Source: Chryseobacterium gleum (lineage in GTDB: Bacteria > Bacteroidota > Bacteroidia > Flavobacteriales_D > Crocinitomicaceae). From it: a stretch of 64,000 nt of DNA. Position numbers and translations under genes: made by a program. Positions within the stretch are counted from its first letter, which is position 1. Each line of letters begins with the position of its first letter. This document shows, in pieces, positions 1-64,000 of the stretch. The DNA is taken from contig CAMAPI010000003.1 in assembly GCA_945860065.1 (NCBI GenBank), positions 1 through 64,000 of the forward strand, written 5' to 3'. Below the pieces are notes generated by a model, which was not told the origin of the DNA, did no database searches, and saw only the letters and a program-made list of their open reading frames with translations.

Positions 1-593
1 TCGATATTCTCATTGGAACGCAAATGATCACCACAGGACTGGACTTCGATCACGTTTCAAGGGTGGGAATCCTCGATGCGGATATGTTACTCAATCGACC
101 CGACTTTCGCGCTTACGAACGCTCCTATCAGCTCATGTCGCAAGTGGCAGGTAGAGCTGGCAGGAAAGATAAACGTGGAAAAGTCATCATTCAAACCGGA
201 AACCCAGATCACTGGGTGATTCAATTGGTGCAAGAACATGATTACAAAGGATTCTATGAACAAGAAATTATCGAGCGACAACAATTCTTTTATCCGCCGT
301 TCTACAAAATGATTCAACTTACCTTGAAACACACGAACGAACAAGTGGTGCATGCGGCTTCGATTGAATTGGCAGACCAACTGAAAGAAGTTTTTAAAGA
401 ACGTGTCTTAGGTCCAGAATTCCCCATCATCAAGCGAATTCAAAATTATTATTTGAAGGAAATCAAGTTAAAGATAGAACGAAGTGCCCCAGAACGAAAA
501 GTCAAGGAGAAAATCCGTGAAATGATTGATCAATTCTATGCAAAACCAGCAAACAAGTCTGTTAAAATTGTGATCGACGTCGATCCAATGTAA
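1..593 (+). CDS. priA: Primosomal protein N' (PriA helicase), C-terminal part, truncated by window start
   Basis: Frame open from base 3 (DILIGTQMITTGLDFDHVSRVGILDADMLLNRPDFRAYERSYQLMSQVAGRAGR), typical PriA helicase motifs V/VI. Confidence 0.93.
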   Translation, partial: DILIGTQMITTGLDFDHVSRVGILDADMLLNRPDFRAYERSYQLMSQVAGRAGRKDKRGKVIIQTGNPDHWVIQLVQEHDYKGFYEQEIIERQQFFYPPFYKMIQLTLKHTNEQVVHAASIELADQLKEVFKERVLGPEFPIIKRIQNYYLKEIKLKIERSAPERKVKEKIREMIDQFYAKPANKSVKIVIDVDPM

Positions 594-605
594 TTTCTAA
601 GACAT

Positions 606-635
606 AAAAAAAGGAGTTCTTTCAAACTCCTTTTC
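606..635. terminator. Hairpin terminator between convergent priA and rpoD
   Basis: AAAAGGAGTT-ctttca-AACTCCTTTT inverted repeat. Confidence 0.7.
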
Positions 636-703
636 AATGCTATTCAAAGCCGGCCAACAAGTGGTTTACTGGTGGTAGTAGGTGGTTATCGACCTGCCTT
701 GAA

Positions 704-1573
704 TTATCCTAAATAACTTTTCAGCACTCTGTTTTTCGTTGTATGTTTCAAACGACGAATCGCTTTCTCTTTGATTTGACGAACACGTTCACGTGTCAGG
801 TCAAATTTATCACCGATTTCTTCTAGAGACAGAGGTGCTTTTCCCTCCAAACCATAGAACATACTAATGACTTCACTTTCTCGTGGCGTTAAGGCTGTCA
901 ATGATCGGCGAATATCGCTTCTCAAAGATTCCAATACTAGATTTGCTTCTGGACTTGGCAATGAATCTCCTTGCATAACATCGTACATGCTTGAAGTTGA
1001 TTCATCTCCTTCAATTAATGGAGCGTCCATAGATACGTGACGTCCATTTTGAGAAAGTGTTTGTTTCACTTCTTCAGGCGTAACGTTTAAGAACTCTGCT
1101 AATTCATCAGCTGAAGGCGGACGTTCTAACTTTTGTTCCAATTCCGAGTAAGCACGATTAATTTTATTGATGTTACCAATTTTATTCAATGGCAAACGAA
1201 CGATACGCGCCTGTTCTGCCAACGCTTGTAAAATCGACTGACGAATCCACCAAACAGCGTAGGAAATGAACTTAAATCCACGTGTTTCGTCAAAACGTTC
1301 TGCCGCTTTAATCAAACCTAAGTTTCCTTCATTGATCAAATCAGGCAAAGCCAAGCCTTGATTTTGGTATTGTTTAGATACAGAAACCACGAAACGTAAA
1401 TTCGCTTTCGTTAAGCGTTCTAATGCCGATCGATCTCCTGCCTTGATGCGTCGAGCTAACTCAACTTCTTCATCTGCAGTAATCAAGTCAACACGACCTA
1501 TTTCCTGTAAATACTTGTCTAAAGATGCGGTTTCCCTGTTGGTAACCTGTTTTGCGATTTTTAACTGCCTCAT
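704..1573 (-). CDS. rpoD: Primary RNA polymerase sigma factor RpoD/SigA (short Bacteroidota form)
   Basis: 289 aa; region 2 ([57 protein letters not shown]) and region 4 ([18 protein letters not shown]). Confidence 0.95.
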
Positions 1574-1800
1574 TTATTTTTTGTTATTGCGTGTCCTTAT
1601 ACTCCCTAATAGAAGAAAAGGTTCTGTTTAAACGCACTTTTTTTTATTAAGTAACGTTTTTTTGAGCCGAAACCTGCTGTAAATGAATATCGGAGGCACT
1701 TGAATGAATATTGCAATTGATTGACTGACTTAATATTAAATTTATTTTTCAAAAAATATATGAAAGAGAAAAAAAAGTAGTTATAAGAAAAAATACTTTC

Positions 1801-2163
1801 ATGAAAAATCGTCAATGTTTAGAATGCGCAGTTAAACTTGTAGGAAGAAGAGACCAAAAATTTTGTTCGGATTACTGCCGCAATACGTTTAATAACCGCA
1901 TCAATGAAGATGCAAACTTAGTTGTGCGTCGCGTAAATACCATTCTTCGAAAAAATCGACGCATACTTGCAAACCTAAATCCAGATGGAAAAAGAACCGT
2001 TGAAGGGATATTGCTCGCTGAGGAGGGATTCAATTTTCACTATTACACCAATGTTTATTCCACTAGAAAAGGCTCTAGTTATGTATTTTGTTATGATTTT
2101 GGCTATATTCGAATCAATAATGACCAATACATGTTGGTCCAGAAACAAGACTACGTAAAATAA
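1801..2163 (+). CDS. Small protein with N-terminal zinc-ribbon-like CxxC...CxxxC motif, hypothetical
   Basis: 120 aa ORF: CLECAVKLVGRRDQKFCSDYCRNTF. Confidence 0.75.
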   Translation: MKNRQCLECAVKLVGRRDQKFCSDYCRNTFNNRINEDANLVVRRVNTILRKNRRILANLNPDGKRTVEGILLAEEGFNFHYYTNVYSTRKGSSYVFCYDFGYIRINNDQYMLVQKQDYVK

Positions 2164-2172
2164 GAACCTTTC

Positions 2173-3438
2173 ATGTCCAGTAACGAACAAATTAAGTGCC
2201 CAAATTGTGGGACAAACATCGATGTCACCAATATTCTCTCGCATCAACTTGAGGCGGATCTTCAAGCGAAATTTCAAGCGCAACTTCAATCCGAACGCTC
2301 AAAAATGAATGAGGCCGTGGAGAAACTACGCGATGAAAAATTGGCTTTTGAAGAAAATAAAAAGCGTGAAAAGGAACTTTTTCAAGAACAATTGGAAAAA
2401 TCATTAAAAGAAGAGCGTCGTTCCATCGAAGAGAAACTTAAAATCAAACTTACTGAAGAACAAAGTGAGCAATTTGATGCGCTTCAAAAAGAACTCAATG
2501 AAAAATCTGCCCAAGTATCTGAGCTAAATAAAACCAAAGCCGAAGTTGAACGCCTCAAACGCGAAAAAGAAGAAGCACAATCCATCGCCCAATTGGCTGC
2601 TGAAACGAAAATGAATGAAATTCTTCTACTCGAAAAAGAGAAAATTAAAAAACTGGTAGAAGACAGCAATGAACTTCGCATCAAGGAACTACAAAAAATG
2701 CTGGAGGATCAAAAAACACTGACCGAAGAAATGAAGCGCAAGCAGGAACAAGGCTCCATGCAGTTGCAAGGTGAAGTGCAAGAGTTGGCCATTGAAGAAT
2801 GGTTGGCAGCACAATTTCCACTCGACACCATTGAGGAAATTAAAAAAGGTGCACGAGGCGGCGATTGCATTCAGATTGTCAACACGCGAAGTGAGCAAAA
2901 TTGTGGTAAGATTTATTACGAAAGTAAACGCACGAAAGAATACCAAGCTGGGTGGATTCCGAAATTTAAAGCAGACATGCGCGAAAAAGGTGCGGACATC
3001 GGTATTCTTGTGACAGAAGCGATGCCCTCTGATTTAGACAGAATGGGTATGAAAGACGGCGTTTACGTGTGTACATACGATGAATTCAAAGGACTTTCAG
3101 GTGTCATTCGTGAAACCGTGATACAAGTCCATGCCGCTCTTGGGTCCCAAGTGAATCGTGGCGATAAAATGCACATGTTGTACGACTTTTTAACGAGCAC
3201 GAACTTCCGCATGCAAGTGGAAGCGATTGTGGAAGGATTCACCTCCATGAAAGATGGACTAGAAAGCGAAAAACGTTCCATGCAACGCATTTGGAAGGAA
3301 CGTGAAAAACAGATTGAAAAAGTGATCATCAACACGATTGACATGCACGCCTCGATTAGAGGAATCGCAGGGAATGCGATTCAAAGCGTCAAAGCATTAG
3401 AATTACCCGGAGAAAGTGATGATGAAATTATCGAATAG
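2173..3438 (+). CDS. DUF2130 family protein (zinc ribbon + coiled coil + PD-(D/E)XK-like domain)
   Basis: 421 aa; N-terminal CPNCG, long coiled coil, GARGGDCIQIV...CGKIYYESKRTKEYQ. Confidence 0.85.
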   Translation: MSSNEQIKCPNCGTNIDVTNILSHQLEADLQAKFQAQLQSERSKMNEAVEKLRDEKLAFEENKKREKELFQEQLEKSLKEERRSIEEKLKIKLTEEQSEQFDALQKELNEKSAQVSELNKTKAEVERLKREKEEAQSIAQLAAETKMNEILLLEKEKIKKLVEDSNELRIKELQKMLEDQKTLTEEMKRKQEQGSMQLQGEVQELAIEEWLAAQFPLDTIEEIKKGARGGDCIQIVNTRSEQNCGKIYYESKRTKEYQAGWIPKFKADMREKGADIGILVTEAMPSDLDRMGMKDGVYVCTYDEFKGLSGVIRETVIQVHAALGSQVNRGDKMHMLYDFLTSTNFRMQVEAIVEGFTSMKDGLESEKRSMQRIWKEREKQIEKVIINTIDMHASIRGIAGNAIQSVKALELPGESDDEIIE

Positions 3439-4243
3439 CCTATTCCGAGGATCAGCGGGACGGCAGAGTCTTATCGACATAGAAATACCCGAAAACTTTA
3501 ACGGTGAACTCGTTGTATTTGTCCACGGATTCATGGGATTTAAGGATTGGGGTGCTTGGCATTTAGTTCAACAATTCTTTACGGAGAAAGCCTATGGATT
3601 CTGTAAATTTAATTTAAGTCATAATGGTGGCACGATCGAAAACGGCATCGATTTCCCCGATGAAGAAGCGTTTGGAAACAACCGCTATTCATATGAAGTG
3701 TTTGATATTGAATGCGCCCTAAAGTGGGCAAGGTCTCAGGTCGATTTTAAGAGTATTCGACTCATTGGACATTCACGTGGTGGTGGCGCTGTCATTTTAG
3801 CTGGACAAAAATACCTCCACTCCTACCCTATTTCCTCCATTCATACGTGGGCGGCCATTTCAAATATCGGCATGCGCTTTCCTAATGGAGCAGAATTGGA
3901 ACAGTGGCAACGGGATGGTGTTCGTTACGTGAAAAATGGACGCACAAATCAAGATTTGCCGCAGTATTTTTCTTTATACGAAGATTTCAAACATCACGAA
4001 ACAGAATTGAATATTCAGCAAGCCATTCAGAAACTGAACATACCGATTACGATTCATCACGGAGATCAAGATACTTCGGTTCCCATTGCGGAAGGAGAAT
4101 CGTTAGCCAAATGGGCTAACGTTTCCTTACAGGTTATTTCCGGTGCGGATCATGTTTTCGGAGCTACTCATCCATGGAAAAGTGCTCAGTTACCGACTGA
4201 ATTAGCCGTTTTATGTGAGCAAACCTTGCTTGAAATGAACTAA
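3419..4243 (+). CDS. Alpha/beta hydrolase
   Basis: HGFMGFKDWG, GHSRGGG nucleophile elbow, HGDQDTSVP and GADHVF acid/His motifs; start overlaps the upstream gene. Confidence 0.88.
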   Translation: MMKLSNSLFRGSAGRQSLIDIEIPENFNGELVVFVHGFMGFKDWGAWHLVQQFFTEKAYGFCKFNLSHNGGTIENGIDFPDEEAFGNNRYSYEVFDIECALKWARSQVDFKSIRLIGHSRGGGAVILAGQKYLHSYPISSIHTWAAISNIGMRFPNGAELEQWQRDGVRYVKNGRTNQDLPQYFSLYEDFKHHETELNIQQAIQKLNIPITIHHGDQDTSVPIAEGESLAKWANVSLQVISGADHVFGATHPWKSAQLPTELAVLCEQTLLEMN

Positions 4244-4272
4244 AAAAGGCTGCAGTTTCCTACAGCCTTTAA
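4244..4272. terminator. Hairpin between hydrolase and convergent tRNA-His
   Basis: AAAGGCTG...CAGCCTTT inverted repeat. Confidence 0.7.
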
Positions 4273-4277
4273 ACGAG

Positions 4278-4352
4278 GGAGAAGGACGGGTCTCGAACCC
4301 GCGACCTCCGGTACCACAAACCGGCGCTCTAACCAACTGAGCTACAATCTCC
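4278..4352 (-). tRNA. tRNA-His (anticodon GTG)
   Basis: Reverse complement GGAGATTGTAGCTCAGTTGGTTAGAGCGCCGGTTTGTGGTACCGGAGGTCGCGGGTTCGAGACCCGTCCTTCTCC; anticodon arm CCGGT-TTGTGGT-ACCGG; encoded G-1 opposite C73. Confidence 0.93.
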
Positions 4353-4514
4353 ATTTTAGGTGGGTGCAAATATATTAAATCTTATTTAATTATGGCCATT
4401 TTTTAGCTAAGTCATTTCAACTTTTCAAAAATAAATCACTTGATGTGACAAATGTTTCATTTCATTTTCCAATTTACTAGTAACTTTCCTATCGAAAAAA
4501 AATACCGATTATTG

Positions 4515-5123
4515 ATGAGAAAATTGAGCAACATTTTACCCACACAACTAAGGAACAGTTATTCCTTTGAATCGTACAAAGTACTTGTTAGTGAATTGGT
4601 CGCACACGGAAAAACTTCAGGTCCTGATCAGCGTGAGGACCTCATCCATTACACCGATTTAAATGCGAAACGCATGAAGCGTATTGAAAAAACAACGGTA
4701 TTAACCGAGGAACTCAAAAAACAGATTTCCAGCATTCAGGAGCCGATGACCTGGTTATTGCTCAGTGAAGCATGGTGTGGAGATGCCGCACAAATTGTAC
4801 CTGTATTAGGTAAAATAGCGGTGGAAAGTGAGCAGATCGATTTAAAAATCATTTTACGCAATGAACACCTAGATATCATGGATCAGTATTTAACAAACGG
4901 GGGACGTTCCATTCCTAAGTTAATTTGTTTGGATCAAAATAACCAGGAAATTTTTGTTTGGGGTCCACGACCAGCATCCATTCAAGAAGTCGTTGATGAA
5001 ATTAAAGCAGATGGAATCGATCACGCCATCTTAGTTGAGCGCGTACAACATGCGTACAACAAAGACCGTGCGCAATCGATTCAAGAGGAAATCCAAGAAT
5101 TATTGGCAAAGACGAAAAGTTAG
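4515..5123 (+). CDS. Thioredoxin family protein
   Basis: TWLLLSEAWCGDAAQIVPVLGKIA...GGRSIPKLICLDQ. Confidence 0.8.
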   Translation: MRKLSNILPTQLRNSYSFESYKVLVSELVAHGKTSGPDQREDLIHYTDLNAKRMKRIEKTTVLTEELKKQISSIQEPMTWLLLSEAWCGDAAQIVPVLGKIAVESEQIDLKIILRNEHLDIMDQYLTNGGRSIPKLICLDQNNQEIFVWGPRPASIQEVVDEIKADGIDHAILVERVQHAYNKDRAQSIQEEIQELLAKTKS

Positions 5124-5127
5124 TCCA

Positions 5128-5163
5128 TAAAAAAAGCCGATCATGCTGAACGGCTTTTTTTAT
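5128..5163. terminator. Bidirectional hairpin terminator
   Basis: AAAAAAAGCCG...CGGCTTTTTTT. Confidence 0.7.
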
Positions 5164-5176
5164 ATTCTCAAGGGTG

Positions 5177-6340
5177 TTATAAAGTACCTCTATTTTCTTG
5201 TTCTCTTTCGATGGATTCAAACAGCGCTTTGAAGTTTCCTTTTCCAAACGATTGTGCTCCTTTTCGTTGAATAATTTCAAAGAACATGGTTGGACGATCA
5301 ACCACTGGTTTCGTGAAAAGTTGCAATAAGTATCCTTCCTCATCGCGGTCGATTAATATTCCGTGTTGTTTTAACACCTCTATGTCTTCCTCAATATCTC
5401 CTACTCGTTCAAGTAAGTCGTCGTAGTACGTTTCTGGAACATACAAAAATTCAACACCACGATCCCGCATATCAGAAACTGTTGCAACAATATCATTTGT
5501 AGCTACAGCGATGTGTTGAACACCTGCACCATTATAAAAATCGATGTATTCCTCAATTTGAGATTTCTTCTTTCCTTCAGCTGGCTCGTTGATTGGGAAT
5601 TTAATGCGTCCATTTCCATTCGACATTACTTTGGACATCAACGCGGTGAATTCTGTGGAGATGTCATTGTCATCAAAAGAAATAATTTGCGCGAAGCCCA
5701 TCACTTTTTTGTAAAAATCACACCAGGTATTCATTTCATGCCAATCCACGTTACCCACCATGTGGTCAATGAATTTTAATCCTGTTGGTTCCGGATTGTA
5801 ATGGGACTCCCATTTACGGTATCCTGGAAGAAAAATTCCTTGGTAGTTTTTACGCTCGACAAAAATGTGAACGGTTTCACCGTACGTGTAAATCCCTGAA
5901 CGAATCACAAATCCATTTGCATCCTCTTCTCGCGTAGGCTCCATAAAAGGTTTTGCTCCACGCTTCGTTGTTTCCTCAAATGCTTTCGTAGCATCTTCCA
6001 CCCAAAGTGCAATCACTTTCACACCATCTCCGTGCTTATTGATGTGCTCATTTATAGGTCCATCTAAAGTTAAAGGAGTAGTTAAAACCAAACGAATTTT
6101 ATCTTGCTTCAACACATAAGAAACACGATCTTTCAATCCCGTTTCTAGTCCCGCGAAAGCCTCCGATTGAAATCCAAATGCTGTTTTATAATAATGAGCG
6201 GATTGTTTGGCATTGCCGACGTACAATTCGACGTAATCTGTCCCAAGTAAAGGAAGAAAATCCTCCGCCTCGGGGAATAATTTTTCTAAACTATATTCTA
6301 CGTTTTGTAGATCTTTTAAATTTTTAATTTCTGTGGACAT
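5177..6340 (-). CDS. hppD: 4-hydroxyphenylpyruvate dioxygenase
   Basis: 387 aa; two VOC domains, GVQHIAVATNDI, C-terminal QIFTKPV-like (LQLFTKPVVDRPTMFFEIIQRKGAQSFGKGNFKALFESIEREQ). Confidence 0.95.
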   Translation of the reverse strand: MSTEIKNLKDLQNVEYSLEKLFPEAEDFLPLLGTDYVELYVGNAKQSAHYYKTAFGFQSEAFAGLETGLKDRVSYVLKQDKIRLVLTTPLTLDGPINEHINKHGDGVKVIALWVEDATKAFEETTKRGAKPFMEPTREEDANGFVIRSGIYTYGETVHIFVERKNYQGIFLPGYRKWESHYNPEPTGLKFIDHMVGNVDWHEMNTWCDFYKKVMGFAQIISFDDNDISTEFTALMSKVMSNGNGRIKFPINEPAEGKKKSQIEEYIDFYNGAGVQHIAVATNDIVATVSDMRDRGVEFLYVPETYYDDLLERVGDIEEDIEVLKQHGILIDRDEEGYLLQLFTKPVVDRPTMFFEIIQRKGAQSFGKGNFKALFESIEREQENRGTL

Positions 6341-6379
6341 AATGAGTAATTCTTTGCAATATTATCGAAAATTCAGGAC

Positions 6380-7537
6380 TTAATGAATCCAAGACTTCAC
6401 ATATTCTGGTAATTCCATTTCCATCGCTCGCTTTGTCAACTTCAGTGGTTTAAACGTATCAATCATAACCGCTAATTCCTGCGTTTCTTTTTTACCAATG
6501 GAACGCTCATAAGCTCCCGTGTGTGGTCCATGCGGAATTCCCGATGGATGTAAGGTAATTTGACCTTTTTCGATGTTGTTTCTACTCATGAAATCACCGT
6601 CCACATAGTATAAGACCTCATCTGAGTCGATGTTACTATGGTTATATGGCGATGGAATAGAATCTGGATGGTAATCGTATAAACGCGGTACAAAAGAGCA
6701 AATCACAAAAGCACTTGTTTCAAACGTTTGGTGAATCGGTGGCGGTAAATGCACGCGTCCCGTGATTGGTTCGAAATCGTGAATCGAAAATGCGTATGGG
6801 AAATTGTATCCATCCCAACCAACGACATTGAATGGGTGATGTGCATAGACATAATCATAAAGCACGTCCTGCTTTTTAATTCGAATCAAGAATTCTCCTT
6901 CTTCGTTATGCGTTTCTAATTCATGTGGACGGCGCAAATCGCGTTCACAGAATGGTGAATGTTCCAGTAATTGTCCAAACCAGTTGCGGTATCTTTTCGG
7001 TGTGTAAACGGGATGAAAAGATTGAATGATGAATAAGCGGTTATCACTGTCATTAAATTCCATTTGGTAAATCATTCCGCGCGGAATCACCAAATAGTCT
7101 CCATAGCTAAAATCGATATTTCCTAATTGAGTTCGCAATTTTCCCGATCCACGGTGAATAAAAATAACTTCATCCGCATCCGCATTTTTGTAGAAATACT
7201 CGGTCATAGACTTGGACGGAGCAGCTAATTCGATGTAGCAATCATTGTTCACTAAAATTGGGACACGTGAATCAACATAATCTTCATTTGGCTTCAAATC
7301 ATAGCCCCGAAAACTACGCATTAACATATTTTTCTCAATGGCGATTTCTGGTGTGATGTCCTTTTGTTCCCTCACTTCTTTCACCACAGTTGGAGGTTGA
7401 ATGTGATACATGAGCGTGGACATTCCGTCGAATCCCGCGGTTCCAAATAATTGTTCATGGTATAATTCCCCATTTTCCTGACGAAAAACGGTATGACGTT
7501 TGTGTGGAATTTTTCCTAGTTGATGATAAAAAGGCAT
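6380..7537 (-). CDS. hmgA: Homogentisate 1,2-dioxygenase
   Basis: MPFYHQLGKIPHKRHTVFRQ...HPSGIPHGPHTGAYERSIG. Confidence 0.93.
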   Translation of the reverse strand: MPFYHQLGKIPHKRHTVFRQENGELYHEQLFGTAGFDGMSTLMYHIQPPTVVKEVREQKDITPEIAIEKNMLMRSFRGYDLKPNEDYVDSRVPILVNNDCYIELAAPSKSMTEYFYKNADADEVIFIHRGSGKLRTQLGNIDFSYGDYLVIPRGMIYQMEFNDSDNRLFIIQSFHPVYTPKRYRNWFGQLLEHSPFCERDLRRPHELETHNEEGEFLIRIKKQDVLYDYVYAHHPFNVVGWDGYNFPYAFSIHDFEPITGRVHLPPPIHQTFETSAFVICSFVPRLYDYHPDSIPSPYNHSNIDSDEVLYYVDGDFMSRNNIEKGQITLHPSGIPHGPHTGAYERSIGKKETQELAVMIDTFKPLKLTKRAMEMELPEYVKSWIH

Positions 7538-7722
7538 AGTTCTAATTTGTGTTAATGAAAACAATCCGTCTAAAATTAGTTAAAAAGATTATTTAACAAC
7601 AAAACTAAAGAGCTCTGAATGACTAATAAATGATTTTAATCAGTTTTCTACGAAATAAAAAATAGAATAGAAACTGAATTATAATGAAAGCAAAACTTAA
7701 ATTTGTCAAAACACTTCATTAC

Positions 7723-8661
7723 ATGTCAAAAATCACCGTCATCGGTTCATGTGGACAAATAGGTACTGAACTCGTCCTAGCATTGCGTAATATATATGGT
7801 GAAACAAATGTCATTGCTGCCGATTTGAAAGAGGAATGTCCACCTATTTTGAATAATGGACCATATAAGAAAATGGACATTCTAGATCGCGAAGCGGTGC
7901 GATCATTTATCATAGAAGAAAAAGTAGATGAAGTCTATTTACTGGCTGCATTACTTTCTGCTACAGCCGAAAAGAATCCGGATTTTGCATGGAAATTAAA
8001 TATGGAAGGATTATTTACCATTTTAGATTTAGCAAAAGAAGGACATTTGAAAAAAGTATTTTGGCCAAGTTCCATAGCCGTTTTTGGTCCAACAACACCA
8101 GCCGATTTAACACCACAGCGCACCGTGATGGAACCATCCACCGTTTACGGGATTTCTAAACAAGCGGGAGAACGTTGGTGTGAATATTACCACAACAAAT
8201 TTGGAGTAGATGTTAGAAGTATCCGTTATCCAGGATTGATTTCCTACAAAAGTTTACCAGGTGGAGGAACCACTGATTATGCAGTGGACATTTTTTACAA
8301 AGCAAAATCACAAGGAAACTTCACTTGTTTCTTAAAAGAAGATACTGCTCTTCCCATGATGTTTATGGACGATGCTATACGCGGAACCATTGAATTGATG
8401 CAAGCACCAGCCGAAAAGGTTAAAATTCGTTCAGCCTATAACATCGCTGGATCTTCATTTACACCAGCTGAATTGGCAAAGTCGATTCAACAACATTTAC
8501 CCGATTTCAGTATTTCCTACGAACCAGATTTTCGTCAAGCCATTGCCGATAGCTGGCCAAATAGCATTGATGACTCCTATGCTCAAAAAGATTGGGGATG
8601 GAATGCTAAATTTGACACAGACGCAATGGTGAAGGTGATGTTGGAACATGTTGAAGTGTAA
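7723..8661 (+). CDS. NAD-dependent epimerase/dehydratase, L-threonine 3-dehydrogenase-like extended SDR
   Basis: GSCGQIGTEL Rossmann motif, YGISKQAGE catalytic motif, SIRYPGLISYKSLPGGGTTDYAVDIFY typical of TDH-type SDRs. Confidence 0.87.
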   Translation: MSKITVIGSCGQIGTELVLALRNIYGETNVIAADLKEECPPILNNGPYKKMDILDREAVRSFIIEEKVDEVYLLAALLSATAEKNPDFAWKLNMEGLFTILDLAKEGHLKKVFWPSSIAVFGPTTPADLTPQRTVMEPSTVYGISKQAGERWCEYYHNKFGVDVRSIRYPGLISYKSLPGGGTTDYAVDIFYKAKSQGNFTCFLKEDTALPMMFMDDAIRGTIELMQAPAEKVKIRSAYNIAGSSFTPAELAKSIQQHLPDFSISYEPDFRQAIADSWPNSIDDSYAQKDWGWNAKFDTDAMVKVMLEHVEV

Positions 8662-8783
8662 TATTATTAAGTTATGAACTTTTTAAAGTAGCTCATTCCC
8701 AATATACTACTCAGTTTTTTAGTATTCTAGAAATTCCTTAACAGTTTTTGTTTAATTGTTTTGATTTTACGTTCAACATTTTT

Positions 8784-8812
8784 GTTTAACTTTGTATCAT
8801 AAATTGTTAAAC
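8784..8812 (+). promoter_or_regulatory. Candidate operator/promoter of the carotenoid-photolyase operon
   Basis: Perfect 7-bp inverted repeat GTTTAAC (8784-8790) / GTTAAAC (8806-8812); the left arm overlaps the -7-like TAACTTTG (8787-8794). Confidence 0.45.
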
Positions 8813-8820
8813 AGATCATT

Positions 8821-9333
8821 ATGTCAACCTTAGAATTTAATGAAGCACTTATTGGTTTAGAAAATAACCTAACCTCTTTCGCAATGAGTTTCACCAGAAA
8901 CCATGAAGACGCAAAGGATTTAACGCAAGAAACGATGTTGAAAGCGATTACATATCGCAATTATTATACTCCACAAACAAACTTTAAGGCTTGGGTATTT
9001 ACCATCATGCGAAATTTATTTATAAATCAATACCGACGAAAAATGAAATCGGGCGCTATATTTGATCATTCAAAGGAATCATATTTAGTATACAACACAC
9101 CAAGTCACGAAGAATCTGCCATTGAAATTATTTCGGTGAAGGATATTCAAGGAAAAATTGATAGCTTAGGAGATGAGTACAAAGAGCCATTTGAAATGCA
9201 CTTTAAAGGATTCAAGTATAAAGAGATTGCAAGTAAATTGGGCATTCCAATTGGAACAGTGAAAAGTCGCATTTTCATAGCGAGAAAAAAATTAATGGTT
9301 TGCTTGCCTGATTTTGCCTTTTCAGCAAATTAA
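8821..9333 (+). CDS. ECF-type sigma-70 factor
   Basis: 170 aa with region 2 (NHEDAKDLTQETMLKAI...AWVFTIMRNLFINQYRR) and region 4 (YKEIASKLGIPIGTVKSRIFIARKKL). Confidence 0.93.
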   Translation: MSTLEFNEALIGLENNLTSFAMSFTRNHEDAKDLTQETMLKAITYRNYYTPQTNFKAWVFTIMRNLFINQYRRKMKSGAIFDHSKESYLVYNTPSHEESAIEIISVKDIQGKIDSLGDEYKEPFEMHFKGFKYKEIASKLGIPIGTVKSRIFIARKKLMVCLPDFAFSAN

Positions 9334-9336
9334 TTT

Positions 9337-10812
9337 ATGAGTAAAAAAGTAACCATTCTTGGTGCTGGTATTTCCAGTTTGTCTACTGCTGCCTTTTTAG
9401 GCAAAGCGGGGTATGATGTGACTATTCTAGAAAAAAATAGTCACATTGGTGGACGCGCACGTCAGTTTGAAGCAGAAGGTTTTATTTTCGATATGTGTCC
9501 AAGTTGGTATTGGATGCCAGATGTTTTTGAGCGATTTTATAATCAGTTTGGTCATACAGCTAGTGATTTTTACGAATTGAAAAGACTCGGTCCTTCCTAC
9601 AGAGTTTATTGGCCTGATCATAGTTACACGGATGTTCCTGCATCGATGAACGAACTTGAAATCTGGTTTGAGTCCTTGGAGCCCGGAAGTTCGGTACAAC
9701 TGCGTAAATTCCTCAAAGATGCTGCATACAAATATCAAGTAGGAATGCAAGATTTGGTCTACAAGCCAAGTTTAAGCTTATTAGAATTTGCAGACAGACG
9801 TATTCTAGGAGGATTATTGAACATGCATTTACTCTCTTCTTTCTCCTCGTACATTCGAAAATACTTCAAGCATCCAAAAATATTATCTCTGCTCGAATTT
9901 CCGGTTTTATTTCTGGGAGCTATGCCAAATGAAACGCCTGCGCTTTATTCCTTAATGAATTATGCTGATATGTCCTTAGGTACTTGGTATCCAATGGGAG
10001 GCATGCACAAATTCATTGAAGCATTTGCCGAAATCGCCAAAAGTCAAGGGGTAAAAATCCTAACCGATCACGAAGTGAACGGATTTGAGACAACGAATTC
10101 ACTCGCAACAGCAGCGCGCACAGAACATCAATTATTTGAATCGGATGTCATTGTTTCCGGGGCTGACTACGAGCATACAGAAAGCAAATTACTCAAAGAC
10201 AAAGCAAATTACTCGGAAAAATATTGGGACAAGCGGACAATGGCGCCCTCTTGCTTGATTTTCTATGTAGGAATCAACAAAAGATTGGAGAACCTGCAAC
10301 ATCACAACTTGTTTTTCGATGAATCTCTGGCAGAACATGGAAAGGAAATTTATAAAAATCCTTGTTGGCCTACCTCTCCACTGTTTTATTTAAGTGCACC
10401 GTCCATCACCGATCCAACGGTAGCTCCTGAGGGATGTGAAAATTTATTTTTTCTGATTCCAATTGCTCCTGATTTGAAAGATGAGGATGAAATCCGCGAG
10501 AAATATTTTGAGATTATCCTAAAGCGATTGAAAGAAATTACCGGAAACGATATCAGTCAACACATCGTTTACAAAAGAAGCTATTGCATTAATGACTTTA
10601 AAGGAGATTACCATGCATTCAAAGGGAATGCATATGGATTAGCTAATACTTTGCGTCAAACAGCCATATTAAAACCAAGTTTGAAAAATAAAAAACTGAA
10701 GAACTTTTATTATACAGGACAACTAACGGTTCCAGGTCCGGGAGTACCTCCATCCATTATTTCTGGCGAAGTTGTGGCTAATCAGATCATGAAAGAATTC
10801 CCTCTAAAATAA
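9337..10812 (+). CDS. crtI: Phytoene desaturase
   Basis: GAGISSLSTAAFLGKAGYDVTILEKN FAD motif; C-terminal YYTGQLTVPGPGVPPSIISGEVVA. Confidence 0.94.
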   Translation: MSKKVTILGAGISSLSTAAFLGKAGYDVTILEKNSHIGGRARQFEAEGFIFDMCPSWYWMPDVFERFYNQFGHTASDFYELKRLGPSYRVYWPDHSYTDVPASMNELEIWFESLEPGSSVQLRKFLKDAAYKYQVGMQDLVYKPSLSLLEFADRRILGGLLNMHLLSSFSSYIRKYFKHPKILSLLEFPVLFLGAMPNETPALYSLMNYADMSLGTWYPMGGMHKFIEAFAEIAKSQGVKILTDHEVNGFETTNSLATAARTEHQLFESDVIVSGADYEHTESKLLKDKANYSEKYWDKRTMAPSCLIFYVGINKRLENLQHHNLFFDESLAEHGKEIYKNPCWPTSPLFYLSAPSITDPTVAPEGCENLFFLIPIAPDLKDEDEIREKYFEIILKRLKEITGNDISQHIVYKRSYCINDFKGDYHAFKGNAYGLANTLRQTAILKPSLKNKKLKNFYYTGQLTVPGPGVPPSIISGEVVANQIMKEFPLK

Positions 10813-10817
10813 CTGCT

Positions 10818-11654
10818 ATGAAACAATTATTCGACGATATCAGTCAAGAGATGAGTCAGCTAACGACCAAAAGATATAGTACTTCCTTTTCATTAGGCAT
10901 TCGCTTTTTAGATGCCAACCTTCACAAACCAATCTATTCAATCTATGGATTTGTTCGTTTTGCCGATGAGATTGTAGATTCGTTTCATGGATTTGATAAG
11001 GAAGCATTACTTGCGGATTTTAAAGTTCAAACGTATAGAGCCATCGCAGAAAGAATTTCATTGAATCCAATCCTAAATAGTTTTCAATGGGCCGTGAATA
11101 AATATGGGATTCCAATGGAATTAATTGATTCCTTTTTACATTCCATGGAAATGGATTTAAACAAACAAGACTACACGAAGGAACAGTATGAATTGTACAT
11201 TCTTGGTTCAGCAGAAGTTGTAGGGCTAATGTGTTTGAAGGTATTCGTTGATGGCAATGACGTCGAATACGAACGCCTGAAACCAAGTGCGATGAAACTC
11301 GGGTCTGCCTTTCAAAAGATTAATTTCTTAAGAGATTTGAAGGATGATTTTCAAACATTAGGTCGTACATACTTTCCAGGTATTAACATGGAGGAATTTG
11401 ATTCAACGGTCAAAAAAGAGATTGAATCAGATATCGAAGCGGATTTCAAGGCAGGTTATGAGGGGATTTTACAACTTCCTAAAAATGCTCGATTCGGCGT
11501 TTACATGGCTTACAAATATTACTTTAAGTTGTTTAAGAAAATCAAGGAAAAATCAGCTCAGAATATATTAAACGAACGAATTCGCATTCCCAACAACAGA
11601 AAAATGCGTATTCTTTTAACTTCCTATGTAAGACACAATCTGAATATACTGTAA
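10818..11654 (+). CDS. crtB: Phytoene synthase
   Basis: RYSTSFSLGIRFL...YGFVRFADEIVDSF, GSAFQKINFLRDLKDDFQTLGRTYFP. Confidence 0.94.
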   Translation: MKQLFDDISQEMSQLTTKRYSTSFSLGIRFLDANLHKPIYSIYGFVRFADEIVDSFHGFDKEALLADFKVQTYRAIAERISLNPILNSFQWAVNKYGIPMELIDSFLHSMEMDLNKQDYTKEQYELYILGSAEVVGLMCLKVFVDGNDVEYERLKPSAMKLGSAFQKINFLRDLKDDFQTLGRTYFPGINMEEFDSTVKKEIESDIEADFKAGYEGILQLPKNARFGVYMAYKYYFKLFKKIKEKSAQNILNERIRIPNNRKMRILLTSYVRHNLNIL

Positions 11655-11655
11655 C

Positions 11656-12192
11656 ATGTTAGAAGAGGTCATTTTAGTAGATGCCGAGGATCATGCTATC
11701 GGAAGAATGGAAAAAATGGAAGCCCACGAAAAAGGACTGTTGCACCGTGCATTTTCCATTATAATTCTCAATGAAAAAGGTGAAATGCTACTCCAACAAC
11801 GCGCTATGGAAAAATACCATTCGCCCGGACTTTGGACCAATGCTTGTTGTAGCCATCCACGTCCAAACGAGTCGAATTTAGATGCCGCCTATCGACGATT
11901 ACAAGAGGAGATGGGAATGAAGACGAGCATGAAAGAAATTTTTCAATTCACCTATCGCGCAGAACTGAAAGATGGATTAATAGAACATGAAATTGACCAC
12001 GTATTTTATGGTCTTTCAAATGAAAATCCAAATATGAATACAGCAGAGGTGATGAATTTTAAATGGGTTGATTTATCTGAATTACAAAAAGACATTACCT
12101 TGCACCCGGTAAAATATACCGCGTGGTTTAAATTATTAATGGTCGACCATTTATCGTCCATAGAAAAAGCGTTAAAAAATGAAAGTAAGTAG
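11656..12192 (+). CDS. idi: Isopentenyl-diphosphate delta-isomerase (type I)
   Basis: HRAFSIIILNEKGEMLLQQRA.EKYHSPGLWTNACCSHPRPNE, Nudix-type. Confidence 0.95.
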   Translation: MLEEVILVDAEDHAIGRMEKMEAHEKGLLHRAFSIIILNEKGEMLLQQRAMEKYHSPGLWTNACCSHPRPNESNLDAAYRRLQEEMGMKTSMKEIFQFTYRAELKDGLIEHEIDHVFYGLSNENPNMNTAEVMNFKWVDLSELQKDITLHPVKYTAWFKLLMVDHLSSIEKALKNESK

Positions 12193-12583
12193 AAGGGCTA
12201 CGTTTAATTCAGCTCACCGATTGTTCCGTTCAGATTGGTCAGAGGAACAAAATAAAGAGATTTTTGGGAAATGTAGTAATCCAAATTACCACGGACACAA
12301 CTACGTTTTAGAAGTCATTTTAGAAGGGGGAATAGATCCAGAAACTGGCTATGTCATTGATTTAAAAATCGTGAAAAACGCTATTCAGACCGAGATTTCT
12401 GATCGCTTTGATCACAGAAATTTAAATTTAGACTGTCCAGAGTTCAAAGATTTAAATCCAACAGCTGAAAATATAGCAGTTGTCGCATGGCAGTTAATGC
12501 GAGAAAAAATACCGATGCACCTTGATTTGACCATCAAACTTTGGGAAACGGAAAATAATTGTGTGGAATACGCTGGAAAATAG
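12179..12583 (+). CDS. 6-pyruvoyl-tetrahydropterin synthase / QueD-like 6-carboxytetrahydropterin synthase
   Basis: FNSAHRL...CSNPNYHGHNYVLEV...YVIDLKIVK...FDHRNLN...KLWETENNCVEY; start overlaps idi by 14 nt. Confidence 0.93.
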   Translation: MKVSRRATFNSAHRLFRSDWSEEQNKEIFGKCSNPNYHGHNYVLEVILEGGIDPETGYVIDLKIVKNAIQTEISDRFDHRNLNLDCPEFKDLNPTAENIAVVAWQLMREKIPMHLDLTIKLWETENNCVEYAGK

Positions 12584-12589
12584 ATCAAA

Positions 12590-13885
12590 ATGGTACTATT
12601 TTGGCATCGAAGAGATTTACGTTTGGAGGACAATGCTGGATTATACAAAGCATTGATAGAAAATGATATGGTTCAGCCAATTTTCATTTTTGACCAAAAT
12701 ATCTTAGCGGAACTTCCAAGAAACGACCAACGACTTCGTTTTATACATCAAGAGATTGACAAATTAAAAGTGCAATACCAGGCATTTGGTTCAGACTTAA
12801 AAGTCTATGTTGGAAATCCGAACGATTTAATTTCACAAATTGCAACAGACCTTCATTGCACAAAAGTTTACACCAATCGAGATTACGAGCCGTATGCCTT
12901 AGCACGCGATAAAACCATTTTTTCACAATTAGAAAAAATCAAGGTTGCATTTATTGGCACCAAAGACCATGTGATTTTTGAAAAAAATGAAGTGCAAAAA
13001 GCTGATGGTTTGCCATATACCATTTATACTCCATACGCCAATAAATGGAAAGCAAGGCTTACGGATGATGATTTAACTTCTTATCCAAGCGAACAGTTCA
13101 TGAAAAACCTTGCGAAACATCAGCAGGTAGAATCGTTGATTTCTATACAGGAACTTGGCTTCATAGACGAAAAAATACATGACATTCCTGATCGAAAATT
13201 TCAGAAAGACATTATCGAGGCTTATCATGAAAATCGTAATTTCCCTCACCTAGATGCGACAAGTAAGCTAAGTGTGCATTTACGTTTTGGTACGATTAGT
13301 ATTCGAAAGTTAGCCCGATTAGCTAAAGATCGAAATGAAACCTATTTGAATGAATTAATTTGGAGAGACTTCTATCAAATGATCATTTATCACTTTCCGC
13401 ATTCCGTTCAAGGTTCGTTTAAAAAGAAATACGATAAAATCGAATGGGAACAAAATGAAACACATTTTCAGGCATGGTGTGCAGGGAAAACTGGTTATCC
13501 GCTCGTAGATGCCGGAATGAGAGAATTAAATGAAACAGGATTCATGCACAATCGGGTTCGTATGGTTGTCGCAAGTTTTTTAACTAAACACCTGCTCATT
13601 GATTGGCGACGAGGAGAGGCATACTTTGCTCAAAAACTAATGGATTTTGAACTTGCGAGTAACATCGGTGGTTGGCAATGGGCGGCAGGATGTGGCTGCG
13701 ATGCAGCTCCTTATTTTCGCGTATTCAATCCAACTGCACAACAAGAAAAATTTGATAAACAAAAAGAATACATCCAAAAATGGGTGCCGGAATTTGGGAC
13801 AAGCTCCTACCCAATTCCCATCATAGAGCACGCTTTTGCGCGCGAACGCGTCCTCACTCGATTTAAACAAGCACTAAATGACTAA
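12590..13885 (+). CDS. phr: Deoxyribodipyrimidine photolyase / cryptochrome family
   Basis: LFWHRRDLRLEDNAGL; FELASNIGGWQWAAGCGCDAAPYFRVFNPTAQQEKFD. Confidence 0.94.
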   Translation: MVLFWHRRDLRLEDNAGLYKALIENDMVQPIFIFDQNILAELPRNDQRLRFIHQEIDKLKVQYQAFGSDLKVYVGNPNDLISQIATDLHCTKVYTNRDYEPYALARDKTIFSQLEKIKVAFIGTKDHVIFEKNEVQKADGLPYTIYTPYANKWKARLTDDDLTSYPSEQFMKNLAKHQQVESLISIQELGFIDEKIHDIPDRKFQKDIIEAYHENRNFPHLDATSKLSVHLRFGTISIRKLARLAKDRNETYLNELIWRDFYQMIIYHFPHSVQGSFKKKYDKIEWEQNETHFQAWCAGKTGYPLVDAGMRELNETGFMHNRVRMVVASFLTKHLLIDWRRGEAYFAQKLMDFELASNIGGWQWAAGCGCDAAPYFRVFNPTAQQEKFDKQKEYIQKWVPEFGTSSYPIPIIEHAFARERVLTRFKQALND

Positions 13886-14339
13886 ATCCATTCAAATTGG
13901 GGACAATTGTCCTCTTTTCTCCTTGCCTAATCAAACAGGAAAAACGGTAGAAATTGCGGATTACCTTGGAAAATCAAAGGTGGTTCTATTCTTCTATCCG
14001 AAGGACGACACGCCAGGTTGTACAAAGGAAGCCTGTGAATTCAGGGACCGATACGCAGATTTTATTACGGAAGGTTGTGTCGTTTTCGGCATTTCATCCG
14101 ACAGCGTAGATAGTCACGTTGGATTCATAGAGAAACATGCACTGCCATACGACTTGCTTTCGGATTCGAAAAAAGAAGTACGTCAACTTTTCGGTGTTCC
14201 GAGTAATTTATTTGGATTAATTCCAGGTAGGGTTACGTATATCACGAATGAACAAGGAATAGTAATCGGCGTTTTCAATTCACAATTAGATCCAGTAGGA
14301 CACATCGATGCCGCATTGAAATTGATCCGCCAGAACTAA
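13878..14339 (+). CDS. bcp: Peroxiredoxin (thioredoxin-dependent, BCP type)
   Basis: VVLFFYPKDDTPGCTKEACEFRD; start overlaps phr by 8 nt. Confidence 0.92.
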   Translation: MTKSIQIGDNCPLFSLPNQTGKTVEIADYLGKSKVVLFFYPKDDTPGCTKEACEFRDRYADFITEGCVVFGISSDSVDSHVGFIEKHALPYDLLSDSKKEVRQLFGVPSNLFGLIPGRVTYITNEQGIVIGVFNSQLDPVGHIDAALKLIRQN

Positions 14340-14558
14340 TATTTTTTAGCAGGAATTACCTTGTGAAAATAACATTATCTGTTTATGTTTTCCAGTAAAT
14401 AAATTCAAAATTTGGAAATCGGTCCGAACAAAAATAACTAGAATATAAATGAAGCAAATACAATTTTACTGGTTTGATCACTTCTAAGAATAGTAGCTAA
14501 AAAAATTATTTATACGATGAACAAATGAGTATTTGAAATGTTATTTATTAGAACATGT

Positions 14559-14754
14559 ACTATTTTTTTAGTGTCAAAAGCAGAGCATTCAAAACAAAAT
14601 ATACTATTACTATGTTATAGTTTTAGTTAGAAAATGTTTGAATTGAATTATGTATGTTTTTATTTATAAACTATTGTATTATAGATATTTATACACATTT
14701 TTTCTTGATATTAAGTTCATTAGGTATTTTACATATACTATATTTTCTTATAGT
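14559..14754. repeat. Cluster of four ACTA(T)...(A)TAGT inverted repeats in AT-rich intergenic DNA
   Basis: ACTATTTTTTTAGT 14559-14572; ACTATGTTATAGT 14609-14621; CTATTGTATTATAG 14671-14684; ACTATATTTTCTTATAGT 14737-14754. Confidence 0.55.
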
Positions 14755-14817
14755 TTATGTAACTTTTTTAAAGCCGAACAAAAGCATTATTCAATTGTTG
14801 AAAATTAAATTTGTCAC

Positions 14818-15153
14818 ATGAAGAACATGGTTGCGGAAAAAGTCCGCTTAGAAAGATTAAAACAAAACCTAAGTCAGCAAAATATCGCTGATGAATTGGG
14901 AATTACTGCAGCTGCCTATTCCAATTTGGAAAGAGGCGTTTCCGATATCTCGATTACCCGACTTTTTGATTTAGCGCGAATTTTAAATCAAACTCCCCAA
15001 TGGTTTATTGAAGAAATGAATGCATCCAAAGACTTATTTAAGAAGGATGTTGGTGAATTGATTGTGCCGCATGATGTAATGATCTTACAACAAGAAGTCG
15101 CTTTTCTGAAACAGCAAATTCAGGTCATTCAAAGTGAACTAACGAAAATATAA
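14818..15153 (+). CDS. Xre-family HTH transcriptional regulator with C-terminal coiled coil
   Basis: EKVRLERLKQNLSQQNIADELGITAAAYSNLERGVSDISITRLFDLARILN. Confidence 0.9.
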   Translation: MKNMVAEKVRLERLKQNLSQQNIADELGITAAAYSNLERGVSDISITRLFDLARILNQTPQWFIEEMNASKDLFKKDVGELIVPHDVMILQQEVAFLKQQIQVIQSELTKI

Positions 15154-15157
15154 ATCA

Positions 15158-15189
15158 AAAGAAAAGCCGCAAATGCGGCTTTTCTTTTG
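15158..15189. terminator. Bidirectional hairpin terminator
   Basis: AAAAGAAAAGCCGCAAATGCGGCTTTTCTTTT. Confidence 0.85.
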
Positions 15190-15204
15190 TTAGTTATTCC
15201 TGTA

Positions 15205-15732
15205 TTATTGTTTAATCAATTGCACTTCGCAATTCAAGTTTATCTCATCACCAACAACAATATTTCCAGCTTCTGTCACTGCACTCCAAGTCAAACCAAA
15301 ATCACCGCGCTTGATTTTTCCTGTCAATGACATTCCAGCTTTTGTTTGTCCGTAGGGGTCAACAGCGATTCCTGCGAAATCAGCTTTTAATACGATGGGC
15401 TTTACCACTCCTTTAATACTCATGTCTCCAGAAATCTCCAATTCGTTATCATTGATTTTTTTCACGGAACTTGACTGGAAAGTCATTTCTGGATGAGTCG
15501 CGGCATCAAAGAATTCTGCTGATTTTAAGTGACCATCTCTGTCCGCAACACCTGTATTAATACTATCAATCGCTGCATTAAATTTAAAGTTGGCTGTACT
15601 GAAGTCATCACCGGTTGTTGCTGCCTCAGCAGCGAATTTCCCGAAGTTTCCACTTAGGTTCGAAATCATCATGTGACGCACTTTGAAACCGATTTCACTG
15701 TGCATTGCGTCAATTGTCCATTTAGTATCCAT
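15205..15732 (-). CDS. YceI family protein
   Basis: KWTIDAMHSEIGFKVRHMMISNLSGNFGKF...FFDAATHPEMTFQSSSV...GDMSIKGVVKPI. Confidence 0.92.
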   Translation of the reverse strand: MDTKWTIDAMHSEIGFKVRHMMISNLSGNFGKFAAEAATTGDDFSTANFKFNAAIDSINTGVADRDGHLKSAEFFDAATHPEMTFQSSSVKKINDNELEISGDMSIKGVVKPIVLKADFAGIAVDPYGQTKAGMSLTGKIKRGDFGLTWSAVTEAGNIVVGDEINLNCEVQLIKQ

Positions 15733-15831
15733 ATTTTGTTTTTTTGACAAATGTAAGTCGATAGGTCGCTGTGAATCGTTGACCTGTGTTCAGACTTCGT
15801 ACAGGAGCCAAATTTTTCGTATTTTTGATTC

Positions 15832-16554
15832 ATGAAAACACTCATTATCCTGTTTTTCTTTTTCCTCCCATGGAATATTAGCGCACAACTCATTACGAAT
15901 GCTCCGGAAAACAACAAGAAAACGAAGGCAAGCAAGGACACTGCTTCTTTAATTTACTTAGATTTTCAACGGTACATGACCAGCCCGCATGTAACACAAA
16001 ATACAGATTTTTTAAACATTCCTTTAGGCGAAAGAGCGAATGAAACAGCCTTGAAAGCGTGGTCCTTTCAGTTTGGTGTTGTTGCACCCATTTCTCGTCA
16101 TTTGGCTTTTGATGGTGGACTTGCCTTAATTCAAAATGGAGAGCAATACCAATGGAATTCAACTTCCACTGACTCTAGTTATGACTACACCACGAAATAC
16201 CGATATTTCGGAATGCCGATTCAATTGAAATATCAAACGGGAAAGGACCTTGTGTTTTTTGTCGGTGCCGGACTTACGCCTCAATTATTTCAATCATACG
16301 AGCAGAAAATTCATTGGACCGACTCCTTGAAAAATAATAGCAACCTGACCTTAACGGACGAAACGATGTGTCAATCCTTTGTGCTTTCTGCAACAGGAAG
16401 TGCGGGTATTCAAGTTCATTTTAAAAGTAATTATGGACTTCGTCTAAGTTTAAATTACCGTTATCAACTCACAAACAGCTATGGTCCTTACCAAGACTAC
16501 AAACACTTTAGCACTGGAATTGGTGGTGGAATTGCGTTAACTAGAAAACTTTAA
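15832..16554 (+). CDS. Outer membrane beta-barrel family protein
   Basis: Signal peptide MKTLIILFFFFLPWNISAQ, alternating amphipathic strands, C-terminal GIGGGIALTRKL. Confidence 0.7.
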   Translation: MKTLIILFFFFLPWNISAQLITNAPENNKKTKASKDTASLIYLDFQRYMTSPHVTQNTDFLNIPLGERANETALKAWSFQFGVVAPISRHLAFDGGLALIQNGEQYQWNSTSTDSSYDYTTKYRYFGMPIQLKYQTGKDLVFFVGAGLTPQLFQSYEQKIHWTDSLKNNSNLTLTDETMCQSFVLSATGSAGIQVHFKSNYGLRLSLNYRYQLTNSYGPYQDYKHFSTGIGGGIALTRKL

Positions 16555-16556
16555 GC

Positions 16557-17651
16557 ATGAAAGTAGCGGACATCGCAACCTACCTCGAAACATCTTTTCC
16601 ACTTTCATTACAGGAAACGTATGATAATTCCGGTTTAATTTGCGGACGAATGGACCAAGAAGTGACGGCAGTCCTACTTTGTTTGGATAGTCTAGAAGCG
16701 ACGGTAGATGAAGCGATCACTAAAAAATGTGAATTAATTATAGCACATCATCCTATTATTTTCAAAGGGCTAAAAAAAATAACGGGGACATCTTATGTCG
16801 AGCGTGTAATCGAAAAATGCATTCAAAATCACATTTCTCTGTATGCCATTCACACGAATCTAGATAATCACATTGAGGGAGTAAATGCGGAAATCGCCAA
16901 AAGAATTGGATTAACGAATCGACGTATTCTTCGTCCAATGCAACAACAATTGTACAAGCTTGTCGTATTTATGCCACAAGACGCACTTTCTACCGTAGAT
17001 GACGCACTTTTCGGACTTGGTGTTGGATCCATTGGGAATTATTCTGAATGCCACTTTAGAACGGAAGGAATCGGGACCTTTACTCCAAATGAACAAGCGA
17101 ATCCAACGATTGGGACAAGTAATTATCGAGAAGAGGTAAAAGAATTTCGTGTAGAATACCTGGTTCCTAAATCGATGATTGGAAAGGCCTTATTCGCAAT
17201 GTATGAAGCACATCCATATGAGGAAGTTGCACATGAAATTTATCCGATTGACAACGTCAATCAACATCTTGGTGCTGGAATGATAGGTGAATTGAACGAA
17301 GCGATGGAAACGACTGAATTCCTGCTAAAACTGAAAAAATCCTTTCATTGTCAAGTGATTAGACATACGAACATCTGTAAAAAACACATAAAAACAGTAG
17401 CGATTTGTGGTGGATCTGGAAGTTTTTTATTGGCGGATGCCATTAAGTCCAAAGCGGACATTTTTATTACTGGGGACTTCAAGTACCACGAGTTTTTTGA
17501 TGCAGAAAATCACTTAATTATTGCCGATATTGGTCATTTTGAAAGCGAACAATTCACTCCTCAATTATTAGCTGAAAAACTTAAAGAAAAATTTACTAAA
17601 TTTGCAGTCCATTTAACTGATTTAAATACGAATCCTATTAACTATCTATAG
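16557..17651 (+). CDS. Nif3-like dinuclear metal center protein
   Basis: TSFPLSLQETYDNSGLICG...IIAHHPIIFKGLKKITG...AIHTNLDN...HLGAGMIGEL. Confidence 0.93.
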   Translation: MKVADIATYLETSFPLSLQETYDNSGLICGRMDQEVTAVLLCLDSLEATVDEAITKKCELIIAHHPIIFKGLKKITGTSYVERVIEKCIQNHISLYAIHTNLDNHIEGVNAEIAKRIGLTNRRILRPMQQQLYKLVVFMPQDALSTVDDALFGLGVGSIGNYSECHFRTEGIGTFTPNEQANPTIGTSNYREEVKEFRVEYLVPKSMIGKALFAMYEAHPYEEVAHEIYPIDNVNQHLGAGMIGELNEAMETTEFLLKLKKSFHCQVIRHTNICKKHIKTVAICGGSGSFLLADAIKSKADIFITGDFKYHEFFDAENHLIIADIGHFESEQFTPQLLAEKLKEKFTKFAVHLTDLNTNPINYL

Positions 17652-17654
17652 AAC

Positions 17655-18407
17655 ATGGCAGCAACGGCAACAAAAAAAGAGGTGACCATCGCACAAAAAT
17701 TGGACGCGCTTTTTGAGCTTCAAAAAATTGATTCTGAAATCGATCGTATTCGTACGATCCGTGGTGAGCTTCCGTTAGAAGTTCAAGATTTGGAAGATGA
17801 AATCAGCGGACTAACAACGCGTGTTGGAAAAATCAACGATGAGATTCAAGAGTTAGAAACAGAGATTTCTGACCGTAAAATTGCTTCTAAAGATGCAGAT
17901 GCGGCAATTCTGAAGTACAAAGAACAACAAAACAACGTTCGTAATAACCGTGAGTTCGAATCACTTTCTAAAGAAATTGAATTCCAAGAATTGGAAATCA
18001 AATTACACGAGAAAAAAACGAAAGAAGCGCGTTATAAAATCGACTTGAAAAATGAAACGTTGACAGAAGCAACAGATCGTTTGAATTCAAAACAAGGAGA
18101 TTTAGACATCAAACAATCTGAACTTGATGCGATTATTAGCGAAACGCAGAAAGATGAAGATCGTTTGACGAAGGCTTCAAACGATGCGAAAAAGAAAATC
18201 GAAACGCGTTTGGTATTTGCCTATGACCGCCTTCGTCAAAACGCTAAGAACGGTTTGGCAGTGGTACAAGTTATGCGTGGATCTTGTGGTGGATGTTTTA
18301 ACAAAATCCCACCTCAACGTCAACTTGACATTGTAACCAAAAAGAAAATTATCGTATGTGAGCACTGTGGACGTGTCCTTGTTCCAGTTGAAGGTACAGA
18401 AGAATAA
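17655..18407 (+). CDS. Coiled-coil protein with C-terminal C4-type zinc ribbon
   Basis: Long coiled coil; C-terminal GSCGGCFNKIPPQ...KIIVCEHCGRVLV. Confidence 0.9.
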   Translation: MAATATKKEVTIAQKLDALFELQKIDSEIDRIRTIRGELPLEVQDLEDEISGLTTRVGKINDEIQELETEISDRKIASKDADAAILKYKEQQNNVRNNREFESLSKEIEFQELEIKLHEKKTKEARYKIDLKNETLTEATDRLNSKQGDLDIKQSELDAIISETQKDEDRLTKASNDAKKKIETRLVFAYDRLRQNAKNGLAVVQVMRGSCGGCFNKIPPQRQLDIVTKKKIIVCEHCGRVLVPVEGTEE

Positions 18408-18417
18408 GATTTAAAAT

Positions 18418-18452
18418 AAAAAAAAAGCGTCCAAATGGACGCTTTTTTTTTG
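18418..18452. terminator. Bidirectional hairpin terminator
   Basis: AAAAAAAAGCGTCCAAATGGACGCTTTTTTTT. Confidence 0.85.
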
Positions 18453-18456
18453 CCGT

Positions 18457-21400
18457 TTAATTTAACCTAAACGTCACGTCCAATTTCGCTAGTTCTTGAA
18501 ACAAAAGCGTAGATGGTTGAATCTTAACCGATCTTGAAGGAAGATTCACCTCATATCCCTCGACAGGATCATACACCGTAAAATGCAATTGACAATTACC
18601 TTGATTCTGGTTAAAGAGTTCATTCAATTTATCAATCATCAGGTGATCCACTTCCTTTGAGGAAAATTTCAAATGAAGACTTTTTGTGCGTTTTTCTCTT
18701 AAATCTTGCAATAAGTCTATGCTATGCACCACAAACTCTAGCTGTTGTCTGTGTCGTGGAACTTCGATGCGTCCTTTCATCGTAATGAACGTACCCGGTT
18801 CCATGAAGTGCTTAAACTTTAAGTAATTTTCATTGAACAAATTTAAACGGAAGGCATCTTGATAGTCTTCCACAGTTAAGGTTCCAAATCCATCACCACG
18901 TTTCGTGAAACGATGTTCCGCATTTGTGACAATTGCAGCGATGAGAATATCACGTCCCATGTATTGAGTTAAATCATTCAACATTGATATATTTCCAGTA
19001 CAGAAAGAATCAATCTCAATTTTGAAATCATCCAATGGATGTCCAGAAATAAAGATTCCAACGACTTCTTTTTCGCGGTTCAATTTATAAATTGCTGGCC
19101 ACTCTTCGCAACGTGGAACTTGCGGCTCCGGCATACTCGTTCCAGTGGATTCACCAAACATCGAAGCTTGTGCCGAATTTTCTTGTTCTTGAAACCCTGC
19201 TCCATATCGAACAGCATTTTCTAAGAAACTCCTTCCGCTCGGATCGATTGCAAAATACTGAGCACGGTGTACTCCTGGGAATGAATCAAATCCACCAGCA
19301 TATGCCAAACTTTCGAAAGCGCGTTTGTTACATACACGCAAACTGATTCGTTTCGTCATGTCAAAGATCGAAGTAAAAAATCCGTTTTTACGCTCTTCAA
19401 CAATCGCTTCTACCGGAGCAGAACCAAGTCCTTTAATCGCTCCCAATCCAAAGCGAATTGCTCCAGCTTGATTAACAGCAAAAGTAAAATTCGATTCATT
19501 TACATCAGGTCCAAGTACAGGAACACCCATCCGCCTGCATTCCTCCATAAAAAACGAAACCTGTTTGATATCACTCATGTTGTTACTCAGGACAGACGCC
19601 ATATATTCAGCCGGATAATTTGCCTTTAAATAGGCGGTTTGATAAGCAACCCAGGCGTAACAAGTCGAGTGAGATTTGTTAAAGGCATAAGATGCAAAAG
19701 CCTCCCAGTCCTTCCAAATTTTCTCTAACGTTTCAGACTTATGTCCCTTCCCACTCGCGCGTTCTATAAACGTTGGTTTCATTATATCCAGAACCTTTCG
19801 GTCCTTTTTTCCCATTGCTTTTCTAAGTGTATCCGCTTCACCTTTGGTGAAATCAGCCAATTTCTGAGACAGCAACATAACCTGCTCTTGATACACCGTA
19901 ATTCCGTATGTTTCCTTTAAGTATTCTTCACAATCATCCAAATCATAGATGATTTCTTCCTCGCCGTGCTTTCGTTTGCAATAAGAAGGAATGTATTCCA
20001 TTGGTCCTGGGCGGTACAACGCATTCATGGCAATCAAATCCGCGAAAGCCGTCGGTTTTAATTCCTTTAGGTGCTTTTGCATACCGGGGGACTCATATTG
20101 GAAGATCCCAACCGTTTCTCCACGTTGGAACAACGCGTATGTTCGTTCATCCTCGATCGGAAATTCATCGGGATTTAAGTCAATTCCTTTATTTTGTTTG
20201 ACTAATCGAACCGCGTCTTTTATCAAGGTTAAGGTTTTCAAACCGAGGAAGTCCATTTTCAAGAGTCCAGCAGACTCCGCGACCGAGTTATCGTATTGTG
20301 TACAAACCATTTCGGAATCCTTCGCTATAGCAACCGGGACAAAGTTTGTTAAATCGTCCGGTGTTATAATTACCCCACATGCGTGAATTCCTGTGTTTCG
20401 GACGGAACCTTCGATCTCTGTTGCTTTCTGCAAGACCCGTGCTTGCAAATCAGATCCCGACGCAATGCGACGCAATTCTTTCGCATTTGCAATCGCCTCT
20501 TGATTTTTCAGCTTATCTATTAATTCCATATCAGAAAACGAGAACAATTTCTTGAGGGAAAGATCGGGTATTAATTTAGCCAAACGATCCGCCTCCGGGA
20601 GAGGTAAGTTCAACACGCGAGCCGTATCTCTAATGGCTGATTTAGCCGCCATAGTTCCGTAGGTAATGATTTGCGCTACCTGATTTGCTCCGTATTTATT
20701 AATTACATACTCAATCACCCGTCCACGTCCCTCATCGTCGAAGTCAATATCAATATCTGGCATTGAAACCCGATCTGGATTCAAGAAACGCTCAAAGAGG
20801 AGATCGTACTTAATCGGATCAACGTTTGTAATCTGGGTACTATAAGCAACAACTGATCCAGCGGCTGAACCACGTCCGGGCCCAACAGATACATTCATTT
20901 CTCGCGCGGCATGACAAAAATCCTGAACAATTAAGAAGTAGCCGGGATATCCCGTTTTCTCAATCGTTGCGAGTTCAAAATCGATGCGTTCTTGAATTTC
21001 AGGTGTTATTTCTTTATAGCGTTTTTTCGCCCCTTCATAGGTCAAGTGACGCAAAAAGGCATTTTCACCACGTTTACCCCCATCAATTGTATCTTCAGAA
21101 GAAATAAATTCCTGTGGAATATCGAAGGCCGGAAGTAATACCTCACGTGCCAATGCATACGGCTCACATTTTTCAATGATTTCCTGTACATTTAAAATTG
21201 CTTCTGGAATATCGGAAAAAAGCGCGATCATTTCCTCTGTAGACTTCAAATAATATTGATCATTTTCCAATCCATATCTAAATCCACGTCCTTTACCCTT
21301 CGGCGTATCCACCAGTTCGTTGTCCTTCACACACAGCAAGACATCGTGAGCTTGAGAATCCGATTGATGGATGTAGTATGTATTATTTGTCGCAACCACT

Positions 21401-22812
21401 TTTACATCGTGTTTATGTGCCAATTGTATGAGAATTGGATTCACGCGTTCTTCCGTTTCCAATTGATGTCGGCTTACTTCGATGTAAAAATCCGAGCCGA
21501 ATTGTTCCTTCCACCATTTTAACGCTTCTTCCGCTTGATTTTCACCGACATTTAAAATCAAATTTGGTATTTCACCATACAAATTTCCGGAAAGAACAAT
21601 GATATCCTCTTTGTATAGTTCGATCGCAGCCCTATCGATTCTCGGGACATAATACATTCCTTTTGTATATGCCATTGAAGCAAGTTTAATGAGGTTTTGA
21701 TACCCATTCTTATTCTTCGCTAAAAGGACAATCTGATAACCATTATCCTTTACAGATTTATCAGCTAAATTTCGACAAACGTTGAATTCACAGCCAATAA
21801 TTGGAATTATTTCTTCCTTATCGAATGCTTCGCCATTTTCTTCGGCTAGTTTTCGTTCCTCGCGGACTTTCGCATTATAACTACATGCTGCTTTTTCAAA
21901 GTGAAAGGCGGCCATCATATTACCGGTATCTGTCAAGGCAACAGCGGTATGTTTGAATTCCGTTGCTTTTTGAATTAATTGTCCGACCTCCGTCGTAGAT
22001 TGTAAAATGGAATATTGTGAATGGTTATGTAAATGAGCGAATTTAACTCCTGATAACTTCTCTGTTGATACGGGTGAAACCGGAGTTCGAACGACTTCTT
22101 TTTCTTTTTGCGCCCCTCTTAATTTGGCGCTTTCCGCCTTCAAATTGACATGCTGCAATCCAACTGTTTGAATTTCACTTGGATTTACTATGCGGTACGA
22201 TTCAAAATATCCGGGAGCTTGGAGTAATTCCTCCAAGGAATAGTGTTCTTTTCGAATTAATTCTAAGAAACAGCGCGTCGTGGACTCGACATCGGCAGTT
22301 GCATTGTGAGCCTCCTTGAATCCAATATGGAAAAGGAAATCGTGAAGTTCCGTTAAGGTCGGTAATTTGAATTTCCCTCCGCGTCCTCCGGGTAATTGAC
22401 ACATTTCCGCAGTGCGTTCTGTACACGTGTCCAAAATTGGAAGGATCAATGGTGTTTCTTCGCTCATGCGAAAATACTCGCAGCCCATCACATTGATATC
22501 GAAACGAACGTTGTGTCCAACAATGAAATCTGCTTTTTCTATTGCCTTCTTAAAGAGAAATAAAACATCGGCTAAATCTTCACCGGCTAAATTGGCTAGT
22601 TCCGTCGATATCCCATGAATTTGTTCCGATTGAAACGGAATGTTAAATCCATCTGGACGGATCAAAAAATCCTTTTGTTCAACTAGGGTACCATCCGCCT
22701 CGTGCAATTGCCAAGCCAACTGTACCACGCGTGGCCAATTGGACGTATCTGTAATCGGTGCGTTATAATTTCTTGGTAATCCAGTGGTTTCGGTGTCAAA
22801 AATCAGGTACAT
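18457..22812 (-). CDS. dnaE: DNA polymerase III alpha subunit with fused N-terminal DEDD (DnaQ-like) exonuclease
   Basis: 1451 aa; N-terminal IFDTETTGLP...GHNVRFDINVMG...AHNATADVESTTRC; PHP HLHNHSQYS; polymerase VSMPDIDIDFDDEGRGRVIEYV. Confidence 0.95.
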   Translation of the reverse strand: MYLIFDTETTGLPRNYNAPITDTSNWPRVVQLAWQLHEADGTLVEQKDFLIRPDGFNIPFQSEQIHGISTELANLAGEDLADVLFLFKKAIEKADFIVGHNVRFDINVMGCEYFRMSEETPLILPILDTCTERTAEMCQLPGGRGGKFKLPTLTELHDFLFHIGFKEAHNATADVESTTRCFLELIRKEHYSLEELLQAPGYFESYRIVNPSEIQTVGLQHVNLKAESAKLRGAQKEKEVVRTPVSPVSTEKLSGVKFAHLHNHSQYSILQSTTEVGQLIQKATEFKHTAVALTDTGNMMAAFHFEKAACSYNAKVREERKLAEENGEAFDKEEIIPIIGCEFNVCRNLADKSVKDNGYQIVLLAKNKNGYQNLIKLASMAYTKGMYYVPRIDRAAIELYKEDIIVLSGNLYGEIPNLILNVGENQAEEALKWWKEQFGSDFYIEVSRHQLETEERVNPILIQLAHKHDVKVVATNNTYYIHQSDSQAHDVLLCVKDNELVDTPKGKGRGFRYGLENDQYYLKSTEEMIALFSDIPEAILNVQEIIEKCEPYALAREVLLPAFDIPQEFISSEDTIDGGKRGENAFLRHLTYEGAKKRYKEITPEIQERIDFELATIEKTGYPGYFLIVQDFCHAAREMNVSVGPGRGSAAGSVVAYSTQITNVDPIKYDLLFERFLNPDRVSMPDIDIDFDDEGRGRVIEYVINKYGANQVAQIITYGTMAAKSAIRDTARVLNLPLPEADRLAKLIPDLSLKKLFSFSDMELIDKLKNQEAIANAKELRRIASGSDLQARVLQKATEIEGSVRNTGIHACGVIITPDDLTNFVPVAIAKDSEMVCTQYDNSVAESAGLLKMDFLGLKTLTLIKDAVRLVKQNKGIDLNPDEFPIEDERTYALFQRGETVGIFQYESPGMQKHLKELKPTAFADLIAMNALYRPGPMEYIPSYCKRKHGEEEIIYDLDDCEEYLKETYGITVYQEQVMLLSQKLADFTKGEADTLRKAMGKKDRKVLDIMKPTFIERASGKGHKSETLEKIWKDWEAFASYAFNKSHSTCYAWVAYQTAYLKANYPAEYMASVLSNNMSDIKQVSFFMEECRRMGVPVLGPDVNESNFTFAVNQAGAIRFGLGAIKGLGSAPVEAIVEERKNGFFTSIFDMTKRISLRVCNKRAFESLAYAGGFDSFPGVHRAQYFAIDPSGRSFLENAVRYGAGFQEQENSAQASMFGESTGTSMPEPQVPRCEEWPAIYKLNREKEVVGIFISGHPLDDFKIEIDSFCTGNISMLNDLTQYMGRDILIAAIVTNAEHRFTKRGDGFGTLTVEDYQDAFRLNLFNENYLKFKHFMEPGTFITMKGRIEVPRHRQQLEFVVHSIDLLQDLREKRTKSLHLKFSSKEVDHLMIDKLNELFNQNQGNCQLHFTVYDPVEGYEVNLPSRSVKIQPSTLLFQELAKLDVTFRLN

Positions 22813-22917
22813 GTGTGGTCTAAAAAAGGAACTTTAAAGATAGGGATTTGTCCGTCAATTTTTCGCGATTGTTGAAAACTATTCCCCCCTCATTTTTTTG
22901 TTAAATTTGGTTAAACT

Positions 22918-23601
22918 TTGATGATGCGGCTTTTCCTAGTATGTAGTATTTTATTTCTCCAGTTCAGGAGTTTCGCGCAATTCATAGAAGCAGACTTTCA
23001 TTGCCGCAGAGATTCAGTGATTTCTCAGACTTCCTATGGAAGCGTTTACATCACCCGAGATCGCACATGTGCATTGTACGATTGGCTTTGTCCCAAACCA
23101 AAGAACTGGATGGAAGAACACGACATGGAAGAGAATTTTCCGGAATTAGCGAATTTCTTGAATACACATCAGTCACTAGGTAGTCTTCCGCGCTATTGGA
23201 ATAATTTGTATGAATACCAAGGGAAATATTATGTCTATGGACCTAGCGATTGGATGGGGAATAGTCCAGATTACATTTCGGATTCTTTCCTGGTTGAAAT
23301 CACATCTGACATCACTTATTTTCGAATCAAAAAAACAGAAGTCATTCGTTCTTCCGAACTTTTACTGACTGTAGATTTATATGGGGAGGAAGCCACTTTG
23401 CGCATACGCCTATTAGCAACTCCGGAAGGCGCATCGCTGTGGGAATACGCGATAAAAAATGAATCCTGGTCTGAATTAAAAGTGTCGAGCGACCATGTTC
23501 GGGGCTACGACCTCATCAACAATGACTGTGTCAATCAAAAGTGTTATCAAGAGTTTCACTTCGATGAAATCGATTTGAGTCGTTTGAAGTTTGCGGATTA
23601 A
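22918..23601 (+). CDS. Secreted hypothetical protein
   Basis: Signal-peptide-like N-terminus (MRLFLVCSILFLQFRSFAQ); no recognised domain. Confidence 0.7.
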   Translation: MMMRLFLVCSILFLQFRSFAQFIEADFHCRRDSVISQTSYGSVYITRDRTCALYDWLCPKPKNWMEEHDMEENFPELANFLNTHQSLGSLPRYWNNLYEYQGKYYVYGPSDWMGNSPDYISDSFLVEITSDITYFRIKKTEVIRSSELLLTVDLYGEEATLRIRLLATPEGASLWEYAIKNESWSELKVSSDHVRGYDLINNDCVNQKCYQEFHFDEIDLSRLKFAD

Positions 23602-24458
23602 AGACCTAATTGCTTCTCCCAATAATCATTCAATAAAACCACTAGTTTGCGCGCCATATTGTTCTGAAAGCGCTTAGTCCGATAACCACCTATCCAATTA
23701 ATCCCACGTATGGCGTTTGTTATGATAATTTCATCCGCAGCTAAGACATTTTGAGGAAGTATGGCACATTCGTATACTTTGATCCCGTTCGCTAATGCAA
23801 TATTGATGATTTGCATGCGCATGGTTCCAGCCAAACATCCTTCATCTAAGCCAGGGGTGTATAATACCCCATTGCTGACAATAAAAAGGTTACAACAAGA
23901 AGTTTCCAGAATATTTCCATTGTCAGTGATTAAAAACACATCATCTAATCCTTTTTCCTGTGCTGAAAGTGCAGCCATAACGTAGGTCAAACCAGATTTT
24001 GTCTTATAATTCGATAAAAAGTTTTTCTGTAACTTGATGTCTTGATAGATATCGACCTCTATTCCCTTCGCATTTAGTTCGAAATGATTGACATCATACG
24101 GATAAACCTCCATGTAATAGTTGCATTCATTGGATTCCGGCAAATACGATCCACCAGAAACGCGATCCAAGGAAAGTCGGCAACGACCACCTTCAAGTAT
24201 GCCAGATCTTTGACATAGTTCAAAGATTTTTACCTCAAAAAATTCCGTTGTATAATAAGAAGGAGTGCGCATTTTAATCACTTTCGCACCATCCAACATG
24301 CGTTTTACATGGTTTTCCATGTTCAACGGTTTGCCGTTGATAAGGCGAATGCTTTCGAAAACCCCATCGCCGTATAAATGTCCACGATTACCAGGATGAA
24401 TTGTTGGCGCATCGTTCGATAAAATAGTACCGTTGTTATTGATGTAAAGCAATGCCAT
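23598..24458 (-). CDS. Aminotransferase class IV (branched-chain aminotransferase / aminodeoxychorismate lyase-like)
   Basis: GDGVFESIRLINGKPLNMENHVKRM...NILETSCCNLFIVSNGVLYTPGLDEGCLAGTMR. Confidence 0.9.
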   Translation of the reverse strand: MALLYINNNGTILSNDAPTIHPGNRGHLYGDGVFESIRLINGKPLNMENHVKRMLDGAKVIKMRTPSYYTTEFFEVKIFELCQRSGILEGGRCRLSLDRVSGGSYLPESNECNYYMEVYPYDVNHFELNAKGIEVDIYQDIKLQKNFLSNYKTKSGLTYVMAALSAQEKGLDDVFLITDNGNILETSCCNLFIVSNGVLYTPGLDEGCLAGTMRMQIINIALANGIKVYECAILPQNVLAADEIIITNAIRGINWIGGYRTKRFQNNMARKLVVLLNDYWEKQLGL

Positions 24459-24475
24459 GGCTTCTTTGTCTAAGA

Positions 24476-25078
24476 TTAGTAAAACAAATGTACAAATTGA
24501 ATTCCTTTTTGCGGGTCCAGCATTAGGACAAACAATATTCCGAAGATTGCACCACCTATGTGGGCATCATGCGCAATTCCTGTATTGCCTTTTTTTAAGG
24601 AATAATATTCAAAGAACAAGTAAAGAGGACCGAAAACATACGCGGGAATCGGAATTGGGATAAACATCAGTGAAAGAGACAGTGTCGGTTTCCATAAAAT
24701 CACCGCAAAAAGCACCGCAGAAACAGCACCTGAAGCACCTAAACTTCGGTAATTCGGCTGGTCCTGGTGTTTCACCATTGGTAAAAAAGTTGCAGCAATC
24801 ATCCCAGCAAAATACAATACACAGAAATACACAATTCCAGCATTTCCAAATTGAGTCATCCATTCCAGGTACAAATATTCCCCCATAAAATAGAGCGTCA
24901 TCATGTTGAATGCTAAATGCGGGATATCAGCATGTATGAAGGCGTGTGTAACAAATCGATGGAACTCATGTTGGTGTTTAATTCGATAGGGAATAAACAA
25001 CATGCGCTCCTTCCACTCGGCATTTTTATCTGCCCAGAACGAAATAATAATTGTTGCAACGAGTATAATTAATAACAT
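24476..25078 (-). CDS. Rhomboid family intramembrane serine protease
   Basis: HADIPHLAFNMMTLYFMG, GASGAVSAVLF (catalytic Ser), DAHIGGAIFG (catalytic His). Confidence 0.92.
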   Translation of the reverse strand: MLLIILVATIIISFWADKNAEWKERMLFIPYRIKHQHEFHRFVTHAFIHADIPHLAFNMMTLYFMGEYLYLEWMTQFGNAGIVYFCVLYFAGMIAATFLPMVKHQDQPNYRSLGASGAVSAVLFAVILWKPTLSLSLMFIPIPIPAYVFGPLYLFFEYYSLKKGNTGIAHDAHIGGAIFGILFVLMLDPQKGIQFVHLFY

Positions 25079-25084
25079 AAGTGA

Positions 25085-25097
25085 ATTTCAGTGAAAT
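25085..25097. promoter_or_regulatory. Candidate operator palindrome ATTTCA-G-TGAAAT
   Basis: Perfect 6-1-6 palindrome, 4 bp upstream of the -7-like TACCTTTC (25102-25109). Confidence 0.4.
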
Positions 25098-25127
25098 GTT
25101 TTACCTTTCAACTAGTTATCGAAGTTA

Positions 25128-26726
25128 ATGATAATCCGTTTAGTCATGAAAGTATTCTATTTGATTTTCTTATTGATTTTTTTGTTTTCTTGTAACGACA
25201 ACAAACCTGTCATTCAAAAACACTTTTTAGCCGATCAAAAAATTTCTTTAAAGGAGAAAATGCTACGGATTCTTCGTCCTGAATACCTTACTCACTTGCA
25301 TATTGATTCTTCCCTTCACGAGGGACTTCGTCGCTTTTATGCTGCACACAAATTCCATCCGCTTTTGGTTTCGGATTCCGTTTTTACGGAAGGTGGCGAG
25401 CAACTGAAGCGATCCTTAGTTCAAAGCATTCGATTCGGGATTCCTGCCACGCGACTTGTTTCCATGGATAAGAAGCTGCATTTATTAGAACAAGAAGTAG
25501 TGCTAATGAGCAATTTGGCAATTATTCAATACGATTTAAACCATGGATTTATTGATTTTGAAGCGCAGAAGCTACGTCCAACGAACATCGATTTCAAGGG
25601 ATTAAACCACGTATGGGAGCAAAGTAAATTGCATGAATTTGACAGTGTTATTTTGTCTCAAGGTCCCATTGATACGAATTATCGTTTCATGGCACAACAC
25701 TTTTTTAAATTTTGCGACACCGCATTTTTAGATGCAGAAACCTTCACTATCGTCACTGAAAAGGAAAATGTTAGCGCGTCATTTTCGGGTATGAAATCAT
25801 CCTTAATTTCAAAAAAATACATCGCCGAGCAGGCCGATAGTTTGTCGACACGTGCTGCTTTGAAATTATTTCAACGCGACAACTTTCTCACTGCTGACGG
25901 TAAAATAGGTGAGTCAAGCGCTCAAGCACTATCGGAAAGTTCACTTGCCCGAAGTTTACGCGGGGTGATTGCCCTAGATCGATTACGACAAAGACAAGAT
26001 ACATTGGTGAAGTTCATTCGGATTAACATTCCATCATTTGAACTTTTTTATTTTGCCAATGACAGTTTAAAAAGTCATCACCGCATCATCGTGGGAAAAG
26101 TCACCAATCAAACACCGACCTTAACTTCAAAAATTAATCGGATTGTTTGCTATCCCTTTTGGAAAGTACCTTCCTCCATTGCGAAGAAAGAAATTGCACC
26201 AGCATTGAAAGCGAATCGAAATTACCTAGAAAAAAACCAGATGAAAATTTACCGTGGAAAAGACAAAGAAGTCAATCCAGACGATGTCAATTGGAAAAAA
26301 ATCAAAGAAAATACGTTTCCGTATACGGTCATTCAGCAGCCAGGCTCACACAATAGTTTGGGAATCATCAAGTTTGAATTCCCTAATCCATATAGTGTCT
26401 ATGTGCATGACACTCCTTCCAAAAACCTTTTTAATCAATCGTACCGTAGTTATTCTCATGGATGTATGCGCTGTGAAAATCCAGTAGATTTAGCCAAACT
26501 GATGCTGCAATATGACAATCTTGGGAAAAAGTCAAATCCGATTACCGCTGATTCTTTGGACAGCCTTTTAATCTTACAAATCAACCATCCGCTCCGCTTA
26601 TTGAATCCAGTACCGATTTTTGTTGAATACCAAACAGTTGTTGCGGATCGATACGGTATTTATTTCCATCATGACCTGTATAGCAGAGAAACATCCTTGG
26701 TGAATATCCTATTGAACGGCAAATAA
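25128..26726 (+). CDS. Lipoprotein L,D-transpeptidase family protein (YcbB-like)
   Basis: Lipobox-like FLFSC; YkuD motif VHDTPSKNLFNQSYRSYSHGCMRCENPVDLA. Confidence 0.92.
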   Translation: MIIRLVMKVFYLIFLLIFLFSCNDNKPVIQKHFLADQKISLKEKMLRILRPEYLTHLHIDSSLHEGLRRFYAAHKFHPLLVSDSVFTEGGEQLKRSLVQSIRFGIPATRLVSMDKKLHLLEQEVVLMSNLAIIQYDLNHGFIDFEAQKLRPTNIDFKGLNHVWEQSKLHEFDSVILSQGPIDTNYRFMAQHFFKFCDTAFLDAETFTIVTEKENVSASFSGMKSSLISKKYIAEQADSLSTRAALKLFQRDNFLTADGKIGESSAQALSESSLARSLRGVIALDRLRQRQDTLVKFIRINIPSFELFYFANDSLKSHHRIIVGKVTNQTPTLTSKINRIVCYPFWKVPSSIAKKEIAPALKANRNYLEKNQMKIYRGKDKEVNPDDVNWKKIKENTFPYTVIQQPGSHNSLGIIKFEFPNPYSVYVHDTPSKNLFNQSYRSYSHGCMRCENPVDLAKLMLQYDNLGKKSNPITADSLDSLLILQINHPLRLLNPVPIFVEYQTVVADRYGIYFHHDLYSRETSLVNILLNGK

Positions 26727-26750
26727 TTCCTAACTTTGTCAAAAAAAGTT

Positions 26751-27395
26751 ATGATCGTTTCTCCATCTGTTTTATCCTGTGATTTCGGAAACATTCAACG
26801 CGACACAGAGATGTTGGATCAATCTCAAGCAGATTGGTTGCATATCGACGTGATGGACGGTGTTTTCGTTCCAAATATTTCATTCGGTTTCCCCGTTTTA
26901 GAGGTCATCCGTAAACACACGAAAAAGACCTTGGATGTGCATATCATGATTGAAAATCCAGATGATTTCTTGGAACAATTTCAAAAATCTGGTGCTGATA
27001 TTTTAACGGTACATTACGAAGCATGCAGACATTTACACCGCACAGTTTCACGCATTAAAGAATTAGGCATGATGGCTGGTGTTGCTTTGAATCCACACAC
27101 ACCCATAAGCCTGTTGGAAGAAATTGCAGCGGACTTAGATTTGGTATTAATCATGTCGGTTAATCCAGGTTTTGGTGGACAAAAATTCATTCAAAGTAGT
27201 GTGGATAAGGTTCGCTCTTTGGTAGAATTAAGAACGAAGAAAAATGCATCTTTCCTCATTGAAGTCGATGGAGGTGTGAACTTAGAAACAGGAAAGCAAT
27301 TAGCGGACGCAGGTGCAGATGCGCTAGTTGCCGGAAGTTTTGTTTTTAACTCTGCATCACCTCAAGAGACCATTTCCACGTTGAAATCCCTATAA
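26751..27395 (+). CDS. rpe: Ribulose-phosphate 3-epimerase
   Basis: SPSVLSCDFGNI...WLHIDVMDGVFVPNISFG...VNPGFGGQKFI...EVDGGVN. Confidence 0.95.
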   Translation: MIVSPSVLSCDFGNIQRDTEMLDQSQADWLHIDVMDGVFVPNISFGFPVLEVIRKHTKKTLDVHIMIENPDDFLEQFQKSGADILTVHYEACRHLHRTVSRIKELGMMAGVALNPHTPISLLEEIAADLDLVLIMSVNPGFGGQKFIQSSVDKVRSLVELRTKKNASFLIEVDGGVNLETGKQLADAGADALVAGSFVFNSASPQETISTLKSL

Positions 27396-27435
27396 ATCGT
27401 AACAATAAACGGTTTTCAACGTTAACTAACCCGGT

Positions 27436-28530
27436 ATGAAATTCGTTTCCCTAGTACTTTTTATTTTTCTCGAAATCTTGTCTTTCGCTCAAATAGAATT
27501 GCAGCAAAAAGAGCAGGTCCTAAACGAGCGTTTATTGAACCTTCGCAGCGCCAAAACGGACGAGGAAATGGATCGATTAAATGCGGTGTTCAAAAAAGAA
27601 ATGGAAGCATTTTTAAAATCAGAAGGCGCATTTGAGTACCCCTTTACTTTACTAAAAACCATCGCCGTTTTAGATAGTGAGGATGAACTTGTTCGCATCA
27701 TCAATTGGAATATTGAATACACAGATTATTCATACAATTATGCTGGATTTATCCTAAAAAAAGAGGAAGGGAAGGAAAAAGTGATTGTCACAGAATTAGT
27801 CGATAAATTAGATCCATACACACCGAAACCGGAAGGAATTGTTGATTCAAAAAACTGGTATGGCGCACTTTATTATAAAATTATTCCCTTCGGTCATCAT
27901 GGAAAAACAGAGTACCTTTTGATTGGTTGGGACGGAGGAACCACTGGAAGTAATTTTAAATTGATGGATGTTCTCACCTTTGCTGGTAACATACCAAAGT
28001 TTGGGAGTCCTGTTTTCAAAGCAAATCGCACCACACTCAAACGAGTTGTTTATGAATATTCGAATCTTTCGAACATGAGCATGCGTTTCGATGAGAAAAA
28101 TGGCAGGGTCGTATTTGATCATTTATCTCCCGAGTCGCCAGTCTTGGAGGGAGTCTATTCGTATTACATTCCAGATATGACCTATGATTCCTATCGCTAT
28201 GATTACGATGCTGAAATCTGGGTGCTTCAAGAAGATGTGATCATGACCAATCCAGAAGATAATAAGGGAGAGAAATCATTTTACTCCTTAAATTCGCGTA
28301 CAGGGAAAGTAGAGAAGAACCGCATGAATGCTGATTGGATTAGTCCAGAGGATTCGGAAATAGAGAACAATGGCAGCCATGTAGCTCGTACTGGAAACCC
28401 AGAAGAAGACCAGGAAATTGAAAATGACCTCCAATTCCCTAAAGTGCGATTCTTTAAACGACGTCATAAAAATCCAGAAATAATGACCGTTGAACGCGGT
28501 AAAAAAAATAAAAAAACCACAACGAACTAA
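27436..28530 (+). CDS. Secreted hypothetical protein
   Basis: 364 aa ORF with signal peptide-like N-terminus; no recognised domain. Confidence 0.75.
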   Translation: MKFVSLVLFIFLEILSFAQIELQQKEQVLNERLLNLRSAKTDEEMDRLNAVFKKEMEAFLKSEGAFEYPFTLLKTIAVLDSEDELVRIINWNIEYTDYSYNYAGFILKKEEGKEKVIVTELVDKLDPYTPKPEGIVDSKNWYGALYYKIIPFGHHGKTEYLLIGWDGGTTGSNFKLMDVLTFAGNIPKFGSPVFKANRTTLKRVVYEYSNLSNMSMRFDEKNGRVVFDHLSPESPVLEGVYSYYIPDMTYDSYRYDYDAEIWVLQEDVIMTNPEDNKGEKSFYSLNSRTGKVEKNRMNADWISPEDSEIENNGSHVARTGNPEEDQEIENDLQFPKVRFFKRRHKNPEIMTVERGKKNKKTTTN

Positions 28531-29357
28531 TGCAATTAGGAATAATCAATCAACTTACGATTAAACGTTTTGCTCCTCCGGGTGCTTACCTAATCGATTT
28601 ACAGGACAATGAAGTTCTGTTGCCAAACAAATACATTCTTCCTGAACATGAGGAAGGAAGTGTGGTGGATGTATTCGTTATGAAGGATTCGGAAAACCGA
28701 ATTGTTTGTACAACGGAAGTTCCGCTTATTCTCTTAGGTGAATGTCGTTATTTAGAGGTCATTCACGTAAATCCATATGGTGCGTTCGTCAACTGGGGAT
28801 TAGACAAAGATCTTTTGGTTCCATTTAGTGAACAAATACATCGCTTGGAGCAAGAAGAAAAATACTTATTCACCTTGCGCTACGACTTTGAAACAGACCG
28901 ACTCTTTGGAAGTATGAAGGTTCGTAAAGTGTTGGATTTGTGCGAGGATCAGGAGATGGTTGGTCAGGCTGTAGATTTATTGATCTGCGAAGAAGGTAAA
29001 TTAGGACGAAATGTACTGGTGAACAATCGCTATGAAGGATTGATTTTCAAAAACCAACAAACGAAAATTCTCGAACGTGGACAAGAATTAAAGGGCTATG
29101 TTAGCGTAGTTCGTCCAGATGGAAAATTAGACATTCGCTTAGAACCCATCACATTTGAAAAGTACGATGAAGCCTCTCAATTCATTTTGGATGAACTCAT
29201 GAAGGTGAAAATCCTTCCGCTCAGCGACCATTCCTCACCAGAAGAAATACGCGAACAATTAGGCATGAGTAAAAAGACCTTCAAGCAAGCGATTGGAAAG
29301 TTATACCGTTGGAAAAAAATCATCATCAAAGATGATAGCATTGAGTTGATTGCTTAG
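28530..29357 (+). CDS. S1-like RNA-binding protein, CvfB family
   Basis: S1-like repeats (GAYLIDLQDNEVLLPNKYI; GAFVNWGLDKDLLVPFSEQ) and C-terminal winged-helix GMSKKTFKQAIGKLYRWKKIII. Confidence 0.9.
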   Translation: MQLGIINQLTIKRFAPPGAYLIDLQDNEVLLPNKYILPEHEEGSVVDVFVMKDSENRIVCTTEVPLILLGECRYLEVIHVNPYGAFVNWGLDKDLLVPFSEQIHRLEQEEKYLFTLRYDFETDRLFGSMKVRKVLDLCEDQEMVGQAVDLLICEEGKLGRNVLVNNRYEGLIFKNQQTKILERGQELKGYVSVVRPDGKLDIRLEPITFEKYDEASQFILDELMKVKILPLSDHSSPEEIREQLGMSKKTFKQAIGKLYRWKKIIIKDDSIELIA

Positions 29358-29617
29358 AGCTATCGCCAAAGAAGGTTTCCGTTTGAATGCCATCATCCAT
29401 AGCCATGATTACTCCCCTTCCGCAATGCCTTTTCTTGTGGATTCGTTCTATACGTATGGCATTATTTCTCCGAAGATTTAAGTAGCCTATTTCGCGGTTT
29501 GTTTTCAGCCGATTTATCATCAACATTAATGGAAATTTAGCAAGGCAAATTGAAAATAAAAAAAATGTTTTGTGATGACAATAATGTTTACTTTTATGGT
29601 ATTAGAAAAGATCGAAT

Positions 29618-29971
29618 ATGGACGACTTTCACGAACAACAAGGGGCATTGGACAAAGAATTGGAACGATTCAATGAATTGTTAAACCAATTATTACCTAA
29701 ATACAACGCCTTATTGAAAAAAGACGATTTGGATAAAAAGGAACTAGTTCGCCTTGGTGAAATTGAAGCCTATTTATTGAGTGTCAACGCGAAAATAATG
29801 AATATCAAAAGTGAACTTGAACAGAATTTATTCGGGAAATCTTTGGATACGTATTATAAACTAAAAAATCAAGCGATTGAGGGGAACCCTCAATCACGGT
29901 TAAAAATGGAAAAAATGCGCGATGCCTTTTCCGAGGCTTTGCAAGCTGGAGACATCATCAATTTGAACTAG
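29618..29971 (+). CDS. Small helical hypothetical protein
   Basis: 117 aa charged, coiled-coil-like ORF. Confidence 0.65.
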   Translation: MDDFHEQQGALDKELERFNELLNQLLPKYNALLKKDDLDKKELVRLGEIEAYLLSVNAKIMNIKSELEQNLFGKSLDTYYKLKNQAIEGNPQSRLKMEKMRDAFSEALQAGDIINLN

Positions 29972-30020
29972 TTCGGGGGAATGTCTGACTTTTCCATCAA
30001 TCTTTTCTATTTTTGCAACG

Positions 30021-31019
30021 ATGAACAAATCTGAAAGAATTGCCGTTATTGGCGGTGGAAGTTGGGCAACTGCCATTGTGAAGTTGTTGTGCAACACCCA
30101 AGAAAAAGTAAATTGGTGGATGCGAAGCGAAGAATCCGTGGCGCACATCCTTCATTACAAACACAATCCAAAATATTTACAGTCAGTTGAATTCGATTTA
30201 TCCAAATTGGAGATTTCTACCGATTTAACACAGGTCATTCAAACAGCAGATGTTGTCATAATCGCAACGCCATCCGCATTTTTAACCGATACATTCTCGC
30301 ATATTTCAAGTTATTTATTTCAAGGGAAAGTGGTGTTCTCTGCTGTTAAAGGAATTATTCCAGAATTTAATGCCATTCCGGCGCGCTTCATACATAAAAC
30401 CTTAGGGACACCATACGAGCAGATTGGGATTATTTGTGGCCCTTGTCATGCGGAGGAAGTAGCACTTGAGCGCTTATCATATTTGACGATTGCTTGTAGC
30501 GATAATCAGATTGCGACAAACATGGCAACTGCACTAGCATGCCGATACATTAAAACAACCACATCGGATGATTTATTCGGAACAGAAATTTCAGCAATAT
30601 TAAAAAATGTATATGCCCTTGCCGCTGGAATTTGTCATGGTATTGGTTACGGAGATAATTTTCAAGCAGTATTGATATCGAATGCGATTCAAGAAATAGA
30701 ACGATTCATAGATGTGGTGAGTCCGGTTCACCGCGATACAAAAACGAGTGCTTATTTAGGCGATTTATTGGTGACAGCTTATTCCAATTTCTCTCGTAAC
30801 CGAACCTTTGGATTCATGATAGGTAAAGGATATTCTGTCAAAACTGCGCAATTAGAAATGAACATGATTGCTGAGGGTTATTACGCCACGAATAGTTTGG
30901 TTGAAGTCAATAAGAAATTTGATGTAGACATGCCTATTTTGAATGCTGTTTACCGCATTCTATACGGAGGAATTTCTCCAGTTATCGAAATGAAAATCCT
31001 TTCTGAAAAACTATCTTAA
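30021..31019 (+). CDS. gpsA: NAD(P)H-dependent glycerol-3-phosphate dehydrogenase
   Basis: RIAVIGGGSWATAIVKLL...SAVKGI...GPCHAEEV...LKNVYALAAGICHGIGYGDNFQA. Confidence 0.92.
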   Translation: MNKSERIAVIGGGSWATAIVKLLCNTQEKVNWWMRSEESVAHILHYKHNPKYLQSVEFDLSKLEISTDLTQVIQTADVVIIATPSAFLTDTFSHISSYLFQGKVVFSAVKGIIPEFNAIPARFIHKTLGTPYEQIGIICGPCHAEEVALERLSYLTIACSDNQIATNMATALACRYIKTTTSDDLFGTEISAILKNVYALAAGICHGIGYGDNFQAVLISNAIQEIERFIDVVSPVHRDTKTSAYLGDLLVTAYSNFSRNRTFGFMIGKGYSVKTAQLEMNMIAEGYYATNSLVEVNKKFDVDMPILNAVYRILYGGISPVIEMKILSEKLS

Positions 31020-32296
31020 TGCACGATTCCATGCTTGTTTTTAAATTTGGGGGCGCCTCTGTTAAAGATGCTGCGTCTATACAAAATGTCGCTTCTATTC
31101 TTTCGCTTTATCCTGGGGAAAAAATTGCTGTAGTTGTTTCTGCAATGGGAAAATCCACCAATAAACTGGAGGAGATAGTGACTGCGTTAGAAACAAAAAA
31201 CCACACGTTATTTATTGAATTAGTCGATGAATTGGAAGCGTTCCATATGGCTATTATCGCGGCGTTATTTCCGGAAAGACATTTCGAAATCCATCAAACA
31301 ATCGCGGAACTATTCGAATCATTAAGAGCACGTTTCGAAACGGACTTTTCAGATAATTTAAGTTTTGAATACGATCAAATTGTTTCCTTTGGAGAAGTAA
31401 TCTCCTCTCAAATTGTCAGTGCCTATTTAATTGATCAAGATTTTTCAGTTAAATGGATGGATGCAAGAACGCTCATCCGAACTGATCACTCGTATCAAGA
31501 AGGGAAGGTGGATTGGGGAAAAACAGAACAATTCGTTCAAGAACGTATGTTGCCAGCATTTCAAGACGCTGATATCCTGCTAAGTCAAGGATTCATTGGG
31601 CATGACTCAGAAGGATTCACTACCACTTTAGGTCGTGAGGGATCAGATTACACTGCAGGAATATTAGCCTACTGTGGGAATGCAGAAAGTGTCACTATTT
31701 GGAAAGATGTTCCCGGAATGTTAAATGCAGATCCAAAGTATTTTTCCAATACGAAAAAACTAGAAGCCATCTCTTTCAAGGAGGCAATTGAACTTTCCTA
31801 TTATGGCGCAAGTGTCATACATCCTAAAACCATCCAACCGCTTCAAAACCGCAATATTCCGCTGTTTGTCAAATCTTTCCTTGATCCCAAAGCAGATGGA
31901 ACGATTATTCAAGCCTCATCGAGCAAAGACCATCTGGTGCCTTCTTATATTTTTAAATTTGAGCAATCATTGTATTCGTTTACACCAAAAGATTTCTCGT
32001 TTATTGTTGAAGAAAATCTAAGTGTCATTTTTGGGAAATTGTCCGAGTTGAATGTCAAAATCAACCTGATGCAAAATTCTGCTTTGAGTTTTTCGATTTT
32101 AGTCGATCAAAACAAACTAAAACGGGATGAATTTCTCGCATTGTTTCAGTCGGACTATGAGGTAAAGTATAACGAAAACCTATCTTTAGTTACGATTCGT
32201 CATTATGATGAAGACACCATCCAACAAGTGACGCTTGGAAAAGAGATCCTCCTACAACAACGCACGCGACACACCGCTCGATTTGTGTTAAAATAA
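31019..32296 (+). CDS. lysC: Aspartate kinase
   Basis: VFKFGGASVKDA...SQGFIGHDSEGFTTTLGREGSDYTA...IWKDVPGMLNADPK. Confidence 0.93.
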   Translation: MHDSMLVFKFGGASVKDAASIQNVASILSLYPGEKIAVVVSAMGKSTNKLEEIVTALETKNHTLFIELVDELEAFHMAIIAALFPERHFEIHQTIAELFESLRARFETDFSDNLSFEYDQIVSFGEVISSQIVSAYLIDQDFSVKWMDARTLIRTDHSYQEGKVDWGKTEQFVQERMLPAFQDADILLSQGFIGHDSEGFTTTLGREGSDYTAGILAYCGNAESVTIWKDVPGMLNADPKYFSNTKKLEAISFKEAIELSYYGASVIHPKTIQPLQNRNIPLFVKSFLDPKADGTIIQASSSKDHLVPSYIFKFEQSLYSFTPKDFSFIVEENLSVIFGKLSELNVKINLMQNSALSFSILVDQNKLKRDEFLALFQSDYEVKYNENLSLVTIRHYDEDTIQQVTLGKEILLQQRTRHTARFVLK

Positions 32297-32300
32297 CACG

Positions 32301-32351
32301 CAAATACCACTTTAATGGTATTTGAATTTCATTGAAATGACTGTAATTTTG
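32301..32351 (+). promoter_or_regulatory. feoAB promoter with two overlapping palindromes
   Basis: TTTG (32321-32324)-N19-TAATTTTG (32344-32351); CAAATACCA-cttTAA-TGGTATTTG (32301-32324) overlaps the -33 box; ATTTCA-T-TGAAAT (32326-32338) lies in the spacer. Confidence 0.65.
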
Positions 32352-32355
32352 CGCT

Positions 32356-32580
32356 ATGTTAAACACCTTAGATCGTATTGGATTGAAGCGCGTGGTAGAA
32401 ATCGTATCGGTGGACCATTCTCCAATCTCATCTAAGTTAACTGAAATGGGTTTAGTTTCAGGTCAACTCATTACTACTTTATTCAAAGCACCATTTGGCG
32501 ATCCAATTGCAATTGAACTAAATGGCTCTGTGCTTTCCCTCCGTTTAGAAGAAGCGAAATTTATTGAAGTGAAAGCGTAA
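32356..32580 (+). CDS. feoA: FeoA family ferrous iron transport protein
   Basis: 74 aa SH3-like FeoA: LTEMGLVSGQLITTLFKAPFGDPIAIELNGSVLSLRLEEAKFIEV. Confidence 0.92.
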   Translation: MLNTLDRIGLKRVVEIVSVDHSPISSKLTEMGLVSGQLITTLFKAPFGDPIAIELNGSVLSLRLEEAKFIEVKA

Positions 32581-32613
32581 TGCTTTGAATCAAAATTAAT
32601 AAGTTTGCAAACC

Positions 32614-34566
32614 ATGAAAATTGCGTTACTCGGCAATCCGAATACTGGTAAAAGCTCAGTATTCAATCTCTTGACAGGTTTGCGTCAACAGGTAGGGAAT
32701 TTTCCTGGTGTAACGGTCGACAAACGAAGTGGATTCGTTACAGTCGAAAATGTCCAACACGAACTCATCGATTTTCCTGGTACGTATAGCATATATCCAA
32801 GGTCTAAAGAAGAATCAGTCGTATTTGATGTCTTATCTAAGCCCTCACATTCCCAGCATCCAGATCAAATCATCTTTGTGGTGGACGCGAGCAATTTGCA
32901 ACGTAATTTATTGTTCTTCTCTCAAGTCTATGATCTTGGTATTCCATGTGTGCTTGTCCTCAATATGTGGGATATTGCACAACGCAAAGGAATCACTATT
33001 TCCGTAGATGAGTTGTCCAAATTATTTCCAAGTGTGCCCATTGTTCAATCCAATGCACGTGTCGGACTTGGTAAAGACCGCATCCTACAATCACTTGCAG
33101 AATTAAAAAACACCTTTGTTCACCAACAATCGTTCATCGATGGATACCCTTTGTGTCCTTTAGAGGACGTTTCCGCTCAAAAATCGGAAGCAGAAGAACG
33201 CTTGAAGAAAATCAAAAGCGCATTAATAAATGTAGTTCATACAAAGATACCTGTTGGAGAAAGTATCTCGCGAAAAATCGACCGGGTTTTGATCCATCCT
33301 GTTTTCGGATACGTGATATTTACTTTGGTTTTATTGACCATTTTTCAGTTCATTTTTACGTTTGCCAATGCACCGATGAATTGGATTGATTCAGTGTTTG
33401 CTCATCTATCCAGTTGGACGAGTCATGCGATTCAACCAGGACTTGCGAACGATTTACTATCGCAAGGAATCATTCCAGGAATTGGGGGCGTTGTCGTTTT
33501 TGTACCTCAAATTGCGATGCTCTTCTTCTTCATATCTATCTTGGAAGAAAGTGGGTATTTGTCCCGGGTGGTATTTATCATGGACCGACTCATGCGGCCC
33601 TTTGGTTTGAATGGAAAGAGTGTTGTGCCACTGATGTCAAGCATTGCCTGTGCGATTCCTGGAATCATGGCTACTCGAACAATATCTAACTGGAAGGAAC
33701 GACTGATTACCATTCTCGTTGCGCCATTTATGAGTTGTAGTGCCCGAATCCCCGTTTATACACTCTTGATTTCCTTGGTTATTCCGAAAACATTTATTTT
33801 TGGATTCATCAACTTACAGGGCATCGTATTATTTGGCTTATACAGTCTAGGGATTGTTTTTGCGCTATTGGTTTCTTTTCTTTTAAAATTGTTTATTAAG
33901 CAAAAGGAGAAAGGATTTCTGTTAATGGAGCTTCCCGACTATAAGAATCCACGTTGGGGAAATGTCTTTATTAATGTGTTGGAAAAGGTGAAGATTTTCA
34001 TCATCGATGCAGGAAAAATCATTTTGGCGATTTCCATCATTTTGTGGTTTCTGGCGAGTTTTGGTCCAGACATGAAAGGTTCGATGGAAGGGCTAAGCAA
34101 AAGCACTACATATCAAAGGCTGACAGAAGATGAACAATCTCAAGCGATGGCTTCCTGTAAACTTTCCAATTCCTATATCGGAATACTTGGTAAAGGAATA
34201 GAACCGATCATTGCACCCTTGGGCTATGATTGGAAAATTGGAATTTCATTGATTACATCTTTTGCGGCAAGAGAAGTGTTTGTAGGTTCCTTAGCAACCA
34301 TATATGCCGTTCAAAATGAAGGCGATGCGCAAACCTTACTGATTGATCGCATGCGAAACGAAGAAAAAGCTGATGGGACCCCTGTTTTTACCTTGGCTAG
34401 TGGTGTTTCATTAATGGTATTTTATGTATTCGCCATGCAGTGTATGGCAACATTGGCAGTAGTCAAACGCGAAACAAATTCGTGGAAATGGCCCCTTATT
34501 CAACTTGTGTTCATGGGAGCCTTGGCATACCTATCAGCATGGTTTACTTTCAGTATTCTTTCTTAA
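32614..34566 (+). CDS. feoB: Ferrous iron transport protein B
   Basis: GNPNTGKSSVFNLLTGLRQQVGNFPGVTVDKRSG, G-protein + gate motifs, SCSARIPVY, FAAREVFVGSLATIY. Confidence 0.96.
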   Translation: MKIALLGNPNTGKSSVFNLLTGLRQQVGNFPGVTVDKRSGFVTVENVQHELIDFPGTYSIYPRSKEESVVFDVLSKPSHSQHPDQIIFVVDASNLQRNLLFFSQVYDLGIPCVLVLNMWDIAQRKGITISVDELSKLFPSVPIVQSNARVGLGKDRILQSLAELKNTFVHQQSFIDGYPLCPLEDVSAQKSEAEERLKKIKSALINVVHTKIPVGESISRKIDRVLIHPVFGYVIFTLVLLTIFQFIFTFANAPMNWIDSVFAHLSSWTSHAIQPGLANDLLSQGIIPGIGGVVVFVPQIAMLFFFISILEESGYLSRVVFIMDRLMRPFGLNGKSVVPLMSSIACAIPGIMATRTISNWKERLITILVAPFMSCSARIPVYTLLISLVIPKTFIFGFINLQGIVLFGLYSLGIVFALLVSFLLKLFIKQKEKGFLLMELPDYKNPRWGNVFINVLEKVKIFIIDAGKIILAISIILWFLASFGPDMKGSMEGLSKSTTYQRLTEDEQSQAMASCKLSNSYIGILGKGIEPIIAPLGYDWKIGISLITSFAAREVFVGSLATIYAVQNEGDAQTLLIDRMRNEEKADGTPVFTLASGVSLMVFYVFAMQCMATLAVVKRETNSWKWPLIQLVFMGALAYLSAWFTFSILS

Positions 34567-34596
34567 TTCGCGGATAAAGCTTACATTCGTTCAGAT

Positions 34597-34731
34597 ATGC
34601 AACTGTTGGTAATTTTTCTTGCGCTTGGACTTTCCTTGATATACCTTGGTAGGAGGATATGGAAACAATTTTCCAAAAAGAATTCCAGCTGTGAAGGTTG
34701 TGCCTTGCATCAAACACTTACAAAAGAGTAA
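34597..34731 (+). CDS. FeoB-associated Cys-containing membrane protein (44 aa; below the ORF-track cutoff)
   Basis: Manual translation: MQLLVIFLALGLSLIYLGRRIWKQFSKKNSSCEGCALHQTLTKE*, one TM helix plus CxxC, directly after feoB. Confidence 0.8.
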   Translation: MQLLVIFLALGLSLIYLGRRIWKQFSKKNSSCEGCALHQTLTKE

Positions 34732-34738
34732 CTAGATT

Positions 34739-35740
34739 ATGGCAATCGTTCAACTTTATAAGTACAATGCTACTTTTTATTCCATCAAACAGGAATCTTC
34801 TACCTATTTCTCCAATGAATTTTTAGAGACTGAGCTCGATAACGACCATGTGGCTTGGTTGAATTTTCATGGAATTGATGAAACTGGGTCGATCGAACAT
34901 TTATGTCAAAAACTGGGTATTGATAAATTATCGATAGAAAATATTCACCACCAGGTCCGTCGACCCAAAATTGAAGAGTACAGTAAGTACATGTCCTTCT
35001 ATGTAATGTCCGCATTACCCAAAGAAGACGAAAATCCATATTTACATCAAGATCAAATTTCCTTTTTAATGGGGGAAAATTACCTCATATCTTTTCAAGA
35101 TAAACCTTCTGATCACTTTACAGATGTGCGTGACCGAATTGAAAAAGGAAGGGGAAAAATACGAACGAAAGGTCCCGACTTTTTAATGTTTCGCATGTTG
35201 GAAGCGATCATCGACAATTACTTTGAAGTCTTGGAAGATATTTCGATACAGATTGAATTCATTGAGTCTAAGCTTCATATTGTTCACGATAAGTACATTT
35301 TAACAAGCATCGAATTAGAAAAACGAAAACTCATTGAGTTGCGTAAAATTGCGCAACCTATGCGCGACATCACTAACCAATTAGAAAATAGCGAGAGTCC
35401 GTTCATTCAAATCAGCAATCGTCATTATTACCGCAGTTTGCACTCCTCTTGTATAAGCGCACTAGAAGAAATTGACGCAAATAAGCAAATTTTGGAAGGA
35501 ATGTCGAATTTGTATTATGCGGCACAAGGACAACGAATGAATGAAATCATGCGCGTATTAACAGTGGTTAGTTCCATCTTCATCCCATTGACTTTTATTG
35601 TCGGGGTTTATGGAATGAATTTTGAGCACATGCCAGAGTTGAAATACCCATATGGTTATTATACGGTAATCGCATGTATGTTTGCACTAGGATTTGGATT
35701 GTTGTTGATCTTCAGGAAAAGAGGCTGGTTGAAAAAATAA
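34739..35740 (+). CDS. corA: CorA-type magnesium/cobalt transporter
   Basis: C-terminal two TM helices with GVYGMNF motif. Confidence 0.94.
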   Translation: MAIVQLYKYNATFYSIKQESSTYFSNEFLETELDNDHVAWLNFHGIDETGSIEHLCQKLGIDKLSIENIHHQVRRPKIEEYSKYMSFYVMSALPKEDENPYLHQDQISFLMGENYLISFQDKPSDHFTDVRDRIEKGRGKIRTKGPDFLMFRMLEAIIDNYFEVLEDISIQIEFIESKLHIVHDKYILTSIELEKRKLIELRKIAQPMRDITNQLENSESPFIQISNRHYYRSLHSSCISALEEIDANKQILEGMSNLYYAAQGQRMNEIMRVLTVVSSIFIPLTFIVGVYGMNFEHMPELKYPYGYYTVIACMFALGFGLLLIFRKRGWLKK

Positions 35741-35851
35741 TTCTTTAAAAATCTTGATTTCATCTATTTTTCAGAAAAATAAATCTGTTAACATTTAGTT
35801 AAATAAAAAATGGACTAGTGAATCCTCCGTATGTTTGATTTATAAAAATTA

Positions 35852-36301
35852 TTGACTATGAAAAATCTATTTTTATCCTTTGGGATTATGTTCATCGCAG
35901 TATTGGGAATGAACACCGTAAATGCACAAATTGAGAAAGGTGCTAAAATCGAATTCAGTAAAGAAACGCATGACTACGGAAACATCAAATACGGTGGTGA
36001 GCCATATTGTAATTTTGAATTCAAAAACACAGGAGATGAGCCATTAATCATTTCAAACGCGAAAGGATCTTGCGGATGTACGGTTCCTGAGTGGCCGAAA
36101 GAACCAATTGCTCCAGGAGCAAAAGGAGTTATTCGTGTTAAGTACGATACAAACCGTCCTGGTCCGATCAATAAAAACGTAACCATTACTTCTAACGCGC
36201 TTAATGAGCCAAACAAAGTGATTCGTATTAAAGGTGAAGTTGGTCCAGCTCCAGAAGTTGGAACTCCAGTAAATAACGCTGGTGCACCAATCAACAACTA
36301 A
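35852..36301 (+). CDS. DUF1573 domain protein (secreted)
   Basis: Signal peptide; HDYGNIKYGGEPYCNFEFKNTGDEPLIISNAKGSCGCTVPEWPKEPIAPG. Confidence 0.93.
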   Translation: MTMKNLFLSFGIMFIAVLGMNTVNAQIEKGAKIEFSKETHDYGNIKYGGEPYCNFEFKNTGDEPLIISNAKGSCGCTVPEWPKEPIAPGAKGVIRVKYDTNRPGPINKNVTITSNALNEPNKVIRIKGEVGPAPEVGTPVNNAGAPINN

Positions 36302-36319
36302 GATAATTCTCTTATCACA

Positions 36320-36352
36320 TAGAAAAGCCGATCAATTGATCGGCTTTTTTTA
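36320..36352. terminator. Bidirectional hairpin terminator
   Basis: AAAAGCCGATCAATTGATCGGCTTTTTTT. Confidence 0.85.
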
Positions 36353-36385
36353 TGACATCTTATATTGTTAATTCAGAGGTGAACC

Positions 36386-37090
36386 TTAAATTTCATTAAA
36401 TGTAGAAACGGTCTGTTTCCAAGTACCAGTTGAACCTGGACGGACCACTTGAATGGTTTGATATCCAATTTCCTCTGCAGCCAATAATTCCTCTTGGATA
36501 TCTGACAAAAATAATATTTGATGAGGCTCAAGATCTAAAATTTCTGCAATCGCTTTATAGGTTGCTGCATCGCGTTTAGCACCTGTATTTGTATCGAAAA
36601 AATTGGATAAATGTTTGCTCAAATCACCAAAACAACTATGTTGAAAAAGCAATTTCTGTGCATGAATAGAACCCGATGAAAAAATACCAATTTTCAGTCC
36701 ATTGGCGCGCCACTTATTCAAGCAAGTTGGAACATCATCGTAAACGTGTCCTTTGATTGCCCCTTCTTCGTATGCTTTTTTCCAAACGAATCCTTGCAGT
36801 GTTTTTAGCGGAGTGACTTTTCGATCTTCGCGACACCATAGATCCAAGTAGGCAATCACTTCTTCGGTTGTCGTAATGCTTTTCCCTTCTTCTTCCTTCA
36901 CAAAATTAATTACCTGAGCGAAAGATTCTTTTACCTCGCTCACTTGAGCCATTTTCGGTAACTCTTGAATGTGTTCTCTGAAATAAGGGAACAACTCATC
37001 TACCACGAAGGAAATGGAAGATGTTGTTCCTTCGATATCACTTAAAATGTACTTTATTTGACTATCCACGTTTGGGGAAATTAAACTCAT
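36386..37090 (-). CDS. mtnC: Acireductone synthase (enolase-phosphatase E1)
   Basis: YILSDIEGTTSSISFVVDELFPYFREH...IGIFSSGSIHAQKLLF...FLSDIQEELLAA. Confidence 0.94.
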   Translation of the reverse strand: MSLISPNVDSQIKYILSDIEGTTSSISFVVDELFPYFREHIQELPKMAQVSEVKESFAQVINFVKEEEGKSITTTEEVIAYLDLWCREDRKVTPLKTLQGFVWKKAYEEGAIKGHVYDDVPTCLNKWRANGLKIGIFSSGSIHAQKLLFQHSCFGDLSKHLSNFFDTNTGAKRDAATYKAIAEILDLEPHQILFLSDIQEELLAAEEIGYQTIQVVRPGSTGTWKQTVSTFNEI

Positions 37091-37607
37091 TAAATTCTTG
37101 CTCCAAGCCTGATTCCGTATATTCAGGAGTCCAACCGGACATGTCTATAAATATGCGAATGGCTTTCACGAATGGATTTGTTTCACCGGCATCAAACCAA
37201 TGTTTTGTACCTACTGGAACGGAAATCAAGTCGCCACGTTCGCAGAGTAAATTGAACACATCCTCATTTTCTAAGTGAAACCAAAATAGTCCTTGTCCAT
37301 CAACAAAAAACCGAATTTCATCTTCCGAATGCGTATGTTCCGCCAAGAATTTCGCTCGAATGGCCTCGTAATTTTCTGTTAAAGAATTGATGGAAATAAC
37401 ATCCGCTGTTTGGTATCCACCATTTTTCATAAATGGATCTAAATCTGAATGATATGCCGCTAATATTTCTTCCGAACTTGCCGAATCATCAAAGGCAACA
37501 TCGCATTGCCATTGATCAAAGAAAATTCCACGTTCGTTCATGAAAGACCGAATTTTCTGCGGGTCTATCAGTTGAACTTGTTGATTTGGAATGGATAATA
37601 TGGCCAT
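37062..37607 (-). CDS. mtnD: Acireductone dioxygenase
   Basis: cupin EHTHSEDEIRFFVDGQGLFWFH...GDLISVPVGTKHWFDAGE. Confidence 0.95.
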   Translation of the reverse strand: MAILSIPNQQVQLIDPQKIRSFMNERGIFFDQWQCDVAFDDSASSEEILAAYHSDLDPFMKNGGYQTADVISINSLTENYEAIRAKFLAEHTHSEDEIRFFVDGQGLFWFHLENEDVFNLLCERGDLISVPVGTKHWFDAGETNPFVKAIRIFIDMSGWTPEYTESGLEQEFNEFNFPKRG

Positions 37608-38188
37608 TAGAATTGATTTAATTCACACTCACAAAGGTAATCCAAGGTTTCCAAATGACGTTTGGCAGAAAACAGATTTTCGCCCCATGCATAGGTTCCA
37701 TGTTGACGAATGATAAAACAATGTTGTTGGATATCACTTTTACGTTCAGGAATCATTTGTTCAAAATACCCCATATCCTGTGCATTTTCAAAAATAGGAA
37801 TGTGAACAGTACAATCATGCGTTTTCACTCCTGAAAATCCTTTTTGCAGTTCGTAATTACCGACGGAAAAGACACGATCGTGCTTCATTGAAATGAGCAC
37901 TGGATTTTTGGAATGACTGTGAAGAATAACCTTTGTTTCTGGAAACAAGCGGTAAATAAGCAAATGAATCAATGTTTCATCGGAAGGTTTTAGTTCTTCA
38001 AAAGGCGACATCACTTTTCCATTTGCGTCGATGGGGATAAAATCTTCCGCATTAAAATTAGCTTTATCGACACCAGAACGCGACACCCATATTTGACCAT
38101 CCTCTTTGAAAGAGTAGTTGGTGGAAGTAGCAGGTGACCACTCCTTTAGATGATATGCTCGAATTGTTTCTGCTAAGCTAACTTTCAT
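37607..38188 (-). CDS. mtnB: Methylthioribulose-1-phosphate dehydratase
   Basis: Class II aldolase/adducin fold; ATSTNYSFKEDG...VILHSHSKNPVLIS...FIIRQHGTYAWGENLFSAKRHLE. Confidence 0.93.
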   Translation of the reverse strand: MKVSLAETIRAYHLKEWSPATSTNYSFKEDGQIWVSRSGVDKANFNAEDFIPIDANGKVMSPFEELKPSDETLIHLLIYRLFPETKVILHSHSKNPVLISMKHDRVFSVGNYELQKGFSGVKTHDCTVHIPIFENAQDMGYFEQMIPERKSDIQQHCFIIRQHGTYAWGENLFSAKRHLETLDYLCECELNQF

Positions 38189-38208
38189 GTGATAGATCTT
38201 ATATAAAC

Positions 38209-38242
38209 GAAGAAAAACGCACCAAAAGATGCGTTTTTCAGT
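38209..38242. terminator. Hairpin terminator
   Basis: AAAAACGCACCAAAAGATGCGTTTTT. Confidence 0.75.
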
Positions 38243-38260
38243 ATTTGTTTTTTATTGTCA

Positions 38261-38707
38261 TTAGTTCGCTAATCGTTCTTTTACCAAAGAAGCAATTAAT
38301 TTTCCGTCGGCTTTTCCCGCTAATTTTCCACTGAGTATACCCATCACTTTCCCCATATCCTGAGGTCCAGATGCACCAACTGTTTGAATCGCTGCAGCAA
38401 CTTCCGCTCTTACTTCCTCCTCACTCATCATTTTTGGCAAATATGCCTCAATGACTTTCGCTTGGAATAACTCATCATCCGCTAAGTCCTGACGATTTTG
38501 TGCGACATACAAATCATAGGTTTCTACGCGTTGTTTATGTAATTTCATACAAATTTTCATCGCTACTTCTTCACTCACTTCACCATTACCAGAAGTCGCT
38601 TCTAGCAATAATTTGGATTTAATATCTCTCAAAGCCGCTAACTTTTCTTTTTCTCTGGCTAGCATTGCTTTTTTAATATCCTCGTTAATTAATTCAGTAA
38701 ATCCCAT
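38261..38707 (-). CDS. GatB/YqeY domain protein
   Basis: 148 aa; AMLAREKEKLAALRDIKSKLLLE...EAYLPKMMSEEEV...GPQDMGKVMGILSGKLAGKADGKLIASLVKERL. Confidence 0.93.
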   Translation of the reverse strand: MGFTELINEDIKKAMLAREKEKLAALRDIKSKLLLEATSGNGEVSEEVAMKICMKLHKQRVETYDLYVAQNRQDLADDELFQAKVIEAYLPKMMSEEEVRAEVAAAIQTVGASGPQDMGKVMGILSGKLAGKADGKLIASLVKERLAN

Positions 38708-40482
38708 CAGTCTACGTTATCGTGTAAGAAATTATTACTTCGAATGCCAACTTTTCCATCCTCATCTTGCGACAAGCCGAAACGAGAAAAACGTTCTTCA
38801 GTACTCGGCGTTGATTGTTGAATGCTGATGTTTCGACGAACATATGCAGGCTCGTTTTCAAATTCAACGATGCCTTCTGCTTTCTTCAATTTTGCCGTGT
38901 ATTCTTGAATGCGTGATACGCGTTCTTGTGTTTTGCGTTGTTGTTCCTCCGGAGATAGAATGCGTTTTGCCGGCTCCATGCTTAAACGCTCTTCTGCATC
39001 ATCCTCTAACAAGTGACGAACGATTGTTTCCGGTTGCTGTACTTCAGAAACCGATTGAACCGGAGCTTGATAAGATATTTCTTCCTCAACGGATGTAGAA
39101 CTTGCGTCCATCACATCCCAAGTAAAAGCATTGTCATCATTCTCGAAATTTTCAGTTGACGCTTCTACATCGAAAGCAGGCATATCAGCAACAGAAGTAA
39201 TCTCGTCTTCTAATTGATAGGCAATCACTTCGTTCTCGATCGGTTCTTCCAAATCAAAACGCGTTGGCTCATCGATAAGCGTTTCCGTCACATTGCTCGG
39301 AGAAACTAAAGGAGTATAAAAAGAGCTGTGATTTTCCTGTTGCTCTTCTTCTTTCAAGAAAGGCTCTTGATTGATTTCACTTTGGATCGTTGTGTGTTGT
39401 ACAGGGGATTCTAGTGGACTAACAATCTCTTTTCTGTGTTCTTCCTCCAGCGCGACGATCTTGCGCTCTGGAGCTCTCTCAAAACCCGTGATAGGCTTTG
39501 AAGAGAATCCTGTTGCTATTAGCGTGATACAAATCTTATCGCCTAATGTCGAATCATAACCATGTCCCCAAATAACATCTGCTGTAGCTCCAGCAGCATC
39601 TTGGATGTAGTCCGTAATTTCTGTGATTTCGTCCATCATGACTTCTTTATCACCATAGGTAATATTCAGTAACACATAGCTAGCACCATTGATATCATTA
39701 TCATTCAATAAAGGAGAAGTTAATGCTTCCTTCACAGCGACAAGGGCGCGATCTTCACCTTCAGCAAGTGCGCTACCCATAATTGCTTGACCACTGTTAC
39801 GAAGAACGGTATTTACGTCGTTGAAATCAACATTGATTGTTCCTGTCACTGAAATGACTTCCGCAATTCCTTTTGCCGCAACGGTTAATACGTTGTCAGC
39901 ATGCGAGAACGCACTTGAAAGCGACATATTTTTACCAAATTCACGCAAACGCTCATTGTTAATAATTAACAAGGTATCCACGTTTTGACGCATTTTGTCC
40001 AAACCTTCTTCCGCTTGTTGGCGACGTTTTCTTCCCTCGAAATTGAATGGAACTGTTACAATTCCAACCGTGAGGATTCCTAAGTCCTTCGCTACCTGCG
40101 CAATTACTGGTGCGGCACCTGTTCCAGTACCTCCACCCATTCCAGCCGTAACGAATACCATTTTCGTATTTTTCGAAAGGATTTCACGAATTTCTTCGAT
40201 GTTTTCGATTGCGGCATTCATTCCCATTTCAGGAATCATTCCGGCTCCTCTACCTTCCGTTAAATTCGGGCCCAACTGAATTTTATGCGGAACTGGAGAA
40301 ATATCCAAGGCTTGACGATCCGTATTACATACGATAAAATCCACGCCAACAATTCCTTGCAAGAACATGTGATTCACCGCATTCGAACCACCACCTCCAA
40401 CACCAATAACTTTGATGATTGAGTTTGCGTTGCTCTCTGCTTGTGCTCCCATTTTAGGTAAGTCAAATTCCATATCCATCAT
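38707..40482 (-). CDS. ftsZ: Cell division protein FtsZ with long C-terminal linker
   Basis: VIGVGGGGSNAVNHM, GGGTGTGAAPVIA, C-terminal peptide NNFLHDNVD. Confidence 0.97.
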   Translation of the reverse strand: MMDMEFDLPKMGAQAESNANSIIKVIGVGGGGSNAVNHMFLQGIVGVDFIVCNTDRQALDISPVPHKIQLGPNLTEGRGAGMIPEMGMNAAIENIEEIREILSKNTKMVFVTAGMGGGTGTGAAPVIAQVAKDLGILTVGIVTVPFNFEGRKRRQQAEEGLDKMRQNVDTLLIINNERLREFGKNMSLSSAFSHADNVLTVAAKGIAEVISVTGTINVDFNDVNTVLRNSGQAIMGSALAEGEDRALVAVKEALTSPLLNDNDINGASYVLLNITYGDKEVMMDEITEITDYIQDAAGATADVIWGHGYDSTLGDKICITLIATGFSSKPITGFERAPERKIVALEEEHRKEIVSPLESPVQHTTIQSEINQEPFLKEEEQQENHSSFYTPLVSPSNVTETLIDEPTRFDLEEPIENEVIAYQLEDEITSVADMPAFDVEASTENFENDDNAFTWDVMDASSTSVEEEISYQAPVQSVSEVQQPETIVRHLLEDDAEERLSMEPAKRILSPEEQQRKTQERVSRIQEYTAKLKKAEGIVEFENEPAYVRRNISIQQSTPSTEERFSRFGLSQDEDGKVGIRSNNFLHDNVD

Positions 40483-40490
40483 TTTTTCTA

Positions 40491-41843
40491 TTAATCTTTA
40501 TCATCAAAAAATTCACCAACTGATTGTCTAATCTTATCAAAAAATCCACCATCTCTGCGTGGATTAGAGTGTGTTCTTGCCTTTTGGTTTGCCATTGGCG
40601 CTTCTTCATGCTTTGGAATAAAATCCAAACCAGATTTCTCCGCTGCCTCAAATCCTTTCAACACCAAGCCAATTCCTGTGGAGTACATTGGACTTGCCAA
40701 CTTATCTAGGTCATTGGTATTTGCTAAATGTTCTGTTGGATAACCAATTCGTGTATCCAATCCAGTCATGTATTCAAACAATTGTGTTAGGTGCTTCAGT
40801 TGAGCACCACCGCCTGTTACAACGATACCACCAATGATTTTCTTCGAATAACCTGAGTTTTTTATTTCGAAATTCACCAATTCGATGATTTCTTCCATTC
40901 GTGCTTGAATGATACTCGCCAAATTTTTCAAGGTGATTTCTTTCGGTTCGCGTCCACGTAATCCCGGAATACATACCACCTCGTTTTCTTTGCTTTCTGA
41001 AGCCAATGCGCTACCAAATTTAACTTTCAGGGATTCCGCATGACGTTGCATGATGCGACATCCTTCTTTAATGTCTTCTGTGATGACATTTCCGCCAAAT
41101 GGAATGACCGCAGTATGACGAATCAATCCATCTTGAAAAATGGCTACATCTGTTGTTCCACCGCCGATATCGACTAAAACAACACCTGCTTCTTTTTCCT
41201 CGTCACTCAATACAGCTTCTGCTGAAGCAATGGGTTCAAGGATAATTTCTTTAACATTTAATCCAGCGCGGTCAACACAACGCTTGATGTTTTTAATATT
41301 GTTTACTTGTCCCGTAATGATGTGGAAATTCGCCTCTAAACGAACTCCACCCATTCCGATTGGGTCTTTAATTTCTGGTTCATTGTCCACAATGTATTCT
41401 TGTGGAATTACCGTAATGATCTCCTCACCAGGAGTCATCACCAATTGATACATATCGTCAACGAATGCATCGATGTCACTTTGCGTGATTTCACCTTGCG
41501 CATCTCGACGAGTATACATCCCTCTGTGTTGCATACTGCTGATGTGTTGTCCAGCAATTCCTACGTTCACATTTTTTATTTTCAAATCACCTTCCACAGA
41601 TGCTTGGGTCAAATCAACAGCAGACGAGATCGATTGAACCGTGCGTTCGATGTTAGACACCACTCCGCGCATGACTCCAAGGGATTCACTTTTCCCTAAA
41701 GCAATGATTTCAATTTTATTGTGCTCATTTTTACGTCCTACGAAACAAGCAATTTTAGTCGTCCCAATATCGAGGCCAACAACAATCTTGCTACGCTTCA
41801 CTTCGCTAGTTGGCTCTTTTTCTACAAACGATTTGTCCTTCAT
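40491..41843 (-). CDS. ftsA: Cell division protein FtsA
   Basis: VVGLDIGTTKIACFVG...VLVDIGGGTTDVAIF...GGIVVTGGGAQL. Confidence 0.96.
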   Translation of the reverse strand: MKDKSFVEKEPTSEVKRSKIVVGLDIGTTKIACFVGRKNEHNKIEIIALGKSESLGVMRGVVSNIERTVQSISSAVDLTQASVEGDLKIKNVNVGIAGQHISSMQHRGMYTRRDAQGEITQSDIDAFVDDMYQLVMTPGEEIITVIPQEYIVDNEPEIKDPIGMGGVRLEANFHIITGQVNNIKNIKRCVDRAGLNVKEIILEPIASAEAVLSDEEKEAGVVLVDIGGGTTDVAIFQDGLIRHTAVIPFGGNVITEDIKEGCRIMQRHAESLKVKFGSALASESKENEVVCIPGLRGREPKEITLKNLASIIQARMEEIIELVNFEIKNSGYSKKIIGGIVVTGGGAQLKHLTQLFEYMTGLDTRIGYPTEHLANTNDLDKLASPMYSTGIGLVLKGFEAAEKSGLDFIPKHEEAPMANQKARTHSNPRRDGGFFDKIRQSVGEFFDDKD

Positions 41844-42603
41844 ATTTCACACTTATTTCGCTATACTTATTCCACCCTTCATAGGGCATTGCTTCTCTGT
41901 AAAAATCTAATAATCGGCCAAATTTATCATTCACATCTTCATCCGAATTGGCTGTTCCGATATTTATTTTCTGATCACCTACAATGGGAATTAGTACAAA
42001 ATCACCGTTCTTTTCGCGGTAAACTTGACCAATCAATTTATGTAAAATTGGATCCTTACAAACATAATTTGAAATTCGATAGATATCATCTAAATTTCGA
42101 ATACTTTTCAAGGAATCGTTGTTAATAATTTTAAAGATTGAATTCGGCGAAAATCGATCCTTAATCATCCCGGAAAACACGAGTACACGTGCGGTATGCA
42201 GACTCGATCGATTCATTAAAAACCCATCCTCATCTAGGTAAAAACTTTGTCCAGATTTATTGAAGATTCGCGCGATGGGTTTTCGAAGGTTTAGCTGTAT
42301 ATCCCACTCATTTCCAATACGTTTGAAAACCTTCACATTTTTAACTTCTGGCATGCATGATATCACGAATTCAATTTTTCGAATATTTAAGTTTCCAACA
42401 CGATCATTTTCCTGAATCAAGCGATGAAGTTTCAGGCGGTCAATAAGCTCAGGTTCGGTTAAAAAAGCATCTCCATCAACGTGAATAGAAATTTTAGGAT
42501 TATTGTACTTCTTTTTGCTTTCCTCCTGGTTCGCGATGAACAAAATGGCGCTCACGCCAGCAGCTAGCAAAATCCACAAACTAATTTTCATCCAATTTTT
42601 CAT
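41806..42603 (-). CDS. ftsQ: Cell division protein FtsQ/DivIB
   Basis: Single N-terminal TM, position between murC and ftsA, POTRA-like sequence. Confidence 0.85.
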   Translation of the reverse strand: MKNWMKISLWILLAAGVSAILFIANQEESKKKYNNPKISIHVDGDAFLTEPELIDRLKLHRLIQENDRVGNLNIRKIEFVISCMPEVKNVKVFKRIGNEWDIQLNLRKPIARIFNKSGQSFYLDEDGFLMNRSSLHTARVLVFSGMIKDRFSPNSIFKIINNDSLKSIRNLDDIYRISNYVCKDPILHKLIGQVYREKNGDFVLIPIVGDQKINIGTANSDEDVNDKFGRLLDFYREAMPYEGWNKYSEISVKYEGQIVCRKRAN

Positions 42604-42604
42604 G

Positions 42605-43981
42605 TCAATCAGTTAGGTTTATGGTTAACAATTCTTTCAATGATGCCACAATACGGTCTATATCTCCTGCGCCAATTGTCAATAAAATACCTTCCGAAAA
42701 ATTGCTCAAGTACGGTAAGACTTCGCTTGGTTTTTTAATGGACTTTTGATTGTTTTTACATTTATCAAGTAGCCAATCGCTAGAAATTCCATGAATGGGT
42801 TCCTCACGTGCAGGGTAAATCGGTAACAGAATCAATTCATCTAACTCAGAAAGTTCTTGTGCGAAATCTTCGACAAAGTCTTTGGTTCTCGAAAAGAGGT
42901 GGGGTTGAAAAATTCCAGTAATTTTTTTTCCAGGATACAACAGTCTAATGGAGCTGACAAGTGCTTTGATTTCTTGAGGATGGTGCGCATAATCATCCAC
43001 ATATACCAATTTTTCGCTTCGAATGATGTATTCAAATCTTCGTTTTACACCAAGAAAATGCTTGAGTCCTGTACGAATTTGTCCTTCATCCATTCCCAAT
43101 TCATGCAATAGCCCAACACAAGCCAGGGCGTTTTCTGCATTATGGATTCCCGGCAATCCAAATTGAACATCTAGCCACCAACTGTTTTTTAGGCGTATAT
43201 CCCCACACAAGAATCCATTTTTCCAATTTAAATTGGATACGGAATAATCTGCGCTTTCTGAATCCACTGCATACGTCAAGGAGCTTCCTAAAGTTGGTAA
43301 ATGGAGTCCTTCTTTTTGCAGACAAATTCCTTTTGGATCCAACTTCATCGCAAATTGACGAAATCCTTCTTTGAACTGTTCTGCTGTTCCGTAAATATCC
43401 AGGTGATCTGGGTCCGCAGAAGTAATAATCGAAGCGAAGGGTGACAAATAAAGAAAAGAACGGTCAAATTCGTCAGCTTCAATAACTGTATATGGGCTAT
43501 CGTTGTCGAGTACTAAATTGGATTGAAAATTCGTGGCAATTCCACCAAGAAAAGCATTACACTTCCAACTGGATTGATCCAATATAAAAGCCAACATGGA
43601 ACTCGTTGTGGTTTTGCCATGCGTTCCGGCAACACAAAGTCCCTTTGATTGTCGCGTTAACATCCCCAGAACTTCTGCTCTCTTCAATAAGGTAAAACCA
43701 ACTCGTATAAAAAAGTTCATTTCCTCCAGCTGTTTGATGGCTGGCGTGTAAATAACAAGTGTATTGCTTTTATCCGTAAATGCTTCAGGAAGTTGTTCAC
43801 CTAAATCATCAAAATGAATCTCACACCCTTCTTCCTCGAGTTGCTTCGTTAAAGGTGAGGGAGTTTTGTCATATCCTCCAACTTTAATTCCATTCTGCTT
43901 AAAATAGCGTGCCAATGCTGACATGCCAATGCCTCCAATGCCGATAAAATATACCTGTTTATATTGTTCGAATTGTTGCAT
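42605..43981 (-). CDS. murC: UDP-N-acetylmuramate--L-alanine ligase
   Basis: VYFIGIGGIGMSALARYF...VAGTHGKTTTSSML...YVDDYAHHPQEIKA. Confidence 0.97.
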   Translation of the reverse strand: MQQFEQYKQVYFIGIGGIGMSALARYFKQNGIKVGGYDKTPSPLTKQLEEEGCEIHFDDLGEQLPEAFTDKSNTLVIYTPAIKQLEEMNFFIRVGFTLLKRAEVLGMLTRQSKGLCVAGTHGKTTTSSMLAFILDQSSWKCNAFLGGIATNFQSNLVLDNDSPYTVIEADEFDRSFLYLSPFASIITSADPDHLDIYGTAEQFKEGFRQFAMKLDPKGICLQKEGLHLPTLGSSLTYAVDSESADYSVSNLNWKNGFLCGDIRLKNSWWLDVQFGLPGIHNAENALACVGLLHELGMDEGQIRTGLKHFLGVKRRFEYIIRSEKLVYVDDYAHHPQEIKALVSSIRLLYPGKKITGIFQPHLFSRTKDFVEDFAQELSELDELILLPIYPAREEPIHGISSDWLLDKCKNNQKSIKKPSEVLPYLSNFSEGILLTIGAGDIDRIVASLKELLTINLTD

Positions 43982-43985
43982 TTGT

Positions 43986-45083
43986 TTAGATAATTGATTC
44001 ACAAGCATCGACTATTTCAATGCAGGCATTTGGTTTTGCTAATAATCCAATTGATTTGCTTAACTGTTCGCACAATTGCGCATTGTTCAGCAAGTCTATT
44101 GTTGTTGGAATAAGTGTTTCTTTGGATTGATCGTCACGGACTAAAATCGCCGCATCTTGACGAACGAGTGCCATAGCATTTTTCGTTTGATGATCCTCAG
44201 CAACATTTGGTGAGGGAACCAAGACACATGGTTTACCGATTAATGTGAGTTCTGAAACGGACAATGCGCCAGCACGGGAAATGATGACATCCGCAGCAGC
44301 ATATGCTAAATCCATACGTTGAATAAAGGCATGAACTTGAATGTTTGATTTCCAAGAATCATTGAACTGTGTCTCAATTTGACTTAAATAATTCTTACCG
44401 CATTGCCAGATGATTTGAACATGAGCAGAACAAAGTAAGGACGCATGATGTAACACGCTTTCATTGAGGGTTCGGGCTCCCAAACTTCCACCAATAACAA
44501 GAATGGTCTTTTTTGAAGGATCTAACTGAAAGAAGGTATCCGCCTTGGCTTTGAGTTCCCCTACTCTAGATACCAAATTTCTGACTGGATTACCCGTATG
44601 TATGATTTTCGAAGTGGGGAAATATTGATCCATACTGCTATACGCTGTGCATATTTTTACTGCTTTTTTGGCAAGGATTTGATTGGTTTTTCCTGGAAAG
44701 GAATTTTGTTCTTGGATGAGTGTCGGAAATCCTAACATATTGGCCATTTGCAAGGTTGGACCACTTGCGTAACCACCTACACCAATGACTAATTGGGGGT
44801 TAAAGTTTTTGACTATTGATCGCGCCTTCCATAAACTTTGAAGGATTTTGAACGGTAATATAAAATTAGAAAACGTTAATTTGCGTTGGAAACCAGCGAT
44901 AGGTAATCCTATAATTTCGTAACCTGCTTGAGGTACTTTTTCCATTTCCATTTTCCCAATCGCTCCTACAAAAAGTATGTCCGCAGTTGGATTTCTTCGT
45001 TTGATTTCATCGGCAATCGCCACGGCAGGAAAAATATGTCCTCCTGTTCCACCACCCGAAATAATTACACGTTGAATACTCAT
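43986..45083 (-). CDS. murG: UDP-N-acetylglucosamine--N-acetylmuramyl-(pentapeptide) pyrophosphoryl-undecaprenol transferase
   Basis: VIISGGGTGGHIFPAVAIADEI...GVGGYASGPTL...QEQNSFPGKTN. Confidence 0.97.
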   Translation of the reverse strand: MSIQRVIISGGGTGGHIFPAVAIADEIKRRNPTADILFVGAIGKMEMEKVPQAGYEIIGLPIAGFQRKLTFSNFILPFKILQSLWKARSIVKNFNPQLVIGVGGYASGPTLQMANMLGFPTLIQEQNSFPGKTNQILAKKAVKICTAYSSMDQYFPTSKIIHTGNPVRNLVSRVGELKAKADTFFQLDPSKKTILVIGGSLGARTLNESVLHHASLLCSAHVQIIWQCGKNYLSQIETQFNDSWKSNIQVHAFIQRMDLAYAAADVIISRAGALSVSELTLIGKPCVLVPSPNVAEDHQTKNAMALVRQDAAILVRDDQSKETLIPTTIDLLNNAQLCEQLSKSIGLLAKPNACIEIVDACESII

Positions 45084-45093
45084 CATTCCATTT

Positions 45094-46269
45094 TTATACT
45101 TGCTCAAAGGAAGCTTCGTCTTTTTCTTTTTCTAAGTCTTTTGCAATTGCTTGAATTACGCCAATAGAAACACAAGCCATGATTAATGCTGATCCTCCCA
45201 TTGCCAAAAAGGGCATGTTTTGTCCGGTTACTGGGAAAACACCTGTACATACGAGCATATTGATGCTTGCTTGTGTCAATAGGTGAATTCCAATTCCCAA
45301 GGAAACATAGGATTGAAATAGATCAGTTGTTTTGAGGGCAATTTTGATGATTCTGTATAACAGAATTAAATACAATAGGGCTAAAAATGCGGCCATTAAA
45401 AATCCGAATTCTTCTACAAATGTTGCATAATAGAAATCCGCATACGCTTCTGGCAAGTACTCTTTCAATTTTCCATCACCGACACCTTGTCCAAACAAGG
45501 AACCCACATGTATGGCCAATTGTGCATTTTTTGCTTGAGCATTCGCCTGAGCGGTTTTAATGTCTTGGGAATCACTTTCCATTCGATTCGTTAAGCGATT
45601 CTTCCATGTATCGTAACGCGGAAGGAGTCCAACAGCTGGAAAAGCCAAATGAAACATCACCGCTAATGTTGCCAGTGCAATTCCGATACCGGCCATTGTA
45701 AATAATTTCCCCCACGGAACTCGTCCAATATATAATAATGCCATGCACAACAAGAACAACATAGCTGCGGTGGAGAAATTGTCAGATACGATCAAGGTAC
45801 AGATTACGCCAATGGGAATCATCAAGGGTAGAATTCCTTCTTTCCAACTCGTTAACTTATCTTTCTTTTTGACTAATATTCGACTGACATAAATGATGAG
45901 GGCCAATTTGGCAAAATCAGAAGATTGAAACGTTAACTTGACAAATGGGATGCGAATCCAACGTCCAGCACCATTGACTTCGGTTGCAAAGAACAAGGTA
46001 AAGAGAAGCAAGGCAATGGCAAGGTAATAGGAGAACTTTGCCAATTGACTAATGTATTTTGAGTTCACGCGATGGATAGCAAACATGGAAGTGAATCCAA
46101 TTACGACGTAAATGAAGTGTTTAAATAAATATTGAAAAGGTGAACCACCCTCTATTTTTACCAAAATTGGAACAAAACTATAAACCGTAACGAGGGAGAA
46201 AGACATCATGAGGATGGTAATTATCCAAATGACAGGATCGCCTTTTAAGTATTTTAAGTATTCTCTCAT
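45094..46269 (-). CDS. ftsW: SEDS-family peptidoglycan glycosyltransferase FtsW
   Basis: Polytopic; GQGVGDGKLKEYLPEAYADFYYATFVEEFGF; VTGQNMPFLAMGGSAL. Confidence 0.95.
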   Translation of the reverse strand: MREYLKYLKGDPVIWIITILMMSFSLVTVYSFVPILVKIEGGSPFQYLFKHFIYVVIGFTSMFAIHRVNSKYISQLAKFSYYLAIALLLFTLFFATEVNGAGRWIRIPFVKLTFQSSDFAKLALIIYVSRILVKKKDKLTSWKEGILPLMIPIGVICTLIVSDNFSTAAMLFLLCMALLYIGRVPWGKLFTMAGIGIALATLAVMFHLAFPAVGLLPRYDTWKNRLTNRMESDSQDIKTAQANAQAKNAQLAIHVGSLFGQGVGDGKLKEYLPEAYADFYYATFVEEFGFLMAAFLALLYLILLYRIIKIALKTTDLFQSYVSLGIGIHLLTQASINMLVCTGVFPVTGQNMPFLAMGGSALIMACVSIGVIQAIAKDLEKEKDEASFEQV

Positions 46270-46706
46270 AACAATTGTACCAAATTGAGGTAAGCAGCAA
46301 TTTTAAGGGAAACATATTCACTATCGTTCTCTGTACAAGTAAATAGCAAAGTCCCAGTTGATTTTATTTCTGACATTAATCCGTTCAACACATCTTGGAT
46401 ATCCTCAAACTCGTTTTCCAACATAAAACCAGTGCGATTTTCTCCAAAGGAAAAGATGCTTTGAAACGTATGGATTAGTTCCGGATTAGAGCTTAATACG
46501 GCCTCAATTTCCGCAGGATTCCCGACCCAAAAAATCTTGGTTGGAATTGCCTGGATAAAATTAATTAAGGCATTTTGTTCCGGCTGCATCCACGTAAACA
46601 CATCGAATCCTTTCAGTTTTCCATGAGCACGAATGCTAGTTCCCTGTGCTTCGCGCAGAGAATTATCTATGGAATATGTTTCGTTATGAATGCGTTTATC
46701 TTGCAT
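46266..46706 (-). CDS. Uncharacterised protein inside the dcw cluster, between murD and ftsW
   Basis: 146 aa ORF overlapping ftsW by 4 nt and starting just after murD, same strand and operon. Confidence 0.75.
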   Translation of the reverse strand: MQDKRIHNETYSIDNSLREAQGTSIRAHGKLKGFDVFTWMQPEQNALINFIQAIPTKIFWVGNPAEIEAVLSSNPELIHTFQSIFSFGENRTGFMLENEFEDIQDVLNGLMSEIKSTGTLLFTCTENDSEYVSLKIAAYLNLVQLL

Positions 46707-46721
46707 TTTGAATGGGACTAA

Positions 46722-48065
46722 TTATAACATTCGGACAGCTCGTTTAAACTGATTTCCTCTATCCTCATAGTTGTCAAACAAATCGAAACTTGCACAAGCA
46801 GGGGAAAGAAGAACTATTTCATCTTTTTGCGCAAGTCTGTAACCGTATGCGACCGCTTCCATGGCAGATTTAGCCTCTACAATAGTTTCTACAATTCCAG
46901 TAAATGCATCGATAATTTTTTGATTATCTTCTCCTAAACAAATAATTGCTTTTACTTTTTCACGGACAAGTGCTGTTAATTCAGAATAGTCATTTCCTTT
47001 GTCTACACCACCAACAATCCACACTGTTGGACTTTCCATGCTTTCTAGAGCAAACCAAGCAGAATTGATGTTTGTTGCTTTCGAATCATTGATGAATTCA
47101 ATTCCGTTTACCTTGGCAACGAATTCAAGTCGGTGTTCCACATTAGTGAAGTCCTCAAAACTTTCACGTACAATATCCTTACGGATTTCAACTAGTCTTG
47201 CAGCGATCCCTGCGGCAAGTGCGTTTTGGGTATTGTGTTTACCCTTTAAAGCTAATTCGTGTATTGACATGGTAAATTGTTGGTTTATATTGATTATTAG
47301 TTGTTTGTCTTTTGCATAACCACCCTGACTTTGTTCTTCTTTCAAGGAGAAAGGAGCCAAATTTACTTGGGGATTTCTTTTTTTCATTTCTGTGGAAATA
47401 ATAGGGTCATCAGCGTTAAAAATGAACCAATCATTGCGTGTTTGATTTTGTAAAATGCGGAATTTTGAATCAACATAATTCTGCATTTGATCATCGTAGC
47501 GATCTAGATGATCTGGGGTAATGTTTGTTAGGATGGAAACATGTGCATGGAAATCGTACATGTCATCCAATTGAAAAGAACTCAGTTCAATCACATACCA
47601 TTCGTGGTCACCTTCTGCCACTTGTTTCGCGAAACTGTAGCCAACATTCCCCGCCAATCCGACATCAAATCCGGCTTTTTTGAGGATGTGATGCGTCAGC
47701 ATCGCTGTTGTGGTCTTGCCATTACTTCCCGTAATACAAATGGTTTTTCCGGTGGAATAATATCCGCCAAATTCGATTTCCGAAATAACCTTAATTCCTT
47801 TCTCACGAATGGCGGTCATAACTGGCGTTTTTTCCGGTATTCCCGGAGATTTTATGATTAAATCCGCGTTTAAGATCCGGTCTATGGAATGCTGTCCATG
47901 CTCCCATTCAATCCCAAGTTCAGTAAGTTCGTCTTGGAAAACTTTTTTAATTTGTGATTTGTCCGAAATAAAAACGAGGCCTCCTTTTTGAACAGCCAAC
48001 ATAGCTGCGCCAACACCGGATTCACCAGCGCCGAGAATGACGATATTTTTATTCGAATAATTCAT
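46722..48065 (-). CDS. murD: UDP-N-acetylmuramoylalanine--D-glutamate ligase
   Basis: VILGAGESGVGAAMLA...ITGSNGKTTTAML...NDSKATNINSAWFALESM...LLSPACASFDLFDNYEDRGNQFK. Confidence 0.97.
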   Translation of the reverse strand: MNYSNKNIVILGAGESGVGAAMLAVQKGGLVFISDKSQIKKVFQDELTELGIEWEHGQHSIDRILNADLIIKSPGIPEKTPVMTAIREKGIKVISEIEFGGYYSTGKTICITGSNGKTTTAMLTHHILKKAGFDVGLAGNVGYSFAKQVAEGDHEWYVIELSSFQLDDMYDFHAHVSILTNITPDHLDRYDDQMQNYVDSKFRILQNQTRNDWFIFNADDPIISTEMKKRNPQVNLAPFSLKEEQSQGGYAKDKQLIININQQFTMSIHELALKGKHNTQNALAAGIAARLVEIRKDIVRESFEDFTNVEHRLEFVAKVNGIEFINDSKATNINSAWFALESMESPTVWIVGGVDKGNDYSELTALVREKVKAIICLGEDNQKIIDAFTGIVETIVEAKSAMEAVAYGYRLAQKDEIVLLSPACASFDLFDNYEDRGNQFKRAVRML

Positions 48066-48067
48066 GA

Positions 48068-49312
48068 TTATCTTAGTTTTAGCGTAACAATGGTTACTAC
48101 AGCTAACAATACAGCAACAATCCAAAAGCGTGATACAATTTTCGCTTCATGTATTCCTTTTTTCTGATAATGATGATGTAAAGGCGCCATTAGAAAAACA
48201 CGACGTCCTTCCCCGAAACGCTTTTTCGAGTACTTAAAGTATCCTACTTGTATCATGACAGATAGGTTTTCAATGAGAAAAACACCGCACAATACCGGGA
48301 TTAATAGTTCCTTGCGAATGGCAATAGCAAAAACGGCAATGATTCCTCCAAGCGCTAAACTACCTGTGTCACCCATAAATACTTGAGCAGGGAAAGAGTT
48401 GTACCATAAGAATCCAACGCATGCGCCAACAAATGCCGCAATAAAAATCACGAGTTCCTCGGCATTTGGAATATACATCACGCCTAGGTAGTCAGCAAAA
48501 TTGGCGTGGGAACTGACGTAGGCAAGAATGGCCAAGGCAATTCCAACAATGGCTGAAGTACCCGTAGCGAGTCCATCTAGTCCGTCGGTCATGTTTGCGC
48601 CATTAGATACAGCGATAACAATAAAAATGACGATTGGAATGAATAGCAGCCAGCCATATGATTTTTGCCAATCTCCGATTAACCAATTGTAATTAAACTC
48701 ATTCCCACGAATAAATGGAATGGTGGTCGTCATGTCATCGGTTTTAATCCATTTAAAGTGCTCACCTTCCTTTTGAACGTGTAAATGAGTTACAAATTCC
48801 TCGTCTTGTTGTAGGTGATAGTTAGCGTTAACGCGCTTGTGAACCACGACCTCATCAGAGAAATAGAGCATACAACCAACAATGAGTCCGACGCCAATTT
48901 GACCAATGATTTTAAACGTTCCTTTTAAGCCTTCTTTGTTCTTTTTAAATACTTTGATGTAATCATCCAAGAAGCCAATTAATCCAAGCCAAATCGTGGC
49001 AAGAATCATGGTGATCACGTAGATATTGTGAAGTTTGGCAAATAGAATTACTGGAATTAAAATCGCAGCTAGAATGATAATGCCACCCATTGTTGGGGTG
49101 CCTGTTTTTTCAATTTGTCCGGCCAAACCTAAGTCACGAACGGTTTCACCAATTTGTTGTTGGCGTAATTTATTGATGATTTTCTTACCAATAATAATTG
49201 AAATGATGAGAGAAAAGATCAAAGCTAATCCAGCACGAAAAGAGATGTAATGAAACAAACCTGCTCCGGGGAAATTTAAGGAATCGAGGTAGTCAAATAA
49301 ATAGTATAGCAT
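48068..49312 (-). CDS. mraY: Phospho-N-acetylmuramoyl-pentapeptide transferase
   Basis: [11 protein letters not shown]...[17 protein letters not shown]...[10 protein letters not shown]...[15 protein letters not shown]. Confidence 0.97.
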
Positions 49313-49316
49313 CTGA

Positions 49317-50777
49317 TTATTTTTTCAATTGATTAAAAAATTCTTCTGTTAATTGGAAATCATCAAAGTCGTGTTTTACTCCATTGATTTCTTGGTATTT
49401 TTCATGTCCTTTACCAGCAATCAACAGGATGTCTCCGGATTGAGCAAGCATAATTGCCGTTTTGATTGCTTGTGCTCGGTCGACAATAGTCAATGCATTT
49501 TGACGTCCTTCCGTGGTTAGTCCAGCCTCCATATCCTGAAGGATTTTCATTGGGTCTTCTGTGCGTGGATTATCGGAGGTCAAAATTACTTGTTGGCTTT
49601 TTTTTGCGGCAATTCCAGCCATTACCGGGCGTTTTTCACGGTCACGATCTCCTCCACAACCGACAACAGCAATCACTTTTTGTCCTTTCTTACGGATTGC
49701 TGAAATAGTATTCAACACATTTTCCAGGGCATCGGGTGTGTGCGCGTAGTCGATAATGGCCGTAATTCCACCTTCACTTCTAACATATTGAAACCTTCCC
49801 TCTACGGAGGATAAGTTGCTCATGCCTCTAAGTACATCCATAGAATCTAGTCCTAATAAAGTCCCTACTCCATAAACAGCAAGTAAATTATAGGCATTAA
49901 ACTCACCAACTAAACGCGAACACAATTCTACTTGATTAATGGTCAATGTTAAACCAGAAATCTCATTCTCCAACACCTTTCCTTTAAAGTCGGCTGGCGT
50001 TTTTAGGGCGTAGCTACTTTTCTCCGCTTTTGTATTTTGAAGCATCACTTGACCATTGCGGTCATCGCCATTAATCAGGGCAAATGATTCGCTATTTAAC
50101 TCATCGAAAAATTGTTTTTTCACGCGAATATATTCCGCAAATGTTTTGTGGTAGTCGAGGTGATCATGTGTGATGTTCGTAAAAACTGCACCCTTGTAAG
50201 AAAGACCGTGAATTCTTTGTTGGTGAATGGCATGTGAGCTCACTTCCATAAAACAATGAGAACAGCCTTGCTCGACCATGTTTCGCAGTAAGGAATTCAA
50301 GCGAATTGGATCTGGAGTAGTGTGAGTAGAAGGGATTGATTGTGTTCCTATTTTATTGACAACGGTTGAAATAAGTCCAGCTGAGTAACCGAGGCTTGTA
50401 AACAAATCGTGAAGCAAGGTTGTCGTGGTTGTTTTGCCATTGGTTCCAGTAATTCCGATTAAGGTTAATTCCTTAGAAGGGTGACCGTAGAATGCACAAG
50501 CCAAATCAGCTAAGGCAAGATCCGTTTTCGGAACCTTGATAATCGTCGCATCTGTTGGAAGACTGACATTTTGCTCTACAACAAAAGCACGACAGCCAAG
50601 CTCATATGCGGATTGCACGAATTGATGCCCGTCATTTAAGGTCCCAGTAATTGCACTAAAAACACTTCCAAACGTTGCATTTCGAGAATCGAAGGTCAAC
50701 GAAGAAATTTCCATCGTCAAATCTCCTTGAGTCAACTCAAAGGATGTTTGCTGTAAAATGGATGAAAGCGTTTTCAT
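49317..50777 (-). CDS. murE: UDP-N-acetylmuramoyl-L-alanyl-D-glutamate--2,6-diaminopimelate (or lysine) ligase
   Basis: [19 protein letters not shown]...HTTPDPIRL...[13 protein letters not shown] (DNPR motif suggests meso-DAP). Confidence 0.96.
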
Positions 50778-50778
50778 A

Positions 50779-52890
50779 TTAGTTTAATGTGATTTTAATT
50801 AATTGTCCTTTCACTAGAGGATTTCCAGCCGAAACCGACTGAGATTTCACGACTCCTTTGCCTTGCATTCGCACGATCATTCCTGCCGACTCCAATAAAT
50901 AGATGGCATCCTTTGCGGTGAGACCGGAAACATCTGGTACTGATTTTTTTTGGATTTTTTTGCGATTCAGGTGTATGGAACCTTTCAGTGTATCCGACTG
51001 AATCCATTCTGTATCGTCGTTTAATTGGTAACGAAGATTAAAGGATTTCAATATTTGGGTTACATCTCGGTTTGACGCAGCTTTTACTTTCGGAAGATCT
51101 GATAATTTGACGGCACTTTTAGCGTTGACAGCTCTGTGGTATTGTAGGGCAGACGCGTATACTTTGTTAGCGATTTCCGCGAATACCGTTCCGGAAACTC
51201 GTGCGCCGTAATACTCCCTTTTCGGCTTCGAAATAACAACGATGCAAGAATAAATCGGCTTATTAGCTGGGAAATAACCAACGAAAGAAGCTTGATAGAA
51301 ACTCATTTTTTCATCGTTATACTGTTTGTTATCACCCATAAGTTTCGCCGTGCCCGTTTTTCCAGCAATGGTGAAAAATGAACTTTTTAAATCGCGACCG
51401 GTTCCATTTGTCATCACTCCCTCCAAACAAGATCTCATTATCGCAAGTGTGCTTTTCGAACAAATTTGATCTTTGATGATCACAGGCTTAAAGGTTTTAA
51501 TAACGCGACCTGAACGCTTAATTTGTTGAACAAACTGCGGACGAACAAGTGTTCCATTGTTAGCAACTGCATTGTAAAACGCCAAGGTTTGAAGCGGGGA
51601 TTGTTTTAATTCGTATCCAATGGACATCCAAGGAATAGACATAGCGGACCATCCCGAAGAACCCAGTTGAGGTACAAATGGTTTTTTCTCACCTACTATA
51701 TCGATGCCTAATTTTTCCGTTAGTCCAAATTGCGCCAAGCGATCCAAGAATTTTTGAGGTTCCGAGCGGTACGCTCGATACATGATTTGTGCGATGACAT
51801 TCGAAGATTTCTCAAAGGCTTTTTTGATGGTGATGTTACCATACCCCATTCCATGATTGGAATCGGATAATTTTCCGCCAGCTATGAAATAAGATCCATT
51901 CGCATTAACCTTGTCTGTAATTTTGAATTTCTCATCTTCTAGTCCTGCCATAACAGATGCTAGTTTGTAAGTCGAACCTGGGACTTCTGCATTACCAATA
52001 GCAAAATTGTACGATTCGGCATAATTTCCTTTTTCCTGTTTGGACAAATTAGCAATGGCACGTACGAAACCAGTTTTCACATCCATTACGATAACGCATC
52101 CTTCTTGCGCATTCATATGAATCATTTGCTTCTCTAATTCCGAATGGGCAACCTCTTGAATTTCTTTGTCAATGGAAGTAATCACATTTGCTCCTTCGAC
52201 AGCATCCTTAATAATTTTACCTGTTTTTTTCCAGCCCGAAGAAATGCGTTGTTCGAGTTCTTCCCCGTCCTCTCCTTTCAGGTAGTGATAGAAAGCGCCT
52301 TCGATGCCAACTTTTAATTCTTTTTTATCGTTTTTGTAGTAACCAAGCGTCCTGCTTAATAGATTTCCATAAGGCTTTTTACGGAGAATGGTTTCCTCAT
52401 TATCGATAATCCCACCTTTCATTTGACCTTCGTTAAAGATGGGTAATTTGTTCAGCATTTTACGTTCGTCGTTAGTAACGCGCTTGCGAATTAAGAGGTA
52501 GCGTGATTTATTTTCCCGTGCATTTCGGATATCGTTCTCATATTCTCTAGCCGACTTATCTGGATACATGCGGTGCAATCCTGCTGCGAGTCCTGCCAAG
52601 TCAGAATCAAATAGTTTTTGCTCAACCACGGTTGGATCCATGTGAATGTCGTAGAACGTAACCGAGGTAACAAATGGGACACCATTCATATCCAATATTT
52701 CTCCCATTCGAGGAACTCTTTTTACGATTTGTACCGGCAATTTCTTGTCGACATCATTGAAAAGACTGCTTCTTCCTTCGATTTGAAGTTTAGCAGTAGA
52801 ATACAATACAGCTAAAATCAACAACACGAAGGTGAAGTAGATCGTAAAGGCACGACGTTTTAAGTATTTTTTATCTAGGTCCTTACTCAT
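50779..52890 (-). CDS. ftsI: Penicillin-binding protein FtsI/PBP3 type with C-terminal PASTA domain
   Basis: SxxK (PGSTYKLA), SSN, KTGT (AGKTGTAKL); C-terminal VPDVSGLTAKDAIYLLESAGMIVRMQGKGVV. Confidence 0.95.
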   Translation of the reverse strand: MSKDLDKKYLKRRAFTIYFTFVLLILAVLYSTAKLQIEGRSSLFNDVDKKLPVQIVKRVPRMGEILDMNGVPFVTSVTFYDIHMDPTVVEQKLFDSDLAGLAAGLHRMYPDKSAREYENDIRNARENKSRYLLIRKRVTNDERKMLNKLPIFNEGQMKGGIIDNEETILRKKPYGNLLSRTLGYYKNDKKELKVGIEGAFYHYLKGEDGEELEQRISSGWKKTGKIIKDAVEGANVITSIDKEIQEVAHSELEKQMIHMNAQEGCVIVMDVKTGFVRAIANLSKQEKGNYAESYNFAIGNAEVPGSTYKLASVMAGLEDEKFKITDKVNANGSYFIAGGKLSDSNHGMGYGNITIKKAFEKSSNVIAQIMYRAYRSEPQKFLDRLAQFGLTEKLGIDIVGEKKPFVPQLGSSGWSAMSIPWMSIGYELKQSPLQTLAFYNAVANNGTLVRPQFVQQIKRSGRVIKTFKPVIIKDQICSKSTLAIMRSCLEGVMTNGTGRDLKSSFFTIAGKTGTAKLMGDNKQYNDEKMSFYQASFVGYFPANKPIYSCIVVISKPKREYYGARVSGTVFAEIANKVYASALQYHRAVNAKSAVKLSDLPKVKAASNRDVTQILKSFNLRYQLNDDTEWIQSDTLKGSIHLNRKKIQKKSVPDVSGLTAKDAIYLLESAGMIVRMQGKGVVKSQSVSAGNPLVKGQLIKITLN

Positions 52891-53290
52891 TATCTTTTCG
52901 TTTCAAGCGAATGACTTTCGTTGCGTTTTTAGTTTCTTTAATTTCTCTTATTTCCAGTTTTTCAGCCAGTTTATATCGTCTTGTTCTTAGCTCAAGCCGT
53001 GCTTTTGCTTCAATATATTCAGCCGCATTTTGATCCAAATCTCTTTGCTCGTTATCTAAATCTTTGTTGACTTGTTTCCCGTAATATCCTTTCGCGACGA
53101 GTAAAATCAAGAGGAACATGATAAAGAAGATATAATTCAGATTATTTAGGACAAACTCTTTCGTCAGAAAATCACCATTTAAAATCTGGGTAAAAGCAGG
53201 AGCTTTCGATGTGCGTTTATCACTTTTCGAAGCTTTCGGTTTTTCCGACTTTGGGGCTTTACCACCCGTTATGTATTCGTCTTCATGCAT
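52883..53290 (-). CDS. FtsL-like cell division protein
   Basis: Bitopic, coiled coil after TM, position between rsmH and ftsI. Confidence 0.8.
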   Translation of the reverse strand: MHEDEYITGGKAPKSEKPKASKSDKRTSKAPAFTQILNGDFLTKEFVLNNLNYIFFIMFLLILLVAKGYYGKQVNKDLDNEQRDLDQNAAEYIEAKARLELRTRRYKLAEKLEIREIKETKNATKVIRLKRKDNE

Positions 53291-54197
53291 TCTTTTCAGC
53301 AATTCTTAATTTCGCACTTCGTGATCTTGGATTCTGTTCATTCTCTTCATCCGAAGAAACAATCGGATGGCGAACGATTTCCGTCAGCGGTTTTTGCACA
53401 TTTCCAAAAAAGTCTTTTTCAATTTCCCCGGTGAATGAACCACGCTTCATGAAGTTTTTCACTAGTCGGTCCTCTAAAGAGTGGTATGAAATCACCACCA
53501 ATCTCCCGCCAGGAGCTAATACGTCAGCGGCTTGAGTCAACATATCCTCAAGGACCTGCAATTCTTGATTTACCTCGATACGTATGGCTTGAAAAACCTG
53601 AGCGTAAAATTTGTGGTCTTTGAATTTTGGTGCAAAACGTTTCAACATGTGCATTAAATCCCCTGTTGTTTCAACGACACCGTCAGCTCTTTTACGGATG
53701 ATTTCAGAAGCGATTCCGCGGGCATTTTTCAATTCTCCGTAATTCCTAAAAATTCGAATGAGTTCATGTTCTTCGTATTCATTGACAACATGAAAGGCAG
53801 ATTTCCCCGATTGTTGATTCATGCGCATATCCAATGGCGCACTTTCACGAATCGAGAATCCTCGTTCGCCGGTATCGAATTGATGGGAAGAAACCCCAAG
53901 ATCCGCGAGTATACCATCCACATGTTTAACATGTAATAGCTGTAAGTGATTTTTGAGGAAGGCAAAATTTGCTGCGACAAAATGGAAATTCGGAGCGTCC
54001 CATGCATTTTTCTTTGCATCTGCATCCTGATCGAAAACGATTAATTGTCCTGAATCATTTAATTGATTGAAAATAGCACGAGCGTGTCCGCCACCACCAA
54101 AGGTGACATCCACATAAATACCATTTGGACGAATGTCCATTGCATCAATGCTTTCTTTAAAAAGAACCGGTATGTGATAGTCTGTATTATGCTCCAT
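53283..54197 (-). CDS. rsmH: 16S rRNA (cytosine(1402)-N(4))-methyltransferase
   Basis: HIPVLFKESIDAM...YVDVTFGGGGHARAI...GILADLGVSSHQFD...VVISYHSLEDRLVK. Confidence 0.96.
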   Translation of the reverse strand: MEHNTDYHIPVLFKESIDAMDIRPNGIYVDVTFGGGGHARAIFNQLNDSGQLIVFDQDADAKKNAWDAPNFHFVAANFAFLKNHLQLLHVKHVDGILADLGVSSHQFDTGERGFSIRESAPLDMRMNQQSGKSAFHVVNEYEEHELIRIFRNYGELKNARGIASEIIRKRADGVVETTGDLMHMLKRFAPKFKDHKFYAQVFQAIRIEVNQELQVLEDMLTQAADVLAPGGRLVVISYHSLEDRLVKNFMKRGSFTGEIEKDFFGNVQKPLTEIVRHPIVSSDEENEQNPRSRSAKLRIAEKNA

Positions 54198-54645
54198 TGT
54201 CCAAATCACCCATTACTTCATCCGCCAAATCAGCGAAATCAGCCATGTTTCCTTCAATCATATTGAAGTATTTGGATTTGTCCCAGATCTCAATTCGGTC
54301 GTTGTATGCGATAAGCATTACTTCAGAAACCAATCCCACACGTTCCATGTGAGAAGTAGGAATCAACAATCGACCTGCATTATCTAATGCTATCTGTTTT
54401 GCACCTTGATGGAACAAACGATAAAACATTCGATTTTGCGGTTTAAACAAATTCAATTTAGAAAGTTTCGCGCTTATCTGCTCCCAATCGGAAAGCGGAT
54501 AAAGCGTTAAACAGTCTTCGAATCCTTTGTTCAACATGAAATCTCGTTGGGACGCAGGAGGAAGTTGCTTCCGTAATCCGGAAGGCAATAGAAATCGGCC
54601 TTTTTCATCCAATTTCACTTCAAATTCTCCTACTAATCCTGCCAT
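54187..54645 (-). CDS. mraZ: Transcriptional regulator MraZ
   Basis: GEFEVKLDEKGRFLLPSGLRKQL...ALDNAGRLLIPTSHMERVGL. Confidence 0.95.
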   Translation of the reverse strand: MAGLVGEFEVKLDEKGRFLLPSGLRKQLPPASQRDFMLNKGFEDCLTLYPLSDWEQISAKLSKLNLFKPQNRMFYRLFHQGAKQIALDNAGRLLIPTSHMERVGLVSEVMLIAYNDRIEIWDKSKYFNMIEGNMADFADLADEVMGDLDNGA

Positions 54646-54676
54646 AGCTTTATAATGGGTAAAACTAGTGGATTTC

Positions 54677-54693
54677 TACCACTTTTTACCACT
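54677..54693 (-). promoter_or_regulatory. Candidate MraZ-binding repeats in the mraZ leader
   Basis: Minus strand AGTGGTAAAA-AGTGGTAGAA: two AGTGGTA repeats exactly 10 bp apart. Confidence 0.6.
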
Positions 54694-54724
54694 GGATTTT
54701 TAAATGTTCATAACTTCTAACGTT

Positions 54725-54755
54725 CAAAGGTATATAATGTTTCGTTTTAAACAAA
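54725..54755 (-). promoter_or_regulatory. dcw-cluster promoter (Bacteroidota consensus)
   Basis: Minus strand TTTG-N19-TACCTTTG, an exact TTTG/TAnnTTTG match with 19-bp spacing. Confidence 0.75.
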
Positions 54756-54856
54756 ATATAATTTCATAAAGCCTGTATTTAGCTTGCTTTAAATGAATTT
54801 GTGGGAGTTTGTGGGAGACTTTTTAACATGTTGTTTATTTCCCTTACTTATTCACA

Positions 54857-54872
54857 ATTTCAGGCCTGAAAT
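54857..54872. promoter_or_regulatory. Perfect 16-bp palindrome ATTTCAGGCCTGAAAT upstream of the EamA gene
   Basis: Read directly; 6 bp upstream of the -7-like TATTTTTG (54879-54886). Confidence 0.5.
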
Positions 54873-54890
54873 AATGTGTATTTTTGTCGC

Positions 54891-55817
54891 ATGAAAAGCA
54901 ATTTGAAAAGTTGGTTATTACTCGTCTTGCTCGCATGCATATGGGGAAGTTCATTTATCCTCATGAAAAAGGGTATGTTTAACGAGCAACATGAGGCAAT
55001 TTTTTCTTCCACCCAAGTTGGCGCGATGCGCATGCTTATTGCCGGACTCGTCCTTCTCCCTTTTTCTGTTCAAGTACTGAGGCAATTAAAAGAACGAAAA
55101 GACCTGCTCTATTTTTCCATTGTGGGAGTATGTGGAAATTTCATTCCTGCCTTTTTGTTTACGTATGCAGAAACACACATTTCATCTGGATTAGCAGGTA
55201 TCATGAACAGCTTTACACCTATTTTCACCTTGCTTGTTGGGTTTTTATTCTTTGCCAACAAGATTACGCGCTTTCAGGTAATGGGAACCATTATTGGGTT
55301 CGGCGGGATCACCGTTTTGGTACTTACTGGCGGAGATGTTTCCGCGGATTCAAAGGAACTCCTTCCCTCGTTAGCAATTGTTTTAGCAACCTTGTTATAT
55401 GGTATTAGTTTAAATACAATAAAGTTTAAGCTTGCTGCTTACAAACCCATTCATGTTGCAGCTGGTGGATTCGCCTCTGTTTTTATTCCGTCAGTCATTG
55501 GATTCTTTGCCTTCGATACGATTTCCGTTTTTAAACAGCATCCCGATGCGATGAATGGCTTCGTGGCAATCGCCATTCTTGCTGTTGTCGGTACGGCATT
55601 TGCTGTTTTTTTATTCAATGGGATCATTCAGTCATCCTCCGCGCTTTTTGCGAGTAGCGTAACCTACCTCATTCCAATTGTCGCAGTAATTATTGGGACG
55701 TACTTTCAAGAAAGCATAACGAAAACACAAGTATTCTCGATGTTTATTGTCATTTTTGGGGTGCTCCTAGCAAATTACGGACATCTCCTCTTTAAAAAAG
55801 TGTCAAAAACTAGGTAA
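54891..55817 (+). CDS. EamA/DMT-family transporter
   Basis: Ten-TM pattern; LLVLLACIWGSSFILMKKG; duplicated EamA domains. Confidence 0.93.
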   Translation: MKSNLKSWLLLVLLACIWGSSFILMKKGMFNEQHEAIFSSTQVGAMRMLIAGLVLLPFSVQVLRQLKERKDLLYFSIVGVCGNFIPAFLFTYAETHISSGLAGIMNSFTPIFTLLVGFLFFANKITRFQVMGTIIGFGGITVLVLTGGDVSADSKELLPSLAIVLATLLYGISLNTIKFKLAAYKPIHVAAGGFASVFIPSVIGFFAFDTISVFKQHPDAMNGFVAIAILAVVGTAFAVFLFNGIIQSSSALFASSVTYLIPIVAVIIGTYFQESITKTQVFSMFIVIFGVLLANYGHLLFKKVSKTR

Positions 55818-55842
55818 TTCTTGGCGAAAAAGATTGAATTCG

Positions 55843-55873
55843 TTTGGCATATAAAATTAAATATGTATATTTG
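55843..55873 (+). promoter_or_regulatory. rplU-rpmA promoter
   Basis: TTTG (55843-55846)-N19-TATATTTG (55866-55873). Confidence 0.75.
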
Positions 55874-55914
55874 CCCTCCAATTTTGGAAGAATTAATAAA
55901 TTAAATCAAGCTAT

Positions 55915-56226
55915 ATGTACGCAATTGTAGAGATAGCAGGGCAGCAGTTTAAGGTGCAAAAAGACCAAAAGGTTTTTGTTCATCGTTTAGCAGCAGAAGC
56001 AGGAGAGAAATTAGAATTCGATCGTGTTATGTTAATAGACAATGATGGCAAAATCACTCTTGGCGCCCCAGCTATAGAAGGTGCAATCATTACCGCAACG
56101 GTAATCGATCACGTCAAAGGAGACAAAGTAATTATTTTCAAAAAGAAACGTAGAAAAGGTTACAGAAAAAGAAACGGTCACCGTCAGCAGTTTACTGCAA
56201 TTACAATTACAAATATTAAAGCATAA
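55915..56226 (+). CDS. rplU: 50S ribosomal protein L21
   Basis: [25 protein letters not shown]...[15 protein letters not shown]. Confidence 0.97.
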
Positions 56227-56259
56227 TCATCCTGAATTCAGGAATAATATAGAGAAACC

Positions 56260-56529
56260 ATGGCACACAAAAAAGGAGTCGGTAGTTCGAAAAACGGTCG
56301 TGAATCACATAGCAAACGCTTAGGTGTTAAAATTTTTGGTGGACAAGCAGCAATCTCTGGTAACATTATTGTTCGTCAGAGAGGAACGCAACATCACCCA
56401 GGAAACAATGTTGGAATTGGAAAAGATCACACATTGTTTGCTTTAACGGATGGTTTAGTAGAATTTCGTAAGAAAAAAGACAATCGTTCATTTGTATCTG
56501 TAGTTCCATTTGAAGCTGCAACTGCATAA
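56260..56529 (+). CDS. rpmA: 50S ribosomal protein L27
   Basis: [29 protein letters not shown]. Confidence 0.98.
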
Positions 56530-56547
56530 TAAATTGATGATACTATT

Positions 56548-56577
56548 GAAAAGACCGCAAATGCGGTCTTTTTTTTT
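56548..56577 (+). terminator. Hairpin terminator after rpmA
   Basis: AAAAGACCGCAAATGCGGTCTTTTTTTTT. Confidence 0.85.
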
Positions 56578-56639
56578 GTCCACGAAATTGGCGACTCCTT
56601 CATTTAGACAATTTCACTACCTTTATTCAAACAGAAGAC

Positions 56640-58241
56640 ATGAACTTTACCCAAGCGCAACGTTACCTATTGAGCCTTTGTTCAGGACTCCTTCTGAGTA
56701 TTTCCTTCCCCTTTACCGGAAGTATAACACCCCTCGTTTTTATTGGCTTTGTCCCGCTCTTGTTTCTGTCTGAAGATTTACAAGCGAAATCCAAAGGTGG
56801 ATGGCACTTGTTCCTTCAAACATATTTTGCTTTTCTGATTTTCAACTTAGGGACTACCTGGTGGGTAGCAAATTCCTCCTTCGCTGGCGCGCTGCTCGCC
56901 TTTGTCTTTAATACGTTGTTCATGTCGCTCACGTTTGTCCTTTTTCATTTCGTGAAGAAAGGACTAAAGTCCAATTGGGCAGTCTGGACACTCATTCCAC
57001 TTTGGATCAGTTTTGAGTATTTTCATTTCAACTGGGACCTTTCCTGGCCATGGTTAACGCTGGGGAACTTTTTCAGTATTCGCACCTCTTGGATTCAATG
57101 GTATGAATACACGGGAGTGTTTGGAGGGAGTATCTGGGTACTTATCGTCAATATCTTCGTTTTTCTGTGGATTCGTTCTACCTGGATTAGGAAAGAGAAG
57201 GTATGGAATAGTTGGTTGCTAGGAACTTCAATCAGCCTACTCACTCCTGTTTTGATCAGTTTATTCCACTTACCAATTCTTCAATTTTACAAAGGATCTG
57301 ATTTCTACCATGTTGCCGTCGTTCAACCTAATATAGATCCGTATAACGAGAAGTTTGCCTTAGGGACAAGCAATGAACAACAACTCAATCGCTTTTTCAC
57401 TTTGGCGAATACCCTTGTGGATTCTACCACAGATTTGGTGGTTGGGCCTGAAACAGCGATTAGTCAAGGATTTATCGAATCTCGTTTACAAGGACTCCCG
57501 TTTTACTCGCTGATTCAGGACGAAATGAAAAAATGGGGAAATGCCGAATTATTAATTGGAGCGTCCACCGTGGAACTATTCGACAACAAACATTCCCGTG
57601 CGAGCGTTTATATTCCTGGTCAAAGAATATACTATGAAAGCTACAATAGCTCGCTTTACATCCCCCGAAAGGGAGCGCCGTCCTTTATTCACAAATCCAA
57701 ATTAGTTCCTGGAGTGGAAATGATTCCCTTTTCCAATTTGTTTCCATTTTTAGAAACATTAGCGATTGAAAACGGCGGGACATCTGGGACATTAGGTATT
57801 GAAAAATCACCGAAAGTTTTTAAATCAGATCCTTTACTCGCTCCAATCGTTTGCTATGAGTCCATTTATGGAGACTTCGTGTCTAAACAGGTTAAACAAG
57901 GCGCGCCCTTTCTTACCGTGATTACAAATGATGGTTGGTGGGGAAATACGCCAGGATACAAGCAACATTTTTCCTTCTCCTCTTTGCGTGCCATTGAAAA
58001 TAGACGTTGGGTTGTACGAAGTGCAAACACTGGTAAAAGCGGAATTTTTGATGAATTTGGTAGAATCAAAAAAGAAACAAAGTACTGGGAAGAAGCTGCT
58101 TTTACGCATTCCATTCCTCTTTTACACACCGTGACTTTCTACTCCAAACATGGCGACTATATTGGTGTTTTGTCCTTTTTATTACTTGGGGTAATCACAT
58201 CCTTGTCCTTTGTTAAGTTAATGTTAACTAAAAAGAAATAG
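56640..58241 (+). CDS. lnt: Apolipoprotein N-acyltransferase
   Basis: N-terminal TM segments; nitrilase domain VVGPETAIS...PIVCYESIYGDFV...ITNDGWWGNTPGYKQHFSFSSLRAIENRRWVVRSANTG. Confidence 0.95.
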   Translation: MNFTQAQRYLLSLCSGLLLSISFPFTGSITPLVFIGFVPLLFLSEDLQAKSKGGWHLFLQTYFAFLIFNLGTTWWVANSSFAGALLAFVFNTLFMSLTFVLFHFVKKGLKSNWAVWTLIPLWISFEYFHFNWDLSWPWLTLGNFFSIRTSWIQWYEYTGVFGGSIWVLIVNIFVFLWIRSTWIRKEKVWNSWLLGTSISLLTPVLISLFHLPILQFYKGSDFYHVAVVQPNIDPYNEKFALGTSNEQQLNRFFTLANTLVDSTTDLVVGPETAISQGFIESRLQGLPFYSLIQDEMKKWGNAELLIGASTVELFDNKHSRASVYIPGQRIYYESYNSSLYIPRKGAPSFIHKSKLVPGVEMIPFSNLFPFLETLAIENGGTSGTLGIEKSPKVFKSDPLLAPIVCYESIYGDFVSKQVKQGAPFLTVITNDGWWGNTPGYKQHFSFSSLRAIENRRWVVRSANTGKSGIFDEFGRIKKETKYWEEAAFTHSIPLLHTVTFYSKHGDYIGVLSFLLLGVITSLSFVKLMLTKKK

Positions 58242-58255
58242 GTATCTTTGAGTTA

Positions 58256-60427
58256 ATGAAATTTATTTACTCTTCCTTACTTTTTATGTTTCTTTTTTTA
58301 GGGCAAACATTCGCGCAAGTGAATCATTGGGAGACGATAGTAAAAGATAATAGTACTTGGTATTATCAGGTTCCTACCGCTACGTCTTCACCTGAATGGA
58401 TTACACCAACATTTACAGTCAACTCATGGCTTCAGGGAATGGGCGGATTTGGATTCGGGGATGGAGATGATAATACCATCATTCCCAGTTCATCGGTTTC
58501 CGTTTATACGCGCATTGAATTTAACATCGCAAACATCAATCAAATCGTTGCGATGGCGCTACATTTTGACTATGATGACGGATTTATAGCCTATCTAAAC
58601 GGAGTTGAAGTAGCACGAAATGGAATTTCTGGAACAGGTCAGCCAGTATTCAATCAATTGGCATCCATCTCACATGAAGCCAAACTGTATCAGAATCAAT
58701 ACCCTGACGAATTGATTTTCTTTCAAAACCAGTTAGCTGGGCTTCTTGTAAATGGTACGAATGTTTTTTGTGTGGAAGTCCATAATCAACTGTCGAATTC
58801 AACTGACTTCTCCTGTCGAAATTTCTTAAGTGTTGGGGTAAACAATCCAAGCATTACCTACGGACCTATTCCAAGCTGGTTTGTGCCACCATTTATTTTG
58901 ACAAGTTCGAATTTACCGATTGTCGTACTGGATACCTATAACGTTGCCATTCCCGATGAACCAAAAATTGATGGAACCATGGGGATTATTTTCAATGGAG
59001 ACAATAACACTAATTACATAACGGATCCTTTCAATGAATTTTATGGTCAAATTGCCATAGAAAAAAGAGGTTCTTCCTCTAATTCATTCCCCATGAAATC
59101 CTATGCATTGGAAACACGTGGGCCAGATTCCGTGAATTACAACGTATCGCTTTTCGATTGGCCGAGCGACAATGATTGGATTCTTTACGCTCCATATACG
59201 GACAAGGCCATGATTCGAAATGTCCTCACTTACGATCTTGGTCGTCAAATGGGTCAATATGCACCGCGAACCAAGTTATGTGAAGTGATATTGAATGGAT
59301 CGTATATTGGTGTTTATGTTTTAATGGAACGAATCAAAATTAATCCAGGACGCGTGGATGTGGACCCGCTGAATTACACGGACACACTTGACAATCAACT
59401 CACGGGTGGATACATTATCAAATTAGATAAAACAACGGGAGGAGGCGTTTTCGCATGGACTTCCCCATATACTGCACAGGCTCCGAGTACCGGGCCGATA
59501 TTTTATCAATTGCATGATCCTGACATCAGTGAATTGCATCCCTTACAATTAAATTACATCCATAATTACGTGGACAATTGGGAAACGGTACTAAAAAGCA
59601 CCAATTTCGCCAATCCACAAACTGGATTCAGGGCTTTTTCAGATGAATTGTCCTTTATAGACTTCATGCTCATCAATGAATTGTCCAAAAATGTAGATGG
59701 ATACCGCATCTCAACTTTTTTACATAAGAAAAGGTTTAGTGAGGGAGGAAAACTTTTCGCTGGACCACTGTGGGATTTTAACTTAGGCTGGGGGAATGCA
59801 AATTATTGTCAAGGTGGACAAACCTCGGGATGGGAAATCAATTTCAATTCAGTATGTCAAGGAAATGGCTCGCTGATGAATCCATTTTGGTTCAATCGCA
59901 TGCTTCAGGATACTGTTTTTGCGAATAATGTCAATTGTCGTTGGACTGATCTTCGAACGAGTATACTAAGCGATTCATACTTGATGGCATATATCGATTC
60001 GATGGCAACAATCTTAACAGAGCCTGCTGTACGAAATTACAATCGTTGGCCCATTCTTGGGGTATATGTCTGGCCAAATAACTATGTTGGAAATACCTAT
60101 CAAGAGGAAATTACCTACATGAAAAATTGGATTCTAGCCAGAACTGCTTGGATGGATGCAAATATGTTTGGTACGTGTTCTTCTCTTGGAATAGACAATT
60201 CAAAATCCTTTGTTGAAATCGTTCCTAATCCAGCCCAAACCCATGTAACTGTCACAGGTCTTCCAGTGAATAGCATCATTGTATTGAGCGACTTTTCAGG
60301 TAAAATAATCAAACAAATTCTTATTCAAGAAACAACTACACTAATTGATGTTTCTGAGCTTGCAAACGGTATTTATTTTCTTACCGAAACTAATTATGGA
60401 ATTCATGAAAAAATCATTAAAAACTAA
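58256..60427 (+). CDS. CotH kinase family protein with T9SS type A C-terminal sorting domain
   Basis: Signal peptide; CotH motifs (GSYIGVYVLMERIKINPGRVD, GPLWDFNLGWGNANY); C-terminal EIVPNPAQTHVTVTGLP...GIYFLTETNYGIHEKIIKN. Confidence 0.9.
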   Translation: MKFIYSSLLFMFLFLGQTFAQVNHWETIVKDNSTWYYQVPTATSSPEWITPTFTVNSWLQGMGGFGFGDGDDNTIIPSSSVSVYTRIEFNIANINQIVAMALHFDYDDGFIAYLNGVEVARNGISGTGQPVFNQLASISHEAKLYQNQYPDELIFFQNQLAGLLVNGTNVFCVEVHNQLSNSTDFSCRNFLSVGVNNPSITYGPIPSWFVPPFILTSSNLPIVVLDTYNVAIPDEPKIDGTMGIIFNGDNNTNYITDPFNEFYGQIAIEKRGSSSNSFPMKSYALETRGPDSVNYNVSLFDWPSDNDWILYAPYTDKAMIRNVLTYDLGRQMGQYAPRTKLCEVILNGSYIGVYVLMERIKINPGRVDVDPLNYTDTLDNQLTGGYIIKLDKTTGGGVFAWTSPYTAQAPSTGPIFYQLHDPDISELHPLQLNYIHNYVDNWETVLKSTNFANPQTGFRAFSDELSFIDFMLINELSKNVDGYRISTFLHKKRFSEGGKLFAGPLWDFNLGWGNANYCQGGQTSGWEINFNSVCQGNGSLMNPFWFNRMLQDTVFANNVNCRWTDLRTSILSDSYLMAYIDSMATILTEPAVRNYNRWPILGVYVWPNNYVGNTYQEEITYMKNWILARTAWMDANMFGTCSSLGIDNSKSFVEIVPNPAQTHVTVTGLPVNSIIVLSDFSGKIIKQILIQETTTLIDVSELANGIYFLTETNYGIHEKIIKN

Positions 60428-61187
60428 GGTCCTTAAAGTATCAGTTGGAGTGGCCATTATTTTCTTTCAAACAGCCTGCGTTAAGAAAAATGTCGGTCCA
60501 GGTGGGACATCCGCCATTAAAGGATCCGTAACTGGACAAGATTTCAAACAAGGCGAGAATGAACTACAGCACATTACTTTTACTTCGGGATCACAACTCG
60601 AACATGGCGATTATTTTTTATTAAATGACCTTACCTCTGGAACGAATTACTACATCTATTTTTCGAATCCAACTTGGATTTCTCCAGCGAATCCGAATCT
60701 ACAAGGAAGAACTGGATTGGAAGTTGTTTTCAATTATAGTAATTCCAATGTAAGCATCGCTCAAGCCGTCAAAGTAAAACTTGAGTCTTTAGGCGTATTG
60801 AATGCCAATTTATCTTTGCAACAGGACATTTTAACGCTCTCTTGGAAAAGCAGAAAAAACGTAGTTGATCCAGATAACGGGACGACCAACTTTGCTGTTG
60901 ACGTTTCCAATCAAGGAGAAGCTGACTTTCTACAAACGGGCGTTTTGAACATGGCTGAAAAACGTGTTTATTTGTGTTATGGCGATAATAATTACCCGAG
61001 TGAAGATGTGCGCACCAATCAATTGGGTGAATTTTTCTTTCCGGATTTACAGAAGGGGACCTACAAAGTATATGTCATCAGTATGGATCCTCCTTATGAG
61101 GAAATGCACAAAGAAGTAGCGAAAACCGTTACGATCTCTGAAGATAAAAGTATTGTTAACGCGGGAGTTCTCGGAATATATTATTGA
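60405..61187 (+). CDS. Secreted lipoprotein with carboxypeptidase-regulatory/transthyretin-like features
   Basis: Lipobox-like FQTAC; GTSAIKGSVTGQDF...; overlaps the CotH gene by 23 nt. Confidence 0.7.
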   Translation: MKKSLKTKVLKVSVGVAIIFFQTACVKKNVGPGGTSAIKGSVTGQDFKQGENELQHITFTSGSQLEHGDYFLLNDLTSGTNYYIYFSNPTWISPANPNLQGRTGLEVVFNYSNSNVSIAQAVKVKLESLGVLNANLSLQQDILTLSWKSRKNVVDPDNGTTNFAVDVSNQGEADFLQTGVLNMAEKRVYLCYGDNNYPSEDVRTNQLGEFFFPDLQKGTYKVYVISMDPPYEEMHKEVAKTVTISEDKSIVNAGVLGIYY

Positions 61188-61864
61188 TGAAAAAAATTCT
61201 TTTACCCATCCTTTTATGGAGTAGTTATTCCTTTGGTCAAACCGGCCTTTGGATGGATGTTAGTATGGCTAAAAAATGGAATAAAAACCAATCATCAGGA
61301 ATTGGAATTGGAAACAGGCAGAACCTTGGCCTTGGTTTCGATCGTATATTTATCAATGCAAGTCATCAAGTTCAACTAATCGATGGAATGCACTTTGAAG
61401 CCGCTTATCGACTGGCCTTAAATGAAAAAGGGGATCAATTGGTGCTAGCTGGCGATCGTCTTTCTCAACGAATTCAACTTGGTTTTAAATTATCCATTTT
61501 GGATGCCTTTGACATTGGTCCAAAAAGATTGAATTTAAGTTGGTCAAGTATTCAGCAATGGGGGGTGCAAGTTGGTCAAACCACAAGCAGTGTTTGGCGA
61601 AATAAAATAAATGTTGGATATGATGTGAAAGATTTTCCGCTTACCCCAATAATGAGTGTGGAACATTTTTATCAATGGAATGCCAACATCGTTTATACGC
61701 CAACTGAGGTTCTTGTCAGTGGTGCAACGGTACAGTGGCGTTACTTTGCCGGTGTGGAAATCGAACTACCTAAAAAACAATCCGTTAAGATTCAAGGAGG
61801 ATTAAGACAACGATCTAGTGGAAATCAAGCATTGCTTCGTTTATCGTACAATAAATCCTTTTAA
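61184..61864 (+). CDS. Beta-barrel-like outer membrane protein (DUF2490-like)
   Basis: Signal peptide; alternating beta pattern, terminal GGLRQRSSGNQALLRLSYNKSF; 4-nt overlap with upstream gene. Confidence 0.65.
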   Translation: MMKKILLPILLWSSYSFGQTGLWMDVSMAKKWNKNQSSGIGIGNRQNLGLGFDRIFINASHQVQLIDGMHFEAAYRLALNEKGDQLVLAGDRLSQRIQLGFKLSILDAFDIGPKRLNLSWSSIQQWGVQVGQTTSSVWRNKINVGYDVKDFPLTPIMSVEHFYQWNANIVYTPTEVLVSGATVQWRYFAGVEIELPKKQSVKIQGGLRQRSSGNQALLRLSYNKSF

Positions 61865-61928
61865 TTTTTTGCCAATAAAAAAGGGAGACCCGAAGACCTC
61901 CCCTTTCCATCAATCAACATCTTACTGA

Positions 61929-63503
61929 TTAGTAACCCGTATTTTGGGTCAAGTTTCTATTTAACACGATATCCGCAGTTGGAATCGGGTATAAGTTCAC
62001 ATAAGAAGGAACAGCAACACCAGCTACATCTCCACCTTTGAAAGGCCAAACATAACTTCCGCTTGTAAAGTATCCGAAGCGAATTAAATCTGTTCTTCTC
62101 GTTGCTTCCCATTGCATTTCGCGTGCGCGTTCATCAAGTATGTTATCCAAAGTCACGGATGAAACATTGAACGAAGAATTTCCATAACCTCTCTCACGGA
62201 TGTAATTCACGTATTGAACGGCTGTAGCTGAATTACCTAAACGCAATTGCGCTTCAGCATACATCAAGTACACGTCACCTAAACGGAATAATGGGAAATC
62301 GATGTCCGTGTGAGGTGATGTTGCATTATTCGATGCAACAGCTCCTGCAGACGTTTTATTTTTAAACTTCGGATTCGCATATCCGTGTGTAAACGTCGAC
62401 ATACTCGTAATTTCTTTTTGTTGTCCGGTTGTATAGAACATCCAACGTGTATCTTGCGTGGTGTCTGCAAATTTATCAATGAATGGTGCAGTTGCACGAA
62501 GTCCACCCCATTTACCATTCACGCCGTAATCAGCAGCGACCATACTTCCACCTAATGAAGCACAAACTAAGAACGTTGTTCCACCCCAAGTTTGTGAATA
62601 AAGTCCATCATAAACGATCGGAAAGATGATTTCAGGCGATGTATTGTTATCTGCCAAGAACAAGTCTTGGTAATTGTCATCTAATGCAAATGCACCAGAG
62701 TTCATCACTTTCTCACAATACGTTGCACACTCTGCATAGCGATCATTTCCAGCACCTAAATACACTTCTGCATTCAAGTACATTTTCGCCATCAAAGACT
62801 GTGCTGCCGACTTAGATGCGCGTCCGTAAGGAACAGCAGAAGGATCTAGCATTGTTGACTCCACTGCTTTCAATTCATCTTCGATGTATTTGAATAAATC
62901 AGCACGTAGGATTTGTTCCGGTTCGAAAGCACCTACGCGGTCATTTTCTGTAACGAATGGTACGTTACCGAATAAATCCATTGCGTGGTAATACGCTAAA
63001 GCGCGTAAGAAACGAGCCTCTTCGCGGAATGTACGAATCTCCGCCAACTTTGCAGCAGAGAATCCACGAGTCGTCAATTTTTCTTCACGTGCTTGCCAGA
63101 TGAACTCATTACAAAGCGTTATTTGGTAATAAATGCGGTAGTACATACCTTTTACCCAAACGTTGTCTGCATTCCATTGAGATTTATTCAAATCTGGAAT
63201 TCCTGGGTCATTCCATCCACAAATAGCTTCGTCAGTTGGAAGTTCTTGAAGGTTCCACAATACACGAATGTATGCAGAGAATCCTTCGTCAATTCCAGCG
63301 ATATCTGCTGATCCAGCTGGACCTTGATTTCCTGTCATGGACATTCCAGAATACAATTTCGCTAATACGTGAATGTATTGATCTGAATTGCTGTAAACTG
63401 CCTCGGCATTTAAACCGTATTTAGGCGATTGATTTAATTGTTTATTACATGAAACCAAGAATAAGGAAGCTGTAATAAAGGTATATGCGATTATTTTTTT
63501 CAT
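61929..63503 (-). CDS. SusD/RagB family outer membrane lipoprotein
   Basis: Lipobox FLVSC; EARFLRALAYYHAMDLFGNVPFVTEND...YLMYAEAQLRLGN...RAREMQWEATRRTDLIRFG. Confidence 0.95.
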   Translation of the reverse strand: MKKIIAYTFITASLFLVSCNKQLNQSPKYGLNAEAVYSNSDQYIHVLAKLYSGMSMTGNQGPAGSADIAGIDEGFSAYIRVLWNLQELPTDEAICGWNDPGIPDLNKSQWNADNVWVKGMYYRIYYQITLCNEFIWQAREEKLTTRGFSAAKLAEIRTFREEARFLRALAYYHAMDLFGNVPFVTENDRVGAFEPEQILRADLFKYIEDELKAVESTMLDPSAVPYGRASKSAAQSLMAKMYLNAEVYLGAGNDRYAECATYCEKVMNSGAFALDDNYQDLFLADNNTSPEIIFPIVYDGLYSQTWGGTTFLVCASLGGSMVAADYGVNGKWGGLRATAPFIDKFADTTQDTRWMFYTTGQQKEITSMSTFTHGYANPKFKNKTSAGAVASNNATSPHTDIDFPLFRLGDVYLMYAEAQLRLGNSATAVQYVNYIRERGYGNSSFNVSSVTLDNILDERAREMQWEATRRTDLIRFGYFTSGSYVWPFKGGDVAGVAVPSYVNLYPIPTADIVLNRNLTQNTGY

Positions 63504-63514
63504 GGCTTTCATAG

Positions 63515-64000
63515 TTAGAAGTCAAATGTTAAGTTCAACGAGTACATACGTGGACGCGGGTAGAAATTGTTGTCAATTCCACCGTTTACCTCTGGGTCTT
63601 GTCCTTTGTAGTGCGTAAAAACGAATACGTTTTGTACAGTAAAGCTGGCATTTAATCCAAGTTTGTTGTCTGTAAATTTCAATTTACCAAAACGATATCC
63701 AATGTTCACGAAGTCCATTCGCAAGAAGTTTGCTTTCTCCAAGTAGTGGTCAGATAATAATTGGTTATTCGTCGTTTTCTGTACTTCATTTTCATAATAC
63801 AATGAACTGATGTTGTTCAAGTATTTTTTCGTTCCGTCAATGGTTTGGAACGTTGCACTATTCGAATGTAAATTATTGTAAATAGTTGCCCCTAATTCAC
63901 TTCTCATTGAGAATCCAGCGAACCATTTTTTGTAGGTAAAGCTTAACGCTGATCCAAGGAATACTTTTGGCGCTGCTTGTCCAGCATAATATCGATCACC
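63515..64000 (-). CDS. SusC/RagA family TonB-dependent outer membrane protein, C-terminal part (truncated by window end)
   Basis: Frame stays open to the window edge (GDRYYAGQAAPKVFLGSALSFTYKKWFAGFSMRSELGATIYNN...); FLRMDFVNIGYRF...NVFVFTHYKGQDPEVNGGIDNNFYPRPRMYSLNLTFDF. Confidence 0.95.
   Translation of the reverse strand, partial: GDRYYAGQAAPKVFLGSALSFTYKKWFAGFSMRSELGATIYNNLHSNSATFQTIDGTKKYLNNISSLYYENEVQKTTNNQLLSDHYLEKANFLRMDFVNIGYRFGKLKFTDNKLGLNASFTVQNVFVFTHYKGQDPEVNGGIDNNFYPRPRMYSLNLTFDF

Follow-up and report, generated by a model that had tools for sequence, protein, structure and literature searches.

A conserved gene between murD and ftsW in Crocinitomicaceae very probably encodes a stand-alone, strongly diverged copy of the MurD C-terminal domain

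Few bacterial gene clusters are as well studied as the dcw cluster. In the ligase MurD, roles have been described for the UDP-binding and ATP-binding domains (PMC3527612; PMC4816537). The E. coli enzyme binds D-Glu with its C-terminal domain (domain III), and its Lys348, Thr321, Ser415, and Phe422 touch the part of an inhibitor that mimics D-Glu (PMC3527612). The C-terminal domain is mobile, with an open and a closed state (PMC4816537). Here we describe an open reading frame (ORF) between murD and ftsW whose product is almost certainly a free-standing paralogue of this domain, made up of domain III and the linker helix that precedes it.

We analyzed a 64,000-nucleotide stretch of contig CAMAPI010000003.1 (the window), from a genus of the Crocinitomicaceae (Flavobacteriales; family label f1). 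The window carries an ordinary Bacteroidota dcw cluster. Its order, read from the ORF list, is mraZ, mraW, ftsL, ftsI, murE, mraY, murD, the ORF, ftsW, murG, murC, ftsQ, ftsA, and ftsZ.

The ORF (46266..46706, minus strand) starts with ATG, ends with TGA, and encodes 146 amino acids; its reading as a stand-alone, degenerate MurD domain III paralogue draws on the ORF itself, same-slot orthologues, hhalign, the predicted fold, and dN/dS. Upstream lies murD (46722..48065, minus strand), recognized from the ORF list, an alignment with its invariant motifs, and matches to solved MurD structures. This murD is intact, encodes 447 amino acids from its ATG, and has its own complete domain III (46725..47171, minus strand), the paralogue of the ORF, which was located by alignment, by phmmer to residues 294-434 of E. 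coli MurD, and by hhalign with the ORF family. The murD stop codon occupies 46722-46724, and 15 nt separate murD from the ORF. Directly downstream is ftsW (45094..46269, minus strand), identified from the ORF list and as the constant neighbor of the ORF and of other stand-alone copies. Read directly, the stop codon of the ORF and the start codon of ftsW overlap by 4 nt in the sequence ATGA (46266..46269, minus strand). A sequence-only reading had proposed this 146-aa ORF and its 4-nt overlap, and the coordinates, orthologues, and dN/dS values bear out that description.

In most close orthologue pairs, dN/dS of the ORF was ~0.12-0.14, and it was 0.07 in one saturated pair. The corresponding values for close pairs were 0.04-0.10 for MurD and 0.01-0.04 for FtsW. 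The ORF is thus a genuine gene under purifying selection, yet fast-changing. In two genomes (G178 and G238; loci L075 and L077), the ORF and ftsW share a reading frame, with a single TAG stop before the ftsW ATG. An ORF-FtsW fusion, for which a 555-aa open frame had been reported in these genomes, is ruled out by this stop codon.

The same murD-ftsW slot holds one or two stand-alone copies of MurD domain III in other families of the order (f2, f3, f4, f5, f8, f10, and f11). These copies, which we call intermediates, are mostly 155-180 aa long in the sister families. Among solved structures, their profile matches MurD alone, and two of four intermediates tested, the clearest cases, pass the Pfam Mur_ligase_C cut-off. 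A second short MurD C-terminal copy was present in 31 of 99 sampled Bacteroidia genomes, with 16 families outside this order represented, and 26 of the loci that we read in the Bacteroidia sample had the order murD, stand-alone domain, ftsW. In 45 genomes from the phylum's other classes we found no stand-alone copy; a second match in one of these genomes (G365) was a fragment lying where a contig ends. We built a tree from 55 stand-alone copies and 52 MurD domains, in which every stand-alone copy fell on the same side of a single branch (support 80/88), although this support is moderate, the tree has several long branches, and it omits the diverged Crocinitomicaceae copies. This topology would be compatible with a single old partial duplication of murD followed by many losses.

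Some genomes contain further copies. Two stand-alone copies lie in tandem between murD and ftsW at five loci (L045 in f2; L043 in f8; L041, L042, and L044 in f4). The second tandem copies cluster in trees, and several begin with a common N-terminal stretch resembling SFTIHKxKKS. Extra stand-alone copies of MurD domain III also occur far from the dcw cluster (L247, L248, and L249 in f16; L250 in f49; L251 in f53), and those in f16 and f53 adjoin an aldehyde dehydrogenase gene.

Searches of Pfam, NCBIfam, and PDB sequences with the ORF or its family yielded nothing above cut-off, and HMMER gave no direct match of the family to MurD structures. Neither the window ORF nor other Crocinitomicaceae family members reached the gathering cut-off of Mur_ligase_C (PF02875). 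Profile-profile comparison did recover the relationship. With hhalign, the 75-member ORF family matched the intermediates with a probability of 97.5 (E 8e-12, score 73; at most 18 in 100 column shuffles) and MurD domain III with a probability of 92.8 (E 3.9e-7, score 45; column shuffles at most 22). The HMM of the intermediates outscored the MurD HMM for 70 of the 75 family members, with E < 1e-3 for 14, and in the reverse search the family HMM retrieved several intermediates. As these matches are reciprocal, we rejected the alternative of a slot ORF with no relation to the intermediates. The ORF extends over the linker helix and domain III only; the UDP-binding and P-loop ATPase domains are absent. 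We also rejected the N-terminal helix "LLEARK" as a novelty of the stand-alone copies, because MurD has a matching segment, "LVEIRKD", just before domain III. The helix thus reflects shared ancestry.

We obtained two AlphaFold models for the protein encoded in the window (pLDDT 82-84), with low confidence for the first 21-22 residues. The best PDB match in Foldseek was 3mvn, the C-terminal domain of an Mpl-type ligase (prob. 1.00, TM 0.53/0.60), followed by entries for MurE, MurC, and MurF. The E-values were modest (~4e-4 to 8e-4). Lower in the lists came other alpha/beta proteins, including isocitrate and isopropylmalate dehydrogenases. The ORF product is therefore predicted to adopt the Mur ligase domain III fold. 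On profile homology and predicted fold together, it appears to belong by descent to the Mur ligase C-terminal domain superfamily, and the Crocinitomicaceae copies appear to have diverged almost beyond recognition.

The sequence-only reading had suggested a duplicated, degenerated Mur domain III. We consider this identification right, because the hhalign scores and their shuffled controls, the reciprocal HMM matches, the predicted fold, and the same-slot intermediates all agree. Even its by-eye pairing of motifs with MurD (KIFWVGN with TVWIVGG, SIFSFGEN with AIICLGED, and TLLFTCTEN with VLLSPACAS) was essentially the register found by hhalign. Its further proposal, a possible allosteric or scaffolding link to FtsW, is touched only indirectly, by the retention of the gene beside ftsW where murD is located elsewhere.

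To follow the fate of the active site, we mapped the residues of E. coli MurD onto the MurD of the window, counting positions manually in the alignment. Thr321 falls in NDSKAT, Lys348 in GGVDK, Ser415 in SPACAS, and Phe422 in NYED. Among 50 slot copies from the intermediates, the Lys348 equivalent was kept in five and lost in 45. Retention was higher for the Thr (39 copies), the Ser (38), and an aromatic residue at position 422 (45). The D-Glu-contacting motifs, comprising the equivalents of Thr321, Lys348, Ser415, and Phe422, are absent from the Crocinitomicaceae family. There, the corresponding loop has instead a conserved F-[ST]-W-x-x-P motif. We read this loop as pairing with NDSKAT without gaps, on the basis of secondary structure; hhalign places gaps there. 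Across the 75 family sequences, four residues (G29, K30, F37, and P55) never vary, and another four (D35, W39, P42, and W60) hardly do. Since the ORF product has neither a UDP-binding nor an ATP-binding domain, on the known mechanism it cannot ligate anything alone. From these features, we infer that it is probably a non-enzymatic part of cell-wall synthesis.

A first search of related genomes detected a homologue in 20 of 60, always in the order murD-ORF-ftsW. The family profile matched 93 of 150 Crocinitomicaceae genomes, in 10 of 23 genera of the family and including Fluviicola taffensis, whose orthologue lies at L100:1498-1965, and ftsW was directly downstream in every Crocinitomicaceae locus inspected. 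Genomes of the window's genus that lack the ORF have 5-29 nt between murD and ftsW. Absence from close relatives had been named as grounds for abandoning the proposal. The sister clade of the window's clade does lack the gene, but the FtsW tree places this as a loss nested among carriers: the non-carriers of the genus form one 13-member clade and, nested among carriers, some smaller cases. The pattern is thus one of repeated, clean loss in several lineages. Several losses have left no visible repair in the cluster, so the gene cannot be essential in all lineages. We found no genome-wide match to the ORF in non-carrier genomes of genus g1 that are 99-100% complete, and so dropped relocation of the gene elsewhere in genomes whose slot is empty.

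Genera g28 (L216 and L217) and g31 (L218) have ORFs of 146-151 aa between murD and ftsW; the family profile matches them at 15 bits or not at all, and they are probably the same gene, further diverged. FtsW splits the Crocinitomicaceae by a long branch. In g23, g29, and g30 (L211, L214, and L215), which lack the gene, FtsW is only ~40% identical to that of the window, and MurD domain III is still ~73-76% identical. A public record titled Polynucleobacter meluiroseus (CALQBB020000191.1; L199) carries dcw genes of the window's genus (genome G032, contig C191), and the titles of this record and those of L140 and L174 misfit their sequences.

Linkage with ftsW was constant in all family loci inspected, including split clusters. 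In genus g22, the gene stays with ftsW where murD lies beyond divergent genes at a distance of 6.4 kb (L221) or on a different contig (G061; L118 is also a split-cluster locus of this genus). The same holds for stand-alone copies in other families: in f49 (L245 and L252) the copy adjoins ftsW and murD is on another contig, and in f3 (L225) the copy adjoins ftsW and murD is not directly upstream. The overlapping start, the constant adjacency, and the split clusters point to FtsW, although retention beside ftsW can also reflect translational coupling alone. Mirror-tree analysis gave partial correlations with the ORF of 0.26 for FtsW and 0.36 for MurD, slightly higher for MurD and not separable.

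Given the identity of the domain, we tentatively favor a role for the MurD-derived protein as a non-catalytic adaptor or regulator linked to FtsW, a reading of its partner and effect to which we give a little less than an even chance. An old partial duplication of murD would have left a free-standing domain III between murD and ftsW, now widespread in Bacteroidia, and the domain would most likely have been kept as a protein-binding module. The protein may be made in step with FtsW through the overlapping genes, may bind FtsW or the FtsW complex, perhaps MurD or a different Mur enzyme as well, and could thereby tune or tether precursor supply at the septum. A broader reading is possible and distinctly short of probable: the stand-alone copies may form an undescribed, non-enzymatic, MurD-derived family found across Bacteroidia, founded by one old duplication and serving as a divisome adaptor between cytoplasmic precursor synthesis and FtsW.

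The main rival to an FtsW-tied adaptor is regulation of MurD in trans, with the free domain docking on MurD's first two domains or on its substrate complex to slow, stabilize, or position the enzyme. The ORF derives from MurD's own domain III, and murD adjoins the gene in most genomes. Since domain III of MurD is mobile (PMC4816537), a free look-alike could compete with it, and the mirror-tree correlation leans slightly, if inseparably, toward MurD. However, when clusters split, the gene leaves murD and stays with ftsW. Moreover, the Crocinitomicaceae proteins have lost the ancestral active-site residues and conserve a new motif, so the ancestral contacts have probably changed. We consider MurD regulation unlikely. 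Many of the less diverged copies retain NDSKAT, SPxC, and ERG motifs from the ancestral active site. This retention would suit a sensor of precursor level that has D-Glu, a nucleotide, or a UDP-MurNAc-peptide as its ligand, but loss of the D-Glu-binding Lys348 equivalent from 45 of 50 copies, and of the other motifs too from the window's family, makes such a sensor quite improbable.

Another possibility is that the gene is a decaying relic that, at most, couples translation of ftsW to the genes before it. Its fast divergence, repeated clean loss, and overlap with ftsW fit this explanation, as do the g28 and g31 forms that the profile barely reaches or misses. The low dN/dS in most close pairs and the invariant or nearly invariant residues nevertheless indicate selection on the protein itself, as a mere spacer would not keep them, and we rate a relic as slightly less probable even than a sensor. 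Lastly, the lack of Pfam or NCBIfam matches, the lack of a direct HMMER match between the family and MurD structures, and the dehydrogenases in the Foldseek lists could be explained if an unrelated orphan with a similar alpha/beta fold took the slot after loss of a MurD-derived copy. Against this stand the reciprocal HMM matches to the intermediates, the hhalign scores far above shuffles, the shared slot and similar length, and the match of the LLEARK helix to the MurD segment just before domain III, all of which make an orphan very improbable.

We found no description of a natural, free-standing, conserved copy of MurD domain III in the dcw cluster in the searchable open-licence literature. 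The domain itself is already known; as far as the open literature shows, its conserved free-standing copy inside this cluster is apparently undescribed. The class Bacteroidia thus has a conserved extra dcw member that was apparently unnamed until now, and a natural case in which an enzyme domain became a stand-alone protein, with living intermediates that range from copies recognizable by Pfam to unrecognizable ones. If the ORF product links Mur enzymes to FtsW, coupling of precursor supply to septal synthesis would be directly testable in cultured Fluviicola taffensis.

Among known proteins, MurT differs from the ORF product, a lone and presumably non-catalytic domain, in being a Mur-ligase-like enzyme that has an ATP-binding domain. 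The GatD/MurT complex resembles our case in that a Mur-ligase-related protein works with a partner on cell-wall precursors (PMC6113224). MurG of Bordetella pertussis, reported as a scaffold for cytoplasmic Mur enzymes (PMC6420597), and MigC of Acinetobacter baumannii, reported to bind MurD (PMC12208494), are functional analogies only; both are unrelated proteins and, unlike the ORF product, neither is a Mur domain fragment whose gene adjoins ftsW. The MurD C-terminal domain (PF02875, Mur_ligase_C) is homologous to the ORF product and has the same predicted fold, linker helix included. In contrast to that domain, the ORF product is free-standing, nearly all copies have lost the D-Glu-binding Lys, and the Crocinitomicaceae copies fall below Pfam detection. 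Closest of all by profile are the stand-alone copies of other Bacteroidia families, which share the slot and have a similar length. Unlike the ORF, these keep NDSKAT-like and SPxC motifs, and the clearest of them still read as Mur_ligase_C; they occur as two copies in tandem in some families and with a further, remote copy in three.
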